DNA from: Sphaerisporangium rubeum
GTDB taxonomy: Bacteria; Actinomycetota; Actinomycetes; Streptosporangiales; Streptosporangiaceae
Length of the DNA: 64,000 nt
Direction: 5' to 3'
Assembly: GCF_014207705.1 (NCBI RefSeq)
Contig: NZ_JACHIU010000001.1
Coordinates: 5,448,501-5,512,500, forward strand
The position numbers and the translations under genes were made by a program. The notes below the pieces were generated by a model, which was not told the DNA's origin, ran no database searches, and was given only the letters and a program-made list of their open reading frames with translations. Below, piece by piece: positions 1-64,000 of the stretch; within the stretch, counting starts at the first letter, position 1; the number at the start of each line of letters is the position of its first letter.

Positions 1-256
1 ACCCCTCACCCGGCCCGAGCGCCTTCGGCGACGGCGACGGCGAGAGCGAGGCGCTGACGGACGGCGTCGCCGTACCGGGCCCGGACGGCCCAGGCGTCCC
101 GGACGGCGCGGACGGCGCGGACGGCGCGGCACCGGCCTCCTGCGCGGAGTGCGCGCGGACCGCGACACCGGTGGAACCCGCCGGAGCCGCGCAGCCCGCC
201 ACGCAGGCCGCCACCGCCGCGACCAGGGCCGTCGCGGCGGAACGCCACCGCCTCAC
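1..256 (-). CDS. Secreted lipoprotein, N-terminal part only (cut by window edge)
   Basis: Reading the minus strand from a GTG at 256 gives a classic lipoprotein signal peptide: a basic start (MRRWRS), a hydrophobic Ala/Val stretch, and the lipobox VAGC around residue 22. A long Ala/Pro/Ser/Gly-rich linker follows, as is common between the lipid anchor and the folded domain of actinobacterial lipoproteins. A G-rich stretch lies about 9 bases upstream of the GTG. The frame stays open to the window edge, so the functional domain is not visible and no function can be given. Another frame on this strand also starts with ATG (248) but gives only a low-complexity Gly/Arg product and no signal peptide. 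Confidence 0.7.
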   Translation of the reverse strand, partial: MRRWRSAATALVAAVAACVAGCAAPAGSTGVAVRAHSAQEAGAAPSAPSAPSGTPGPSGPGTATPSVSASLSPSPSPKALGPGEG

Positions 257-325
257 CTGTGCGCCACCCCCTAGCTCCTCACGCTGCTCGCAGCCTATCG
301 GCCACGGCGGGGCAGGGGGCCGTAC

Positions 326-1831
326 CTAGCCGTTGGTGGGGAATCCGAGGTTCACCCCGCCGTGGCCCGGGTCCGGCCAGCGGGACGTCACGACCTTGCC
401 GCGCGTGTAGAAGTGCACCCCCTCGGTGCCGTGCACGTGGGTGTCGCCGAACAGCGACGACTTCCACCCGCCGAAGCTGTAGTAGGCCATCGGCACGGGG
501 ATCGGCACGTTGACGCCGATCATGCCGACCTCGACCTCGTTCTGGAAGCGCCGGGCCGCGCCGCCGTCGTTGGTGAACACCGCCGTGCCGTTGCCGTACT
601 CGGTCTCGTTGATGATCCGCAGGCCCTCCTCGTACGAGCCGACCCGCACCACCGACAGCACCGGCCCGAAGATCTCCTCGCGGTGCGCGGTGGAGCCCGG
701 CCGCACGTGGTCGATCACCGTGGGGCCGAGCCAGAATCCCGGAGTGCCGGACGCCGTGCCGCCGCCGCGGACCGGTGTCTCACGACCGTCCACCACGAGC
801 TTGGCCCCCTCGGCGAGCGCGACGTCGATGTAGGACGCCACCTTGTCGCGGTGCGGCCCGGTGACCAGCGGCCCCATGTCCGACTCGGGGTCGTCGCCGG
901 GACCGACGGTCAGCCCCTCGACCCGTTCCACGATCCTGTCCACCAGCGTGTCGCCGACCGGGTCCACGGCGAGCACGACGGAGATCGCCATGCAACGTTC
1001 CCCCGCCGAGCCGAACCCGGCGTTCACCGCGGCGTCGGCCACGAGGTCCAGGTCGGCGTCCGGCAGCACGAGCATGTGGTTCTTCGCGCCGCCGAGCGCC
1101 TGCACCCGCTTACCGGCGGCCGTGCCGGTCGTGTACACGTACCGCGCGATCGGGGTGGAACCGACGAACGACACCGCGCGCACGTCCGGGTGCGCCAGCA
1201 GCCCGTCCACCGCCGCCTTGTCCCCCTGCACGACGTTGAACACGCCGTCCGGCAGGCCCGCCTCCTGCCACAATCTCGCCATCAGCAGCGACGCCGAGGG
1301 GTCGCGCTCGGACGGTTTCAGCACGAACGTGTTGCCGCAGGCGATGGCGAGGGGGAACATCCACATCGGCACCATCACCGGGAAGTTGAACGGCGTGATC
1401 CCCGCCACCACACCGAGCGGCTGGCGGATGGAGAAGGAGTCCACACCGGTGGAGACGTTCTCGGAGAAACCCCCCTTGAGCAGGTGCGGGATGCCGCAGG
1501 CGAACTCCACCACCTCAAGACCGCGCGCGACCTCGCCGAGCGCGTCCGAGCGCACCTTGCCGTGCTCGGCGCTGATCAGCCCGGCGAGCTCGTCGCGGTG
1601 CCGGTCCACCAGCTCGCGGAACGCGAACAGCACCTTGGAGCGCCGGGACAGCGAGGCGTCACGCCAGGCGGGGAACGCCGCACGCGCGGCGGTCACCGCG
1701 GCGTCCACCTCGGCGGCGTCCGCCAGGCCGACATGTCCGGTGACCTCCCCGGTGGCCGGATCGAAGATCTCGGTCCGCCGGCCCTCGCCGTGGACCTCCG
1801 CTCCACCGATCCAGTGGCCGGCCTTCTTCAT
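326..1831 (-). CDS. mmsA: CoA-acylating methylmalonate-semialdehyde dehydrogenase
   Basis: 501-residue aldehyde dehydrogenase of the MmsA/IolA subgroup. It oxidises methylmalonate semialdehyde or malonate semialdehyde with NAD and CoA to propionyl-CoA or acetyl-CoA plus CO2, at the end of valine, thymine, inositol or beta-alanine breakdown. Visible marks are ITPFNFPVMVPMWMFP near residue 145-160, the nucleotide-site segment FVGSTPIARYVY, and the catalytic Cys280 in GSAGERCMAIS, all typical of MMSDH. Length matches the family. Its ATG overlaps the stop of the upstream aminotransferase gene (ATGA), so the two are translationally coupled. That pairing suggests that the aldehyde product of the transaminase is its substrate. 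Substrate choice (malonate or methylmalonate semialdehyde) is not decided by sequence. Confidence 0.9.
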   Translation of the reverse strand: MKKAGHWIGGAEVHGEGRRTEIFDPATGEVTGHVGLADAAEVDAAVTAARAAFPAWRDASLSRRSKVLFAFRELVDRHRDELAGLISAEHGKVRSDALGEVARGLEVVEFACGIPHLLKGGFSENVSTGVDSFSIRQPLGVVAGITPFNFPVMVPMWMFPLAIACGNTFVLKPSERDPSASLLMARLWQEAGLPDGVFNVVQGDKAAVDGLLAHPDVRAVSFVGSTPIARYVYTTGTAAGKRVQALGGAKNHMLVLPDADLDLVADAAVNAGFGSAGERCMAISVVLAVDPVGDTLVDRIVERVEGLTVGPGDDPESDMGPLVTGPHRDKVASYIDVALAEGAKLVVDGRETPVRGGGTASGTPGFWLGPTVIDHVRPGSTAHREEIFGPVLSVVRVGSYEEGLRIINETEYGNGTAVFTNDGGAARRFQNEVEVGMIGVNVPIPVPMAYYSFGGWKSSLFGDTHVHGTEGVHFYTRGKVVTSRWPDPGHGGVNLGFPTNG

Positions 1832-3126
1832 CCCGTCGCCTCCTCGTTGACGGTCTCCAGCGCGGCGACGAGGAGGCCGAGCCCTTCGCGCGCCTCGTCG
1901 TCGGTGAGCGTGAGCGGCGGCGCCACACGCAGCGCGTGGCCGTACAGGCCGCCCTTGCCGACGAGCAGGCCGAGCTTCCGGGTCTCCTCCAGCACCCGGC
2001 CGGCCAGCGGCGGGGACGGCTCGCCGGTCGCGGGGTCCACCAGGTCCACCGCGACCATCAGGCCCTTGCCGCGCACACCCCCGACGACGGGCAGGCGCGG
2101 TGCGGCCTCGCGCAGCCCTTCGATGAGGATGGCCCCGGTGACGGCGGCGCGGGAGCGCAGGTCATGGTCGAGCACGTAGTCGAGGGTGGCGTTCGCCGCG
2201 GCCATGGCGACGGGGTTGCCGCCGAAGGTGGAAAGACCGATGGCCTTCGGGCCGTCCATCAGGTCGCCACGCGCGACGACGCCGCCGACGGCGAAGCCGT
2301 TGCCGAGGCCCTTGGCGAAGGTCAGCATGTCCGGAGTCACACCGTGGGCCTGGATACCGAAGAACGCCTCGCCGGTGCGGCCCCAGCCGGTCTGCACCTC
2401 ATCCGAGATGAACAGGATGCCTGACTCGTCCAGCACCTCCTTGTACGCCGCGAACAGCCCGTCCGGCGCCATGGTGAAGCCGCCGACCCCCTGGACCGGC
2501 TCGGCGATCAGCGCGGCCACGTCAGGCGCGGCGGCGGTGGCGAGCACATGGCGCAGGTCGGCGACGCACGCCTCGATGTAGGCCTCGTCGGACATGCCGC
2601 GGAACTGCGGCAGGTGCCGGTCGGCGCCGTGCAGGAAGTGCACGTTCAGCGGCGACAGTGAGCTGTTCGTCCAGCCGCGGTTGCCGGTCACCGCGATCGC
2701 GCCGAAGCTGCGGCCGTGGTAGCTCTGCCGCATGGCGAACACCTGGTCCGACCGCCTGGCGAACGTCGCGAGCAGCAGCGCGGTCTCGTTGGCCTCGGTG
2801 CCGGAGTTGGTGAAGAACACCTTGGCGTCCGGTATGCCGGACAGTCCGGCGATCTTCTCGGCCAGCTCGACCTGGCCGCGCAGCAGGTACAGCGTGCTGG
2901 TGTGCACGACGCCGGTGGCGATCTGGCGCTCGACCGCCTGACGCACCTCGGGGACGTCGTAGCCGATCATGTTCGTGAGGATGCCGGCGAAGAAGTCGAG
3001 GTAGCTGCGGCCCTCGGCGTCGATGACGCGATTGCCCTTACCTCGGACGATCTCGATAGGCTGCTCGTAGTAGAGAGGCGACCAGTTCGGCAGTACCGCG
3101 CGGTGGCGCGCGAGAAGGTCGGACAT
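1828..3126 (-). CDS. Class III PLP-dependent aminotransferase (omega-amino/beta-amino acid type)
   Basis: 432-residue class III aminotransferase. PLP residues are visible: the GTEAN phosphate-binding segment at 109-113, Asp242 in the SDEVQTGWGRTG signature, and the Schiff-base Lys272 in FAKGLGNG. The family (AGXT2, beta-alanine, 4-aminobutyrate transaminases) moves amino groups from omega- or beta-amino acids or alanine to an alpha-keto acid. The gene is first in a two-gene operon with mmsA (4-base overlap) and divergent from a PucR-type regulator, which then heads a beta-aminopeptidase-like gene. That context favours a beta-amino acid such as beta-alanine or 3-aminoisobutyrate as amino donor. 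This is inference; the fold alone also fits alanine-glyoxylate or GABA transaminase. Confidence 0.85.
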   Translation of the reverse strand: MSDLLARHRAVLPNWSPLYYEQPIEIVRGKGNRVIDAEGRSYLDFFAGILTNMIGYDVPEVRQAVERQIATGVVHTSTLYLLRGQVELAEKIAGLSGIPDAKVFFTNSGTEANETALLLATFARRSDQVFAMRQSYHGRSFGAIAVTGNRGWTNSSLSPLNVHFLHGADRHLPQFRGMSDEAYIEACVADLRHVLATAAAPDVAALIAEPVQGVGGFTMAPDGLFAAYKEVLDESGILFISDEVQTGWGRTGEAFFGIQAHGVTPDMLTFAKGLGNGFAVGGVVARGDLMDGPKAIGLSTFGGNPVAMAAANATLDYVLDHDLRSRAAVTGAILIEGLREAAPRLPVVGGVRGKGLMVAVDLVDPATGEPSPPLAGRVLEETRKLGLLVGKGGLYGHALRVAPPLTLTDDEAREGLGLLVAALETVNEEATG

Positions 3127-3362
3127 GCCTCTGATTATGGCTGCTCACGACGGCCGCTCCTAAGGGCACAGTGTCGGGTAATCCCGCGAAAGCGTTACAT
3201 CCTGCCATCGGTGGAGGTACGACCTCCTGCTGTCCTCACGTGCGCATGTCCGGACGTAAGACACGCCGACGGTTCGCGTGTCCGGCCGATCTTCCGGCAC
3301 GTCGGCGCGGTCGTTCGACGATGTGTCAAGGACTGGCCAGCCGACTTTACATTCTGATCGGA

Positions 3363-3368
3363 TAGGCT
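3363..3368 (+). promoter_or_regulatory. Candidate -10 element for a leaderless pucR-type mRNA
   Basis: TAGGCT matches the actinobacterial -10 pattern TANNNT and ends 7 bases before the GTG start of the regulator gene, the spacing expected for a leaderless transcript. No Shine-Dalgarno sequence is present in between. I see no convincing -35. It sits in the 249-base divergent region (3127-3375) that must also hold the promoter of the aminotransferase-mmsA operon. Confidence 0.35.
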
Positions 3369-3375
3369 CATTTTC

Positions 3376-4986
3376 GTGCTACCGACCCTGGCCGACGTCT
3401 TGGCTTTGGACGCCGTTCACCGGGGCGGCCCGCGGGTGGTCGCGGGCGCCGACCGGCTGAACACCCGTGTGCGATGGGTTCACGTCGGGGAGGTCAGTGA
3501 CATCGCTCACCTGCTGCGCGGCGGCGAGCTCATCCTCACCACCGGCGTCGCCCTCCCCGAGGACCACGGCAAGCTCGCCGACTACGTCGCCGACCTCGCG
3601 GGGGTCGGCGTTTCCGGCCTGATCGTCGAGCTCGGCCGCCGGTTCGTCGGCGAACTGCCGCGTGAGGTGGTCGACGCCGCCGAGACCCACGGCCTGCCGG
3701 TGGTCACCCTGGCACGCGAGACGCCGTTCGTGCAGATCACCGAGTCGGTGCACGCACGCATCATCGACATCCAGCTCCAGGAGCTGCGTGCCTCCGAGCA
3801 TCTGCACGAGGTGTTCACCGAGCTGTCGGTCGAGGGGGCCCCGCCGGCCGAGGTGCTGCGCCAGGTGTCGCGGCTGTCGTCGCGTCCCGTGCTGCTGGAG
3901 AACCTCGCTCACCAGGTGCTTGCCTGTGAGAGCTCGGGCCGGGACACCGGCACGCTGCTCGCCGGCTGGGAGGCGAGGTCGCGTGCCGTCGCACCGCGCG
4001 AGCGCACCGCGTACGATGCGTCCTCCGGCTGGCTGGTCACCATGGTCGGCGCGCGCGGCCACGACTGGGGACGGCTCATCGTCGTCTGCGACGCGCCACC
4101 CGGCCCCCGTGACGTCGTGCTCGCCGAACGCGCCGCCACCACACTCGCGCTCGGCCGCCTGCTGGAACGCCACCAGGAGAGCCTGGAACGCCAGGCCCAC
4201 GGCACCATACTCACCGGCATCCTCACCCACGCCTACGCCGACCCCGACGAGGCCGCCGCACGGGCCCGCGCCGTCGGCGTGCCGCTCACCGGCCGCAAGC
4301 TCATCAGCGTCGTGCTGCGCCTCACCGACCACGACGACACCGCGCTGAACCTCCAGGCCCGCCTCGGCGAGCTGGCCGAGGCCACCGCCGCCGCCTGCCG
4401 CGACGCACGGCTGCTGGCGCTGGTCGGCGCACTCGACCAGAACCGTGTCGGCGTGCTGCTTCCGCTGCCGCCACGCATGCTCGCCGAAGGCGCGCTCACC
4501 GCGCTCGCCGAACGGCTGCGCACCGCGTTCACCACGCCGTTCGTGCTGGCCGCCGGGTCGGTCGTGGAGTCGGTGCGCGACGTGCGGCGCAGCTTCCTCG
4601 AAGCCGAGCAGGTGGCGGAGGCCGCAGCGCGCCAGCCCGACCGGCGTCCCTTCTACCGGCTGCCCGACCTGCGGCTGCGTGGGCTTCTCCACCTGCTGCG
4701 TGACGACGCGCGGCTGCAGACGTTCGCCGAGCGCGAGCTCGGGCCGCTGCTCGCGCACGACGCGCACCGCGGCGGCGACCTCACCGGCATACTCAAGACC
4801 TACCTGGAGTCCGGCCGCAACAAGGCGGTGGCCGCGCAGCGGGCCCACCTGTCGCGGCCCGCGTTCTACGACCGGCTGCGGCGCCTTGAGCGCATACTCG
4901 ACACCGACCTCGACGACGTCGAGGCGTGCCTGTCGCTGCACGTCGCGCTGCTGGCGCTGGAGTCGTTCCGGCGCGAGATCCGCTGA
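3376..4986 (+). CDS. PucR family transcriptional regulator
   Basis: 536 residues with the usual three parts of this family: an N-terminal PucR ligand-sensing domain (about 1-130, beginning LPTLADVLALD), a middle GGDEF-like CdaR-type domain, and a C-terminal helix-turn-helix (about 475-525, with YLESGRNKAVAAQRAHLSRP and FYDRLRRLERIL). PucR proteins usually activate purine, amino-acid or amine catabolic genes in response to a substrate. It is divergent from the aminotransferase-mmsA operon and lies 9 bases upstream of the P1-family aminopeptidase gene, so it probably controls both. Start GTG is chosen because the conserved N-terminus begins there and a -10 lies 7 bases upstream. Confidence 0.85.
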   Translation: MLPTLADVLALDAVHRGGPRVVAGADRLNTRVRWVHVGEVSDIAHLLRGGELILTTGVALPEDHGKLADYVADLAGVGVSGLIVELGRRFVGELPREVVDAAETHGLPVVTLARETPFVQITESVHARIIDIQLQELRASEHLHEVFTELSVEGAPPAEVLRQVSRLSSRPVLLENLAHQVLACESSGRDTGTLLAGWEARSRAVAPRERTAYDASSGWLVTMVGARGHDWGRLIVVCDAPPGPRDVVLAERAATTLALGRLLERHQESLERQAHGTILTGILTHAYADPDEAAARARAVGVPLTGRKLISVVLRLTDHDDTALNLQARLGELAEATAAACRDARLLALVGALDQNRVGVLLPLPPRMLAEGALTALAERLRTAFTTPFVLAAGSVVESVRDVRRSFLEAEQVAEAAARQPDRRPFYRLPDLRLRGLLHLLRDDARLQTFAERELGPLLAHDAHRGGDLTGILKTYLESGRNKAVAAQRAHLSRPAFYDRLRRLERILDTDLDDVEACLSLHVALLALESFRREIR

Positions 4987-4995
4987 GGAGACCCG

Positions 4996-6114
4996 TTGAC
5001 CAGCGGCACGACCGCGCCACGACGCGCGCGCGACCTCGGCATCGTCATCGGCGACGGCACACCGGGGCCGTACAACGCCATCACCGACGTCGCCGGGGTG
5101 CGGGTGGGCCACACCACGCTGATCGACGGCGAAGGCCCGCGTGTGGTCGGCACCGGGCCCGTCCGCACCGGCGTCACCGTCGTGCTGCCGCACGCGGGGT
5201 CGGCGTTCGACGAGCCGGTGTACGCGTCGTACCACTGGCTGAACGGCAACGGCGAGATCACCGGCCTCGCCTACCTCGCGGAGTTCGGCATCCTCGGGTC
5301 ACCGATCGGCCTCACCAACACCGCGTCGGTCGGCACGGTGCGCGACGCGCTGGTGGAGATCGAGGTGGCGTCGCTGGCCCGGGGACGGCAGGCGTGGTCC
5401 CTGACGGTCGTCGGCGAGACCTGGGACGGCACGCTCAACGACATCGACGGCCAGCACGTACGGCCCGCGCACGTCAAGGCCGCCTACGCCGCCGCGTCCG
5501 GCGGCCCGGTCGCCGAGGGTGGGGTCGGCGGCGGCACCGGCATGATCTGCCACGGCTTCAAAGGCGGCATCGGCACCGCGTCCAGGGTCCTCGGCGAACA
5601 GTACGGCGGCTACACCGTCGGCGTGCTCGTCCAGGCCAACCACGGCCGCCGCGGCCGGCTGGCCGTCAACGGCGTGCCGGTGGGGCCGTCGTTCACCGAC
5701 GTACCGCTGCCGGTCTCCCCCGCACCCGAAGGTGCCGGGTCCATCATCGGGATCGTCGCCACCGACGCGCCGCTGCTGCCCCACCAGTGCCGCCGCCTGG
5801 CGCAGCGCGCCGGGCTCGGCGTGGCGCGTACCGGCGGGGCCGGTGAGAACTCCAGCGGCGACGGCTTCCTGTGCTTCTCCACCGCCAACAGGAACCTCCC
5901 CGCCAACACCATGGACGCCGTCCCGCCGCTCACCTATCAGGTCACCGTGCTGGCCGACGAGCACATCGACCCGCTGTTCTACGCGGTGATCGAGGCGACC
6001 GAGGAGGCCATCGTCAACGCGCTGGTGGCCGGCGAGAGCATGACGGGGGCGGACGGCGTCACGGCGCACGGCCTGGACGGGGAACGGCTGGCCACGCTCC
6101 TCAGGAATTCCTGA
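4996..6114 (+). CDS. P1 family peptidase (DmpA/BapA-type aminopeptidase)
   Basis: 372-residue Ntn-type hydrolase of the DmpA/BapA family. These enzymes are made as a precursor that cleaves itself before a serine, which becomes the N-terminal nucleophile, and remove N-terminal D-, L- or beta-amino acids from peptides and amides. The expected cleavage site is Gly248-Ser249 in APEGAGSIIGIVATDAPLLP, followed by a GENSSGDGFLCFSTAN motif, both typical. Start is TTG at 4996 with GGAG 5 bases upstream, 9 bases after the regulator stop, so the two form an operon. Beside a transaminase and a semialdehyde dehydrogenase, release of beta-alanine or other beta-amino acids from peptides is a reasonable role, but this is inference. 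Confidence 0.88.
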   Translation: MTSGTTAPRRARDLGIVIGDGTPGPYNAITDVAGVRVGHTTLIDGEGPRVVGTGPVRTGVTVVLPHAGSAFDEPVYASYHWLNGNGEITGLAYLAEFGILGSPIGLTNTASVGTVRDALVEIEVASLARGRQAWSLTVVGETWDGTLNDIDGQHVRPAHVKAAYAAASGGPVAEGGVGGGTGMICHGFKGGIGTASRVLGEQYGGYTVGVLVQANHGRRGRLAVNGVPVGPSFTDVPLPVSPAPEGAGSIIGIVATDAPLLPHQCRRLAQRAGLGVARTGGAGENSSGDGFLCFSTANRNLPANTMDAVPPLTYQVTVLADEHIDPLFYAVIEATEEAIVNALVAGESMTGADGVTAHGLDGERLATLLRNS

Positions 6115-6284
6115 TTTACCTGGGCATTTACCGTTAAAGGCATTCTCTGTCGGGCGACAAGGGATGAAGCATGCCCTATATGCCGGGTTACATTCTCATA
6201 GACGTTGGCGTGTTCACCGGCGGCGGACCCGTCACTCCACGCACGATGGTGCACCGAGGACCGAACCACCCACGGGAGCCCCTG

Positions 6285-7760
6285 ATGCCACGTCGCCTAC
6301 TCGCAGGTCTCGCCGTTGTCTGCCTCACCTCGGCCACCGTGCCGGCGCTGACGGCCACCGCGACGGCCGAGTCGGCCCGGTGGACGGTCCCGCAGAAGGC
6401 GTTCCCGCTCGGCGAGGCCGGCCAGGTCAAGCAGAAACACAAGTCCGTGGCCGCCGGCATCGACATGTTCACCCTGCGGCACGGCAAGAAGAGCGACGGG
6501 TACACGGTGTCGTTGCTCATGAAGGGCAAGGACTCCGGGTCACGGGCCAACGCCGAAGCCGTGGCGCAGAGCGCGCGAGACGCCGGATTCCCCGTGGTCG
6601 TATCCGAATTCGTCCGTCCCGGGGTCGCCGACCATCCGGAAGGCACCGGATACATGGCGCGCATCGGGTCGTGGTCGCTGAGCAAGCGCGACGAGGCCGC
6701 CAAAATGGTGAAAAGCCTTAAGGACGCCGGCATTGCCTCGAAAGTCGACTTCCTCGGGGACGACGGCACGCCGACCACCGGCCCCTGGGACGTCCGGGTC
6801 CTGACCGTCGACCCCAAGGCCTTCCGCGGCTCCTACCACGCGAGCATCGGCAAGACCGTCGCCGCTCGCGAGACCACCTCGTCCATGGCGAAACGCGCCG
6901 GAGCCATCGCCGCCGTCAACGGCGGATTCTTCAACATCCACACCGCGAAGAACCTGCGCGGCGAACCCGTCGGCGTCTCCGTGGTCGACGGCAAACTGCT
7001 CAGCGAGGCCGTCGCCGGACGCAGCGCGCTCATCCTGAAGGGCCGCACCGCTCGCATCACCGAGGTACGCACCGACATCTCCGTCGTCTCCGCCGACGGC
7101 GAGAAGACCGCCGTCACCGGCGTCAACCGTGCCGCGCTCCCCGACGAGCTCCTGCTCTACACCGAGGAGTACGGCGTCAAGACCCCCAAGGACGACGGCG
7201 CGGAAGCCGTACTCGACGCACGCGGCGCCGTGCTGGAACTCCGGCCCTCCGGCGGCAAGGTCGCACCCGGCACCCGGGTGCTCCACGGCACCGGCATCAT
7301 GGCCGACTGGATCTGGTCCCACGCCTGGGAGCAGTGGACCGTCAAGATCAACACCAAGGTCGTCGACCTGCGCACCGGCAAGGCCATCCCCCTCACCAAG
7401 GACACCAGCGTCATCGGCGGCGGCGTCGGCCTGGTACGCAACGGCCGCGAACACGTCACCGCCAAAGCCGACGGCCACGCCAACGTCAACATGATCCTCC
7501 GCCGCCACCCCAGAACCCTCGCCGGCGTCACCCGAAACGGCACCCTCATCCTCGCCACCGTCGACGGCCGCCGCCCCGGCACCACCGTAGGCGCCTCCAT
7601 GATCGAAGCCGCCCAGCTCATGCTCTGGCTAGGCGCCCGCCAGGCCATCAACCTCGACGGCGGCGGCTCCAGCACCATGATCGTAAAAAACAAACCAGCC
7701 AACCACCCCTCCGACGGCACAGAACGCGGCGTAGGCGACGCCCTCCTCATCACCCCCTGA
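6285..7760 (+). CDS. Secreted phosphodiester glycosidase (NAGPA-domain) with SPOR-like region
   Basis: 491 residues from the ATG at 6285, which has GGGAG 6 bases upstream and starts a clear signal peptide (MPRRLLAGLAVVCLT). The frame runs 38 codons further upstream but that extension has no Shine-Dalgarno and would bury the signal peptide. After the signal comes an SPOR-like repeat region (two GYTV/GYMARI segments, about 60-150). Then comes a phosphodiester glycosidase domain, with AAVNGGFFNIH and the C-terminal LDGGGSSTMIV motif that is diagnostic for the family of the lysosomal uncovering enzyme. A cell-surface role in removing phosphodiester-linked sugars from wall polymers is likely but unproven. 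Codon choice near the 3' end is strikingly G-poor on this strand, continuing into the downstream spacer. Confidence 0.82.
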   Translation: MPRRLLAGLAVVCLTSATVPALTATATAESARWTVPQKAFPLGEAGQVKQKHKSVAAGIDMFTLRHGKKSDGYTVSLLMKGKDSGSRANAEAVAQSARDAGFPVVVSEFVRPGVADHPEGTGYMARIGSWSLSKRDEAAKMVKSLKDAGIASKVDFLGDDGTPTTGPWDVRVLTVDPKAFRGSYHASIGKTVAARETTSSMAKRAGAIAAVNGGFFNIHTAKNLRGEPVGVSVVDGKLLSEAVAGRSALILKGRTARITEVRTDISVVSADGEKTAVTGVNRAALPDELLLYTEEYGVKTPKDDGAEAVLDARGAVLELRPSGGKVAPGTRVLHGTGIMADWIWSHAWEQWTVKINTKVVDLRTGKAIPLTKDTSVIGGGVGLVRNGREHVTAKADGHANVNMILRRHPRTLAGVTRNGTLILATVDGRRPGTTVGASMIEAAQLMLWLGARQAINLDGGGSSTMIVKNKPANHPSDGTERGVGDALLITP

Positions 7761-8030
7761 CGGCCCCCTGTCACCGCGCCGACACCACCGCGGCGCGGTG
7801 ACAACATCCAAGGCCCCTCTGACTCATGGCCCGCGCACCAAGACGCAACGCGCACACAGTAAAACCCAGCATCACCAACCCGACCCCACCCCACGACGGC
7901 CAACCCCCCAACGCCAACAAACTCTCCACAAACCGATAGCACCAACCAACCAACCGACCAACACCCCGACCACCTCTGACCCACCCATCCCCCAGCCACC
8001 CCTCACCCACCCATCAGGACAACCGCCACC
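7761..8030. other. Gene-free, strongly strand-asymmetric spacer
   Basis: No coding region is supported. From about 7850 to 8030 the plus strand is made almost only of C and A with some T (for example ACCAACCAACCAACC), so the minus strand is G/T-rich. It lies between two convergent units, the glycosidase gene and the rRNA operon. ORFs here are low-complexity artefacts. Confidence 0.6.
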
Positions 8031-8402
8031 CCGCTCACCCCATCAGCATGACTGCCGACCGGCTCACCCCATCACAGGACGGCCGGCCCGCTCACCTCGT
8101 CACGAGGACTGCCGACCGGCTCACCCCATCACGATGACTGCTGGCCTGCTCACCCGATCGGTATGACTGCCGACCGGCTCATCCCATCACAGGACGGCCG
8201 GCCCGCTCACCTCGTCACGAGGCCTGCCGACCCGCTCACCTCGTCACGAGGCCTGCCGACCCGCTCACCTCGTCACGAGGCCTGCCGACCCGCTCACCTC
8301 GTCACGAGGTCTGCCGACCCGCTCACCTCGTCACGAGGTCTGCCGACCGGCTCACTACATCAGCATGATCGCCGGCCCACTCACCCATCACGATGATCGC
8401 CG
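8031..8402. repeat. 29-bp tandem repeat array, about 13 units
   Basis: About thirteen units of 28-29 bp lie head to tail with no spacers. Each begins with a variant of CCCGCTCACC, then TCGTCACGAGG or CATCAC-type sequence, and ends CTGCCGA or GGCCGG. Units starting near 8203, 8232, 8261, 8290 and 8319 are nearly identical, while the outer ones are diverged. The common unit has an internal dyad, CCTCGT-C-ACGAGG (6-bp arms around one base). There are no unique spacers, so this is not CRISPR. Apparent ORFs through it are periodic artefacts. It lies just beyond the rRNA operon terminator. Confidence 0.9.
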
Positions 8403-8494
8403 TTGTTCGGCGCCGCGACGGCGGGACGCAGGTCGGCGAACCCGGCGCCGCTCTACGGCGGCCAAACCGGCCCACAGCGGCCAACCCGGTAACC

Positions 8495-8518
8495 GGTCCC
8501 GGTCCCGGTCCCGGTCCC
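8495..8518. repeat. Four perfect GGTCCC hexamer repeats
   Basis: Four direct copies of GGTCCC. On the minus strand this reads as four GGG runs spaced by ACC, the pattern of a potential G-quadruplex. It lies between the 29-bp array and the long C run. Confidence 0.85.
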
Positions 8519-8552
8519 ACACGCCAACACCACACCAACGCCGGCCCCCCTA

Positions 8553-8580
8553 CCCCCCCCCCCCCCCCCCCCCCCCCCCC
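8553..8580. repeat. Homopolymer run of 28 C
   Basis: An uninterrupted 28-C tract, preceded by a shorter 6-C run and TA. The rRNA-transcribed strand therefore carries 28 G about 70 bases beyond the rRNA terminator. Such a tract is very unstable in replication and hard to sequence, so its exact length is doubtful. Confidence 0.85.
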
Positions 8581-8656
8581 ACCAGCATCGCCAGCAGGAC
8601 AACCCCACGGCCCGCGCGGGAACCCCGGCACAAAGCGGATCCCCCCGGAAACGCGA

Positions 8657-8687
8657 AAAGCCGCCCAGGCAGTGCCTGAGCGGCTTT
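8657..8687 (-). terminator. Rho-independent terminator of the rRNA operon
   Basis: Inverted repeat with 14-base arms (AAAGCCGCCCAGGC and GCCTGAGCGGCTTT, one G-U type mismatch) and a 3-base loop, lying about 33 bases after the 5S 3' end. On the minus strand the right arm runs into a U tract, as in a classic intrinsic terminator. Confidence 0.85.
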
Positions 8688-8719
8688 ATCGTGACAGCAG
8701 CAGTGTGCTGTGAATGTTT

Positions 8720-8838
8720 GTCCGGCGGTGTCCTACTCTCCCACACCGTCCCCGGTGCAGTACCATCGGCGCTGGACAGCTTAACTTCCGGGTTCGGAAT
8801 GTAACCGGGTGTTTCCCATCCGCTATGACCGCCGTAAC
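8720..8838 (-). rRNA. rrf: 5S ribosomal RNA
   Basis: About 119 bases. The minus strand starts GTTACGGCGGTCATAGCG, contains the conserved CCGAACCCGGAAGTTAAG segment, and ends with GTAGGACACCGCCGGAC, all standard for actinobacterial 5S. Third gene of the rRNA operon. Ends are set by similarity, good to a few bases. Confidence 0.95.
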
Positions 8839-8963
8839 CCCATGAAACAACCACCACCCCTGCGGGGAGGTTTGCTGTCTCTGAGTCACACAGTGGACGC
8901 GAGCATCACCCAACCAAACACACACACAGCAACTGCAGCATGCAAGGTCGGATAAAAGTTTTG

Positions 8964-14142
<5,179 letters not shown>

Positions 14143-14263
14143 ATGTCTGAAAAGAGAACCCCAGCGAAAGATCCCCCCCGCTAAAAGGGGAACCCCTCAT
14201 CAAAGGAAACCATCCCCAGGCACCCTGCCGAACACGGCGAGGAACCCCAAGGGGACGGGGTTA

Positions 14264-14320
14264 TGCATGAACTTCATGCACTGGCTTTTAGCACACTGTT
14301 GAGTTCTCAAGAAACGGACG
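14264..14320 (-). promoter_or_regulatory. rRNA leader: boxA-like antitermination element and small hairpin
   Basis: The minus strand of 14291-14316 reads TCTTGAGAACTCAACAGTGT, the conserved actinobacterial rRNA leader element associated with antitermination and processing. Next to it, 14264-14280 is a hairpin with 8-base arms (TGCATGAA and TTCATGCA) around one base. Both lie about 120-180 bases upstream of the 16S 5' end. Confidence 0.75.
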
Positions 14321-14400
14321 CGTACACCGGCCGATTCGGATCTCAGATCCGGCCCCGCCGGGGCTCATTTCCGTTCGCTCTGTGTAAGAGCAACTCCTCA

Positions 14401-14429
14401 AACTTACCCAGGCCCTTGAGTCTGGTCAA
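14401..14429 (-). promoter_or_regulatory. rRNA operon promoter
   Basis: On the minus strand a -35 TTGACC (14424-14429) and a -10 TAAGTT (14401-14406) are separated by exactly 17 bases. This is a strong vegetative-type promoter in the right place, about 250 bases before the 16S. Additional upstream promoters are common in actinomycete rRNA operons; I did not find another convincing one. Confidence 0.7.
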
Positions 14430-14673
14430 ACCGCGACGCAGAGCTCTCAAACTCAGATGAGTCTTCGGATGTGCAGGAGGTCGATCGCCGATGAAACCTG
14501 GCCGGCTCCCGGTCTCCGCTCTGTCGAGCGGGGGCCGCGATCACCCTGCGGATAAAACTGTAGCACCGGTGAGGCGGTGCCATGACCATCTTCGCCGGAC
14601 TCCTAGTCCTTCCCTGCGGGGTGGGTCCCAAACATGGAACCTCAGGCAATCTCTGGAGCCTGTCGGACATGAC

Positions 14674-14709
14674 GTGAGCCCGCGACCGGTAACCCGGTCG
14701 CGGGCTCAC
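14674..14709 (-). terminator. Terminator hairpin after valS
   Basis: Perfect 16-base inverted repeat (GTGAGCCCGCGACCGG and its complement) with the loop TAAC, starting 14 bases after the valS stop. No U tract follows, as is common for actinomycete terminators. Confidence 0.75.
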
Positions 14710-14723
14710 CAGGAGAGGCGGGC

Positions 14724-17312
14724 TCAGCCGGCGGGGAGGGCTGCGAGCTGGGCTTCGAGGCGGGCGATGTCGGCGTCGGCCTGTGCGGCGCGGGTGCGGA
14801 CCTTGGTGACGACGTCGTCCGGGGCCTTGGCCATGAACTGCTCGTTGGCCAGCTTGGCGGCCACCTGTGCGGCCTCCTTGCGTGCGGCTGCGAGGTCCTT
14901 GTCGAGACGTCTGCGCTCTGCGGCAACGTCGATGGTGCCGGCGGTGTCGAGCTCCACCACGGAGGTGCCTACGGCCAGGCGGGCTGTGGCGGAGAAGGCG
15001 GGGCCGGGTGGGTCGAGGCGCAGGAGGGTGCGGACGGCGCCTTCGTGTGTGGCGAGAGAGCCCTCGAGCACCAGGTGCGCGGCGACTCGCTGGCCGGGTT
15101 TGAGGCCCTGGTCGGAGCGGAAGCGCCGCACTTCGGTGATAAGGTCCTGGACGGCCAGGATCTCGCGCTCGGCTGCCGGATCGGCGTAGACCGGGTCGAG
15201 GGTGGGCCAGGACGCCACGACGACGGAGGGTCGCGCGGTCAGTGCGCGCCAGAGCTCTTCGGTGACGAACGGCATGAGGGGGTGCAGGAGGCGCAGCAGC
15301 GCGTCGAGCACGTGGCCGAGCACGATACGGGTGCGCTCGGCGCGGTCTCCGCCTTCCGCGATCTGGATCTTGGCGAGCTCGACGTACCAGTCGCAGACCT
15401 CGTCCCACGCGAAGTGGTAGAGCTGGTCGGAGATCTTGGCGAACTCGAAGTCCTCGTATGCCGTGTCCACGGCCTCGATGACGGTGTGCAGGCGGGAGAG
15501 GATCCACCGGTCGGCGACGGTGAGGTCGCCGGGGGCCGGCAGGGGGGCCGCGACGGTTGCGCCGTTGAGCAGGGTGAACCTGGCGGCGTTCCAGATCTTG
15601 TTGCAGAAGTTGCGCGAGCCGGCGGCCCAGTCGTCGCTGATGGCGACGTCCGAGCCGGGGGACGCGCCGCGCAGCAGGGTGAAGCGGGTGGCGTCAGCGC
15701 CGTACCGCTCGATCCAGTCGAGGGGGTCGACCACGTTGCCGAAGGATTTGGACATTTTCTTGCCGAACTGGTCGCGCACCATGCCGTGCAACGCGACCGT
15801 GCGGAACGGGGGCTCGCCGTCCATGGCGTAGAGGCCGAACATCATCATGCGCGCGACCCAGAAGAACAGGATGTCGTACCCGGTCACCAGGACCGTGGTC
15901 GGGTAGAAGCGCTCCAGCTCGGGGGTGCGCTCCGGCCAGCCGAGCGTGGAGAACGGCCACAGCGCGGAGGAGAACCACGTGTCCAGGACGTCGGGGTCCT
16001 GGGTGTAGCCCGTCGGCGGCTCCTCGTCGGGGCCGACGCATACGACCTCGCCCTCGGGGCCGTACCACACGGGGATGCGGTGGCCCCACCACAGCTGGCG
16101 GGAGATGCACCAGTCGTGCATGTCGTCGACCCAGTCGAAGTAGCGCTTGGCGAGCTCCGGCGGGTGGACGCGGGTGCGTCCGTCGCGGACGGCGTCACCG
16201 GCGGCCTTGGCGAGCGGCTGGACGTTGACGAACCACTGCAGGGACAGCCGCGGCTCGACGACGGTCTTGCAGCGGGAGCAGTGACCGACGGCGTGGACGT
16301 AGGGGCGTCTCTCGGCGACGACACGGCCCTCGGCGCGCAGCGCGGCCACGACGGCGGGCCTGGCCTCGAAACGGTCGAGGCCGAGGAAGGGCCCGTGCGC
16401 GGTGACCACGCCGCGGTCGTCCATGACCGTGAGCGAGGGGAGGCCGTGCCGGCGGCCGATCTCGAAGTCGTTGGGGTCGTGCGCGGGGGTGACCTTGACG
16501 GCGCCGGTGCCGAACGACGGGTCGACGTGCTCGTCGGCGACGACGGGGATCATGCGGCCGGTGAGCGGCAGCTCGACCATGGTGCCGACCAGGTGCGCGT
16601 ACCGCTCGTCCGCAGGGTGGACGGCGACGGCGGTGTCGCCGAGCATGGTCTCGGCGCGGGTGGTGGCGACCACGATGGACGCGTCGCCTTCGCCGTACCG
16701 GATGGAGACGAGCTCGCCCTCGTCGTCGGAGTGGTCGACCTCGATGTCGGACAGTGCGGTGAGGCAGCGGGGGCACCAGTTGATGATGCGCTCGGCGCGG
16801 TAGATCAGCCCGTCGTCGAACAGGTGCTTGAAGATGGTCTGGACGGCCCGGGACAGGCCGTCGTCCATGGTGAAGCGCTCGCGGGTCCAGTCGACGCCGT
16901 CGCCGAGCTTGGTCATCTGGCCGAGGATGCGGCCGCCTGACTCTTCCTTCCACTGCCAGACGCGCTCCACGAACGCCTCGCGGCCGAGGTCGTGGCGGGA
17001 CAGGCCCTGCTTGGCGAGCTCGCGCTCGACGACGTTCTGGGTGGCGATGCCGGCGTGGTCCATGCCGGGGAGCCAGAGCGTCTGGTGGCCGCGCATGCGG
17101 GCACGGCGGGTGAGGACGTCCTGGATGGAGTGGTCGAGCGCGTGGCCGATGTGCAGGACACCGGTCACGTTGGGGGGCGGTAGCACGATGGAGTAGGGCT
17201 CGCCGCCGCCGCCTACGTCCGCCGTGAAGTAGCCCTCCGCGACCCAGCGTTCGTAGCTGCGGGTCTCGACGTCTGCGGGTGCGTACTGTGTCGGCAGATC
17301 AGGCGTTGTCAC
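14724..17312 (-). CDS. valS: Valyl-tRNA synthetase
   Basis: 862-residue class I aminoacyl-tRNA synthetase that charges tRNA-Val with valine in the cytoplasm. The ATP-binding HIGH motif is at residues 54-57 ([16 protein letters not shown]) and KMSKS at about 521 ([14 protein letters not shown]). The editing domain lies between them. Conserved cysteines for a zinc site ([14 protein letters not shown]) are visible, and the C-terminal 60 residues form the ValS coiled-coil arm rich in Lys, Ala and Glu. Full length for the family. Flanked by its own terminator and by a 247-base gap to clpX, so probably monocistronic. A 631-residue ORF on the opposite strand is only a shadow. Confidence 0.97.
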
Positions 17313-17494
17313 AGCGACATTCTAGGGACGTCCCGGCTCTGTCTGAGCCCGTGTGCCGTAGTGCGCCCTTAATCCGCTATTCGGACATGCCACCTGTTAG
17401 CGGTGATCTGTCCCCAAAAACCACTTTCTGTGTGGCACAAAGGGAGCCTCACTACGGATCGTCATCTCCCGTGCGGACCGGCGGCACATGACAC

Positions 17495-17523
17495 GGCCCG
17501 TCGCGGCGAGCGCCGGACGGGCC
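17495..17523 (-). terminator. Terminator hairpin after clpX
   Basis: Inverted repeat GGCCCGTC / GACGGGCC enclosing a 13-base GC-rich loop that can extend the stem, 37 bases beyond the clpX stop. Confidence 0.55.
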
Positions 17524-17559
17524 ATGATCATACGAAGGGTCACGCCCCCTGTGCGGAGC

Positions 17560-18846
17560 TCAGGCCGACTTCTCTCGCGGCGTGCGCTGCTGCTTGGTGG
17601 CGTTCAGCTGGTCACGGGGTACCAGCGTCGGGTTGACGTGCTCCAGGACCGACTCCCTGGTGATGACGACCCGCGCGACGTCCTGACGGGACGGCACTTC
17701 GTACATCACCGAGAGGAGGACCTCCTCCATGATGGCCCGCAGGCCGCGCGCGCCGGTGCCGCGCAGGATCGCCTGGTCGGCGATGGCCTCCAGCGCGTCG
17801 TCGGTGAACTCGAGCTCGACGTTGTCCAGCTCGAACAGGCGGCGGTACTGCTTGACCAGCGCGTTCCTCGGCTCGGTGAGGATCTGGATGAGCGCCTCGC
17901 GGTCGAGGTTGTGCACGCTGGTGATCACCGGGAGGCGGCCGACGAACTCGGGGATCATGCCGAACTTCAGCAGGTCCTCCGGCATGACGTCGGAGAAGAT
18001 GTCCGAGGCGTCGATCTCGTCCTTGGAGTGGATGATCGCGTTGAAGCCGATGCCCTTCTTGCCGACCCGGGACTCGATGATCTTCTCGAGGCCGGCGAAC
18101 GCGCCGCCGCAGATGAACAGCACGTTGGTGGTGTCGATCTGGATGAACTCCTGGTGGGGATGCTTGCGGCCGCCCTGCGGCGGGACCGAGGCCGTGGTGC
18201 CCTCCAGGATCTTCAGCAGCGCCTGCTGCACACCCTCGCCCGAGACGTCCCGGGTGATCGAGGGGTTCTCGCTCTTGCGGGCTATCTTGTCGACCTCGTC
18301 GATGTAGATGATGCCCGTCTCGGCCTTCTTGACGTCGTAGTCGGCCGCCTGGATGAGCTTCAGGAGGATGTTCTCGACGTCCTCACCGACGTACCCGGCT
18401 TCGGTGAGCGCCGTGGCGTCCGCGATGGCGAACGGGACGTTGAGCATCTTGGCCAGTGTCTGTGCCAGCAAGGTCTTGCCCGACCCGGTGGGGCCGAGCA
18501 GGAGGATGTTGGACTTGGCCAGCTCGATGCCGTCGTCGCGGCCACGCTCACCGGACTGCACGCGCTTGTAGTGGTTGTACACCGCCACCGAGAGCGCCTT
18601 CTTGGCCTTGTCCTGGCCGATGACGTAGGCGTCCAGGAACTCGTAGATCTCACGAGGCTTGGGGAGACTGTCCCACTTCAACTCGGAGGACTCGGAGAGC
18701 TCCTCCTCGATGATCTCGTTGCAGAGATCGATGCACTCATCGCAGATGTATACGCCGGGTCCGGCGATGAGCTTCTTGACTTGCTTCTGGCTCTTCCCAC
18801 AGAACGAGCACTTCAGCAGGTCTCCGCCGTCGCCGATGCGTGCCAC
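17560..18846 (-). CDS. clpX: ATP-dependent Clp protease ATP-binding subunit ClpX
   Basis: 428-residue AAA+ unfoldase that feeds substrates to ClpP. The N-terminal zinc-binding domain has Cys13, Cys16, Cys35 and Cys38 (CSFCGKSQ and CDECIDLC). Then come Walker A GPTGSGKT near residue 120 and Walker [10 protein letters not shown]. Start is the GTG at 18846, because AAGGAG lies 8 bases upstream and the protein then begins [18 protein letters not shown] as in homologues; an in-frame extension to 18996 has no homology. It lies downstream of clpP1-clpP2 on the same strand, but a strong hairpin in the 180-base gap suggests partly separate control. Confidence 0.96.
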
Positions 18847-18976
18847 CCCAGATACTCCTTTGCGTGGGACCGCCTGCTCCGCGATCCGAATCTTGCGGAC
18901 TCGGTCCGAAAAGTCATCCCGCTCAGGTTTCGACGTTACCGTCTTCTGGGCCCTCAGTGCGCCCCCTAGCGGTGAG

Positions 18977-19017
18977 TCGCACCGGAACGTGCCCAATTGG
19001 GCACCGTTCCGGTGCGA
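18977..19017 (-). terminator. Strong hairpin between clpP2 and clpX
   Basis: 12-base arms TCGCACCGGAAC / GTTCCGGTGCGA plus an inner TGCCC-AATT-GGGCA stem make a long, near-perfect hairpin starting 10 bases after the clpP2 stop. It may end clpP1P2 transcription or act as a processing or stabilising element; no U tract is present. Confidence 0.65.
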
Positions 19018-19026
19018 TCCGCGTCC

Positions 19027-19671
19027 TCAGGAAGCCACGGCTTGAGCGCGTTTCTTCCGTGAGGGGATGATGTCGTCGATCAGGCCGTATGCCTTGGCCT
19101 CGTCGGCGTTGAGGATCTTGTCGCGCTCGATGTCGCGACGGACCTCCTCAGGCGCCTTGCCCGAGTGCCTGGCGACGATCTCCTCCAGCAGCGAGCGCAT
19201 GCGCAGGATCTCGCGTGCCTGGATCTCGATGTCGCTGCCCTGGCCGCCGCCCTCGGTGGACGGCTGGTGGATCAGCACCCGCGCGTTCGGCAGCGCGAAG
19301 CGCTTGCCAGGGGTGCCGCCGGCCAGCAGCACGGCCGCCGCCGAGGCCGCCTGCCCGAGGCAGACGGTCTGGATCTCGGGCCTGACGAACTGCATCGTGT
19401 CGTAGATCGCCGTCATCGCGGTGAACGAGCCGCCTGGCGAGTTGATGTAGATGCTGATGTCCCGGTCGGGATCGAGGGACTCCAGCGTCAGCAGCTGCGC
19501 CATGACGTCGTTGGCCGACGCGTCGTCGATCTGCACCCCGAGGAAGATGATCCGGTCCTCGAAGAGCTTGTTGTATGGGTTCATCTCCTTCACGCCGTAC
19601 GTCGTGCGTTCGACGAACGAAGGGATGATGTATCGGCCGCTGATGTCCCCCGGCCGGATCAAGTCGCTCAC
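19027..19671 (-). CDS. clpP2: ATP-dependent Clp protease proteolytic subunit (second copy)
   Basis: 214-residue serine peptidase forming the Clp barrel. Catalytic Ser110 ([13 protein letters not shown]) and His135 (VLIHQPS) are clear, with the INSPGGS oxyanion region at about 77-82. Starts 9 bases after the clpP1 stop, so both are cotranscribed. Actinobacterial ClpP is usually a mixed ClpP1P2 complex, and this pair fits that arrangement. Essential in several actinobacteria (known of the family). Confidence 0.96.
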
Positions 19672-19680
19672 TGTTGCCCC

Positions 19681-20325
19681 TTAGGAGACGGCGCCCTCGG
19701 AGGGCACCTGCCGCGCGCTGCGCACGACGTGGTCGATGAAGCCGTAGTCCTTGGCCTCCTCGGCCGTGAACCAGCGGTCCCGATCGGAGTCCTTCTCGAT
19801 CTGGTCGAGCGGCTGGCCGGTGTGGAAGGCGATGCGCTCCGCCAAGGTCTTCTTGACGTAGAGCATCTGCTCCGCCTGGATCGCGATGTCCGCGGCCGTG
19901 CCGCCGATGCCGCCGGAGGGCTGGTGCATCATGATGCGCGCGTGCGGCAGCGCGTACCGCTTGCCCTGCGCGCCGGCGCAGAGCAGGAACTGCCCCATGG
20001 AGGCGGCGAGTCCCATGGCCACCGTGCAGACATCGTTCGGCACATACTCCATCATGTCGTAAATCGCCATGCCGGCCGTCACCGAACCGCCCGGGGAGTT
20101 GATGTAAAGCCAGATGTCCCGGTCGGCGTCGTCCGCGGCGAGAAGAAGAAGCTCGGCGGTGATGCGGTTGGCGACCTCGTCGTCCACCGCGGTGCCAAGC
20201 ACCACGATGCGCTCGCGCAGCAGACGGTTGTACAGCTGGTCCTCAAGACGATACGCGCCGTTTTCACGGCCGCGCCCCTGCGGCCCCTGGCCGAAGGGCG
20301 AATGTGAGGTCGGCGGGCTGGTCAC
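19681..20325 (-). CDS. clpP1: ATP-dependent Clp protease proteolytic subunit (first copy)
   Basis: 214 residues from the GTG at 20325, which has GGAAGG 7 bases upstream; the frame extends to 20487 but those residues show no ClpP similarity. Catalytic Ser109 (AMGLAASMGQFLL) and His134 (IMMHQPSGG) are visible. First gene of the clpP1-clpP2 pair and preceded, 89 bases upstream, by a sequence matching the ClgR operator. Works with ClpX and other Clp ATPases in regulated proteolysis. Confidence 0.95.
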   Translation of the reverse strand: MTSPPTSHSPFGQGPQGRGRENGAYRLEDQLYNRLLRERIVVLGTAVDDEVANRITAELLLLAADDADRDIWLYINSPGGSVTAGMAIYDMMEYVPNDVCTVAMGLAASMGQFLLCAGAQGKRYALPHARIMMHQPSGGIGGTAADIAIQAEQMLYVKKTLAERIAFHTGQPLDQIEKDSDRDRWFTAEEAKDYGFIDHVVRSARQVPSEGAVS

Positions 20326-20413
20326 AGCGTCACCTTCCGATGCGTCGTAATCGATGGGCTTTGCTTGTGACCTTAACCCGGCACACCGACCGGTTACGCC
20401 TCGTCCCCATCCT

Positions 20414-20427
20414 GTTCGCTGACGGCG
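20414..20427 (-). promoter_or_regulatory. ClgR-like operator upstream of clpP1
   Basis: The plus strand reads GTTCGC, 5 bases (TGACG), GCG. This exactly matches the GTTCGC-N5-GCG pattern described for the Clp-gene activator ClgR in Streptomyces. It lies 89 bases before the clpP1 start, a sensible distance for an activator site. The ClgR gene itself is not in this window. Confidence 0.6.
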
Positions 20428-20443
20428 CATGTCTGGGGGACGG

Positions 20444-22000
20444 TCACGAGGCACTCGATCGGCGGTGGTGTTCCAGGTCCAGTTCATGCGTCAACCGCCG
20501 CCGGATCTCCTCGCTGACGCGGCCGCTCTCGTAAAGCTGGTCGAGCTTCTCGCGCTGCGCCTTGGCGAGTTCCTCACGCACCTCGCGCGCGCCTTCCGTA
20601 CTCTCGTCGTCCTCGTCGTCCAGCAGCGCGCGTACCCGGTCGAGGCGGAGTTCGAGCAACTGGCGGAAGACGTCCGCGGTGCGTTCGTCCACCGTGTCGT
20701 CGGCGGCGAGCTCGTCCAGCCTGGCCAGAGCGGCCTCGGTGGTCTCGCGGCGGGCCTCGGCCTCCTCGGCGGCCTCCTCGTCCGATTCGCCGAGCTTCAG
20801 GCGGCGCATGAGACGCGGCAGGGTGGTGGTCTGGCCGAGGAGCGTCACGAGGACGACCACGGCGCCAATGAAGATCAACAGGGGCCGATGTGGCACGTCG
20901 AGGGGGATGGACAGGGCGATGGCCAGGGTCACGGCGCCTCGGATGCCGGCCCAGCCCATCACCAATCGCTCCGAGCGGCCGATCTCGTCGAACGACAGAT
21001 GGCGGCCAGGCAGCCACCGTGCCAGGGGGAACACCCCGAGGGTCCAACCGATCCGCGCCAGCACGACGGCGGCGACCGCCAGTGCCGCCACACCGGCGAG
21101 CACGAACACGGGGTAGTCCGCGACACTCGCGACGACGTGCCGGATCTCCAGACCCAGCAGGACGAACAGGCTCGACTCCAGCAGGAACGCCAGCATGTCC
21201 CAGAACGTTTTGCCCGCGAGCCGGGAGACCGGCGGGAGCATGCCCTCGGCACGGACACCGAGGTAGAAACCGGTGGTGACGACGGCGAGCACGCCGGAGA
21301 ACTCGAAGTGCTCGGCCGGCAGGTAGGCGAGGAACGGCGTGAGCAGCGACACGACGATCTGCGCGCCGACGTCCTTGATCCGCAGGCGCACGCGAGCGAT
21401 CACCCAGCCGAGCACCAGCCCGTACAGCACGCCACCCGCCACGACCCGCAGCAGCGTCAGGGCTCCCTCGGAGAGGCTCACCGGGTCCTCAAGGGCCGCG
21501 AGAGCCAGTCCGAAGAGGGTGAGGGCCACGGCGTCGTTGACGAGGCTCTCACCCTCAAGAATGGTCACCAGGCGCCTCGGAGCGCCTAGGCGTTGCATCA
21601 CCGAGGTGGCCGCCACGGGGTCGGTGGGGGCGACGGCGGCGCCTATGGCGAGGGCCGCGGCCCACCCCACCTCGGGGATGGCGAAGTTGAGTGCGGCCGC
21701 CACCGCCACGGCGGTCACACAGGTCAAGCCGAAGGCCAGGACCGAGATGGGGACCGCGTCCTCCCTGCTCTCGCGTGGTGCGGTGAGGAAGGCCGCACGG
21801 TAGACCAGCAGCGGGAGGTAGATGTTGAGCACCACTTCCGGCGGCGGGATCGCGGCGTCCATGCCGGGGATGAAGCTGGCGCCGACGCCGAGCAGTACGA
21901 GAGGAATCGCCTCGGGAACGCCGAGGCGGCGGGCCGTCACCCGTCCTGCCAGCATGAGGACGGCGATGAGCATTGCGATGAACAGATATTGCTCAAGCAT
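20444..22000 (-). CDS. Na+/H+ antiporter, CPA1 family
   Basis: 518-residue membrane protein with about twelve hydrophobic segments in the first 400 residues and a charged cytoplasmic C-terminal tail of about 120 residues rich in Glu, Arg and Asp. The core motifs AIGAAVAPTDPVAATSVMQRL and LEGESLVNDAVALTLF, which carry ion-binding Asp residues, are typical of the NhaP/CPA1 exchangers that swap Na+ or K+ for H+. Starts at ATG (MLEQYLFIAML). It precedes clpP1 on the same strand with a 118-base gap. No sign of specific pathway links. Confidence 0.88.
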   Translation of the reverse strand: MLEQYLFIAMLIAVLMLAGRVTARRLGVPEAIPLVLLGVGASFIPGMDAAIPPPEVVLNIYLPLLVYRAAFLTAPRESREDAVPISVLAFGLTCVTAVAVAAALNFAIPEVGWAAALAIGAAVAPTDPVAATSVMQRLGAPRRLVTILEGESLVNDAVALTLFGLALAALEDPVSLSEGALTLLRVVAGGVLYGLVLGWVIARVRLRIKDVGAQIVVSLLTPFLAYLPAEHFEFSGVLAVVTTGFYLGVRAEGMLPPVSRLAGKTFWDMLAFLLESSLFVLLGLEIRHVVASVADYPVFVLAGVAALAVAAVVLARIGWTLGVFPLARWLPGRHLSFDEIGRSERLVMGWAGIRGAVTLAIALSIPLDVPHRPLLIFIGAVVVLVTLLGQTTTLPRLMRRLKLGESDEEAAEEAEARRETTEAALARLDELAADDTVDERTADVFRQLLELRLDRVRALLDDEDDESTEGAREVREELAKAQREKLDQLYESGRVSEEIRRRLTHELDLEHHRRSSAS

Positions 22001-22116
22001 CGAGGAGCCGGTCTGCGCAGATCACAGCCGCTCAGATTGCCCATGAATCAGCAAAAAACACACTAAAGCTCACTTATTTGTGGTGAGCCGGGATTCGCGA
22101 GGTCTGAACGCGTGAA

Positions 22117-22151
22117 GGCCGTCCGGCGCGCATGGAACGCGCCGAACGGCC
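22117..22151 (-). terminator. Terminator hairpin after tig
   Basis: 14-base arms GGCCGTCCGGCGCG / CGCGCCGAACGGCC (one mismatch) with a 7-base loop, 42 bases beyond the trigger factor stop. Confidence 0.7.
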
Positions 22152-22193
22152 CTCGTGTCGCTGTGCCGACGGCCCTTAGGCGGGGACCTCAGA

Positions 22194-23573
22194 TCACTGA
22201 GCGGGCTGAACGGTGGGCTCCGGCGGCGGAGCGGCACCCTCCTGCTCGGGGTTGAGCTCGGCGTAGATGGCCTTGAGGTCGACGTCGGCGCCGGCCTCGT
22301 CGGTGATCTTGGCGGAGTCGCCGACCACGGTCTTGGCCTTCTCACGGACGATCTCGACCATGGCCAGGGTCAGCTGGTCGTTGTCCGCGAGGTGCTGGGC
22401 CAGCGTGTTGGGGGCGACGCCGAGCTGCGCGGCGCGGCGCACCACGAACTCGGTGAGCTCCTGCTCGTTGACCCCCAGCTCCTCCTGCTTGACGATCTTG
22501 TCGAGGACGAAACCGGTCTTGATGGCTTTGCGCGCGTTGGTCTCGAACTCGGCGAAGCGCTCTTCCTCAGTGGTCTGGTAGAGACGGAAGTACGCCTCAC
22601 GGCTCAGGCCGCTCTCGCCGATCTGGTGCTCGAGGTTGTGCTTGCGCGCGTCGACCTCGGCGGTGAGCGCGCTCTCGGGGAGCGGGATGTCGATCTGGTC
22701 GAGCAGGGCCGTCACGGCGTTCTCACGGGCCTGCACGACCTGGTCGATGAGCTTGTTGCGGCGGGCCTGGCCGCGCAGGCTCTCGCGCAGCTCCTCAAGG
22801 GTGTCGAACTCGCTGGCGAGACCCGCGAACTCGTCGTCCAACTCGGGGAGCACCTTCTCCTTGACGCTCTTGACGTGGATGGTGACGTCGGCTTCCTCGC
22901 CGGCGTTCTCGCCACCCACCAGGGTCGTGGTGAAGGTCTTCTCGTCCCCGGCGGCCATGCCGACGAGGGAGTCGTCCAGGCCCTGCAGGACCGAGCCGGC
23001 ACCGACCTCGTAGGAGACGTCCGAGGCCTGCTGCTCCTCGATGTTCCTGCCGTCGATGGTGGCCGTGAGGTCCATCACGACGTAGTCACCCGTGGCGGCG
23101 GGCCGCTCGACCCCGGTGAGGGTGGCGAAGCGCTGACGCAGTGCGTCGATCTGGGTGTCGATGTCGTCGTCGGTGACCTCGGCCGAGGGGACGGTGACCT
23201 CGATGCCGGAGTAGTCGGGGACGTCGAAGGACGGCCGGACGTCCACCTCGGCGGTGAACTCGACCTCCTTGCCGTCATCGATCTTGGTGACCTCGATCTC
23301 GGGCTGGCTCACCGGGAAGACGTCGCTCTCGTCGACGGCCTGGCCGTAAAGCTTGGGCAGGGCCTCGTTGAGGGTCTCCTCCAGAACCACCGCGCGGCCG
23401 AAGCGCTGCTCGATGATGCGGGCGGGAACCTTGCCGGGGCGGAAGCCGGGAACGCGCACCTGCTGCGCGACCTTCTTGTACGCCGCCTGCATGCTCGTTT
23501 CGAGCTCCTCGAACGGCACCTCGACGGTGAGCCTGACCCGGGTGGGGCTCAGCTCCTCGACAGCGGTCTTCAC
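22194..23573 (-). CDS. tig: Trigger factor, ribosome-associated chaperone
   Basis: 459 residues. The N-terminal ribosome-binding domain (about 1-115) includes the docking region near VPGFRPGKVP. The FKBP-type prolyl isomerase domain (about 155-240) starts near GDYVVMDLTATIDGR, and a helical chaperone domain follows. Ends in the Pro/Glu-rich tail common in actinobacteria. Acts on nascent chains at the ribosome exit. Placement near clpP/clpX is a widespread conserved arrangement; here an antiporter gene lies between. Confidence 0.96.
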   Translation of the reverse strand: MKTAVEELSPTRVRLTVEVPFEELETSMQAAYKKVAQQVRVPGFRPGKVPARIIEQRFGRAVVLEETLNEALPKLYGQAVDESDVFPVSQPEIEVTKIDDGKEVEFTAEVDVRPSFDVPDYSGIEVTVPSAEVTDDDIDTQIDALRQRFATLTGVERPAATGDYVVMDLTATIDGRNIEEQQASDVSYEVGAGSVLQGLDDSLVGMAAGDEKTFTTTLVGGENAGEEADVTIHVKSVKEKVLPELDDEFAGLASEFDTLEELRESLRGQARRNKLIDQVVQARENAVTALLDQIDIPLPESALTAEVDARKHNLEHQIGESGLSREAYFRLYQTTEEERFAEFETNARKAIKTGFVLDKIVKQEELGVNEQELTEFVVRRAAQLGVAPNTLAQHLADNDQLTLAMVEIVREKAKTVVGDSAKITDEAGADVDLKAIYAELNPEQEGAAPPPEPTVQPAQ

Positions 23574-23781
23574 GGGGTGGTCTCCTTGATCAAGCTTCTG
23601 GTGATCGCGGGCGCGTCATGCCGTACGGCCACCGCGACATGCTCGCGCGCCGCGCCCACATGGGCGGCTCAGTGCACGGGACGAACGGGCACATCCTGAG
23701 GGGCATGCGCTACCGCGGCGGGTGTCCAGCGCCGCATGCCAGTCTAGGGCAGGTGGGCGGCTCCGGCGTCATCGACAGGCG

Positions 23782-24651
23782 TCAGAGTCTATCAGAGATG
23801 ATCTTCTGGAGGATTTCAACGGTCGCCTCGGGGGTGGTGCTGACCGCGCACAGCCGCTCCATCACCTCGCCGTAACGGTCGACCTCCTCGCGTTTGTCCA
23901 GGTAGAGCGCACTGGCGAGCTGCTCGACGTAGACGACGTCAGGCAGCTCCTTGTCGCCGAAGCGCAAGATGCTGAACGCGCCACCCTCGGCGCTGTGGCC
24001 GCCGTAACTGAAAGGCATCACCTGAATGGTGATGCCGGGCAGCCTCATCAGCTCCAGGAGGTGCTGGAGCTGGCCCCGCATCACCTCGGCGCCGCCGATG
24101 GGCCGCCGCAGCGCGGCCTCGTCGATGACGGCCCAGAAGACCGGACCGTCGGGACGGTCGAGCACCCGCTGGCGCTCCATGCGGAGGTCGACCCTGCGGG
24201 CGATCTCGGCGGGGCCGATGCCGGCCGCGCCGGCGGTGATGACCGCGCGCGCGTACTCCTTGGTCTGCAGGAGGCCCGGCACGAACTGCACCTCGTAGGT
24301 GCGGATGCGGGTCGCGGCCTCCTCAAGGCCGACGTAGGCCTGGAACCAGGACGGCAGCAGGTCGTTGAAGCGGTGCCACCACCCGGGCTCGTTGGCCCGC
24401 TCCACGAGGTCCATGACGGCGGTGCGCGCCTCGATGTCCGCGACACCGTAATAGGTGAGCAGGTCGGCGACGTCGCGCTCCTTGAAGCCGACGCGGCCGA
24501 GCTCCATGCGGCTGATCTTGGACTCGGAGCCGCGGATCTGGTGACCCGCCTCCTCACGAGTGATGCCCTTGTTCTCCCGCAAGCGGCGCAACTGCGACCC
24601 CAGCATAATGCGGAGGGCCGTCGGTCCCGATCCGGTCTGGAATGCGGTCAT
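23782..24651 (-). CDS. XRE-type helix-turn-helix regulator with DUF5753 domain
   Basis: 289 residues. The N-terminal HTH (about 15-75) carries LGSQLRRLRENKGITREEAG and SKISRMELGRVG. The DUF5753 domain (about 105-285) contains the marker WFQAYVGLEEAATRI and FVPGLLQTKEYARA. These Scr1-type proteins are abundant in actinomycetes, often beside a small DUF397 protein and an RsbW-like ATPase, and affect development and antibiotic production in Streptomyces (known of the family). ATG at 24651 chosen because AGGAGG lies about 6 bases upstream. It is divergent from the ATPase gene at 24902; the usual DUF397 partner is missing here. Confidence 0.88.
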   Translation of the reverse strand: MTAFQTGSGPTALRIMLGSQLRRLRENKGITREEAGHQIRGSESKISRMELGRVGFKERDVADLLTYYGVADIEARTAVMDLVERANEPGWWHRFNDLLPSWFQAYVGLEEAATRIRTYEVQFVPGLLQTKEYARAVITAGAAGIGPAEIARRVDLRMERQRVLDRPDGPVFWAVIDEAALRRPIGGAEVMRGQLQHLLELMRLPGITIQVMPFSYGGHSAEGGAFSILRFGDKELPDVVYVEQLASALYLDKREEVDRYGEVMERLCAVSTTPEATVEILQKIISDRL

Positions 24652-24773
24652 CTGCGCCCTCCTTTCTTCTGCTTCGCTCGGGCCAGCCAACACAGTGTCA
24701 CCACTTCCGGCCCTCGTGACAAGGCCTGCTCACTCTGGCGTTTTTCCGGACGCACCACCGGGAGGTGTGCGTC

Positions 24774-24863
24774 TGCACGCTACACATGCACGTGCATTTG
24801 GGTCTTGCACCGAACCGAATACTCACCCATGATGGCCTAGTGCATATTGGGTTAAACGTGCAC
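24774..24863. promoter_or_regulatory. Cluster of TGCAC/GTGCA half-sites, probable operator
   Basis: In this divergent region between the XRE/DUF5753 gene and the ATPase gene, TGCAC or GTGCA occurs at 24774-24778, 24787-24796 (inside the perfect 12-base palindrome ATGCACGTGCAT, 24786-24797), 24806-24810, 24840-24844 and 24858-24863 (GTGCAC). Such a cluster of repeated palindromic half-sites is what an autoregulating HTH protein would bind. The assignment to this regulator is inference. Confidence 0.55.
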
Positions 24864-24901
24864 CGACCCATATAGCAGCCATGTGACCGCGGAGACGTGA
24901 G

Positions 24902-25411
24902 ATGACAGCGGGAGGTATCGGCACCATGCTGGAGCCCGTGTCCGCGGCCCACTGCCTGGAAGTGACACGCGAGATCGGGTTCCAGAGACTGCTGCGCTCC
25001 AGCGGCAGGGAGGACACCACCACCTGCCCTCTCCGCCCGCAGGCCGACTCGGTGCGCACCGCCAGGGACGTCACCCGCAGCACCTTGCGCCGATGGGGTT
25101 TCGAGGACCTCGGCGACGACGCCGCACTCGTGGTCTCCGAGCTCGTGACCAACGCCGTCCGCTACGCCCCCCACGCCGCGCGGCGTCTCGACTCCCACCC
25201 GATCGTCCTGATGCTTCTCAGGCTCACCCCGCACGTGCTGCTCGCGGTCTCCGACCCGAGCGACGACATCCCCCGGCCCAAAGAGCCCGATTTCGTCTCA
25301 GAGCACGGCCGCGGCCTGTACATCGTGGACACCTACAGCACCTGCTGGGGCTGGGACGTCCTGGATGAAGGCGGCAAAGCCGTCTGGGCCCTGTTCCGCA
25401 CCCGTAACTGA
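24902..25411 (+). CDS. RsbW-like ATP-binding protein (anti-sigma/regulatory histidine-kinase fold)
   Basis: 169 residues with a GHKL ATPase domain: the N box is at LVVSELVTNAVRYAP (about 80-94) and the G1 box at AVSDPSDDIP with HGRGLYIVD further on. There is no phospho-acceptor His domain, so it is of the RsbW/HATPase_c_2 type that acts as a serine kinase or binding partner of regulators. Start ATG at 24902 with a GGAG upstream. Divergent pairing with an XRE/DUF5753 regulator is a recurring actinomycete arrangement whose partner logic is still poorly defined. Confidence 0.82.
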   Translation: MTAGGIGTMLEPVSAAHCLEVTREIGFQRLLRSSGREDTTTCPLRPQADSVRTARDVTRSTLRRWGFEDLGDDAALVVSELVTNAVRYAPHAARRLDSHPIVLMLLRLTPHVLLAVSDPSDDIPRPKEPDFVSEHGRGLYIVDTYSTCWGWDVLDEGGKAVWALFRTRN

Positions 25412-25574
25412 CGGCCCGGAACGGCCTGTTTCGCGGCCGACAAGCCCTCGAGTGGCGTACGGCGGGGAATTTCGGGCCTCGCGAGGACCCTTTTCGGCAC
25501 CCCCGCCGGCGACCTCCCGGCGGCGGCGCCAGGTGAAACTTTCCACCCGGGCCCGCCGCCCGAAAACCGCCTTG

Positions 25575-25648
25575 TCGGGGTGACCGGATTTGAACCGATG
25601 ATCTCCTGCACCCAAAGCAGGCGCGCTACCAAGCTGCGCTACACCCCG
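25575..25648 (-). tRNA. tRNA-Pro (anticodon TGG)
   Basis: 74 bases, minus strand. Acceptor arms CGGGGTG/CACCCCG, anticodon stem CCTGC/GCAGG with loop TTTGGGT giving anticodon TGG, and a T loop GGTTCAAATCC. Discriminator base A at 25575. CCA is not encoded. Confidence 0.93.
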
Positions 25649-25739
25649 CGACCGCCGGCCGCTCGCGCACCTGGAATCTCCGGTACGCTTACGTCCTGAC
25701 GGACCGGCAGAAGTCTAGACCAGACCAACACCGGCTCGC

Positions 25740-25810
25740 GCGGACGTAGCTCAATGGTAGAGCCCCAGTCTTCCAAACTGGCTACGCGGGTTCGATTCCC
25801 GTCGTCCGCT
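25740..25810 (+). tRNA. tRNA-Gly (anticodon TCC)
   Basis: 71 bases. Acceptor arms GCGGACG/CGTCCGC, D arm AGCTCAATGGTAGAGC, anticodon stem CAGT/ACTG with loop CTTCCAA giving TCC, and T loop GGGTTCGATTCCC. Lies 91 bases from tRNA-Pro, in the opposite direction. Confidence 0.94.
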
Positions 25811-26031
25811 CTCACCACGAAGGCCCAGGCCGGGGACATGGTCTCCGATCCCGGGCCTTGTTCGTCTCCGGCCTGAATTCGATTTCGTGCCCGTTCTCCG
25901 ATTCGCCCTCCTCGGCCCTGTGTCGGCGTGGCTCCAGCCCGCACCCGCGTCGGCGAGTGCGGCGAGCACGGCCCCGGCGCGTACGGGCCCGGCCATGGGT
26001 TGGAGCTCGGGGCACGGGGCAGGTGGCACTC

Positions 26032-27423
26032 ATGGGCACGGAGAAAGAAGGCAAGAGGAAAGACGAGTTCGATGTCGTCGTGCTGGGGCTCGGGCCCGGT
26101 GGCGAGGATCTTGGTCAGCGGCTGGCGGAGGCGGGGCTGGCCGTGGCGGGGGTGGAGGCCGAGCTGGTCGGTGGGGAGTGCCCGTACTGGGCCTGTGTGC
26201 CGTCCAAGATGATGCTCCGCGCGGCGGAGGTGCTGGCCGAGTGCCGGCGTGTTCCCGGGCTGGCGGGGACGTCGCACGCGCAGCCGGACTGGGGGCCGGT
26301 GGCGCGCAGGATCAGGGAAGAGGCGACCGACGACTGGAACGACAAGGTCGCGGCGGAGCGTTTCGCGGGTACGGGTGCCACGCTGGTGCGTGGGAGGGGA
26401 CGGATCACCGGGGACCGTGAGGTGACCGTGGAGCCCTCGGGGAGCGGCGGGGAGGCCCGGGTGCTGCGTGCGCGGCGCGGGGTCGTGGTCGCCACCGGCA
26501 CCGTGCCGGCGATTCCGCCGGTCCCGGGGCTCGCGGAGACCCCGTACTGGACCAACCGTGAAGCCGTCAGTACCGACAGGGTGCCGGAGTCGCTGATCGT
26601 GCTCGGCGGCGGCGCCGTCGGGGTGGAGTTGGCGCAGGCGTTCGCGCGGTTCGGCGCCGAGGTCACGCTGGTGGAGTCCGCCGAGCGGCTGCTGCCGGGT
26701 GAGGAGCCCGAGGCGGGTGAGTTGCTGGCCAGGACGTTCGCCGCGGAAGGCATCACGGTGCGCACCGGGACGAAGGTGACGCGGGTCGACCACCACGGGT
26801 CGGCGTTCACCGCCATGACCGAGGACGGCAGTTACCGCGCGGAGCGGCTGCTGGTCGCCACCGGCCGCCGGGTCGATCTCGCGGCCGTCGGAGCGGGAGC
26901 GATGGGGCTCGACGAGTCCGCGAAGGCCATCGAGGTGGACGACCACATGCGGGCCGCGGACGGGCTGTGGGCCATCGGCGACGTCACGGGGGAGGGAGCG
27001 TTCACGCATGTGGCGATCTACCAGGCAGGCGTCGCGCTGGCGGACATCCTCGGCGAGGCGGGTCCGGTGTGGCGGCGTGACGCCGTGCCGCGGGTGACCT
27101 TCACCGACCCCGAGGTCGGCGGTGTGGGACTGACCGAGGCCAAGGCGCGCCAGGCGGGGGTCCCGGTGCGGGTGGTCACCGGTGACCTGTCGGGCCGGGG
27201 GTGGATCCACCAGGCGGAGGGCTTCGTCAAGCTGGTGGCCGAGGACGGCGCCGACCCGGTGCTGGTGGGGGCGAGCGCGGCGGGGCCGTACGCGGGTGAG
27301 GTGCTCGGCATGCTCACTCTGGCGGTGCACGCGCGGGTGCCGGTGCGGGAGCTGAAGTCAATGATCTACGCATATCCGACATTCCACCGGGCAGTGGGGG
27401 ACGCGCTGAAGAAGATGGACTGA
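26032..27423 (+). CDS. FAD/NAD(P)-dependent disulfide oxidoreductase, dihydrolipoamide dehydrogenase-like
   Basis: 463 residues of the pyridine nucleotide-disulfide oxidoreductase family. The FAD motif VVLGLGPGGEDLGQRLAEAG is at the N-terminus, the redox pair is spaced as in the family in GGECPYWACVPSK (about 44-56), the NAD(P) motif is LGGGAVGVELAQAFARFG, and the second FAD motif is GLWAIGDV. The C-terminal interface reads IYAYPTFHRAV instead of the usual HAHPTLSE, so the catalytic His-Glu dyad of true lipoamide dehydrogenases is absent. It may reduce another disulfide or a metal or quinone. Start ATG at 26032 (AGGTGG upstream); longer readings have no homology. Stands alone after tRNA-Gly. 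Confidence 0.82.
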   Translation: MGTEKEGKRKDEFDVVVLGLGPGGEDLGQRLAEAGLAVAGVEAELVGGECPYWACVPSKMMLRAAEVLAECRRVPGLAGTSHAQPDWGPVARRIREEATDDWNDKVAAERFAGTGATLVRGRGRITGDREVTVEPSGSGGEARVLRARRGVVVATGTVPAIPPVPGLAETPYWTNREAVSTDRVPESLIVLGGGAVGVELAQAFARFGAEVTLVESAERLLPGEEPEAGELLARTFAAEGITVRTGTKVTRVDHHGSAFTAMTEDGSYRAERLLVATGRRVDLAAVGAGAMGLDESAKAIEVDDHMRAADGLWAIGDVTGEGAFTHVAIYQAGVALADILGEAGPVWRRDAVPRVTFTDPEVGGVGLTEAKARQAGVPVRVVTGDLSGRGWIHQAEGFVKLVAEDGADPVLVGASAAGPYAGEVLGMLTLAVHARVPVRELKSMIYAYPTFHRAVGDALKKMD

Positions 27424-27527
27424 CCTCGGCGGGGACGCGTCCGCGCTGACCGGGTCCGGCCAGTGCCGCTCGGTGTAGAGATCTTCCCGACGGGCTAACG
27501 TCGGAGGCGACGACGCGGGAGGGTCAG

Positions 27528-28079
27528 ATGACGGTGGGCATCCGCGAGGCGTACCGGCGTGCGCTCGACGGCTGCGCGGCGCAGGTGCAGCGGGTCGGCC
27601 CGGGGCAGTGGCGCGACCCCACGCCGTGCTCGGGCTGGGACGTGCGCACCCTGGTCAACCACCTCGTGCAGGAGTGCCTGTTCGTCCCCGAGCTGTTGTC
27701 GGGCCGCTCGGTCGCGGAGGTCGGCGACCTTTTCGAGGGCGACCTGCTCGGCGACGACCCGGTGAAGGCGTTCGACGTGGCGGCCGCGGCCGCCGTGCGG
27801 GCCACCGCGCCACCGGACGTACTCGGCCGCGTGGTGCGATTATCGTTCGGCGACGTCCCGTGCGAGGAGTACCTGACCGAGTTGTTCGCGGACGCGCTGA
27901 TCCACACATGGGACGTCGCGACCGCCGTCGGCCGGCCGGTGCGGCTCGATCCCGAGCTGGTGCGGTTGTGCACCGAGTGGTTCGCGGGTGCCGAGGCCGA
28001 CGACACGCAGGCCCTCGGCGAGCACCCCGGCACCGACCCTCTGACACGCCTGCTGGCCGCCTGGGGCCGGCACGGCTGA
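27528..28079 (+). CDS. TIGR03086-type DinB-like metal-binding protein
   Basis: 183 residues with the N-terminal maleylpyruvate-isomerase/DinB helical fold: PTPCSGWDVRTLVNHLV at about 32-48, and a second His motif LFADALIHTWDVATA at about 121-135. The three His positions resemble the metal site of this superfamily, some members of which use mycothiol. No substrate can be given. Start ATG at 27528 with GGAGG about 9 bases upstream. Monocistronic. Confidence 0.75.
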   Translation: MTVGIREAYRRALDGCAAQVQRVGPGQWRDPTPCSGWDVRTLVNHLVQECLFVPELLSGRSVAEVGDLFEGDLLGDDPVKAFDVAAAAAVRATAPPDVLGRVVRLSFGDVPCEEYLTELFADALIHTWDVATAVGRPVRLDPELVRLCTEWFAGAEADDTQALGEHPGTDPLTRLLAAWGRHG

Positions 28080-28161
28080 CCGATGCCGGCAAAAGCCGTC
28101 GGCGGGGTGGCGTGGCGGCGCCTGGAGGGCCGGTGCGCCAGGTGCTTGAGAACTCGGCGTC

Positions 28162-28236
28162 TCAGCTGTTGGGCCGCCGGCCGTGGTTGGCCCTCTTCTT
28201 CTTGCGGGCCCGGCCTTTGCGTGCTCGTCTGCCCAT
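28162..28236 (-). CDS. Ribosomal protein bL37 (24 residues)
   Basis: A 24-codon minus-strand gene: begins MGRRARKGRARKKKRANHGR and ends RPNS. It is extremely basic, and the KRANHGRRPN ending matches what I recall of bL37, the small protein found in mycobacterial 70S structures. The ATG has an AAAGGTGAT Shine-Dalgarno 5 bases upstream. Too short to be picked up by ordinary ORF cut-offs. It lies alone between two plus-strand genes. Confidence 0.8.
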   Translation of the reverse strand: MGRRARKGRARKKKRANHGRRPNS

Positions 28237-28407
28237 CTCGGATCACCTTTCCCTTGGGTCTCCTCCCCCACGATGCCCGCCGGCGCCGCGGTCCCACAAG
28301 TCTCGATCTTGAGAAAAGCGTCTCGATCCCACGGTTCCCCCATGTTCCAACAGCCAGAGTGTGCCAATGTGGGATGATTTGCTGGAATCTGTGGAAAAGG
28401 AGAACTG

Positions 28408-29214
28408 ATGCTGGCCCAGCAGCGGCAGCAGGCGATCCTGCGGCGCGTGCGAAAGCACGGGGCGGCCCGGGTGGCCGAGCTGGTGCGTGATCTCGGGGTG
28501 TCGGACATGACGATCCGCCGCGATCTGGAGGTGCTCGCCGAGCAGGGGCTGGTCGAGAAGGTCCACGGCGGCGCGACGGCCGTCGGAGCCGGTTCGACCG
28601 AGGAGCCCGGCTTCGCCGCCAAGTCGATGCGCCAGCAGGCCGAGAAGGAAGCCATCGCGCGGCGCGCCGCCGAGCTCGCCGGGCCCGGTACGGCGGTCGC
28701 GCTGTCGGCCGGCACCACCACCTGGACCCTGGCACACCACCTGGCCGAGGTGCCGAAGCTGACGGTCATCACCAACTCCCCGCGCGTGGCCGACGTGTTC
28801 CACCACGGACGGCAGGACCAGACCGTCGTGCTGACCGGCGGTGTGCGCACCCCCTCCGACGCTCTGGTGGGGCCGGTGGCGGTGGCCGCCGTGCGGTCGC
28901 TGAACGTCGACACACTCATGCTCGGCGTGCACGGCATGAGCACCCGTGCCGGCTTCAGCACACCGAACATGCTGGAGGCCGAGACCGACCGTGAGCTCGT
29001 GGCGGCGGCGCAGCGTCTGGTCGTGCTGGCCGACCACACCAAGTGGGGCACGGTGGGCTTCAGCACCATCGCGCGACTGGAGGAGGCCGACGTGGTGGTC
29101 AGCGACACCGGCCTGCCGGATGACGCGCGTGAGGCCCTCGCCGAGCGCGTCGGCACGCTGATCCTGGCCGAGCCCGCGGCCGACGAGAACGACGACGAGG
29201 CGGTACGACCGTGA
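28408..29214 (+). CDS. DeoR/GlpR family sugar-phosphate-responsive repressor
   Basis: 268 residues. The N-terminal HTH (about 1-60, MLAQQRQQAILRRVRKHGAA, then DLGVSDMTIRRDLEVL) is the DeoR signature. The C-terminal sensor domain binds a sugar phosphate (LSAGTTTWTLAHHL and the ADHTKWGTVGF motif). ATG is preceded by AAGGAG. The galT start overlaps its stop by 4 bases (GTGA), so it most likely controls galactose use and is relieved by a sugar phosphate. Confidence 0.88.
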   Translation: MLAQQRQQAILRRVRKHGAARVAELVRDLGVSDMTIRRDLEVLAEQGLVEKVHGGATAVGAGSTEEPGFAAKSMRQQAEKEAIARRAAELAGPGTAVALSAGTTTWTLAHHLAEVPKLTVITNSPRVADVFHHGRQDQTVVLTGGVRTPSDALVGPVAVAAVRSLNVDTLMLGVHGMSTRAGFSTPNMLEAETDRELVAAAQRLVVLADHTKWGTVGFSTIARLEEADVVVSDTGLPDDAREALAERVGTLILAEPAADENDDEAVRP

Positions 29215-30281
29215 AACGGACCATCACCCATCTGGCGGACGGCCGCGAGCTGATCTACTTCGACCGCCGGGACGACGCCGACCGCGGCGCGCACGACTCC
29301 CGCGACCTGCCGCCACGTCCGCCGGCGTCGCAACTGCGGTACGACCCGCTGCTGGACGAGTGGGTGGCGGTCGCCGGTCACCGGCAGACCCGGACGTTCC
29401 TCCCTCCGGCCGACCAGTGCCCGCTGTGTCCCTCGACGCCGGGGAACGCCACCGAGATCCCCGCCGCCGGCTACGACGTCGCCGTGTTCGAGAACCGCTT
29501 CCCGTCGTTCAGCCTCGCGCCGGTGGAGCTTCCGCGGGTCGGCGGGCTCAGTGAGGTACGGCCGGGGGCCGGCCGCTGTGAGGTGGTGTGCTTCACCGAC
29601 CGGCACGACTCGTCGTTCTCCGCGCTCTCCCCCGGCCAGGTGGACCTCGTGCTCCAGGCGTGGGCCGACCGCACGTCCGAGTTGTCCGCGCTGCCCGGCG
29701 TGGAGCAGGTCTTCTGTTTCGAGAACCGCGGCTCGGAGATCGGCATCACCCTGGCCCATCCGCACGGCCAGATCTACGCGTACCCGTACGTCACCCCGCG
29801 CACCCGGCAGATGCTCGGCTCGGCGGCGCGGTACCGCGAGCGCACCGGCGAGAACCTGTTCGCCGACGTGCTTGCGGCCGAGAGGGAGGCGGGGACGCGG
29901 GTGGTGGCGGCCGGGGAGCACTGGACGGCGTTCGTGCCGGCGGCGGCGCGCTGGCCGTTCGAGGTGCACGTCTACCTCAACCGGCAGGTTCCGGACCTGA
30001 GCGCGCTGGAGCCGGAGGAGCGTGCCGAGTTCGGGCCGCTGTACACGGGGGTCCTGCGGCGGCTCGACGGGCTGTTCGGGGTGCCGATGCCGTACGTCGC
30101 GGCCTGGCACCAGGCGCCGGTGCGGGAGGGCCGGGACCTCGCGTACCTGCATCTGGAGCTGTTCAGTGTGCGGCGGGCCAAGGACAAGCTGAAGTACCTG
30201 GCGGGCTCGGAGTCGGCGATGGGGGCGTTCGTCAACGACGTGTTGCCTGAGGAAGCGGCACGCATGCTCAGAGGCGAGTAG
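29211..30281 (+). CDS. galT: Galactose-1-phosphate uridylyltransferase
   Basis: 356 residues. GalT exchanges UDP-glucose and galactose-1-phosphate in the Leloir pathway. The nucleophilic His lies in the HPHGQIYAYPY motif (about residue 181-191), and a zinc Cys pair, CPLCPS, is at about 69-74. GTG start overlaps the stop of the upstream DeoR-type regulator. galK and galE, often next to galT in actinomycetes, do not follow; the next gene is an unrelated cell-wall protein behind a riboswitch. Confidence 0.92.
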   Translation: MKRTITHLADGRELIYFDRRDDADRGAHDSRDLPPRPPASQLRYDPLLDEWVAVAGHRQTRTFLPPADQCPLCPSTPGNATEIPAAGYDVAVFENRFPSFSLAPVELPRVGGLSEVRPGAGRCEVVCFTDRHDSSFSALSPGQVDLVLQAWADRTSELSALPGVEQVFCFENRGSEIGITLAHPHGQIYAYPYVTPRTRQMLGSAARYRERTGENLFADVLAAEREAGTRVVAAGEHWTAFVPAAARWPFEVHVYLNRQVPDLSALEPEERAEFGPLYTGVLRRLDGLFGVPMPYVAAWHQAPVREGRDLAYLHLELFSVRRAKDKLKYLAGSESAMGAFVNDVLPEEAARMLRGE

Positions 30282-30344
30282 TTTCGCCCAATTTGTCCGA
30301 TGAGTCGCCACAAGTGGCGGCAGAGTACTACCATCCCATCGAAC

Positions 30345-30481
30345 CCGCCGGTCACGGCGGTAACGCCAAATCCCAGGCGCCTCGCCAGGGAACCGGGGAC
30401 CCGTGCTTCTCTGGGGTGAATCCACCCATGTGGTGGTAGGGCGACTCCGGCCCGAACCCGTCAGCTAACCCGGTCGGCGCA
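30345..30481 (+). ncRNA. Cyclic di-AMP riboswitch (ydaO/yuaA type)
   Basis: Conserved parts of the ydaO class appear in order: GGTAACGCCAAATCCC, CCAGGGAACCGGGGACCCG, TGGGGTGAATCC, TAGGGCGACTCC, and the highly conserved CCGAACCCGTCAGCTAACC. The 5' GCCGGTCACGGCGG region and 3' CGGTCGGCGC can close the outer stem. It ends just before the Shine-Dalgarno of the next gene, a secreted cell-wall protein. In actinobacteria this riboswitch often precedes wall hydrolase and Rpf genes and usually turns them off at high c-di-AMP (known of the class). Confidence 0.92.
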
Positions 30482-30496
30482 CGAGAGGAGAAGGCC

Positions 30497-31459
30497 CTGC
30501 CGCGCACTTTCGGCGGTTCCGTGGTGACGGCCGCGTGTGTCCTGCTCATGACCGGGCTCGTCCCCGGTCAGGCCGTGGCGGGGGCAACCGCTCCCAAACC
30601 CACGGAGAAGGAGCTCAAGGCGCAGCTCGCGTCGCTCAACAAGAAGGTCGACAAGCTGATCGCCGAGTACGGCGCCAAGCGTGCCGCCGTCGCCAAGGCC
30701 AAGGCGGCGGAGAAGGCGGCACGTGACCGGCTCAAGGCCGCCGAGGAGGCGTACGCCGTGGCCGCCGACGACGTCGGCGACATCGCGCAGCTGAGTTACC
30801 AGGCCGGCGGCATGGGCCTGATCCGGGAACTGGTGACCCCCGGTGGCTCGGCGATGGTCGAGCAGCTCCAGGCCGAGCAGAGCGCACGGCTCAGCGGGTT
30901 CGCCACGGCCCGCGACACGCGCAAGCGCGCCGCCGGGGACGCCGAACGGCTCACCGCCGCGCTGCGCGACGACATGACCGAGCTGAGCGGCAGGCGCAAG
31001 GACGCCGAGAAGCTGATCGGCGAGATCAAGGACAAGCTCGACCGGCTGGTCCCCACCGCTCCCGGCAAGCGCGCCAACGGGGCCTGGGCTCCGGAACTGC
31101 CGTCCGGCAGCGACAACATCACGCCACGGATGAGACTGTTGCGCGCCGAGGTGCGCGACCACTTCACCCTGCGTTTCCCGGTCGGCTGCTACCGGGCCGA
31201 GAACAGCGGTGAACACCCGCTCGGCCGGGCCTGCGACTTCATGATGAGCTCCGGCGGCGCCATGCCCTCGGCCGCGGACGCCGCCCTCGGCGACGAGCTC
31301 GCCGCCTGGGCCATCAAGAACGGCGGCAAACTCGGCGTCAAGTACGTCATCTACCGCCAGCGCATCTACAACCTGGGCTTCCCCGGCTGGCGCGCCATGT
31401 CCGACCGCGGCGGCGTCACGGCCAACCACTTCGACCACGTGCACATCTCGATGTACTGA
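30497..31459 (+). CDS. Secreted coiled-coil cell-wall protein under a c-di-AMP riboswitch
   Basis: 320 residues if started at the CTG at 30497, which has AGGAG 6 bases upstream and gives a signal peptide with a basic N-terminus (MPRTFGGSVVTAACVLLMTG). The usual-codon alternative, GTG at 30521, has no Shine-Dalgarno and no N-terminal charge. After the signal come long Ala/Lys/Glu coiled coils (about 40-190, like the RipA and NlpC/P60 partner helices). A C-terminal domain follows with VGCYRAENSGEHPLGRACDF and HFDHVHISMY, as in the ARB_07466-like/VldE cell-wall family. There is no NlpC/P60 Cys-His pair. Likely wall remodelling outside the membrane, controlled by c-di-AMP. Confidence 0.82.
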   Translation: MPRTFGGSVVTAACVLLMTGLVPGQAVAGATAPKPTEKELKAQLASLNKKVDKLIAEYGAKRAAVAKAKAAEKAARDRLKAAEEAYAVAADDVGDIAQLSYQAGGMGLIRELVTPGGSAMVEQLQAEQSARLSGFATARDTRKRAAGDAERLTAALRDDMTELSGRRKDAEKLIGEIKDKLDRLVPTAPGKRANGAWAPELPSGSDNITPRMRLLRAEVRDHFTLRFPVGCYRAENSGEHPLGRACDFMMSSGGAMPSAADAALGDELAAWAIKNGGKLGVKYVIYRQRIYNLGFPGWRAMSDRGGVTANHFDHVHISMY

Positions 31460-31475
31460 TCGTGGCACCGGCCGA

Positions 31476-31498
31476 GCCGGCCCGGGACCCGGGCCGGC
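31476..31498. terminator. Bidirectional terminator hairpin
   Basis: 11-base arms GCCGGCCCGGG / CCCGGGCCGGC around a single A, in the 47-base gap between two convergent genes. Confidence 0.65.
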
Positions 31499-31506
31499 GG
31501 CGTGGG

Positions 31507-32811
31507 TCAGCCCGACAGGCGGATGGGGTTGACGATGTCGGCGTAGATGAGCAGCGTGCTCGTGACGAGCAGGACGGCGACCACGGCGTACGTCAGAGGC
31601 AGGGCCTTGGCGATGTCGACGTACCCGGGGGTGGGGCGGCGGCGCACGCGTGCGTAGGCACGTTTGATGCCTTCCCACAGCGCGCCGGCGATCTGGCCGC
31701 CGTCCAGCGGGAGCAGCGGGACAAGGTTGAACAGGCCGATGGCGAGGTTCACCAGTGCGACGAGCTGGATCAGCGAGATGATCTTGGCGTCGAGCGGTGC
31801 GGCGGACGCGGCGATCTCACCGCCGATGCGGCCGGCGCCGACGATGCTGGCGGGGCTGTCGAGGTCGCGCTTGGCGCCGCTGAAGGCGGCGTCCCAGACG
31901 TTGCCGAGGCGCTCGGGGAACTTGGCCAGCGCGGCGGCGGTGCGCGCGGTGATGTCGCCCATGGTGCTGAAGACGTAACCGATGCCCTGCCGCTCGACGA
32001 CCATCACCGAGCTCACACCGAGGAAGCCCGCGTTCTTCTCGATCTTGGTGGGGTCATCGGGGGAGGGAGCGTCGCGGCCGATGAGCGTGGGGGTGAGGGT
32101 GACCGGCCGGCCGTTGCGCTCGATCTGGAGGGTGATCGGTCCCGCGCCGTGCGCGCGGATCAGCCCGGTCGCCTGCTCCCAGGTGGTGATGCGGGTGCCG
32201 CCGACGGCGACGATCTTGTCGTTGACATGCAGGCCGGCCAGCGCCGCGGGTGACTTGGGGTGTGCGGAGGTGCACTGCTTGCCCTGCTGCTGCTCCTGGA
32301 CCGTCATCACGCACTGGGACACCGTGGCCACGATCGGCTTGGCGACCTGGATGCCGAAGCCCATGAAGACGACGGCGAACAGCAGGAAGGCCAGCACGAA
32401 GTTCATGGCGGGGCCGCCGATGAAGATGATCAGGCGCTGCCACCACGGCTTGCGGTACAGCACGCGGTCCTCGTCACCGGGCCTGACGTCCTCGAGCGAG
32501 GCCTGGCGCGCGCTCTCGATCAGGCCCTGCCAGTAGCCGGTGGACAGGTTGCGCAGCTTGCCGTGGTCCTGGGGCCGCGGCGGAAGCGGCCCGATCATGC
32601 GGATGTAGCCGCCGAGCGGAATCCATTTCACGCCGTATTCGGTTTCCTTGCCCCGCCTGGACCACAGGGTGGGGCCGAATCCGACCATGTACTGGGTGAC
32701 CTTCACGCCGAAGAACTTGGCGGGGACCAGGTGGCCGATCTCGTGCAGGGCAATCGACGCCATCAAGCCGAGGAAGAAGATGAGAAACCCGGCCACGACG
32801 AGCCAGCTCAT
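31507..32811 (-). CDS. Site-2 intramembrane metalloprotease (RIP, RseP/Rip1 family)
   Basis: 434 residues from the ATG at 32811 (GGAGG about 9 bases upstream), which gives MSWLVVAGFLIFFLG, a membrane segment running straight into the active site HEIGH at about 23-27. A central PDZ domain (about 155-260) and the second active-site motif FNLVPLLPLDGGQI near residue 370 are complete. It cuts anti-sigma factors and other membrane proteins within the bilayer. The common neighbours dxr and ispG are not present here. Confidence 0.93.
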   Translation of the reverse strand: MSWLVVAGFLIFFLGLMASIALHEIGHLVPAKFFGVKVTQYMVGFGPTLWSRRGKETEYGVKWIPLGGYIRMIGPLPPRPQDHGKLRNLSTGYWQGLIESARQASLEDVRPGDEDRVLYRKPWWQRLIIFIGGPAMNFVLAFLLFAVVFMGFGIQVAKPIVATVSQCVMTVQEQQQGKQCTSAHPKSPAALAGLHVNDKIVAVGGTRITTWEQATGLIRAHGAGPITLQIERNGRPVTLTPTLIGRDAPSPDDPTKIEKNAGFLGVSSVMVVERQGIGYVFSTMGDITARTAAALAKFPERLGNVWDAAFSGAKRDLDSPASIVGAGRIGGEIAASAAPLDAKIISLIQLVALVNLAIGLFNLVPLLPLDGGQIAGALWEGIKRAYARVRRRPTPGYVDIAKALPLTYAVVAVLLVTSTLLIYADIVNPIRLSG

Positions 32812-33062
32812 AGGTGCGGCCTCCCACATGCGGAGAAGTGCGTTGGGTTCGGATTGCCCTGTGACGAGACTAACCGAACTCCGGCACGCCCCGGACCAGG
32901 CGGGTTAATCATCCTCACACTGACCGACCGCAGGAGTGACTTGCGCGAGATGCAGCGAATCGAGAGACTGCATTGACGGTACGCAATCATCTCGACACCG
33001 TGGGATATGACTCGGTTAAGTAACATTTGCCGGATTCTGCGCCAATGCCCCCTAGGAGAACC

Positions 33063-33668
33063 TTGATACGCATCCTGGTTGCCGAACATCTCCCCCTCGT
33101 CCGGCGGGGACTGGTGGCCTCGCTGGACGCGGAGAAGGATCTCGCGGTGATCGCCGATGTGGCCTGTGGCGAGTACGTCGTGCCGGCGGCGCTGGAGCTC
33201 GACCCTGACGTCGCCGTCATGGACGTGGACCTCCCCGACCTCGACGGCCTGACCGTGGCGACCCGGCTGCACGACAAGGCGCCGAGGTGCAGGGTGCTGC
33301 TGCTGTCCGCGCAGCCCAACCCGGGCCAGGTGCGCCGTGCCTTCGCCGCGCACGCCTTGGGTTTCCTGAGCATCGACGTGGCCCCTGAGCAGTTGTCCGA
33401 CGGCATCAGGAAGGTCGCCTCCGGACGCAAGGCCGTCGACTCCGATCTCGCCATCGCCGCGCTGACGTCGGCGGACAACCCCCTGACGCCAAGAGAGATG
33501 GACGTGCTGCGGCTCGCGGCGCAAGGCTCGGCCTCCAAGGAGATCGCCGCCAAGCTGTACCTGTCCGTGGGAACGGTCCGCAACCATCTGTCGCGGGTGA
33601 TGTACAAGACCGGTGCGCGCAACCGCCTGGACGCCGTGCGCATCGCGAGCGAGGCCGGCTGGCTGTAG
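33063..33668 (+). CDS. NarL/LuxR-family response regulator with atypical receiver
   Basis: 201 residues from the TTG at 33063 (AGGAG upstream). The receiver keeps the phospho-acceptor Asp54 (VMDVDLPDLDG) and Ser82. However, the second acidic residue near the N-terminus is His9 (VAEHLPLVR rather than VAED) and the conserved Lys is missing (FLSID, residues 101-105). The C-terminal LuxR HTH (about 140-195; LTPREMDVLRLAAQGSASKE) is normal. No sensor kinase is adjacent. It may work without phosphorylation. Convergent with the PP2C gene. Confidence 0.87.
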   Translation: MIRILVAEHLPLVRRGLVASLDAEKDLAVIADVACGEYVVPAALELDPDVAVMDVDLPDLDGLTVATRLHDKAPRCRVLLLSAQPNPGQVRRAFAAHALGFLSIDVAPEQLSDGIRKVASGRKAVDSDLAIAALTSADNPLTPREMDVLRLAAQGSASKEIAAKLYLSVGTVRNHLSRVMYKTGARNRLDAVRIASEAGWL

Positions 33669-33684
33669 GAAGGTGGCCTGCCGG

Positions 33685-34800
33685 TCAGGGACGCCAGATG
33701 AGGATGAGCGCGCAGTCGTCGTTGTGACCGGCGGACATGGAGTCGACCAGCGGCCGGGCCCCGCTCAGGAAGCCTGACGGCACCAGCCGCTCGGCCTCGC
33801 CGAGCAGCCGGTCGAGGCCGGAGTCGATGTCGCGTCCCGGCTGCTCGATCAGGCCGTCGGTGTACAGCATGAGCGCGTCGCCCTTGTGCAGCACGCCGTT
33901 GTCCGGCTCGCAGTGCAGGTCCGGCACGACGCCGAGCACCACTCCCTTGGCGGCGGAGACCTGCCAGGTGCCGGTGCCGGCGTCGAACTTCACCACAGGC
34001 GGATGCCCGGCCGAGGTGATCTGGTAGGCCCCGGTGGACAGGTCGAGCCGCAGGTGGACGGCGGTGACGAAACCCTCGCCCTCGGGCTGGCGGTGCAGGT
34101 AGGCGTTGCAGGCGGGGAGGAACGCGTCGACCGAGCCGAGCAGCCCGCCGAACGTCCCCGACAGCATGAGCGCTCTGGTGCCGGCGTCGACCCCTTTGCC
34201 CGACACGTCGACGAGCGCGATCTCCAGGATGTCGCCGTTGCGGGTGGACACCAGGAAGTCGCCGCCGAACGACGACCCGCCGGCCTGCTTGAGAACGACC
34301 TTGGAGCCCCAGTCCTTGCGAAGCGCGGGCAGGTCACCCTGCCGTTTGAGCCGGTCGCGCAGCTCCAGCAGCATGACGTCGCCGCGCAGGCCCTGCACGC
34401 CGAGCACGCCGCGGGTGCGTGCCATGAGGACGGCGAGCACCATGGTGAAGCCGAGCGTGACCAGCGTGCCCGGCGTGAGGTGGCGCGGGCCGAGCAGCAC
34501 GGCGATGGTGCCGAGCGCGACGAACTCCGAGCACAGCAGCACCGCCAGGCTGCGCAGCCGCAGCTGCAGGCCGCCGACCAGCGTCACGAGGATGAACAGG
34601 CTGGGTGAGAACCACTCGCTGGAGACCCGCGCGGAGAGGAAGCCGAGCGTCAGCGTGAGCAGGCTCAAGGTGATCAAGAGATTGCGGTCACGTGCCAGTG
34701 GCCCCCTGCGGAGGAATCGCACGATCCGCACCAGAAAAGGGATGCGCACCAAGATCGCGCGGAGCCGCGGGGGGATCAGCGGCGCCGGACGGGAACTCAT
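33685..34800 (-). CDS. Membrane-anchored PP2C/SpoIIE-type serine phosphatase
   Basis: 371 residues. The first 130 carry about four hydrophobic segments (for example LLITLSLLTLTLGFL and FTMVLAVLMA). The rest is a SpoIIE-type phosphatase with metal-binding Asp residues in FGGDFL, ALVDVSGKGVDAGTRAL and HNDDCALIL, and ITSAGHPPVV. Such enzymes remove phosphate from anti-anti-sigma factors in partner-switching circuits (known of the family). No anti-sigma gene is adjacent. Starts at ATG 34800. Confidence 0.88.
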   Translation of the reverse strand: MSSRPAPLIPPRLRAILVRIPFLVRIVRFLRRGPLARDRNLLITLSLLTLTLGFLSARVSSEWFSPSLFILVTLVGGLQLRLRSLAVLLCSEFVALGTIAVLLGPRHLTPGTLVTLGFTMVLAVLMARTRGVLGVQGLRGDVMLLELRDRLKRQGDLPALRKDWGSKVVLKQAGGSSFGGDFLVSTRNGDILEIALVDVSGKGVDAGTRALMLSGTFGGLLGSVDAFLPACNAYLHRQPEGEGFVTAVHLRLDLSTGAYQITSAGHPPVVKFDAGTGTWQVSAAKGVVLGVVPDLHCEPDNGVLHKGDALMLYTDGLIEQPGRDIDSGLDRLLGEAERLVPSGFLSGARPLVDSMSAGHNDDCALILIWRP

Positions 34801-34918
34801 GATGGAGCCGACTCTATCTGGCCCGATGCCCTTTGGGCAGCCTACTTGACCAAGACCTTGATCATTAAACGGGTATATTAGGTGGCCGATCCGGTTTGCC
34901 CGGTCCTACCGTGACTCC

Positions 34919-36172
34919 GTGACGTCTCAGCCAAGTCCCCGGTTCAGCCCTGCCATACGCACCCTCGACAAGTCGGAGTGGCCCCTCTGGATGGCCGTGT
35001 TCCAGGAGGCCTTCAACCAGGAGTTCGCGCCGTCCCGCGACGCGCGCTTCAAGTCGGTGGTCGAGTTCGACCGCTCACTTGGCGCCTTCGACGGCGACGT
35101 GCTGGTCGGCACCACCGCCGGCCTGTCCTTCTCCATGACCGTCCCCGGGGGGCCGCGTCCGGTGTGCGGTGTGACCGCCGTCTCGGTGCTGCCGTCACAC
35201 CGGCGCAGGGGGGTGTTGTCCTCGCTGATGCGCCGCCAGCTCGACGACCTGCACGAGCGCGGTGAGGCGCTCGCCGCGCTGTACGCCTCGGAGGCCGGCA
35301 TCTACGGCCGCTTCGGCTACGGAAGGGCCGTGGACAATCTCTTCTTCCGCATCCCGCGCCGTGGCGCGCGGCTCGCCGCGCACGCGCCGTCCGACCCGGC
35401 GCTGCGGTTGCGGGTGGCGAGGCCCGCGGAGGTGCGCGACGACCTGGAGCGCGTGTTCGAGGCCGTGCGGCCCACGCGGCCCGGCCTGTACGCGCGGTCC
35501 GCCGAGCGCTGGAGCGCGCTGCTGGCCGACGACGAGACCGCCCGCCGCGGCGACGGGCCGCTGCGCTGCGTGGTCGCCGAGGACGACGCCGGGGTCAGGG
35601 GCTACGCGCTGTTCCGCGTCAAGGCGCAGTTCACCGACCACGACGTGCCGGACGGCGAGGTCCTGCTCATGGAGCTGTTCGCCGTGGACCCGGCCGCGTA
35701 CACGACGGTGTGGGGCCACGTGCTCGACCGGGACCTGTGCTCCAGCGTGTTCGCGTACAACCGGCCCGCCGACGACCCGATCATCCACCTGCTCGCCGAG
35801 CCCCGGCACCTCAACGCGGGCTGGCTCGACGAGATGTGGATCCGGGTGGTGGACCTGGAGCGCGCGATGCCGATGCGCGCGTACTCGGCGGCGGCCGACG
35901 TGGTCATCGAGGTCGAGGACCCCGTGTGCCCGTGGAACCAGGGCCGGTGGCGGCTGTCGTGCGACCGCGAGGGTGCCACGTGGTCGCGGACCACCGACCC
36001 CGCCGACCTCACCCTGCCGGTCAGCGTGCTCGGCGCGGCGTACCTCGGCGGCCGTCCGCTCGGGACGTTCCACTCCGCCGGGATCGCCGAGGAGCACCGC
36101 AGAGGCGCGCTGCGTGAGCTGTCCGCCGCGATGCTGTGGGAGATCGCCCCCTGGGGCGGCCTCACCTTCTGA
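34919..36172 (+). CDS. Eis-like GNAT family N-acetyltransferase
   Basis: 417 residues with two GNAT-like halves, as in the Eis family: the acetyl-CoA site VSVLPSHRRRGVLSSLMRRQ lies at about 91-110 and a second GNAT fold follows in the middle. A sterol-carrier-like C-terminal domain ends IAPWGGLTF. Mycobacterial Eis acetylates aminoglycosides and proteins; the substrate here is unknown. GTG start at 34919. A TATATT sequence about 45 bases upstream could be a -10; no Shine-Dalgarno is obvious. Confidence 0.83.
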   Translation: MTSQPSPRFSPAIRTLDKSEWPLWMAVFQEAFNQEFAPSRDARFKSVVEFDRSLGAFDGDVLVGTTAGLSFSMTVPGGPRPVCGVTAVSVLPSHRRRGVLSSLMRRQLDDLHERGEALAALYASEAGIYGRFGYGRAVDNLFFRIPRRGARLAAHAPSDPALRLRVARPAEVRDDLERVFEAVRPTRPGLYARSAERWSALLADDETARRGDGPLRCVVAEDDAGVRGYALFRVKAQFTDHDVPDGEVLLMELFAVDPAAYTTVWGHVLDRDLCSSVFAYNRPADDPIIHLLAEPRHLNAGWLDEMWIRVVDLERAMPMRAYSAAADVVIEVEDPVCPWNQGRWRLSCDREGATWSRTTDPADLTLPVSVLGAAYLGGRPLGTFHSAGIAEEHRRGALRELSAAMLWEIAPWGGLTF

Positions 36173-36185
36173 GTAGGATCCGGTC

Positions 36186-36386
36186 ATGGCACTGCAAAGC
36201 TTGCAGATCACCACGATCACCGCGATGCGCGCACGGGACGTGTCACGTCCGGACGCCGAACACCAGGAGGCCGCCGACCGGCGGCCTCTGCGTGACGAGA
36301 CGCCTCGCAAGGCAGAGACGCCGGCGCGCCGCTCCGAGGCCCAGCCGCCGCGGCGCAAGCCGGAGACCCGGCGGCGCGGCGGCTGA
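36186..36386 (+). CDS. Small hypothetical basic protein
   Basis: 66 residues, starting MALQSLQITTITAMRARDVS, followed by a low-complexity Arg/Pro/Glu tail. AGGA lies 7 bases before the ATG and the gene starts 13 bases after the Eis-like gene, so it could be cotranscribed. I recognise no family. The start and Shine-Dalgarno support it; the composition of the tail makes it uncertain. Confidence 0.45.
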   Translation: MALQSLQITTITAMRARDVSRPDAEHQEAADRRPLRDETPRKAETPARRSEAQPPRRKPETRRRGG

Positions 36387-36397
36387 GGCGGCCGGCG

Positions 36398-36874
36398 TCA
36401 GTCGCCGGCGGGCAGCGGCGGCACGGCGCCTGTGGTCTCGTAGTCGGCGAGTTGCGTGATGCGGCGGCGGTGGCGCTCGTCGCCGGAGAACGGCGTGCTC
36501 AGGAACACCTCGACCAGGCGGGTGGCCTCCTCGACGGTGTGCATGCGCGCGCCGATGGCCACGACGTTGGCGTCGTTGTGCTTGCGGCCGAGCGCGGCGG
36601 TCTCCTCGCTCCAGGCCAGCGCGGCGCGGATGCCGACCACCTTGTTGGCGGCGATCTGCTCGCCGTTGCCCGAACCGCCGATCACGACGCCGAGCCCGTC
36701 GGGGTCGGCGGCCACGGCCTCGGCCGCGCGCAGCACGAAGACGGGATAGTCGTCCTCGGCGTCGTAGACGTACGCGCCGTGGTCGGCGACGTCGTGACCC
36801 TGGTCCTTGAGCCAGGTCACCAGGTGGTTCTTGAGTTCGTGGCCGGCGTGGTCGGCGGCGAGGTAGACGCGCAC
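36398..36874 (-). CDS. rpiB: Ribose-5-phosphate isomerase B
   Basis: 158 residues. RpiB interconverts ribose-5-phosphate and ribulose-5-phosphate in the pentose phosphate pathway. It has the N-terminal LAADHAGHELKNHL and the active-site GGSGNGEQIAANKVVGIRAA. In that segment Ser replaces the catalytic Cys of the E. coli type and a nearby Glu serves instead, as in Mycobacterium tuberculosis RpiB (known). GTG start at 36874. Convergent with the gene before it. Confidence 0.93.
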   Translation of the reverse strand: MRVYLAADHAGHELKNHLVTWLKDQGHDVADHGAYVYDAEDDYPVFVLRAAEAVAADPDGLGVVIGGSGNGEQIAANKVVGIRAALAWSEETAALGRKHNDANVVAIGARMHTVEEATRLVEVFLSTPFSGDERHRRRITQLADYETTGAVPPLPAGD

Positions 36875-37006
36875 GGGCTCATCATCGCAGCCACGTGCCC
36901 GGCGGGTCCAACCGGGCGGGCCGCCACGCCGCAGGAGACGCCGGCCTGCCGCTCGTCCGCTAGAGTAAGAGGCACTTGGCGAACAGACCCCTTACAGGAG
37001 AGTGGT

Positions 37007-37495
37007 ATGCGCGACATCCGCGTGATCGGCGACCCGGTGCTGCGCACTCCCGCCGCGCCGGTCACCGAATTCGGCAAGGACCTGCGGCGGCTGATCGACG
37101 AGATGACGGAGGCCATGTACGCCGCGGACGGCGTCGGTCTCGCCGGGCCGCAGATCGGCGTGCCGAAGCGGCTGTTCGTGTACGACGTGAGCGGCCGTAA
37201 GGGGCACGTCGTCAACCCTGAGCTGACGGTCGACGACCCCGAGACCGTCCTGGACGAGGAGGGCTGCCTGTCGGTCCCCGGCCGCGCGACCGGCAAGCCG
37301 CTGTACGCCGCCACGCCACGCGCCGCCGGCGTCACCGTGCGCGGCGTCGACCGCCTCGGCAGACCGGTGACGCTGAAGGCCCGCGGCCTGACGGCACGCT
37401 GCTTCCAGCACGAGTGCGACCACCTGGACGGCGTCCTGTACGTCGACCGCCTCGCCAAGGACGCCGCTCGCGGGATCCTGCTCCAGGCCCCCTGA
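37007..37495 (+). CDS. def: Peptide deformylase
   Basis: 162 residues. It removes the formyl group from new N-termini. All three motifs are present: GVGLAGPQIG (about 43-52), EGCLSVPG (about 85-92, metal Cys) and QHECDHLDG (about 127-135, metal His pair). ATG at 37007 is preceded by AGGAG; an upstream extension of the frame is spurious. No fmt gene is adjacent. Confidence 0.95.
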   Translation: MRDIRVIGDPVLRTPAAPVTEFGKDLRRLIDEMTEAMYAADGVGLAGPQIGVPKRLFVYDVSGRKGHVVNPELTVDDPETVLDEEGCLSVPGRATGKPLYAATPRAAGVTVRGVDRLGRPVTLKARGLTARCFQHECDHLDGVLYVDRLAKDAARGILLQAP

Positions 37496-37516
37496 CCTCC
37501 GGAACCCGGGAGCCCT

Positions 37517-38923
37517 TCAGAACTGGAGTGCCTTGACCTCCTGGTACTCCCGCAGACCATGCTCGCCGAGCTCACGGCCCACCCCCGACTGCTTGTAGCC
37601 GCCGAACGGCGCGGACGGGTCGAAACGTCCGCCGTTGATCGCGACCTGGCCGGTGCGCAGCCGCCGGGCCACGGCGACCGCGGCCTCCTCGGTCTCGCCC
37701 CACACCGCGCCGGCCAGGCCGTACGGCGTGCCGTCGGCGATCTCGACGGCTTCGTCCTCGGTGAGGTACGCCACGATGACCAGCACCGGCCCGAAGATCT
37801 CCTCCTGCTCGATCGCCATGCCGGGCTCCACCCCGGCGAAGACCACCGGCTCGACGTAGAAGCCGCGCTCCAGAGGCGGGTCGGTGCCCCCCGTCACCAG
37901 CCGTGCGCCTTCCTCCTGCCCCCGGTTGACGTACCGGACCACCCGATCGCGTTGCGCGGCCGACACCAGGGGGCCGAGCCGGGTGGCCTCGTCGAACGGG
38001 TCGCCGACGGTGTACCGGGCCGTGGCCGCCACCGCGAGCTCCACGGCCTCGTCGTAGTGGTCGCGGTGCACCAGCATGCGGCTCCACGCCGAGCAGGTCT
38101 GCCCGGAGTTGAGGTAGGCGTTCGCCACACCGGCCCTGACCGCGGCCCGCAGGTCGGCCCCCGGCAGGATCACGTTGGCCGATTTGCCGCCGAGCTCCAG
38201 CGCGACCCGTTTGACGGTGTGCGCGGCCAGCGCCGCCACTCTCCGGCCGGCCCGGGTGGAGCCGGTGAACGACACCATGTCGACGCCGGGGTGAGCGGCG
38301 AGCGCCTCTCCGACCACGGGGCCGTGACCGCTGACCAGGTTGAAGACGCCGGCAGGCAGCCCGGCCTCGTGGAGGATCTCGGTGAACGCGTACGCGGCGA
38401 GCGGTGCGATCTCGCTCGGTTTGAGCACCACGGTGCACCCGGCGGCCAGGGCCGGCGCGACCTTGCACACGACCTGGTGGAGCGGGTAGTTCCACGGGGT
38501 GATCGCGGCGACGACACCGGCGGGCTCGCGCACGATCAGCGAACGGCCCGCGCGCCGGCCGGTCTCGTCCAGCTCCTCGGCCATGCGCGCGTGGTCCTCC
38601 AGCACGGCGAGAGGCAGCAGGGTCTGGACCTTGAGCGCCATGGCGTACGGCGCACCCATGTCGGCGGCGATGATGCGCGCGACCTGCTCGGCGCGCTCGC
38701 GCAGCAGCCGCGCGGCGGCCCGCAGCAGCGCGCCGCGCTCGGCGGCCGGGGTGCGCGACCATGCGGGGAACGCCTCGCGCGCGGCGGCGACGGCGCGGTC
38801 CACGTCGTGCGCCGACCCGGACGGCACCCGGTCGATCACCCGCTCGGTGGCCGGATCGACGACGTCGGTCCCGTCCCCCGAGGAGGACGGGACCCAGGTG
38901 CCGCGCACGTAAAGCTGCCGCAT
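37517..38923 (-). CDS. NAD(P)-dependent aldehyde dehydrogenase
   Basis: 468 residues. It carries ITPWNYPLHQVVCKVAPALA (about 130-150), the FTGSTRAGRRVAALA segment, the general-base motif LELGGKSANVI (about 238-248), catalytic Cys in NSGQTCSAWSRM (about 273-278), and the C-terminal PFGGYKQSGVGRELGEHGL. The signature is of the broad ALDH superfamily without the MmsA features, so it is not a second semialdehyde dehydrogenase of the CoA type. The substrate is unknown. Convergent with def, 21 bases apart. Confidence 0.87.
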   Translation of the reverse strand: MRQLYVRGTWVPSSSGDGTDVVDPATERVIDRVPSGSAHDVDRAVAAAREAFPAWSRTPAAERGALLRAAARLLRERAEQVARIIAADMGAPYAMALKVQTLLPLAVLEDHARMAEELDETGRRAGRSLIVREPAGVVAAITPWNYPLHQVVCKVAPALAAGCTVVLKPSEIAPLAAYAFTEILHEAGLPAGVFNLVSGHGPVVGEALAAHPGVDMVSFTGSTRAGRRVAALAAHTVKRVALELGGKSANVILPGADLRAAVRAGVANAYLNSGQTCSAWSRMLVHRDHYDEAVELAVAATARYTVGDPFDEATRLGPLVSAAQRDRVVRYVNRGQEEGARLVTGGTDPPLERGFYVEPVVFAGVEPGMAIEQEEIFGPVLVIVAYLTEDEAVEIADGTPYGLAGAVWGETEEAAVAVARRLRTGQVAINGGRFDPSAPFGGYKQSGVGRELGEHGLREYQEVKALQF

Positions 38924-39076
38924 GCCCTGCCTTCGCGCCGTGGCGGCGTCCTCCCCCCGGCGGACCCTACCCGGACGACGTTACGGCGCGGCGCGCGCGA
39001 TGGTCACTCCCTGATTCCGGTTGTTGACAAGTCGTAACCTGAGGGATGCTCGCGCCGCGTCGCCGATGGGTGCGGA

Positions 39077-39715
39077 TCAGGTGAAGACGGGCTCGCGCGT
39101 GCGGGAACGCTTGAGTTCGAAGAAGCCGTCGGTGCCGGCGACCAGCAGCACGCCGTCCCACAGTTTGCCGGCGGCCTCACCCTTGGGTGCGGGGCTGACG
39201 ACCGGGCCGAAGTAGGCGACGTCGCCGACCCTGATGATGGGGGTGCCGACCTCCTGGCCGACCAGGGTGATGCCGCGTTCGTGCGAGCGGCGCACGGCGT
39301 CGTCGTACTGGGTGGAGTCGGCGGCGGCGACCAGCCCGGGGTCGAGGCCCAGGGATTCGAGCGCCTCGCCGAGCGTGCGGCGCACCGCGGCGACGCGGTC
39401 CTCGCCCTTGGTGTCGCCGAGCGCGGCCTCGTTGTGGAACCGGGTCCCGATCGCGGTGTAGAGGTCGCCGAGGACGTCGTCGCCGTACTTCTCGGCGGCG
39501 GCCTGCAGGACACGCACCGAGGCCATCGCGTCCTTGAGGACGGCGCGGTAGTCGTCGGAGATGTCCTTGTCCTCGTTCAGGACGGCGAGGCTCATGATGT
39601 GCCAGCGGGGCTCGATCTCGCGCACCTTCTGGACCTCGTGGATCCAGCGGGACGTCATCCAGGCCCACGGGCACAGCGGGTCGAACCAGAAATCGACCGG
39701 TGTTCTTTCGGTCAT
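39077..39715 (-). CDS. DsbA-like protein of the mycothiol-dependent nitroreductase (Rv2466c) family
   Basis: 212 residues from the ATG at 39715 (AGGGAG 10 bases upstream). It closely follows the layout of Rv2466c, with VDFWFDPLCPWAWMTSRWIH near the start, then HIMSLAVLNEDKDI and GTPIIRVGDVAYFGPV with a cis-Pro. The active site is CPWA, so the resolving Cys of the CPWC form is replaced by Ala, giving a monothiol design that would form mixed disulfides with mycothiol. Role in oxidative stress and nitro-drug reduction is known for Rv2466c only. Ends RTREPVFT. Confidence 0.83.
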   Translation of the reverse strand: MTERTPVDFWFDPLCPWAWMTSRWIHEVQKVREIEPRWHIMSLAVLNEDKDISDDYRAVLKDAMASVRVLQAAAEKYGDDVLGDLYTAIGTRFHNEAALGDTKGEDRVAAVRRTLGEALESLGLDPGLVAAADSTQYDDAVRRSHERGITLVGQEVGTPIIRVGDVAYFGPVVSPAPKGEAAGKLWDGVLLVAGTDGFFELKRSRTREPVFT

Positions 39716-39937
39716 GGCACTCATGCTCCCTGCGGGGTCCGTCGCCGCGGCGATCCGCGACACAACCCCTAACCCACCCCGGACGCCGTTCTATTCCAGT
39801 CTTAAAGAGTATGAAATACGGATATCCCGGTGGGACCCGCGGGGAGAAACCCGTGCGCCATCACGGCGTCCGACGTGGCAGGATTCATGCATCCCTTCCG
39901 CGAGGAGGCGGGAGGTGCGCCAGGACGAGGAGTGGAT

Positions 39938-42505
39938 GTGGCAGGTAATTTGACCCGCGACGAGGCCCGCGAGCGAGCCCGGTTGCTCGACGTCGAGTCC
40001 TACTCCGTCGAACTCGACCTCACCGAGGGCGAGGAGCGGTTCGAGAGCATCACGACGGTCCGCTTCTCCTGCGCCGAGCCCGGCGCCACCACCTTCATCG
40101 ACCTCGCCGAGGCCAAGCTTCGCTCCGCGACGCTCAACGGCGCCGAGCTGGACGTCTCCACCTACGACCCCGCCAAGGGCCGTCTGCCGCTGCCGGGCCT
40201 CGCCGCGGCCAACGAGCTGCGCGTCGACGCCGACCTCGTCTACATGCGCACCGGTGAGGGCCTGCACCGCTTCGTGGACCCCGTCGACCAGAAGGTCTAC
40301 CTGCACTCGCAGTTCGAGACGGCCGACGCGCACCGCATGTACGCCTGCTTCGACCAGCCCGACCTCAAGGCGACCTTCGAGCTGTCCACGCTGGTGCCGT
40401 CCGACTGGGAGGTCGTCTCCAACGCCGCTCCCGAAACGGTGGAGGAGCTGGAGGAGCACCAGGGCCGTCACGGCACGCTCCAGCAGGCCAAGCGGTGGCA
40501 CTTCCCCGCCACACCGGTGATGTCGACCTACATCACCGCGCTCATCGCCGGGCCCTACTCCGTGGTGCGCGACGAGCACGACGGCATCCCGCTCGGGGTC
40601 TACTGCCGCGCCTCGCTGGCCGAGCACCTCGACGCCGGCAACGTCTTCGAGGTCACCAAGCAGGGCTTCGACTTCTTCCACGAGGTCTTCGGCCTGCGCT
40701 ACCCGTTCGGCAAGTACGACCAGCTCTTCGTGCCGGAGTTCAACGCCGGCGCCATGGAGAACGCCGGCGCGGTGACCCTGCTGGAGGACTACATCTTCCG
40801 CTCCCGCGTCACCGACGCCATGGTGGAGCGCCGCGCCGAGACCATCCTGCACGAGATGGCCCACATGTGGTTCGGCGACCTGGTCACCATGCGCTGGTGG
40901 GACGATCTGTGGCTGAACGAGTCGTTCGCCACCTACATGTCGGTGCTGTGCCAGGCCGAGGCCACCCGCTGGGGCCAGTCCGCGTGGACCACCTTCGCCA
41001 ACGTCGAGAAGTCCTGGGCCTACCGCCAGGACCAGCTCCCGTCCACCCACCCGATCGCCGCCGACATCCCCGACATGCAGGCGGTCGAGGTCAACTTCGA
41101 CGGCATCACGTACGCCAAGGGCGCCTCGGTGCTCAAGCAGCTCGTCGCCTACGTCGGGCTGGACAACTTCCTCGCGGGGGTGCGCGACTACTTCGGCGAG
41201 CACGCCTGGGGGAACACCGAGCTCAAGGACCTGCTGTCGGCGCTGGAGCGCACCTCGGGCCGCGACCTGTCGTCCTGGTCCAAGGAGTGGCTGGAGACCA
41301 CTTGGGTCAACACGCTGCGGCCGTCGTTCACGGTCGACGACGAGGGCCGGTTCCTGGCCTTCGACGTGCTGCAGGAGGCCCCGGCCGACCACCCGACCCT
41401 GCGGTCCCACCGCATCGCGATCGGCCTGTACTCCTGGTCGGACGGCAGCCTCGTGCGGGTGCGCCGCGTGGAGCTCGACATCGTGGGTGCCCGCACCGCG
41501 GTGCCTCAGCTCGTCGGCGAGACCCAGCCCGACCTGGTGCTGCTCAACGACGACGACCTGACGTACGCCAAGATCCGGCTGGACGAGCGCTCGCTGCGCA
41601 CGCTGGTCGACGGCGGCATCGCGGCGTTCACCGAGTCGCTGCCGCGGGCCCTGTGCTGGTCGGCCGCCTGGGACATGACGCGGGACGCCGAGACCGCCAC
41701 CCGCGACTACGTGTCGCTCGTCGTCTCCGGCGTGCACTCCATCACCGACATCACCGTCCTGCAGACCGTGCTGCGGCAGGCCACCCAGGCCGTCCGGCTG
41801 TACGCCGACCCGGCGTGGCGCGCGCAGGGCCTCGCGGACCTGGCGGCGGCGCTGCGCCGGCTCATCGGCACCGCGGAGCCGGGTTCCGACCACCAGCTCT
41901 CCTACGTCAACGCCTTCACCGGCGTCGCCACCTCACCCGATGATCTGGCGTTCATCCAGGACATCCTGTCCGGCACGGCGGTGCCTGAGGGCCTGACCGT
42001 GGACGCCGACCTGCGATGGTCGCTGATCCACGCGCTGGTGAGCGGCGGCGTGCTCGGCCCCGACGACATCGCGGCCGAGCTGCGGCGCGACCCGACGGCG
42101 ACCGGCGAGCGCTCCGCGGCCATGTGCCAGGCGTCCGTGCCGACCGCCGAGGCCAAGTCCGCCGCCTGGGCCGCCATACTCGGCGGCACGCTGAGCGGCG
42201 CGATGCTGCGCGCCACGATCGTCGGGTTCGCCGACCCGTCCCACCCTGAGCTGCTCGAACCGTACGGCGAGCGGTACTTCGACGAGGTGGGCCGCGTCTG
42301 GTCGGCGTGGTCGTCCGACAGCGCGCAGCGTTTCGCGATCGGCTGCTACCCGGCGATCCTGGTGGACCCGGTGATCGTGGCCCGCACCCAGGACCACATC
42401 TCGGCCACCGAGCCGCCCCACGCGCTGCGGCGCCTGCTGCTGGAAGGCGCCGACGGCGTCAGCCGTGCGCTGCGCGCCAGGGCCAAGGACGCCTCGGCCG
42501 CCTGA
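39938..42505 (+). CDS. pepN: Aminopeptidase N, M1 zinc metallopeptidase
   Basis: 855 residues from the GTG at 39938 (GAGGAG 5 bases upstream; a GTG two codons earlier is also possible). The exopeptidase motif GAMEN (FNAGAMENAG) and the zinc motif HEMAH with a downstream Glu (NESFAT) are in place at about 270-330, and a C-terminal ERAP1-like helical domain completes the full-length M1 layout. It removes N-terminal residues from peptides in the cytoplasm. Alone in its unit and followed by a perfect terminator hairpin. Confidence 0.95.
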   Translation: MAGNLTRDEARERARLLDVESYSVELDLTEGEERFESITTVRFSCAEPGATTFIDLAEAKLRSATLNGAELDVSTYDPAKGRLPLPGLAAANELRVDADLVYMRTGEGLHRFVDPVDQKVYLHSQFETADAHRMYACFDQPDLKATFELSTLVPSDWEVVSNAAPETVEELEEHQGRHGTLQQAKRWHFPATPVMSTYITALIAGPYSVVRDEHDGIPLGVYCRASLAEHLDAGNVFEVTKQGFDFFHEVFGLRYPFGKYDQLFVPEFNAGAMENAGAVTLLEDYIFRSRVTDAMVERRAETILHEMAHMWFGDLVTMRWWDDLWLNESFATYMSVLCQAEATRWGQSAWTTFANVEKSWAYRQDQLPSTHPIAADIPDMQAVEVNFDGITYAKGASVLKQLVAYVGLDNFLAGVRDYFGEHAWGNTELKDLLSALERTSGRDLSSWSKEWLETTWVNTLRPSFTVDDEGRFLAFDVLQEAPADHPTLRSHRIAIGLYSWSDGSLVRVRRVELDIVGARTAVPQLVGETQPDLVLLNDDDLTYAKIRLDERSLRTLVDGGIAAFTESLPRALCWSAAWDMTRDAETATRDYVSLVVSGVHSITDITVLQTVLRQATQAVRLYADPAWRAQGLADLAAALRRLIGTAEPGSDHQLSYVNAFTGVATSPDDLAFIQDILSGTAVPEGLTVDADLRWSLIHALVSGGVLGPDDIAAELRRDPTATGERSAAMCQASVPTAEAKSAAWAAILGGTLSGAMLRATIVGFADPSHPELLEPYGERYFDEVGRVWSAWSSDSAQRFAIGCYPAILVDPVIVARTQDHISATEPPHALRRLLLEGADGVSRALRARAKDASAA

Positions 42506-42522
42506 CCCGGCCCGCGAGCCCC

Positions 42523-42562
42523 GCCCGCCTGACGCGCGAGTCCGGTCGCGCGTCAGGCGGGC
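42523..42562 (+). terminator. Terminator hairpin after pepN
   Basis: 17-base perfect arms (GCCCGCCTGACGCGCGA and complement) with loop GTCCGG, 18 bases past the pepN stop. Confidence 0.75.
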
Positions 42563-42710
42563 CGGTCCGTCACGGCCGATCCGGCGGCCTGTAAGCACCC
42601 TGCAAGGGGCCCGCGTTGTGATGGTGGCGTAGCACCACCGGCAGCTCGTTTACACATGGACCAGGCGAGGTCTACTGTGCGCGCTGTCACCGTACGCCCC
42701 GGAGGCCCCC

Positions 42711-43271
42711 GTGATATTCCTCGTCGTCGTCGGCGTCGTCGCCCTCCTCGTCATCCTCTTCGTCCTCTTCACCGTCACCACCTACAACAGCCTCGTGCGC
42801 AGGCGCGGCGCCGTCGACAACGCGTGGGCCCAGATCGATGTGCAGCTCAAGCGCCGCCACGACCTGATCCCGAACCTCGTCGAGACCGTCAAGGGGTACG
42901 CCGCGCACGAGCGGCAGACCCTGGAGGCCGTGGTCGCGGCCCGTCAGCAGGCGGTCGCCGCGCAGGGTCCGCAGGACCAGGCCGCCGCCGAGAACATGCT
43001 GAGCGGCGCGCTGAAGAGCCTGTTCGCCGTGTCGGAGTCCTACCCGGGACTCAAGGCGGACCAGAACTTCCTGGCCCTGCAGGACGAGCTCGCCACCAGC
43101 GAGAACCGCATCGCGTACGCGCGGCAGTACTACAACGACTCCGTGCTGACCTACAACAACGGCATCCAGACCGTGCCGGCGAACATCGTGGCCGGCATGA
43201 CCGGTTTCACGCCGCGCGCGTACTTCGAGGCCCCCGGCCAGGAGCGCGGCCCGGTCCAGGTCCGTTTCTGA
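42711..43271 (+). CDS. LemA family protein
   Basis: 186 residues. One N-terminal membrane helix (MIFLVVVGVVALLVILFVLF), then the LemA helical domain with YNSLVRRRGAVDNAWAQIDV and LKRRHDLIPNLVETVKGYA, both diagnostic. GTG start with GGAGG upstream. LemA proteins are of unclear role and often sit beside a DUF2207/TPM-type membrane protein, exactly as here: the next gene starts 19 bases downstream. Confidence 0.9.
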   Translation: MIFLVVVGVVALLVILFVLFTVTTYNSLVRRRGAVDNAWAQIDVQLKRRHDLIPNLVETVKGYAAHERQTLEAVVAARQQAVAAQGPQDQAAAENMLSGALKSLFAVSESYPGLKADQNFLALQDELATSENRIAYARQYYNDSVLTYNNGIQTVPANIVAGMTGFTPRAYFEAPGQERGPVQVRF

Positions 43272-43290
43272 ACGTCCGAGGGTCAGCGCC

Positions 43291-45165
43291 ATGGTGACGA
43301 TATTCGCGGTGGCCGCGGCCGTCGCGCTCGCGCTGTGGGGGCTGCTGGTGGCTGTGCTCGCGTACGCCACCCGCAACCCCTCGGTGCGGCCGGGGCCGGC
43401 GACCGGTGAGCTGCGGCCGGAGTCCCCGGCGGTGGTCGACCTGATCACCGGGGACTGGCGGCTGTGTGACGAGGCCGCCTCGGCGACCCTGATCGATCTG
43501 GCCGCCAAGGGAGCGGTGGAGATCGACGAGATCGGTCCAGAGCTGTCGCTGGTGCGGGTGCGTGAGCCCCGCGGGCCGCTCACGCCGTACGAGAAGCTCG
43601 TGCACGACCACGTGCGGTCGCTGGCCGTGGACGGGGTGGTGGCGACCGGCGCGCTCGCCGAGGGGGCCCGCAGCCTCGGCCGGTGGTGGAAGAGCTTCCG
43701 CCGCAAGGTGATCGCCGAGGCACGCGAGCAGGGGCTGTCCCGCGCACGCTGGAGCAAGGCGCACGCCACGCTGCTGACGTTCACCGCGGCGGTGCCGGCC
43801 GTCGCGGCGGCCATCGCGGTCGAGGTGAACGCCGAAGCCGACGACAAAGGGGCCGGCGTCGGAGTGGCCGTCATCGGGTTCGCGTTCCTCACCGCGCTGG
43901 TCGGCAAGCTGAACGGCGAGCGTGGCACCGCCAAAGGCGCGGAGGCCGCCGGGTACTGGCTCGGGGTGCGCGAGCACCTCGCCGCCGGGGACGCCTACAC
44001 CGAGCGGCCCGCCGCCTCGGTGACGATCTGGGGACGGCACCTGGCGTACGCCGCCGCGCTCGGCCTCGCGCCGCGCGCGGTGGCCGGGCTGCCGGTCAGC
44101 GTGCCGGCCGACGACCGCCGCGCCTGGTCCGACTACGGCGGCATGTGGCACGTGGTGGACGTGCGCTACCCGCGGCGGATCGTGCGGGGATGGCCCCCTG
44201 GCACCGTGGCGTTCCGCGCGCTGGTGACCGGGTTGTTCGCCGGGTTCTGGAGCTGGATCGCCGGGGTGGCGGCGAGCGCCTTCGACCTGTGGCCGTCCGG
44301 CCTGGTGCTGCCGGGTGCCTACCTCGTGGGTGCCGCCGTCGCGGCGCTGCCGTTCGCGCGGGCCGTGGCCGATCTCGCGGGAAAGACGGAACTGGAGGGG
44401 CAGGTCGTGCGGTTGCGCCGTGTCACGGTCAGCTCCGACGACAACGGCAACTCCAAGTACGTCTACTGGGTCGCGCTGGACGACGGCCGGGCCCGCGAGG
44501 TCATGGCGTACGGCACCAGCGAGGCCACGTGGCGGGAACTGGCCGAAGGCGACGTCGTGCGGGTGAGTGCCGCGCGCCGGGTCGGGTGGATCCACGAGGC
44601 GCACATCCTGCGGCGCTCACGGCACCGCGGCACCGCGTCGTACGACGACACCGGGGAGCACACACTCGACGCGCCGCGCGACCTCGCCGAGGCGGGGCCG
44701 TTCGCGGCGGCGGCGAGCCGCGGCAGGCAGCCGGCGGTGCCGGCGTGGCTCGCGACGCTGCTGACGCCGGCCGATCTGCGCCGGGTGCTCGGCGTCGACA
44801 CCGGGCCGGCGGAGGCGAACCCGGAACGGCCGGCCACCCCGGACTGGCTGGCCACCGAGTCCTGCCGGTTCCGCGGCACCGGGCTCGCCGGCGCGGAGGT
44901 CACCGTGGACCTGTACGCGGCGAAGGGCAAGCGTGGCGGCTACCTGATGGTGATCGGGCACCTGCTCACCCGGGTCCAGGGCAGCCCGGTGAACGGCGTC
45001 GGGACCGGCGCCATGCTGTACCCCGGGGTGATCGCCGCACGCAGCGGTGAGGGGACGTTCGCCGTCCATGTCCACTCCCCCGCCGGGCCGCCGCCACCGG
45101 ACGCGATGGTCGCGCTGGCCCGCACGGTGGCGAGACGGATGGGAGGCAGATCACCGGTGGCGTGA
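43291..45165 (+). CDS. DUF2207-like membrane protein, LemA partner
   Basis: 624 residues. N-terminal membrane helix (VTIFAVAAAVALALWGLLVA), an early soluble region including PAVVDLITGDWRLCDEAASA and DLAAKGAVEIDE, which resembles the winged-helix part of the DUF2207 C-terminal region, and two central pairs of membrane helices. The long C-terminal soluble part (about 360-624) has no match that I recognise. It lacks the usual secreted N-terminal DUF2207 domain, so it would be a shortened or distant form. Cotranscribed with lemA and with the next gene 12 bases on. Confidence 0.65.
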   Translation: MVTIFAVAAAVALALWGLLVAVLAYATRNPSVRPGPATGELRPESPAVVDLITGDWRLCDEAASATLIDLAAKGAVEIDEIGPELSLVRVREPRGPLTPYEKLVHDHVRSLAVDGVVATGALAEGARSLGRWWKSFRRKVIAEAREQGLSRARWSKAHATLLTFTAAVPAVAAAIAVEVNAEADDKGAGVGVAVIGFAFLTALVGKLNGERGTAKGAEAAGYWLGVREHLAAGDAYTERPAASVTIWGRHLAYAAALGLAPRAVAGLPVSVPADDRRAWSDYGGMWHVVDVRYPRRIVRGWPPGTVAFRALVTGLFAGFWSWIAGVAASAFDLWPSGLVLPGAYLVGAAVAALPFARAVADLAGKTELEGQVVRLRRVTVSSDDNGNSKYVYWVALDDGRAREVMAYGTSEATWRELAEGDVVRVSAARRVGWIHEAHILRRSRHRGTASYDDTGEHTLDAPRDLAEAGPFAAAASRGRQPAVPAWLATLLTPADLRRVLGVDTGPAEANPERPATPDWLATESCRFRGTGLAGAEVTVDLYAAKGKRGGYLMVIGHLLTRVQGSPVNGVGTGAMLYPGVIAARSGEGTFAVHVHSPAGPPPPDAMVALARTVARRMGGRSPVA

Positions 45166-45177
45166 GAGGGTGTCGGG

Positions 45178-46149
45178 GTGGATTCGCCTCGACATCTGCT
45201 CGCCGAGCTGGCGCGGCGTCACGCGTTCGCCGACCTCGGCGCGCTGGCGCCGAAGGTCGTGCCGGAGGCGGTGCTGATCCCGCCGCTGTGCGAGTTCGGG
45301 CAGCGGCTCCTCACGCTGGACGCCGAGGACTTCGCGGCCGAGGTGGACGCCAGGACCGTTCCCGCGGGGCTGCGGCGGCGGGCCCGGGACTGCCACATGC
45401 CGCAGACGGCGCGCGAACAGCCCCGGGGGGCCCTGGCGTCGCTGCGGCCGGCGTACGGGCTGCTCCTTGAGGTGATCAAGGTGCGGTGGGAGCGTCGTGA
45501 GCTCAGCTCGATGATGGCGGCCGTGCACATCGCCGCGGAGTACCTGCCGCTGCTGGCGTTCGAGCCGGTGCTCGGCCACGCCGGTGACCCGGTGCTGTGG
45601 CCGCCGGGCCTGCGGGCCGAAGGCAGCAGGTTCGGCGCCATCGGTGACCGCGAGTGCTGCCACACCAAGCCGGAGAAGTCGGCCGCCGAGCGCACGCTGC
45701 GCGTCGCGCAGGAACCGGCGACGGGCTGGCGCGCCTACTTCGACCGCCAGCACAGCCAGCTCGCCGGGGCCCTCGCGACCTGCGTGTCCCGCTGCCGCAA
45801 CCCGTGCACCGCCATGGACTGGATCCCCGTGGACGCGCGGGACGGCGTGGTGGCCCGCAGCGCGACCGCGCGCGCGTTCGCCGACACCCCGCTGGTGCGG
45901 CTCAGGCACGCGGCCCCGGTCGGCCACGGCTTCGGTGTGCCGTCGCCGGAGGAGGTGCAGGAGGCCTGGTCGCGCAGCCGCCTCAGCCTGGCGCGCGGTG
46001 AGACCGGCGCCACGGTCCTCACCGAGGACGGCTTCCCGCTCCCCGGCCTGCCGGCCCTGTTCACCGCGGTGGCCGCCGCATCCATCGCGCCGGCGACGCT
46101 GTTGGCCGACGTGGCGGCTCACCTGGTGCGCCTCGTCGAGGAACCCTGA
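45178..46149 (+). CDS. Hypothetical protein with Cys/His-rich segments
   Basis: 323 residues, GTG start at 45178, 12 bases after the DUF2207-like gene and so probably in the lemA operon. I do not recognise the family. Notable are RECCHTKPEKSAAERTLRVA (about 158-177) and CVSRCRNPC (about 201-209), a Cys/His cluster that could bind metal, and no signal or membrane segment. Mostly helical by composition. The arrangement recalls a thiol- or metal-handling cytosolic protein, but no function can be claimed. Confidence 0.6.
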   Translation: MDSPRHLLAELARRHAFADLGALAPKVVPEAVLIPPLCEFGQRLLTLDAEDFAAEVDARTVPAGLRRRARDCHMPQTAREQPRGALASLRPAYGLLLEVIKVRWERRELSSMMAAVHIAAEYLPLLAFEPVLGHAGDPVLWPPGLRAEGSRFGAIGDRECCHTKPEKSAAERTLRVAQEPATGWRAYFDRQHSQLAGALATCVSRCRNPCTAMDWIPVDARDGVVARSATARAFADTPLVRLRHAAPVGHGFGVPSPEEVQEAWSRSRLSLARGETGATVLTEDGFPLPGLPALFTAVAAASIAPATLLADVAAHLVRLVEEP

Positions 46150-46152
46150 GCT

Positions 46153-47571
46153 TCACCACATCGTGGGCCTGCGGTCCCCCCAGAAACCACCGACGGCGGC
46201 CTCGACCTGCGCGGACACCGAGATCAGCGTGGTCTCACCGCCGACGCGGCCCGACAGCATCACCCCGACCGGCAGGCCCTCCGGCGTCCAGTGGAGCGGG
46301 AGGTTGACCGACGGCTGGCCGCTGACGTTGTAGATCGCGGCGAACGGCGCGAAGCGTTCCATGCGCCGGAACGTCTCCTCCGGGTCCTCGACGTCCTCGA
46401 ACCAGCCCACCGGGACCGGCGGCCGCGTGACGGTCGGCGACAAGATGGCGTCGTACTCGTTCATCACCAGGAACGCGAAGCGGGTCGCGGTCTGCAACGC
46501 CGACTGGGCCCGCAGGAACTCCGGCGCCGGCGTGGCGAAGCCGCGCTCACGCAGCCACCGCGTGACCGGACGCAGCTTGGGCTCCATCTCGGGGTCCACC
46601 GGGTGCACACCGGCGAAGCAGAACCACAGCTTCTCGAAATCGGCGACGATGGAGGCGTCGAACGCCGGTGGCATGTCGACCACCTCGTGGCCGAGCGACT
46701 CGAGCAGCGCCGACGCCTTCTCGTACGCCGCGAGCACCTCCGGGTGCACCTCGGAACCCGGCACGACCGGCGTCGCGTCGCGGCCGATGCGCAACCGGCC
46801 GGGTTCCCGGGTGACGGCCTCGGTGAACGGCATCGGTGACGGCGGCGCGAGGTACAGGTCCCCCGGCTGGTTGTGCGCCATGACCTCCAGCAGAGCGGCG
46901 GCGTCGGCCACCGTGCGCGCGATGGGGCCGTTGGTGGACAGACCCGCGAGGTCCGGCAGGATCGGGGCGAACGACACGCGTCCGCGGGTGGGCTTGATGC
47001 CGTACAGGCCGCACAGCGACGAGGGGATGCGGATGGACCCGGCGCCGTCGCTGCCCTGCGCGACCGGGGCGAGCCCGGCGGCGACCGCGGCGGCGGCGCC
47101 ACCGCTCGACCCTCCCGCCGAACGTGACAGATCCCACGGTGTGCGCGACGGCGCGGAGACGTACGTCTCGGTGTAACAGGGCAGGCCGAATTCGGGGGTT
47201 GCGGTCTTACCCAGCATGACGGTGCCGGCCTTTCGGAGGCGCTCCACCATGCTGTCGTCCACCGGCGCGACGAACCCCTCGTAGGTGGCCGAGCCGAACA
47301 GCACCGGCACGTCCTTGACGAGGTTCAGGTCCTTGACGGGTACGGGGACCCCGAGCAGCGGAGGCGGCTCGGCCCCCGACAGGAGCAGCGCCTCGGCGTC
47401 CCGTGCCTGGTCGAGGGCGAGTTCGGGGGTCGGCGTGACGAACGCGCCGACGTCGTCGTTGAGCCGGCCGACGCGTTCCAGATAGTGCTCGGTGATCTCG
47501 ACAGGGGACAGCTCCTTGCGACGGACGGCCGCGGCGAGCTCCAGAGCTGTGAGATCGTGTATGTGCGCCAC
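46153..47571 (-). CDS. Amidase signature family hydrolase
   Basis: 472 residues from the GTG at 47571 (VAHIHDLTALELAAAV), the start that matches homologues; the frame runs further to 47688 without similarity. The Ser-cisSer-Lys triad is in place: Lys in PVPVKDLNLV (about 79), and the two Ser in SRSAGGSSGGAAAAVAAG (about 155-175) with GSDGAGSIRIPS. Hydrolyses amides; the substrate is not predictable. Stops 3 bases from the convergent hypothetical gene. Confidence 0.9.
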   Translation of the reverse strand: MAHIHDLTALELAAAVRRKELSPVEITEHYLERVGRLNDDVGAFVTPTPELALDQARDAEALLLSGAEPPPLLGVPVPVKDLNLVKDVPVLFGSATYEGFVAPVDDSMVERLRKAGTVMLGKTATPEFGLPCYTETYVSAPSRTPWDLSRSAGGSSGGAAAAVAAGLAPVAQGSDGAGSIRIPSSLCGLYGIKPTRGRVSFAPILPDLAGLSTNGPIARTVADAAALLEVMAHNQPGDLYLAPPSPMPFTEAVTREPGRLRIGRDATPVVPGSEVHPEVLAAYEKASALLESLGHEVVDMPPAFDASIVADFEKLWFCFAGVHPVDPEMEPKLRPVTRWLRERGFATPAPEFLRAQSALQTATRFAFLVMNEYDAILSPTVTRPPVPVGWFEDVEDPEETFRRMERFAPFAAIYNVSGQPSVNLPLHWTPEGLPVGVMLSGRVGGETTLISVSAQVEAAVGGFWGDRRPTMW

Positions 47572-47715
47572 GTCTCCGCACAGTAAAGTGTGCGGCCGGG
47601 AGTTATCTAGAGAGAAAACGCGTAGATACCCGGCTTTCGCCGCACGAAGCGGGAACGCACGGCCACAAAAATGTGAACTAGCCAACACTAGGCACCGTCT
47701 GGGGCGTCAACTACC

Positions 47716-48543
47716 GTGAGTAGCGTGGATTCCGGCCTAGACCCCGACGACGGTCACAATACGTCACCCATCTGGGTGAGTGACCGCTCCTCAGAGCCGC
47801 GATCTCAGCCCGCGCCTCCCGAGGAGACCTACGCGCCTGTCGAGCGCGCTTCACTGCTTGGCCTGCTCCAGCAGCCCAAGTACCGGCCGCTGCGGTTGCG
47901 CGCGCTGATCGCGGTGGGGGCGGGGCTGGTCGTCGGCATCCCGCTGTGGAGCTGGCGGCTCGGGCTGATCGCGGCGATCATCGCGGCCATCGCGGACACG
48001 ATCTACCGCGCACGCACGGTTTCCTCCGTCGCCCCGTGGCGGCGCGCTTCGGTGGCGGAACGCCGCACCGAGGCCCAGTTGAAGAAGCTCGAACGCAACG
48101 GCTACCTCACTCTGCACGCGCGGGCCATCCCCGGCAGCGACGCGCAGATCGACCACCTGGTCATCGGCCCGACCGGCGTGTACGCCGTCGACTCGGAGAA
48201 GTGGGACAAGAGGCTGCCGGTGCGCGTCCAGTCGCATCGCAAGCTGTTCCACGGGCCGTTCAACCAGAAGCCGCGGCTGGACGAGGCCCGCTGGGAGGCG
48301 TCCCAGGCGAGCGAGCTCATCTCCAAGGCGCTCGGCCACGAGGTATCGGTCGTGCCGTCCCTGGCGATCTACGGTCCGGCGATCCCGTGGAAGATCCTCA
48401 ACATCCGCGAGGTCGACGTGTTCGACGGCGGGCGGGTGCGCAGGTGGATCACCAACCGGGAACGTTCCCTCACCCCTGAGGAGATCGAGGACATCTACGC
48501 GGTCGCCGCGGAGGTCCTGCCGGCGCGCTATCCCGAGCACTGA
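47716..48543 (+). CDS. Membrane protein with NERD (nuclease-related) domain
   Basis: 275 residues. A Ser/Pro-rich N-terminal region, then two hydrophobic segments (about 62-95; [16 protein letters not shown]), then a NERD domain (about 110-230) with [37 protein letters not shown] and a later [15 protein letters not shown]. Asp and Glu-x-Lys of the restriction-type core (IDHLV, DSEK) are kept. NERD proteins are mostly uncharacterised; a membrane-tethered nuclease is possible. GTG start at 47716. Confidence 0.8.
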
Positions 48544-48555
48544 CCGTCGCAAGGG

Positions 48556-48605
48556 TCCTTCGGGGCTTCCCGTCATCCACCACTGCCCCCGGGAGCCCCG
48601 AAGGA
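48556..48605 (+). terminator. Terminator-like inverted repeat after the NERD gene
   Basis: Arms TCCTTCGGGGCTTCCCG and CGGGAGCCCCGAAGGA (16-17 bases, one bulge) around a 17-base loop, 12 bases after the stop. Confidence 0.65.
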
Positions 48606-48712
48606 TCTCGGTTCCCCGTTCTCCTGTGTCCGGCTCGTGGACCTCTGGTCTCACGTGCCGGGCGGCGGCCGTACCATTTGAAGACCGAGCTGTCATCGGA
48701 TGGGAGAACGGC

Positions 48713-50554
48713 ATGCCGGCCCTCAGGTCTCGTACGGTCACTCACGGCAGGAACATGGCGGGAGCGAGGGCCCTGCTCCGCGCCACGGGGGTGGCCGGGT
48801 CCGACTTCGGCAAGCCGATCGTCGCGGTGGCCAACAGCTTCACCCAGTTCGTGCCGGGTCACGTGCACCTGCGCGAGGTGGCCGACGTGGTCGCCGGCGC
48901 CGTCCGCGAGGCCGGGGGGATCCCGCGCGAGTTCAACACCATCGCGGTCGACGACGGCATCGCCATGGGCCACGGCGGCATGCTCTACTCCCTGCCGTCC
49001 CGCGAGCTGATCGCCGACGCGGTCGAGTACATGGTCAACGCGCACTGCGCCGACGCGCTGGTCTGCGTCTCCAACTGCGACAAGATCACGCCAGGCATGC
49101 TGCTCGCGGCGCTGCGGCTCAACATCCCGACGGTCTTCGTGTCCGGCGGTCCCATGGAGGCCGGCAAGGCCCCCGCGGGCCGCAAGCTCGACCTCATCGA
49201 CCCCATGATCGCCGCCGCCGACGACAGCGTGTCGGACGCCGAGCTGCTGGAGATGGAGGAGAACGCCTGCCCCACCTGCGGCTCGTGCAGCGGCATGTTC
49301 ACCGCCAACTCCATGAACTGCCTCACCGAGGCGATCGGCCTGGCCCTGCCCGGCAACGGCACCACCCTCGCCACGCACACCGCGCGCAAGGCGCTGTACG
49401 AGAAGGCCGGACGGCAGATCGTCGAGCTGACCACCCGCTACTACGACCAGGACGACGCGTCGGTGCTGCCGCGGGCCATCGCCACCCGTGACGCGTTCGA
49501 GAACGCCATGGCGCTGGACGTCGCGATGGGGGGGTCGACCAACACGATCCTGCACCTGCTGGCGGCGGCCCGCGAAGGCGGCGTCGACTTCGGGCTCAAG
49601 GAGATCAACGAGCTGTCGCTGCGGGTGCCGTGCCTGTGCAAGGTCGCCCCCGCCACGGCCAAGTACCACGTCGAGGACGTCCACCGGGCCGGCGGCATCC
49701 CCGCGATCCTCGGCGAACTGGACCGCGCCGGGCTGCTGCACCGCGACACCCACAGCATCCACGCCGGTTCCCTGACCGAGTTCCTCGACGCCTGGGACCC
49801 CAAGTCCCCCGCGGTCACCGACGAGGCCCTCACGCTGTGGCACGCCGCCCCCGGCAACGCGCGCACTGTGAAGGCCTACTCCCAGAGCGCGCAGTGGGAG
49901 TCGTTGGACCTCGACCGCGCCGAGGGCTGCGTGCGCGACCTCGACCACGCCTACAGCCGTGACGGCGGCCTCGCCGTGCTTTACGGCAACATCGCCCCCG
50001 ACGGCTGCATCGTGAAGACCGCCGGTGTCGACGAGTCGATCCTGCGCTTCAGCGGCCCCGCCGTGGTGTTCGAGTCGCAGGAGGACGCCGTCGAAGGCAT
50101 CCTCGGCGGCAAGGTCACCGCAGGCGACGTCGTGGTCATCCGCTACGAGGGCCCCAAGGGCGGCCCCGGCATGCAGGAGATGCTCTACCCGACGAGCTTC
50201 CTCAAGGGCAAGGGCCTCGGCAAGGCGTGCGCGCTGGTCACCGACGGCCGTTTCTCCGGTGGCACCTCGGGCCTGTCCATCGGCCACGCCTCCCCCGAGG
50301 CCGCCGAGGGTGGCATCATCGCCCTGGTCCAGAACGGCGACCGCATCGACATCGACATCCCGTCGCGCACCATCGAGCTGCGCGTCCCCGACACCGAGCT
50401 GGCCTCCCGCCGCGATACCCTGCTCGCCGCCCTCGGCCGCTACCGCCCCGAGAACCGCGAACGCCCCGTGAGCGCCGCGCTGCAGGCCTACGCCGCTCTC
50501 ACCACCAGCGCCTCCACCGGCGCCTCCCGCGACCTCAGCCAACTGGCCCGCTGA
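48713..50554 (+). CDS. ilvD: Dihydroxy-acid dehydratase
   Basis: 613 residues. Iron-sulfur enzyme converting dihydroxy-isovalerate or dihydroxy-methylvalerate to the keto acids of valine and isoleucine synthesis. Cluster cysteines are in [12 protein letters not shown] (about 118-129) and [16 protein letters not shown] (about 186-201). Start ATG at 48713 with GGGAG upstream; a longer frame lacks homology. Ends with the C-terminal [18 protein letters not shown] and [11 protein letters not shown] motifs, complete. No other ilv genes are nearby. Confidence 0.95.
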
Positions 50555-50601
50555 CACGGCCACGCGGCGCCTCCCACCACCCCGGCGGGCCCGCCGAGCA
50601 T

Positions 50602-50725
50602 CGGCGGCGCCGCCGGGTCCAGGCGGGACGGCACGACGGCTCGCACGGTCGACGTGGCAGAGCACGACGGCTCCGCCGGATCGACGCGGAGAGCCGGCGG
50701 CTCCGCCGGATCGAGGCGGGAAGGT
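50602..50725. repeat. Short direct repeats (about 30 bp) downstream of ilvD
   Basis: Three related copies of a GGCTCCGCCGGATCGAGGCGG-like unit. The first (near 50602) is diverged, and the two near 50667 and 50697 share CGGCTCCGCCGGATCGA. They lie between ilvD and fmdB, where no ORF is supported. Confidence 0.6.
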
Positions 50726-50751
50726 GCGGTGGGACGTCGTACTCTTGAGGC

Positions 50752-50958
50752 ATGCCGCGTTATGACTATCGTTGCCGTGCGTGCGGGTCGACGTTCGAGG
50801 TGTCCCGGCCCATGTCCGCCTCCGGAGATGCCGTGGCGTGTCCGGAAGGGCACGACGACACGGTGAAGCTTCTTTCCACCGTCGCCGTCACTGGCGGCGC
50901 GGCGGCGCCGCGGCCGTCCGGTGGGGGCGGCTGCTGCGGTGGCGGCTGCTGCGGCTGA
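50752..50958 (+). CDS. FmdB family zinc ribbon protein
   Basis: 68 residues. The N-terminal zinc ribbon is MPRYDYRCRACGSTFE with Cys8, Cys11 and a second CPEGH pair near 30-34, the Phe/Tyr-rich FmdB start being diagnostic. It ends in a Gly/Cys tail (GGGGCCGGGCCG) common in this family. FmdB is a small regulator or assembly factor of unclear role. Starts at ATG 50752. Confidence 0.9.
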   Translation: MPRYDYRCRACGSTFEVSRPMSASGDAVACPEGHDDTVKLLSTVAVTGGAAAPRPSGGGGCCGGGCCG

Positions 50959-50971
50959 CGACGCCGTAACA

Positions 50972-51095
50972 CCTCGCCGTTCCCAGGCACCGGACCCGGC
51001 ACTTACCCCCGCGGGTCACGACCTCGCCGGACCCAGGCATCTGACCTGCGGGTCACGACCTCGCCGGACCAGGCGCCTGACCGCGCGGGTCACGA
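50972..51095. repeat. Tandem repeats of 37-50 bp
   Basis: Three copies of a unit beginning CCTCGCCG and ending GCGGGTCACGA start at 50972, 51022 and 51059. They lie between fmdB and the terminator, with no gene. Confidence 0.75.
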
Positions 51096-51135
51096 CCCGC
51101 AGGGCTCCGGGGCCGCGGGCCGCGAAGGTGTAGGG

Positions 51136-51164
51136 GCCCCGGGGCCGGAGGCCGGCCCCGGGGC
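51136..51164 (+). terminator. Terminator hairpin after fmdB
   Basis: 13-base perfect arms GCCCCGGGGCCGG / CCGGCCCCGGGGC with loop AGG followed by TTT. It could serve both convergent genes. Confidence 0.75.
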
Positions 51165-51186
51165 TTTCCGGTGTGCGCCGGGGTCT

Positions 51187-51669
51187 TCAGGCGGCGGTCA
51201 TGGCGCGCCGCTGGAACGGCAGGTAGCGCTCGGCTCGGTGGGGGCGTGCGGGGACCAGGGTGGGTTCCACGGCGACGATGCGGTCGAAGCGGAAGGCACG
51301 CACACCGAGAGCGGTGCGGCACCAGCCGACGAGGTACCAGTGAGTGCGGTGGACGAGGCAGGTGACGGGCTCGACGTCGCGGGAGCTGACGCGGCCGCCG
51401 GCGTCGCGGTAGTGCAGGCGGATCACCTGGCGGCCGGTGACGGCACCCGCGATGGTGCGTGCGCGCCGGGCCACGTCGGGGGGCAGTGGGGTGGTCAGGG
51501 TGTCGAGGGTGGAAGCGGTCACCTCGTCATCGAGGTCGAGCATGTCGAACACGCGGCGCAGGCCGAGGCGGGCCGTGGCGGCCTGCGGCCCCTCGCCGAG
51601 GTGGGCCAGGGAGAGGGCGAGAGCGGCGATTTCGGCGGTCGTCAGAAGCGGCGTGGTGACGTTTGCCAT
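51187..51669 (-). CDS. WYL-domain protein lacking the helix-turn-helix
   Basis: 160 residues. A WYL domain (about 80-150) is visible, with RRARTIAGAVTGRQVIRLHY, VEPVTCLVHRTHWYLVGWC and FRFDRIVAVE. Ordinary YafY-type regulators begin with an HTH of about 60 residues; here the ATG at 51669 leaves no room for one. The frame is open upstream, but only through repeats with no HTH. The start is supported by a -10 TACTGT 6 bases before the ATG, which would make a leaderless mRNA. It may be a truncated regulator or a stand-alone ligand-binding WYL protein. Confidence 0.72.
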   Translation of the reverse strand: MANVTTPLLTTAEIAALALSLAHLGEGPQAATARLGLRRVFDMLDLDDEVTASTLDTLTTPLPPDVARRARTIAGAVTGRQVIRLHYRDAGGRVSSRDVEPVTCLVHRTHWYLVGWCRTALGVRAFRFDRIVAVEPTLVPARPHRAERYLPFQRRAMTAA

Positions 51670-51827
51670 ACCACTACAGTACCCGCCGGAACCGACATTT
51701 TTCGAACACCAGATCTGGAACTCGACCTCGGTATGGTGACGTTTCCTTGCCCGCCTGTAACGCCGTGCTGCCTGTCCGGCCAGGTCAGCAGGCACCCGGC
51801 CACCTCCACGCGCCGTGTTCCCCCGGA

Positions 51828-52030
51828 GGACGACAGTTCCCTTGCCGCGCTGCTCGCACCCCTCCGCCGAGCGCCGTGCGCACGCGTAGGACGACGGCTC
51901 TCTCGCCGCGCCTCTCGCCACCACTCCGCCGAGCGCCGTGCGCAGGACGACGATTCTGTCGCCGCGCTTTGCCACTCCTCCGCCGAGCGCCATGTGCGCG
52001 TGACGGACGACGGTTCTCTCACTGTGCTGT
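51828..52030. repeat. Tandem repeats of 56-61 bp, about 3.5 units
   Basis: Units start with GGACGACGGTTCTCTC-like sequence at 51828, 51889, 51945 and 52005 and share the core CTCCGCCGAGCGCC. They fill the gap between the WYL gene and the HNH gene. The reading frames through them are repeat artefacts. Nothing else is seen in 51670-52035. Confidence 0.85.
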
Positions 52031-52035
52031 CCCAC

Positions 52036-52078
52036 CTCTGCCGTCCCCGCGCGCAGTGTGCGCGCGGGGACGGCAGAG
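52036..52078 (-). terminator. Perfect 20-bp hairpin ending the HNH gene
   Basis: Arms of 20 bases (CTCTGCCGTCCCCGCGCGCA and complement) around the loop GTG, directly after the HNH stop (52080). Strong terminator of the loop-stem type. Confidence 0.85.
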
Positions 52079-52079
52079 C

Positions 52080-52589
52080 TCAGGCCGCGGTCTCGGTCAG
52101 GTACGGGGCCCACTGGGGGTCGCCGTCGAACTGCGCGCCGATGAGGCGCCAGTGTGCGCCTCTCGGGACGACAGGGGCCACGCGCAGGGTCCAGCCGATC
52201 TCGTCGAGGAGGCGGTCGGCCTTGCGGTGGTTGCAGGTCATGCACGAGGCGACGCAGTTCTCCCAGGTGTGCGGGCCGCCGCGTGAGCGGGGGAGCACGT
52301 GGTCGATGGTCTCCGCGCGCTGACCGCAATAGGCGCATCGGTAATCGTCCCGCCGCATCAGCGCGGCCCGGGTGAGCGGGATGCGTGAGCGGTACGGGAT
52401 TCGGACGTAGCGCCGTAGCCGGATCACCGAGGGGACCTCCAGCGTGCAGGACGCGGAGCGCAGCACGGCGCCCCGGCCGTCACGATGGACGACGTCCGCC
52501 TTCTCCATGATCACCAGCACCACGGCGCGGTGCAGGTTCAAGGTGGTGAGCGGTTCGAATGTGGCGTTGAGCAGGAGCACCTGGCGCAT
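52080..52589 (-). CDS. HNH endonuclease
   Basis: 169 residues from the ATG at 52589 (GGAAGG 8 bases upstream), giving MRQVLLLNATFEPLTTLNLH; the open frame runs to 52910 but only through non-homologous sequence. The HNH nuclease core is CAYCGQRAETIDHVLPRSRG then GPHTWENCVASCMTCNHRKA, with the two Cys pairs of the structural zinc and the catalytic His. Common, conserved actinobacterial gene; no restriction partner is adjacent, so it is probably a housekeeping DNA nuclease. Confidence 0.88.
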   Translation of the reverse strand: MRQVLLLNATFEPLTTLNLHRAVVLVIMEKADVVHRDGRGAVLRSASCTLEVPSVIRLRRYVRIPYRSRIPLTRAALMRRDDYRCAYCGQRAETIDHVLPRSRGGPHTWENCVASCMTCNHRKADRLLDEIGWTLRVAPVVPRGAHWRLIGAQFDGDPQWAPYLTETAA

Positions 52590-52943
52590 CAGCGGGGCCT
52601 TCCCGCCGCGCAGGTTCGGAAGGGGGGTGCGCCGGTGCACACCCCGGGTTGCGGCCCGTCGGATTGGGCCCCGGATGATTCCGTCACAAGCACCTCCGCC
52701 GGACGGTCCGGTGGATGGGTTCCACGGCACCGCCCTCAGCAAGTGTGGCCTTTCGGTCGACTCTCCCGCCACCCCAATTAACGGTCGTGTCTTCCAGACC
52801 CCGCCTTTCGGTTTATGTCCGGTTGTACCCGCTAAGCAAACCTTTCCGGGAAAGATCACTCTTCTCCCCGTCGGATCAGCCCACGGCGAAGCCGGACACG
52901 TTCGGTCCATCCATCATGACGAAGGTGCCATAAGCTCGCCATC
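52590..52943. other. Divergent intergenic region without a gene
   Basis: 354 bases between the HNH nuclease and the peptidase gene. Contains a less GC-rich stretch (CCAATTAACGG near 52775) that may hold the HNH promoter. A TAAGCT sequence at 52931-52936 lies 7 bases before the peptidase ATG and could be a leaderless -10. I see no other feature. Confidence 0.45.
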
Positions 52944-55016
52944 ATGACGCGAGAGCCGTACCCGACCGCCCGCCGTGACGACATCGTGGACGATCTCCAC
53001 GGCACGCCGGTGCCCGACCCGTACCGCTGGCTCGAGGATCCCGATGATCCCGCCACCAGGGAATGGCTCGACGCGCAGAGCGATCTGTTCGCCAAACACA
53101 TGGCCGCCACCCCCCGGCGGGACGCGTTCCGTGACCGCATCACCGAGCTGGTCCGCTCCGGCACCGTCGGCGCGCCGGTGTGGCGCGGTGAGCGGCGCTT
53201 CGCCATGCGCCGCACCCCCGACCAGGAGCACGCCGTGCTCTACACCGCCGACCCCGGCGGCGCCGAGCGTGCCCTGCTCGACCCGGTCGCCATGGACCCC
53301 TCCGGCCTGACCACGGTGGACTCCTGGCAGCCCGACAAGGAAGGCCGCGCGCTCGCCTACCAGATCTCCGTCGGCGGCGACGAGGAGTCCAAGCTCCACG
53401 TGATCGACGTGGCGACCGGCGAGCTGCTGGACGGCCCCATCGACCGGTGCCGCTACTCCCCCGTGGCGTGGCTCCCCGGCGGCGAGGCGTTCTACTACGT
53501 CCGCAGGCTCGCGCCGGGTGACGTGCCGGCCGGCGAGGAGCAGTACCACCGCAGGGTGTACCTCCACCGTCTCGGCACCCCCGTCGAGCAGGACGTCATG
53601 ATCTTCGGCGAGGGGCTGGAGAAGACCAACTACTACGGCGTCGCGGTCTCCATGGACGGCCGCTGGCTCACCGTCTCCGCCTCCCGTGGCACCGCGCCGC
53701 GCAACGACCTGTGGGTGGCCGATCTGTCCACCTCGTCCCTGGAGGCCCCCGAGCTGGTCACCGTGCAGCAGGACGTCGACGCGCAGACCGTGCTGCAGTT
53801 CGGCAGGGACGGCCTGGTCTACGTCTTCACCGACCGTGACGCGCCGCGCGGCCGGGTCTGCGTGACCGAGCCCGGCCGGCTCACCGCCGAGCACTGGCGC
53901 GAGCTGATCGACGAGGACGCCGAGGCCGTGCTGTCGGACTTCGCGATCCTGGACGATCTGGAGCGTCCGATCATGCTCGCCGGCTGGACCCGCCACGCGA
54001 TCAGCGAGATCACCGTGCACGACCTCGCCACCGGCGAGCGGATCGGCGAGGTGCCTCTGCCGGGCCTCGGCAGCATCGGCGCGATCACTGATCACCCCGA
54101 AGGCGGCCACGAGGCGTGGTTCGGCTACACCGACCAGACCAGCCCGACCAGCATCAGGCGCTACGACGCGCGCACCGGTGAGACCACCCTGTGGGAGGCG
54201 GCACCCTGCGCGGTCGAGGTGCCCGAGGTGACCACCGAGCAGGTGGTGTTCCGCTCGGCGGACGGCGCCGAGGTCCACATGATCGTCACGTCGCGTCCGG
54301 GGGACGGCCCGCGGCCCACCATCCTGTACGGCTACGGCGGCTTCGGGGTGTCCATGGTCCCCGGCTTCTCCGCCGGCACCCTGGCGTGGGTGGAGGCCGG
54401 CGGGGTGTACGCCGTGGCACAGCTGCGCGGCGGCGGCGAGCAGGGCGAGCAGTGGCACCGGGCCGGCATGCTCGGCGGCAAGCAGCGCGTCTTCGACGAT
54501 CTGCACGCCGCGGCCGAGCACCTGATCGCCACCGGTGTCACCACACCCGATCAGCTCGCCATCTCCGGCGGCTCCAACGGCGGCCTGCTGGTGGGTGCCG
54601 CGCTCACGCAACGTCCCGACCTGTACGCCGCGGTGGCCTGCGCGGCTCCGCTGCTCGACATGGTCAGGTACGAGCTGTTCGGCCTCGGCGCCACCTGGAA
54701 CGTCGAGTACGGTTCGGCGTCGGTGCCCGAGGAGTTCGAGTGGCTGTGGGGCTACTCCCCCTACCACCACGTGCGCGAGGACGTGCGCTACCCGGCCACG
54801 CTGTTCCTGGTGTTCGGGTCCGACACCCGCGTGCACCCGCTGCACGCGTGGAAGATGTGCGCCGCGTTGCAGCATGCGCAGACGGACCCCGACCGGCCCG
54901 TGCTGCTGCGCAACGAGAGCGAGGTCGGCCACGGCGCACGTGCGGTGAGCCGCTCGGTCGAGATGCTGTCCGACCAGCTCGCCTTCCTGGCCCGCCACAC
55001 CGGTCTCACCGGCTGA
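52944..55016 (+). CDS. Prolyl oligopeptidase family serine peptidase
   Basis: 690 residues: an N-terminal beta-propeller (about 60-400) and a C-terminal alpha/beta hydrolase. The nucleophile is Ser in AISGGSNGGLLVGAAL (about 545), Asp in FGSDTRVHPLHAW, and His in SEVGHGARAVSR. Cleaves proline-containing or other short peptides in the cytoplasm. No signal peptide. Full length for the family. Confidence 0.93.
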   Translation: MTREPYPTARRDDIVDDLHGTPVPDPYRWLEDPDDPATREWLDAQSDLFAKHMAATPRRDAFRDRITELVRSGTVGAPVWRGERRFAMRRTPDQEHAVLYTADPGGAERALLDPVAMDPSGLTTVDSWQPDKEGRALAYQISVGGDEESKLHVIDVATGELLDGPIDRCRYSPVAWLPGGEAFYYVRRLAPGDVPAGEEQYHRRVYLHRLGTPVEQDVMIFGEGLEKTNYYGVAVSMDGRWLTVSASRGTAPRNDLWVADLSTSSLEAPELVTVQQDVDAQTVLQFGRDGLVYVFTDRDAPRGRVCVTEPGRLTAEHWRELIDEDAEAVLSDFAILDDLERPIMLAGWTRHAISEITVHDLATGERIGEVPLPGLGSIGAITDHPEGGHEAWFGYTDQTSPTSIRRYDARTGETTLWEAAPCAVEVPEVTTEQVVFRSADGAEVHMIVTSRPGDGPRPTILYGYGGFGVSMVPGFSAGTLAWVEAGGVYAVAQLRGGGEQGEQWHRAGMLGGKQRVFDDLHAAAEHLIATGVTTPDQLAISGGSNGGLLVGAALTQRPDLYAAVACAAPLLDMVRYELFGLGATWNVEYGSASVPEEFEWLWGYSPYHHVREDVRYPATLFLVFGSDTRVHPLHAWKMCAALQHAQTDPDRPVLLRNESEVGHGARAVSRSVEMLSDQLAFLARHTGLTG

Positions 55017-55028
55017 GGCCGGCGGGGG

Positions 55029-55877
<849 letters not shown>

Positions 55878-56020
55878 CTCACCCTCCACCTCGCCCTGAG
55901 GAAGGTTACCGCTCCGAGGTGTGATAGTCGCCGTTTCTTCCACAGGTTGGACGCGGCGGCGGCGCACCCGCCGCGAAGGCCCAGTACAGTGGCGCCTGGC
56001 GAGCGGGAAGGAGCCGGAGC

Positions 56021-56428
56021 GTGCTGAAATGGCACACGCTTTCACCGGGTGAGAAACGGGCCGCCGTCGCGCTGGCGGCGATGCTCCCCGGGTACGTCAA
56101 CGCGGTCTTCGTCGCCGAGCACCTGGCCGAGGCCATCGCCTGGCAGCGCGGTGAGCTCACCGACGAGCAGCTGATGGAGCGCACCGGCTGGATACTCAAC
56201 GCCACGCCGGAGCAGTACGCCGAGATGGCGATCAGAGCGGCGGGTGCGGCCGGTGTGGACCCCGTGGAGTGGCTGGAGGCCATGAAAGGCGCCTACCCCG
56301 AGCAGCGGGCCATCGCGGCCGAGCTGGAGCGCCAGGGGGGCCGGCGGCCGAAGGGCCGCACGGACGAGTTCTGGGAGATCGTCAACGCCAACACCTGGCC
56401 GGACCCGCCGGACGACGTTGGCCGATGA
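56021..56428 (+). CDS. Hypothetical protein
   Basis: 135 residues, GTG start with GGAAGGAG upstream. Helical, with two parts, LSPGEKRAAVALAAMLPGY and a C-terminal RTDEFWEIVNANTWPDPPDD. No motif that I recognise; soluble. Overlaps the Nudix gene start by 11 bases, so the two are cotranscribed. Confidence 0.6.
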   Translation: MLKWHTLSPGEKRAAVALAAMLPGYVNAVFVAEHLAEAIAWQRGELTDEQLMERTGWILNATPEQYAEMAIRAAGAAGVDPVEWLEAMKGAYPEQRAIAAELERQGGRRPKGRTDEFWEIVNANTWPDPPDDVGR

Positions 56429-56870
56429 CCGGCCCGCGGCGCGGGTCATGTGCGTGGACGGGCTCGGCCGGGTGCTGCTCATGCACTGGCGTGACACGGT
56501 GAGCGGCGAGGTGTTCTGGGAGCCGCCCGGCGGCGGGATGGACCCCGGCGAGACGCCGCTGGCCGCGGCCCGCAGGGAGCTGACCGAGGAGACCGGGCTG
56601 CCGGGGCGGGCCGTGCTGGACGTCTGGGTGCCGGTGCCGCGCGACTTCCACTGGCTCGGTGTGCACTACGTCAAGGTGGAACCGTTCTACCTGGCCCGTT
56701 TCCCCGTGGTCCCGCGCGCCGACCCCGCCATGCTCACCGCCGAGGAGAGCGGGACCTACCTCGGCAGCGCGTGGCTGTCACCGGCCGAGCTGGCCACGCT
56801 GCCCGACCCGATCCGGCCGCCGCACGTCGTGGAGATCACCGCGGAGTTGCTGCGGCTCGCCGGGGACTGA
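56418..56870 (+). CDS. Nudix hydrolase
   Basis: 150 residues from a TTG inside the end of the previous gene. The Nudix box is complete: GGGMDPGETPLAAARRELTE followed by ETGL (G-x5-E-x7-R-E-x2-E-E-x-G). Nudix enzymes hydrolyse nucleoside diphosphates linked to another group; substrate unknown. Domain about 5-145. Confidence 0.88.
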   Translation: MADDRPAARVMCVDGLGRVLLMHWRDTVSGEVFWEPPGGGMDPGETPLAAARRELTEETGLPGRAVLDVWVPVPRDFHWLGVHYVKVEPFYLARFPVVPRADPAMLTAEESGTYLGSAWLSPAELATLPDPIRPPHVVEITAELLRLAGD

Positions 56871-56914
56871 ACGCCGCGGCACGGAGCCGGACCGGCGACT
56901 CGCTGAGCGCCGCG

Positions 56915-58996
56915 TCACGTCGCCTCGCCGGTCTCTCCTGGCCCTTCTCCGAGTGCCGCGTCACGTCGCCTGGCGGTGTCCGCCGGGCCCTCGGCGAGGG
57001 CCGCGGCGATGTCGGGATCGGCGGGGTCGAGGGCCTGCGCGCGGCGCAGGTCGTCGAGTGCCTTCCCTGCGCGGCCCAGGGCACGCAGGGCCATGGCGCG
57101 GTTGAAGTGCGCCTCGGCCCCGGCGCCGAGTTCGATGGCGCGGGTCAGGTCGGCGACGGCCCCCTCCAGGTCGCCGCTGTCGTAGCGCAGCCCGGCGCGG
57201 CTGGCCCAGGCCTGCGCCAGCGCCGGATCGGCCGCCAGCGCCGTGGCGAACGCCGCCTCGGCCGCCTCCTGCCGTCCCGCTGCCGCTTCGAGCTGGCCGA
57301 GCACGCAGCACAGGTGGGGGTCGCCGGGGGCCAGGGCCAGCCCGGCCTCGACGTCCGCGCGTGCCTCGTCCGCCAGACCCAGCCGCAGCAGCAGCCCGGC
57401 ACGGTTGATCCAGGCGTCCAGCCAGCCGGGGTCCAGCTCCAGCACGCGGTCCAGGTCGGCACGCGCTCCCGGCAGGTCGTCCAGGTCGAGCAGCACCTGA
57501 GCGCGGTTGTAGTGCGCCTCCGGCAGCGGCGGGCTCAGCCGCAGCGCCGCCTCGTAGTCGGCGAGCGCGGCCTGCGGCCGTCCCATGCGGAACAGAAGCG
57601 TGCCTCGGTCGAGGTAGGTGTCGGGGTGACCGGGGTCGAGGCCGATCGCGGCGTCCATCTCGGCCAGTGCCTCGGTACGGCGGCCCATGCCCGCGAGCAC
57701 CTGGGCCCGGTTGGCGCGTAGGACCATGCGGTGGAGCGGGTGACGTCCCGGCGGCAAATCCCCGTCCGCCAGCCGGACGGCCTCGTCCACCAGCGCGAGC
57801 GCCGCCTCGTCGTTGCCGCGCCGCGTCTCGATGAGCGCCTTGCCGTTGAGGTCGAAGCCCAGTTTGAACGCGCGGACCACCGGGTCCGGCAGCAGGCTGG
57901 AGATCGCGATGGCCGCGTTGACCCACCGTTCGGCCCGCATGAGGTCGCGCCGCGCCGGGTCCGGGTGGCGAGCGTCCAGCATGGCGGTGCCGTAGGCGGC
58001 GGCCGAGTGCACCTCGGGGTCCACGCTCGCCCCTCGGGCCGCGTCGTACAGGTCGCGTGCCGCGTCCATCTGGCCGAGGCCGGCCAGCGCGGTCGCGGCG
58101 GACTGGACGAACGTCCACCAGCGGGTGGTGCCGGGCTCGGCGAGCCGCAGGCCGCGCCTGCCGAGGTCGGCGGCGGCGTCGAGGAAGCCCTCGGCGAGGC
58201 AGTGGGTGAGCGCCGCGAGCACGGCCCGCGCTCCGGCGCCGCGCGGGTCGGCGCCGTGCTCACGGTGGTAGGGGATGGCGCCGAGGGTGTGGGAGGGATC
58301 ACCTGCGGCGAGCTCGTCGGCACGCCGGTCGTGCAGCCGGGCCCGCTCGGCGGCGGGAAGCGCACGGTACGCCGCGACGGCGCGCGGGTCGTCGGAAGTG
58401 CCGTCGGAGGCCACATAACGCTCGGCGAGGTCCTCCGCGCTCTCCCGGAGGGACGATATGGCCGATATCCGATGGCCTTTGAATGAATCCGGCGCGGGTG
58501 CGAGGGAACAGACGGCAATCGTCAATCGCCGTGGGTCGAAACGCCGCAGGAGTGCGGCGAGCAGTTCACGGTCGGTGGCGTCGGCCTCATGCATGTCGGT
58601 GACGACGACGGCGCCGAGCGGCACCCGGCAGTCCCGGACGAATTCGGCTATTCCATTGGCGATGCGTGACGTGCGCCGCGCACCCGGCACCAGGATGCGC
58701 TCGTCCTCAGGCAGCATCTCGTGCAGCGGAGTGTGCCGCGCGGCCACCTGGCCGCGCAGGTCCAGCGCCGCCGCCCTGATCTCGATGTCGTGCGCCGCGA
58801 CCACCTCCGGCGCCTGCTCCGCGCAGGCCGGGAACATGGCGCGGAGCAGGGTTCCACCGAACGTGTAGGGCCCTCGCCGCCGGCGGTGCGCGTCGACGAC
58901 GAGGACCGGAGCGGGAAGGTCCAGGCCCGCGGCCAGGGTCAGCCGCGCACCGGACGATCCGCTGTGGATCCACGTGTGGTCAGGGTGAGGGCTCAC
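56915..58996 (-). CDS. TPR protein with P-loop-less NTPase-like N-terminus, coupled to a small-peptide gene
   Basis: 693 residues from the GTG at 58996, whose G-T-G overlaps the stop of the 24-codon peptide gene (GTGA), so it is translationally coupled. The frame is open further upstream, but there it overlaps the peptide gene and has no Shine-Dalgarno. Residues 1-165 resemble a regulatory STAND/LAL-type ATPase: VVTDMHEADATDRELLAALL (131-150) looks like a degenerate Walker B and sensor region, but no Walker A GxxxxGKT exists. After about 370 come many TPR-like repeats (for example EALAEMDAAIGLDPGHPDTY). A partner- or peptide-binding role is likely; the function is unknown. Confidence 0.72.
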   Translation of the reverse strand: MSPHPDHTWIHSGSSGARLTLAAGLDLPAPVLVVDAHRRRRGPYTFGGTLLRAMFPACAEQAPEVVAAHDIEIRAAALDLRGQVAARHTPLHEMLPEDERILVPGARRTSRIANGIAEFVRDCRVPLGAVVVTDMHEADATDRELLAALLRRFDPRRLTIAVCSLAPAPDSFKGHRISAISSLRESAEDLAERYVASDGTSDDPRAVAAYRALPAAERARLHDRRADELAAGDPSHTLGAIPYHREHGADPRGAGARAVLAALTHCLAEGFLDAAADLGRRGLRLAEPGTTRWWTFVQSAATALAGLGQMDAARDLYDAARGASVDPEVHSAAAYGTAMLDARHPDPARRDLMRAERWVNAAIAISSLLPDPVVRAFKLGFDLNGKALIETRRGNDEAALALVDEAVRLADGDLPPGRHPLHRMVLRANRAQVLAGMGRRTEALAEMDAAIGLDPGHPDTYLDRGTLLFRMGRPQAALADYEAALRLSPPLPEAHYNRAQVLLDLDDLPGARADLDRVLELDPGWLDAWINRAGLLLRLGLADEARADVEAGLALAPGDPHLCCVLGQLEAAAGRQEAAEAAFATALAADPALAQAWASRAGLRYDSGDLEGAVADLTRAIELGAGAEAHFNRAMALRALGRAGKALDDLRRAQALDPADPDIAAALAEGPADTARRRDAALGEGPGETGEAT

Positions 58997-59067
58997 CCTT
59001 TGTGAATCGCGCTGGCCGCGCCGCTCAAGCGGGCCATACCTGGCTTGCGAATAACGATCTTTTTCAT
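58993..59067 (-). CDS. 24-residue lysine-rich peptide, candidate RiPP-like precursor or signal peptide
   Basis: The minus strand has GAGGAGG 6 bases before ATG, then 24 codons ending in TGA. The peptide begins MKKIVIRKPGMARLSGAASA and ends IHKG. Its first codons (AAA AAG ATC GTT ATT) are unusually AT-rich for this genome, as in many small peptide genes. It is too short for ordinary ORF calling. Its stop overlaps the start of the TPR gene (GTGA). There are no Cys; Ser and His occur near the C-terminus. It may be a ribosomally made peptide that is modified or sensed by the downstream protein, or simply a leader peptide. Function is inferred from layout only. Confidence 0.62.
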   Translation of the reverse strand: MKKIVIRKPGMARLSGAASAIHKG

Positions 59068-59111
59068 CCCGGGCCTCCTCGGGTCGATCGCTCATATGAG
59101 CCGAAAGACCC

Positions 59112-59140
59112 AATTAACCCCGATCGCGGATAATTCGCAA
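59112..59140 (-). promoter_or_regulatory. Candidate promoter of the peptide-TPR unit
   Basis: On the minus strand TTGCGA (59135-59140) and TTAATT (59112-59117) are spaced exactly 17 bases, in an AT-rich 105-base gap after the GNAT gene. A 10-base palindrome CTCATATGAG follows (about 59091-59100). Fits a separate promoter, though upstream genes could also read through. Confidence 0.45.
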
Positions 59141-59172
59141 GCATCATTATGGACGGCCTGATAACCGAATTA

Positions 59173-59673
59173 TCAATGGTGCCCCAAGACCTCCGACGAG
59201 AATCGCGTGGTCACCGGCTTCTCACCGTAAACCACCATAAGTCCACCCTGTTGTTCGCGGCGGACCTCCTGCCAGCCGAACTTGCGGTACAGCTCGAGCG
59301 CCGCCCCCTGCGCCAGGGTCGTGTCGCCCCGCAGCCAGGTGTAGCCGAGCCGGGCCGCGGCCTCCTCCAGCGCCTCCAGCATGCGGGTGGCGAACCCGCG
59401 CCGCTGGAAATCGGGATGGACCCGCAGCCGGCACACCTCGGCGGTCTCGTCGTCGACCCGCCGCAGCGCACCCATCGCCATGATCCGGCCGTCCACCTCG
59501 CCGACCAGGAACTCGCCCCGGTCGGCCAGGTAGATCTCGATGATGCGCGGCATGTCGTCCTCGTAGTACACGCCGTCCCCGGCGACGATGCCGACCTGTG
59601 CCAGGCATGTGCGGTGCAGTTCCCAGACGGCGTCAAGGTCCGACCAGCGATACCGCCTGAGCCGCATCGTCAT
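59173..59673 (-). CDS. GNAT family N-acetyltransferase
   Basis: 166 residues, ATG at 59673 overlapping the stop of the preceding regulator gene (TGATG). The acetyl-CoA loop is CRLRVHPDFQRRGFATRML (about 85-105). The C-terminal YRKFGWQEVRREQQGG motif is normal. Single GNAT domain; substrate unknown. It is followed, after 105 bases, by the peptide-TPR unit, so an acetyl-modification role there is possible but speculative. Confidence 0.83.
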   Translation of the reverse strand: MTMRLRRYRWSDLDAVWELHRTCLAQVGIVAGDGVYYEDDMPRIIEIYLADRGEFLVGEVDGRIMAMGALRRVDDETAEVCRLRVHPDFQRRGFATRMLEALEEAAARLGYTWLRGDTTLAQGAALELYRKFGWQEVRREQQGGLMVVYGEKPVTTRFSSEVLGHH

Positions 59674-61238
59674 CAAACCTCGGCTCCCATGGGGTTCTGC
59701 GGTTCCGGCTCCTTGGGTGCGGTGACCTTGGCCTGGAACTCCTTCAGGCCGGGGATGTCCCCGCAGCGCAGCTGGATGGCGCGGGCCAGGTCGACCGCGC
59801 GCCGGATGATGATGTCGGTGCGGAAGGAGTCACCGACCCGCCGTATGGCGTCCTCACCGATGCGCAGCGCCTCCTCGCCGTCCCCCTCCAGCAGGCGGCA
59901 GTGCGCGCGGTCGAACCGGATCAGGGTCTGGTCGAGCAGGTCGCCGTCGTACTTCTCCAGCGCCTGCTCCAGGATCAGGTCGGCCTCCAGGGTCTGGCCG
60001 AGCCTGGCCAGCGCGTCTCCCTGGTGGAAGTACAGCTGGCGCTCGGTGTAGCCGAAGACGGTGTCCTCCTGCTGCGCGGGTGCCATCTGCGCGAACGCGG
60101 CCCGCGCGCGGGCCAGTGCGCGCTTGGCCTGGTCGACGACGTCCTTCTTGCCGCCGGCGTTGGCGAGCATGGACAGGGCACGCGCCTCGACGACCGGGGC
60201 CATGGCCTTGGCGGCACACGGGGTCTGGCCGGCCAGGTCGCGGCTCTTCTTGGCGAGCGTGAGCGCCTCACGCGGGTCGCCGTAGAACAGCGGGACCAGG
60301 GCCTCCCGCGCGGTGACCCAGGCGCGCAGCGCGCGGTCGCCGGTCTCGTCGGCGGCGCTGCGCGAGGTGCGGAAGAACGACCGGGCCAGGCGCTGGTCAC
60401 CCAGGTCGATCATGATGATGCCGGCGAGGCCGGACAGGCGCGCGGCGAGCGCGCACAGGCGTTCCTGGAGGTCGATGGGCTGGTGGCGCTCCATCGCCTG
60501 CCGGACGGTGCTGAACTCCAGCAGCACGTCGCACAGCTGGCGCATCGGCGGGGTGTTCATGTACTGGCGGCCGAAGGACGCCGCCGACTCCTCCCAGTGG
60601 TCCAGCATCGCCGGCGAAACGGTCGTCGAGACCAGGGTCTCGTCCATGCGGCGCCTGATGTTCTCGGCCGCATTGATCACTTCGGGGTTCAGCGGCACCG
60701 AGGCGCCGGCGATGACCCCCAGCAAAGTCCTGCGTAACACGTTCTCGTCCTCCTCACCCCCGTCCGCGGACGGATCGCCGGGTGGTTTCACCCAAAGCTC
60801 GCGAGAATCGGGGGAATTGTCGGGTTTGGCCTCTTGGAGGCCGCCCCGCACGACGCCGGGCATGCGGTGGCCGTGACCACAGATGCATGGCCCGTCGTAG
60901 CCGAGGGCGACCGGTTCGACCCGGTAGACGGAGCACAAATAGTGGAGATACTCGGGACCCGGCCTCTTGAGACCGCTCTCGTACGCGCTGAGGAGCGTCT
61001 CGCCGATGCCGGGCATCGGTTTGCCGTCGCGTTCGAACAACGCACGGACCTGCTCGATGACGTCGGCAAGCGCGATACCATGAGCCAGCCGGTGAGATTT
61101 AATGCGTGTTGTCCCGAAATGGGGACCACACTCTTCGTGAATCTCCTCGGCGATTCGCGCCGTGGTCCGACCCACCGCGAGCCCACGCGCCCGGGTGCGC
61201 CGCGCCAACTCCGTTTCCTTGTGCTGTCTGCCGGACAT
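59673..61238 (-). CDS. XRE-type regulator with C-terminal TPR-like domain
   Basis: 521 residues from the ATG at 61238 (GGAGGGG upstream); the ORF extends further without homology. HTH-like region about 45-115 with THR-like helices (TRIKSHRLAHGIALADVIEQ and LLSAYESGLKRPGPEYLHYL), then a long helical TPR-type region to the end. This is the actinomycete class of large XRE regulators with a TPR sensor, often controlling nearby or secondary-metabolic genes. It is first in an operon with the GNAT gene. A role in controlling the following peptide unit is inferred from position only. Confidence 0.78.
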   Translation of the reverse strand: MSGRQHKETELARRTRARGLAVGRTTARIAEEIHEECGPHFGTTRIKSHRLAHGIALADVIEQVRALFERDGKPMPGIGETLLSAYESGLKRPGPEYLHYLCSVYRVEPVALGYDGPCICGHGHRMPGVVRGGLQEAKPDNSPDSRELWVKPPGDPSADGGEEDENVLRRTLLGVIAGASVPLNPEVINAAENIRRRMDETLVSTTVSPAMLDHWEESAASFGRQYMNTPPMRQLCDVLLEFSTVRQAMERHQPIDLQERLCALAARLSGLAGIIMIDLGDQRLARSFFRTSRSAADETGDRALRAWVTAREALVPLFYGDPREALTLAKKSRDLAGQTPCAAKAMAPVVEARALSMLANAGGKKDVVDQAKRALARARAAFAQMAPAQQEDTVFGYTERQLYFHQGDALARLGQTLEADLILEQALEKYDGDLLDQTLIRFDRAHCRLLEGDGEEALRIGEDAIRRVGDSFRTDIIIRRAVDLARAIQLRCGDIPGLKEFQAKVTAPKEPEPQNPMGAEV

Positions 61239-61371
61239 ACCGGCCCCTCCTTCGTGACCAGGCACGCCTGACCACTTGTTCCGACCGGTCCCACCTGCGG
61301 CGACACGGCGACTAGCCCGGGTTTTGCCGCGTCCTGTTAAGAATGATGGACCAGATTTGACTGAGCGTGAA

Positions 61372-61399
61372 TGGACTGTTAGAGCCACTGGCATAGAAT
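61372..61399 (+). promoter_or_regulatory. Candidate promoter for the small divergent gene
   Basis: TGGACT (61372-61377) and TAGAAT (61394-61399) are spaced 16 bases, in the 317-base divergent region 61239-61555 between the large XRE gene and the 89-residue gene. A second TTGACT lies at 61357-61362. No other feature is seen in this stretch. Confidence 0.35.
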
Positions 61400-61555
61400 C
61401 GTCCCCCGCCGGGGACCTTCTTTCAACCCACTTGAAATAACTCCTTACCCATCGGATGACGGCCGTTCGTTGACCGCGTCGGCGGGGTCGGTCAGATTTG
61501 GCCACGCACCCGCGAATCACCCTCCCGAATCATGACTGCACAAGGAAGGCTCGAT

Positions 61556-61825
61556 GTGGACGACGGCTTCCGGCACCTGGAACGGTTGGTGGACGAACTC
61601 GACGCACGGGGACTTCTCGCCCGGGTCGTACGCACACAGTCAGGCCGGCCCTTCGTCCGGGTGATCAACCCGAGGGCCACGAGCCTCGCGGAGAACGTCA
61701 CCTGCCGGCCGCAGGCCTCCCCCGTCTACTACTGGTGGTCCTGGGGCGAGCGCATGCACCGCGCCGACGATCCCGCGGGAGCCGCGACCAAGGTCGCCAG
61801 AGTGCTGGCCGCGGTGTCCGACTAG
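61556..61825 (+). CDS. Small hypothetical protein divergent from the XRE-TPR regulator
   Basis: 89 residues from the GTG at 61556, chosen for the GGAAGG 6 bases upstream; an ATG 24 bases earlier has no Shine-Dalgarno. Carries a conserved-looking middle, VRVINPRATSLAENVTCRPQ then YYWWSWGERM. No motif of known function; a divergent small gene often belongs with the neighbouring regulator. Confidence 0.6.
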   Translation: MDDGFRHLERLVDELDARGLLARVVRTQSGRPFVRVINPRATSLAENVTCRPQASPVYYWWSWGERMHRADDPAGAATKVARVLAAVSD

Positions 61826-62281
61826 GCAGCGCGCGGGACCGGCAGGCCGCCCGCCTCCAACCGCGTCCCGCCCCCTGGCCGTCCACCGCGGCTATCCGGG
61901 CCGGCGGGGTGCCCGGTGCGGAGCGGTCGTACGGCGTGGCGACACGCGCGTACGGCCGCTGGGCACCCCGCCGGTTCCCGGCGAAGAGAACCACCGGGCC
62001 CGAACCTCCATCCGGGTCCGGAGGAGGCCGGGGATCCGTCCCCGGCCGGAGACGGCACGAGACACGCTTCCGGGTGCGTGTCCCGCGCCGGGTCCGCCGT
62101 CACCGGGGTTCCCCGGCCCGCCCTCCGCGGCCCCGGGCCCGGGTACTCCCGTCTTCCCCGGCGCACCGTGACGGCGGCCGGGCCGGTCGGCGAGCGCAGT
62201 CTGGTCAAGTACCGTTTTCTCTAGGTCAAGACCCGCGACTGAGCCGCCGGCCGGTCCGATCCACAAGGAGGATTCACCCGC
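61826..62281. other. GC-rich spacer with strong inverted repeats
   Basis: 456 bases without a supported gene. At 61901-61974 arms of 14 bases (CCGGCGGGGTGCCC and GGGCACCCCGCCGG) enclose a second near-perfect pairing (61922-61932 with 61950-61960, one mismatch), making a long hairpin. At 62026-62047 a 9-base perfect hairpin GGCCGGGGA / TCCCCGGCC has loop TCCG. They may be terminators of the small gene or structured RNA; the downstream channel gene starts at 62282. Confidence 0.6.
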
Positions 62282-63283
62282 GTGTCCCCGCTCGTCCCGG
62301 ACCCTTCGCCGACACCCGAACCGTCCCCGCTCAACCTCGAAAAAGGACTTGAGAACGCGTTGAGCGGCTGCGAGACCGGTAGTGGCAAGGACGACCCGAT
62401 CTGTGCGGCGCTGCTCCACTGGCTTCCGGCCGGCTGGGCTTCGCCGGTGGCCTGGCTGGTCGGCCTCGTGATCATCATCATCGTCGCGCTTCTGGTGCGG
62501 GCCGTCCTCCAGCGGCTGATCGACCGGGTGATCCGCCGGGCCGCCGAGGGCCTGCGGCCGGACCGCGCGCGCCAGCGGCAGGCGGATCAGGACATGTCCC
62601 CCACCGCGCTGCTGCTCAACGAGCGCCGCCGCCAGCGGGCCGAGACACTCGGCACGGTGCTCAGCAGCCTTGTCTCGGTGGTGGTCTTCGGCACCGCCGC
62701 GCTGATGGTCCTCGCGCGGCTCGGGCTGGACCTGGCCCCCGTGCTGACCAGCGTCGGCATCCTCGGGGTCGCCGTCGGCTTCGGCGCGCAGGAGCTCGTC
62801 AAGGACTTCATCGCCGGCATGTTCATGCTGCTGGAGGACCAGTACGGCGTGGGTGACCATGTCGACACCGGCTCGGCCGTCGGCACGGTCGAAGCCGTGA
62901 CGCTGCGCATCACCCGGCTGCGTGACGCCGACGGCCGGGTCTGGTACGTGCGCAACGGCACCATCACACGGGTCGGCAACGAGTCGCAGGGCTGGTCCCG
63001 CGCGCTGCTCGACGTGCCGGTGGCGTACGACGCCGACGTGAACGGCGTGCTCGACCTGCTCCAGCAGATCTCCACCGAGATGTGGGAAGACCCGCAGCTG
63101 CGCGACGTGTCCCTGGTCGAGGAGCCGCAGGTGTACTCCCTCGAGCAGCTCTCCGACAAGGCGATGATCTTCCGCATCACCGCCAAGGCGGTGCCGGCGC
63201 ACCAGGCCGAGGTGGCGCGCGAGCTGCGCATGCGGGTCAAGCGGGCCCTGGACCGCGCGGGTGTCCCGCTGGCCGGCGTCTGA
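62282..63283 (+). CDS. MscS family mechanosensitive ion channel
   Basis: 333 residues. Pro-rich N-terminal tail, hydrophobic helices at about 55-80 ([15 protein letters not shown]), 120-145, and a pore region [20 protein letters not shown] (about 157-176), then an MscS beta domain with [20 protein letters not shown] and a C-terminal alpha/beta part. The small-conductance channel opens under turgor stress. GTG start; GGAGG just upstream. Confidence 0.9.
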
Positions 63284-63317
63284 GAAGGACCACCGGAGCG
63301 TGGGTACCCTTGGAGGC

Positions 63318-63707
63318 GTGTCCGCTACTCCGCAGGAATCCGAGTCGTTCTACGACGCCGTCGGCGGCGCCGAGACGTTCGAGCGCCTCGTCGAGCGCTT
63401 CTACGAAGGGGTCGCCGAGGATCCCCTGCTCCTCCCGCTGTATCCCGAGCCGGACCTCACCGGGGCCAAGGAGCGGCTGCGGCTGTTCCTGATCCAATAC
63501 TGGGGCGGGCCCGGCACTTACAGCCAGACCCGCGGTCACCCCCGGCTGCGCATGCGCCACGCGCCGTTCGTCATCGGCGAGGCCGAGCGCGACGCGTGGC
63601 TGCGCCACATGCGCGACGCCGTCGACTCCTTGGGCCTGGCCGCCGATCAGCGTGACCGGCTGTGGAAGTACCTGGAGTACGCCGCGCAGTCGCTGGTGAA
63701 CTCCTAG
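63318..63707 (+). CDS. Truncated haemoglobin (group II globin)
   Basis: 129 residues from the GTG at 63318. TACCCT ends 7 bases upstream, so the mRNA may be leaderless. The globin fold shows [20 protein letters not shown], the [15 protein letters not shown] segment with the group II WGG mark, and the proximal His in [20 protein letters not shown]. Binds O2/NO in haem; roles in NO or oxygen handling known of the family. Confidence 0.92.
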
Positions 63708-63775
63708 GCGACCCCGCGTCCGTTCACCAGGGTGATCGACGCATAAGTGGGCCGATGAGGGGGACCCCACCACTT

Positions 63776-64000
63776 GTGACACATTCCCCTATCCCTTGGT
63801 GGCGTGACGCCGTCGTCTACGAGATCTACGTCAGGAGCTTCGCCGACGCCTCAGGAGACGGCGTCGGCGACCTGCGAGGCATCCGTTCCCGTCTCCCCTA
63901 TCTCGCCGCGCTCGGCGTGGACGCGGTGTGGCTGACGCCGTTCCAGCCGTCCCCCATGGCCGACGGCGGCTACGACGTGGCCGACTACCGCGATGTCGAC
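63776..64000 (+). CDS. GH13 alpha-glucosidase/amylase family enzyme, N-terminal part
   Basis: Incomplete at the window end. From the GTG at 63776 the frame starts WWRDAVVYEIYVRSFADASG and GDGVGDLRGI...YLAALGVDAVWLTPFQPSPM, the first conserved region of GH13 glucosidases. An in-frame ATG at 63755 is an alternative start. The active site is beyond the window, so the exact substrate cannot be read. Confidence 0.88.
   Translation, partial: MTHSPIPWWRDAVVYEIYVRSFADASGDGVGDLRGIRSRLPYLAALGVDAVWLTPFQPSPMADGGYDVADYRDVD

Follow-up and report, generated by a model that had tools for sequence, protein, structure and literature searches.

A conserved 24-residue peptide gene tied to a large TPR protein in the Streptosporangiaceae, with relatives in RiPP-like cassettes

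The window, a 64,000-nucleotide stretch of the Sphaerisporangium rubeum genome, holds a reading frame of only 24 codons that runs into the gene for a 693-residue protein, which raises the question of whether so short a frame is a real gene, where it came from, and what it may do together with its large neighbour. The sequence-only reading of this DNA had described a promoter-like pair, a strong Shine-Dalgarno sequence, the short peptide, a GTGA overlap and the 693-residue protein, and all of these are present in the sequence and in the gene call (Table 1). The two promoter-like hexamers are separated by a spacer of 17 nt, and their conserved columns show exceptions in single rows of the alignment, which consists of the window and 18 other upstream regions of the same type (A1, see below), hand-chosen as 19 of 45. 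Purine-rich, Shine-Dalgarno-like stretches likewise precede the homologous peptide genes.

Table 1 Features of the peptide/TPR locus and its upstream neighbours (positions in the window)
Feature	Position	Strand	Basis or description
-35-like hexamer TTGCGA of the peptide operon	59135..59140	-	T.GCG columns at least 80% conserved in 19 aligned upstream regions
-10-like hexamer TTAATT	59112..59117	-	ATA.TT columns at least 80% conserved in 19 aligned upstream regions
Shine-Dalgarno GAGGAGG	59074..59080	-	Read from the sequence
Peptide gene, type A1, ATG to TGA, 24 codons, MKKIVIRKPGMARLSGAASAIHKG	58993..59067	-	Sequence, gene call, homologues
GTGA stop/start overlap of peptide gene and TPR gene	58993..58996	-	Sequence; kept in 43 of 44 A1 relatives
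693-aa protein, GTG start	56915..58996	-	Putative degenerate AAA_16/STAND-like N-terminal domain (about 1-200); predicted TPR superhelix (about 254-682)
GNAT acetyltransferase, upstream neighbour, membership in the system not supported	59173..59673	-	
NsdA-family TPR-like regulator, upstream neighbour, membership in the system not supported	59673..61238	-	NF053720

Of 60 relatives searched, 23 have the TPR protein, and a first pattern scan showed MKK-type peptides in front of most of the TPR genes of those 23. An earlier scan of genome contigs with a single protein as query gave 0 matches; an alignment query succeeded and yielded 297 relatives of the TPR gene, and the analysis continued with the best 80. 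The short frame that the sequence-only reading expected ahead of homologous TPR genes was found, upstream and on the same strand, in 79 of these best 80 of 297 loci, using a peptide profile that had been built from 12 earlier peptides, some of which share genomes with the Sphaerisporangium loci tested. One of these peptides scored weakly (L177, E 0.011), and at one locus (L179) the TPR gene is present and the profile detected no peptide gene upstream. Divided by type, the peptide sets comprise 45 A1, 19 A2 and 16 B sequences, the window included. An overlap of the short frame with the TPR start is characteristic of type A1, where the 4-base overlap opens a frame of more than 500 aa in 43 of 44 relatives, but not of type A2, where the two genes are uncoupled, nor of type B, where a protease-like gene lies between them.

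The peptide codons are constrained at the protein level, as had also been anticipated: with A1 and A2 sorted by the ending of the peptide itself, pN/pS was 0.20 among 9 Sphaerisporangium sequences, 0.25 among 39 unique A1 sequences and 0.30 among 17 A2 sequences, and it was 0.41 for the leader codons of type B, a set that includes two A2 peptides. A chance reading frame is ruled out by the upstream homologues at 79 of 80 loci together with this amino-acid constraint. No Pfam or NCBIfam model matches the peptide, a 24-mer being a query that gives such scans little power.

The same 249 sampled Streptosporangiaceae genomes were searched with the peptide profile, which matched 136 of them at E<=0.05, and with the TPR profile, which matched 129 at E<=1e-90. 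At a peptide threshold of E<=1e-3, 120 genomes had both, none the peptide only, 9 the TPR protein only and 120 neither; at E<=0.05 the corresponding numbers were 126, 10, 3 and 110, the ten peptide-only genomes all having weak matches (E 0.002-0.05), and because the genomes are related, the Fisher value of such a table is not the probability of independent events. Across the phylum, 26 of 396 genomes matched the peptide profile at E<=0.05, with E below 1e-4 only in the genome of the window and in two others (G463 and G646), and the remaining matches, in 23 of the 26 genomes (E 3.7e-4 to 0.05), are taken as chance. The proposed peptide/TPR system thus exists, with a peptide whose amino-acid sequence is conserved and whose link to the TPR family is established by the 79 of 80 loci and by co-occurrence. 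Judged by sequence comparison, the 24-residue peptide gene is real, widespread in the Streptosporangiaceae and linked to a single large TPR protein.

The loci show three ARRANGEMENTS of peptide and TPR genes, A1, A2 and B. Type A1, to which the window locus belongs, is a GTGA-coupled pair in a conserved chromosomal neighbourhood, and type A2 is uncoupled, lies at other sites and has a MKKVIVHKPGTVxLSGAASxKHxG-like peptide. In type B, a peptide gene (MKKIxIRKAGPVRLT plus a variable core) is followed by a gene for a membrane-type HExxH protein of about 410 aa and then by the TPR gene, and all three were present in each of 24 B loci, a criterion partly used for the sorting. The S. rubeum genome holds both A1 and B, the latter at genome positions 4324682-4328242, and the B form also occurs in Streptomyces, Streptacidiphilus and Streptantibioticus. 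In the tree of TPR proteins, A1 and A2 each form one clade and together are nested inside B, a B-to-A polarity that hangs on a long outgroup branch, with long branches at the root. Because of this nesting, the pair in the window appears to be a RiPP-like cassette without its former protease and with a frozen core.

The peptides differ along the same lines. Typed without the peptide (B by the RRE-M50 profile, A1 and A2 by the better-scoring TPR clade profile), a set of 161 loci, several of which share genomes and many of which were fetched because of their peptide, gave His at position 22 in all 46 unique A1 and all 24 unique A2 peptides, and Tyr in 19 of 22 unique B peptides, the other three having Tyr at 21 or 23. 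Type B is conserved at positions 2-4, 7-8, 10, 12-15 and 18, and its core, mostly Tyr/Cys-bearing, is variable apart from the Tyr near 22; the C-terminal part of A1 and A2 is nearly invariant, without Tyr and, bar a few peptides, without Cys. The most divergent of the cassettes is a plasmid outlier from Streptomyces sp. NBC_01450 (L196), whose likely precursor lies within an annotated 57-aa ORF and has neither Tyr nor Cys, an argument against Tyr22 having a role in every cassette.

At its N-terminus, the modelled B membrane protein (AlphaFold, pLDDT 83.6) forms a beta3-alpha3 domain, the first PDB matches of which are leader-binding RREs of lasso-peptide systems (TbiB1, probability 0.98), together with the RRE-bearing enzymes ThcOx, TigE and McbBCD; these matches lie at E 0.3-1.8, and none reaches E 0.001. 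The membrane half has no credible PDB structural match, and a solved-structure profile search returned nothing useful for this protein. The HExxH residues H175, E176 and H179 are invariant in the alignments A3 and A6 and lie inside model helix 157-185, which would be placed in the membrane. Pfam M50 (PF02163) remained far below its cut-off, with E 0.066 in one of three proteins and no match in the other two, and "M50-like" is therefore the safe name for a putative assignment based on the HExxH motif and membrane-type helices. At E<=1e-80 the protein was found in 22 of the 249 family genomes, all with the TPR protein; it is absent from 107 of the 129 TPR-bearing genomes, and the protease gene is missing from most A-type genomes. 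The tree and the fold support both the B ancestry and the RRE-like domain. The link to RiPP systems that the sequence-only reading had raised gains substance from the B cassettes, as the tree, the leader and the modelled RRE-like fold support a RiPP-like ancestry of the window pair.

In the 693-residue protein, a Pfam scan recognised many TPR repeats and gave an AAA_16 match below threshold (E 0.015); of 5 TPR proteins examined in this way, 4 gave AAA_16 matches (E 0.0003-0.015), all under the gathering score. Alignment of the N-terminal domain with an AAA_16-type protein by hhalign gave a probability of 0.6, and a solved-structure (PDB) profile search gave no match for it. The lysine of Walker A (P-loop) is absent, with GPYT..G in place of GxGK[ST], and the homologues keep a conserved motif of their own, AHRRxRGPYT, at this place, and a residual LVVENLHEAD resembles a Walker B region. 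The earlier description of a P-loop-less, regulatory-ATPase-like N-terminus followed by TPR repeats agrees with the repeats, the missing lysine and the sub-threshold AAA_16 match, although by sequence the assignment of the domain as an NTPase is weak. The likeness to STAND/LuxR-type AAA_16 regulators and SARPs lies in an NTPase-like N-terminus followed by TPRs; unlike them, the window protein has AHRRxRGPYT instead of the Walker A lysine, and no DNA-binding domain was found in it.

The AlphaFold2 model (pLDDT 92.7) shows an alpha/beta N-terminus and a TPR fold in the C-terminal part. The first Foldseek match of the TPR half is O-GlcNAc transferase (OGT), with which it shares a TPR superhelix carrying a conserved Asn series. 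In OGT itself, the backbone of a bound peptide is held by an Asn ladder. The window protein differs from OGT in having no glycosyltransferase domain and in its N-terminal pseudo-NTPase-like domain, and many TPR superhelices match nearly as well: the half matched 447 PDB chains at E<=0.001, and among the matches listed (the best 50) these were largely other TPR or TPR-like proteins, so the modelled likeness to OGT is not specific. VIA-align covered mainly residues 254-676, that is, the TPR part of the protein. A phage origin was rejected, the single PHROG match being confined to the TPR repeats, and so was a defence system, with no PADLOC match for the window protein and two weak ones for a B TPR protein.

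Two neighbouring genes had been proposed to complete the system, a GNAT gene and an "XRE-TPR regulator", which we identify as a member of the NsdA family (NF053720, 142 bits, cut-off 75). In a survey of 116 hand-picked loci (60 A1, 32 A2 and 24 B), GNAT lies beside 59 of the 60 A1 loci and NsdA beside all 60, together with other syntenic genes; GNAT of the same family was found at none of the 32 A2 loci and an NsdA-like gene at one, and neither was found at any of the 24 B loci. Two loci outside this set (L236 and L249) have only one of the two genes. A same-family GNAT occurs in 2 of 20 TPR-negative family genomes, at neither locus with the peptide, a control confounded by the presence of GNAT itself in only 2 of 20. 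In a genome without peptide or TPR match (L288), GNAT lies beside an NsdA-like gene and the peptide was not found. From these counts and from L288, GNAT and NsdA are therefore treated as neighbours: they occur with A1 and not with B, they are kept at L288 without the peptide, and the peptide has a promoter-like element of its own. Their place beside the pair looks like synteny, and their proposed membership is not supported. A keyword search of the literature, with subscription journals outside its scope, found no paper on NsdA.

In 10 of a set of 80 fetched neighbourhoods (L099, L101, L235, L238, L239, L244, L246, L247, L248 and L256), the order NsdA-GNAT-peptide is kept and no TPR gene follows. 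These orphan peptides are still constrained (pN/pS 0.34); the one at L235 has lost its stop codon and may be decaying. Elsewhere in each of the ten genomes lies an A2 TPR gene accompanied by a peptide of its own, and position 7 is His in 10 of 10 orphan peptides and 24 of 24 unique A2 peptides, compared with Arg in 43 of 46 unique TPR-paired A1 peptides. On an A2 TPR-protein tree of 17 genomes, whose two outgroup rows failed to cluster cleanly, the genomes with an orphan peptide are dispersed, and well-supported branches force at least 4 changes of the orphan label. This pattern is suggestive of a peptide that acts in trans after its cis partner has been lost more than once, since the peptide survives with the A2 residue His7 after loss of the receptor gene, an A2 receptor remaining.

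We think it probable, with some reserve, that peptide and TPR gene form a two-gene module derived from a small RiPP-like cassette and that the TPR groove binds the peptide. In the ancestral B form, the RRE-like domain of the membrane M50-like protease would bind a short precursor, made up of the leader MKKIxVRKxGxVRLTxxA and a variable core in which a Tyr lies near position 22, and the protease would cleave it close to where the leader ends; the pseudo-NTPase/TPR protein would be the third partner. The A lineage would have lost the protease, seen its core fixed and exchanged Tyr22 for His22, in peptides of 24 aa in nearly all cases, so that the whole small peptide would now be the functional product. 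As ligand or client of the groove, it would most likely be held in extended form by the TPR superhelix with its Asn series, and the degenerate NTPase domain may change partner or conformation upon binding; the GTGA overlap of A1 would lead to production of peptide and TPR protein in a fixed ratio. We likewise infer the direction of effect and any regulatory output. More tentatively, we suggest that a RiPP-type cassette gave rise to a protease-free, core-frozen micro-peptide that serves, whole and in trans, a pseudo-NTPase/TPR receptor as its dedicated ligand, and that the B form, with its TPR partner and its fusion of RRE and M50 protease, represents an undescribed RiPP class.

Alternatively, the A-type peptide could still be a RiPP precursor that unlinked enzymes modify, cut or both, with the TPR protein as maturation scaffold and a small secreted or cofactor-like peptide as product, which we regard as rather unlikely. 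The B ancestry with its leader/core layout and RRE-like domain would fit, as would the flavin enzymes near some B cassettes (old-yellow-enzyme (OYE) genes in 6 B loci, flavin reductases in 5 B loci and 1 A2 locus) and the MFS transporter family of 7 A2 and 4 A1 loci. However, those 107 of 129 TPR-bearing genomes lack the RRE-M50 protein, the core of the A peptides hardly varies, with no Tyr and rarely Cys, unlike a diversifying product, no modifying-enzyme family is common to the 60 A1 loci, and the gene families widespread among them are syntenic neighbours.

Signalling of the RRNPP type, in which the peptide would be matured, leave and re-enter cells and meet the TPR protein as its intracellular receptor, seems improbable to us. 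The combination of a short peptide, a TPR protein and, in type B only, a membrane zinc metalloprotease-like protein recalls SHP-Eep-Rgg (PMC7564271), and a SARP regulator family is found in 7 B loci; but the Pfam scan found no DNA-binding (HTH) family in the TPR protein, which has a pseudo-NTPase-like domain instead, the peptide is basic and lacks a hydrophobic or Sec-type segment, no transporter family is common to most A1 loci (EamA in 14 of 60, MFS in 4 of 60), and no conserved exporter lies beside them. A toxin-antitoxin-like or self-controlling pair, with either the peptide or the TPR protein holding the other in check, has very little in its favour: the tight pairing, the A1 overlap and the 0 of 249 peptide-only genomes at E<=1e-3 would suit it, whereas the peptide persists alone at its old site in ten loci, the TPR gene at L179 has no detected peptide, and neither Pfam and NCBIfam scans of the locus, which recognised no toxin-like domain, nor PADLOC lend it support. 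That the short frame merely sets translation of the TPR gene, as the GTGA coupling in 43 of 44 A1 relatives might suggest, is scarcely credible given the amino-acid constraint, and for the family as a whole it is rejected in view of related peptides that are uncoupled (A2), two genes away (B) or without an adjoining TPR gene (the ten orphan loci).

Set beside known systems, the pair that we take to be a peptide/TPR module with RiPP-like ancestry is apparently undescribed. Five peptide strings had no match in the literature text searched, and among the matches listed (titles and abstract starts) none concerned a system of TPR protein, M50 protease and precursor, subscription journals being outside the scope of both searches. 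RiPP systems with M50 proteases include the epipeptides (EpeX, with the membrane M50 protease EpeP) and the pearlins (TglG/TmoG, acting on a short scaffold peptide) (PMC10885120). Type B resembles epipeptide systems in its short precursor and dedicated membrane M50(-like) protease and pearlin systems in its membrane M50-like protease and short peptide (PMC10885120). It differs from the former in that the 24 B loci share only the RRE-M50 and TPR families besides the peptide (24 of 24, as judged from shared gene families), in the fusion of the RRE-like domain to the protease, and in the A types without protease; it differs from the latter in its other peptide, its TPR partner and the lack of a ligase family common to B loci (as judged from shared gene families). 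The modelled fold of the N-terminal domain is like that of lasso-peptide RREs (B1 proteins, TbiB1), but in type B the RRE is fused to a membrane protein, and no further enzyme is common to B loci (as judged from shared gene families).

Our findings suggest that the B form, in which an RRE-M50-like fusion protein accompanies cores that mostly carry Tyr/Cys, can be considered a candidate RiPP class, and that the Streptosporangiaceae offer what looks like a tangible example in which a RiPP-like cassette has lost its protease and frozen its core, and with it a way to study how precursor peptides may turn into intracellular ligands.

A complete type-B cassette lies in the same genome about 1.2 Mb from the window, with a gene for a SARP regulator divergent to it, and comprises, in order, genes for the peptide MKKIQIRKAGPVRLTAAACTVYKKTN, the RRE-M50-like protein (an RRE-like N-terminal domain and HExxH), the TPR protein and an old yellow enzyme. 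In another type-B locus, L098, two near-identical precursors stand in tandem ahead of a single RRE-M50 gene, their cores ending in QPLYFCYE and QPLYVCYQ.

In two loci, L095 and L241, an EamA transporter gene lies between the acetyltransferase (GNAT) gene and the peptide gene, joined in L095 only by two ABC-transporter genes; the same EamA family was found in 14 loci with the window's arrangement of a peptide gene coupled to a TPR protein gene (type A1). A TPR paralogue of 567-604 residues with a related RGPYAG-like motif occurs in L282, L286 and L287, where no peptide gene was detectable nearby within the sequence stretch examined.

Coordinates of features in the window and at homologous loci
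Feature	Location	Coordinates	Remark
rRNA operon (5S, LSU, SSU)	window	8720-14142	minus strand
c-di-AMP riboswitch	window	30354-30494	precedes gene at 30521
Type-B cassette	L089, G000:C1	4324682-4328242	
Tandem precursors	L098	9510-9715	
EamA/ABC transporter genes	L095	4911-9707	
EamA transporter gene	L241	1806-3143	
Divergent B cassette	L196, Streptomyces sp. NBC_01450 linear plasmid	6725-10368	IS-flanked
Locus of the RRE-M50-like relative	L197, Streptomyces plasmid	5766-8191	

The likely precursor of the plasmid-borne cassette L196 lies within an annotated 57-residue ORF, whose annotated start is probably too early. Distant relatives of the RRE-M50-like protein occur in L193 and L197 (about 31% in L197); the latter adjoins a ThiF-family adenylyltransferase gene, has no annotated TPR protein, and is possibly another peptide system.
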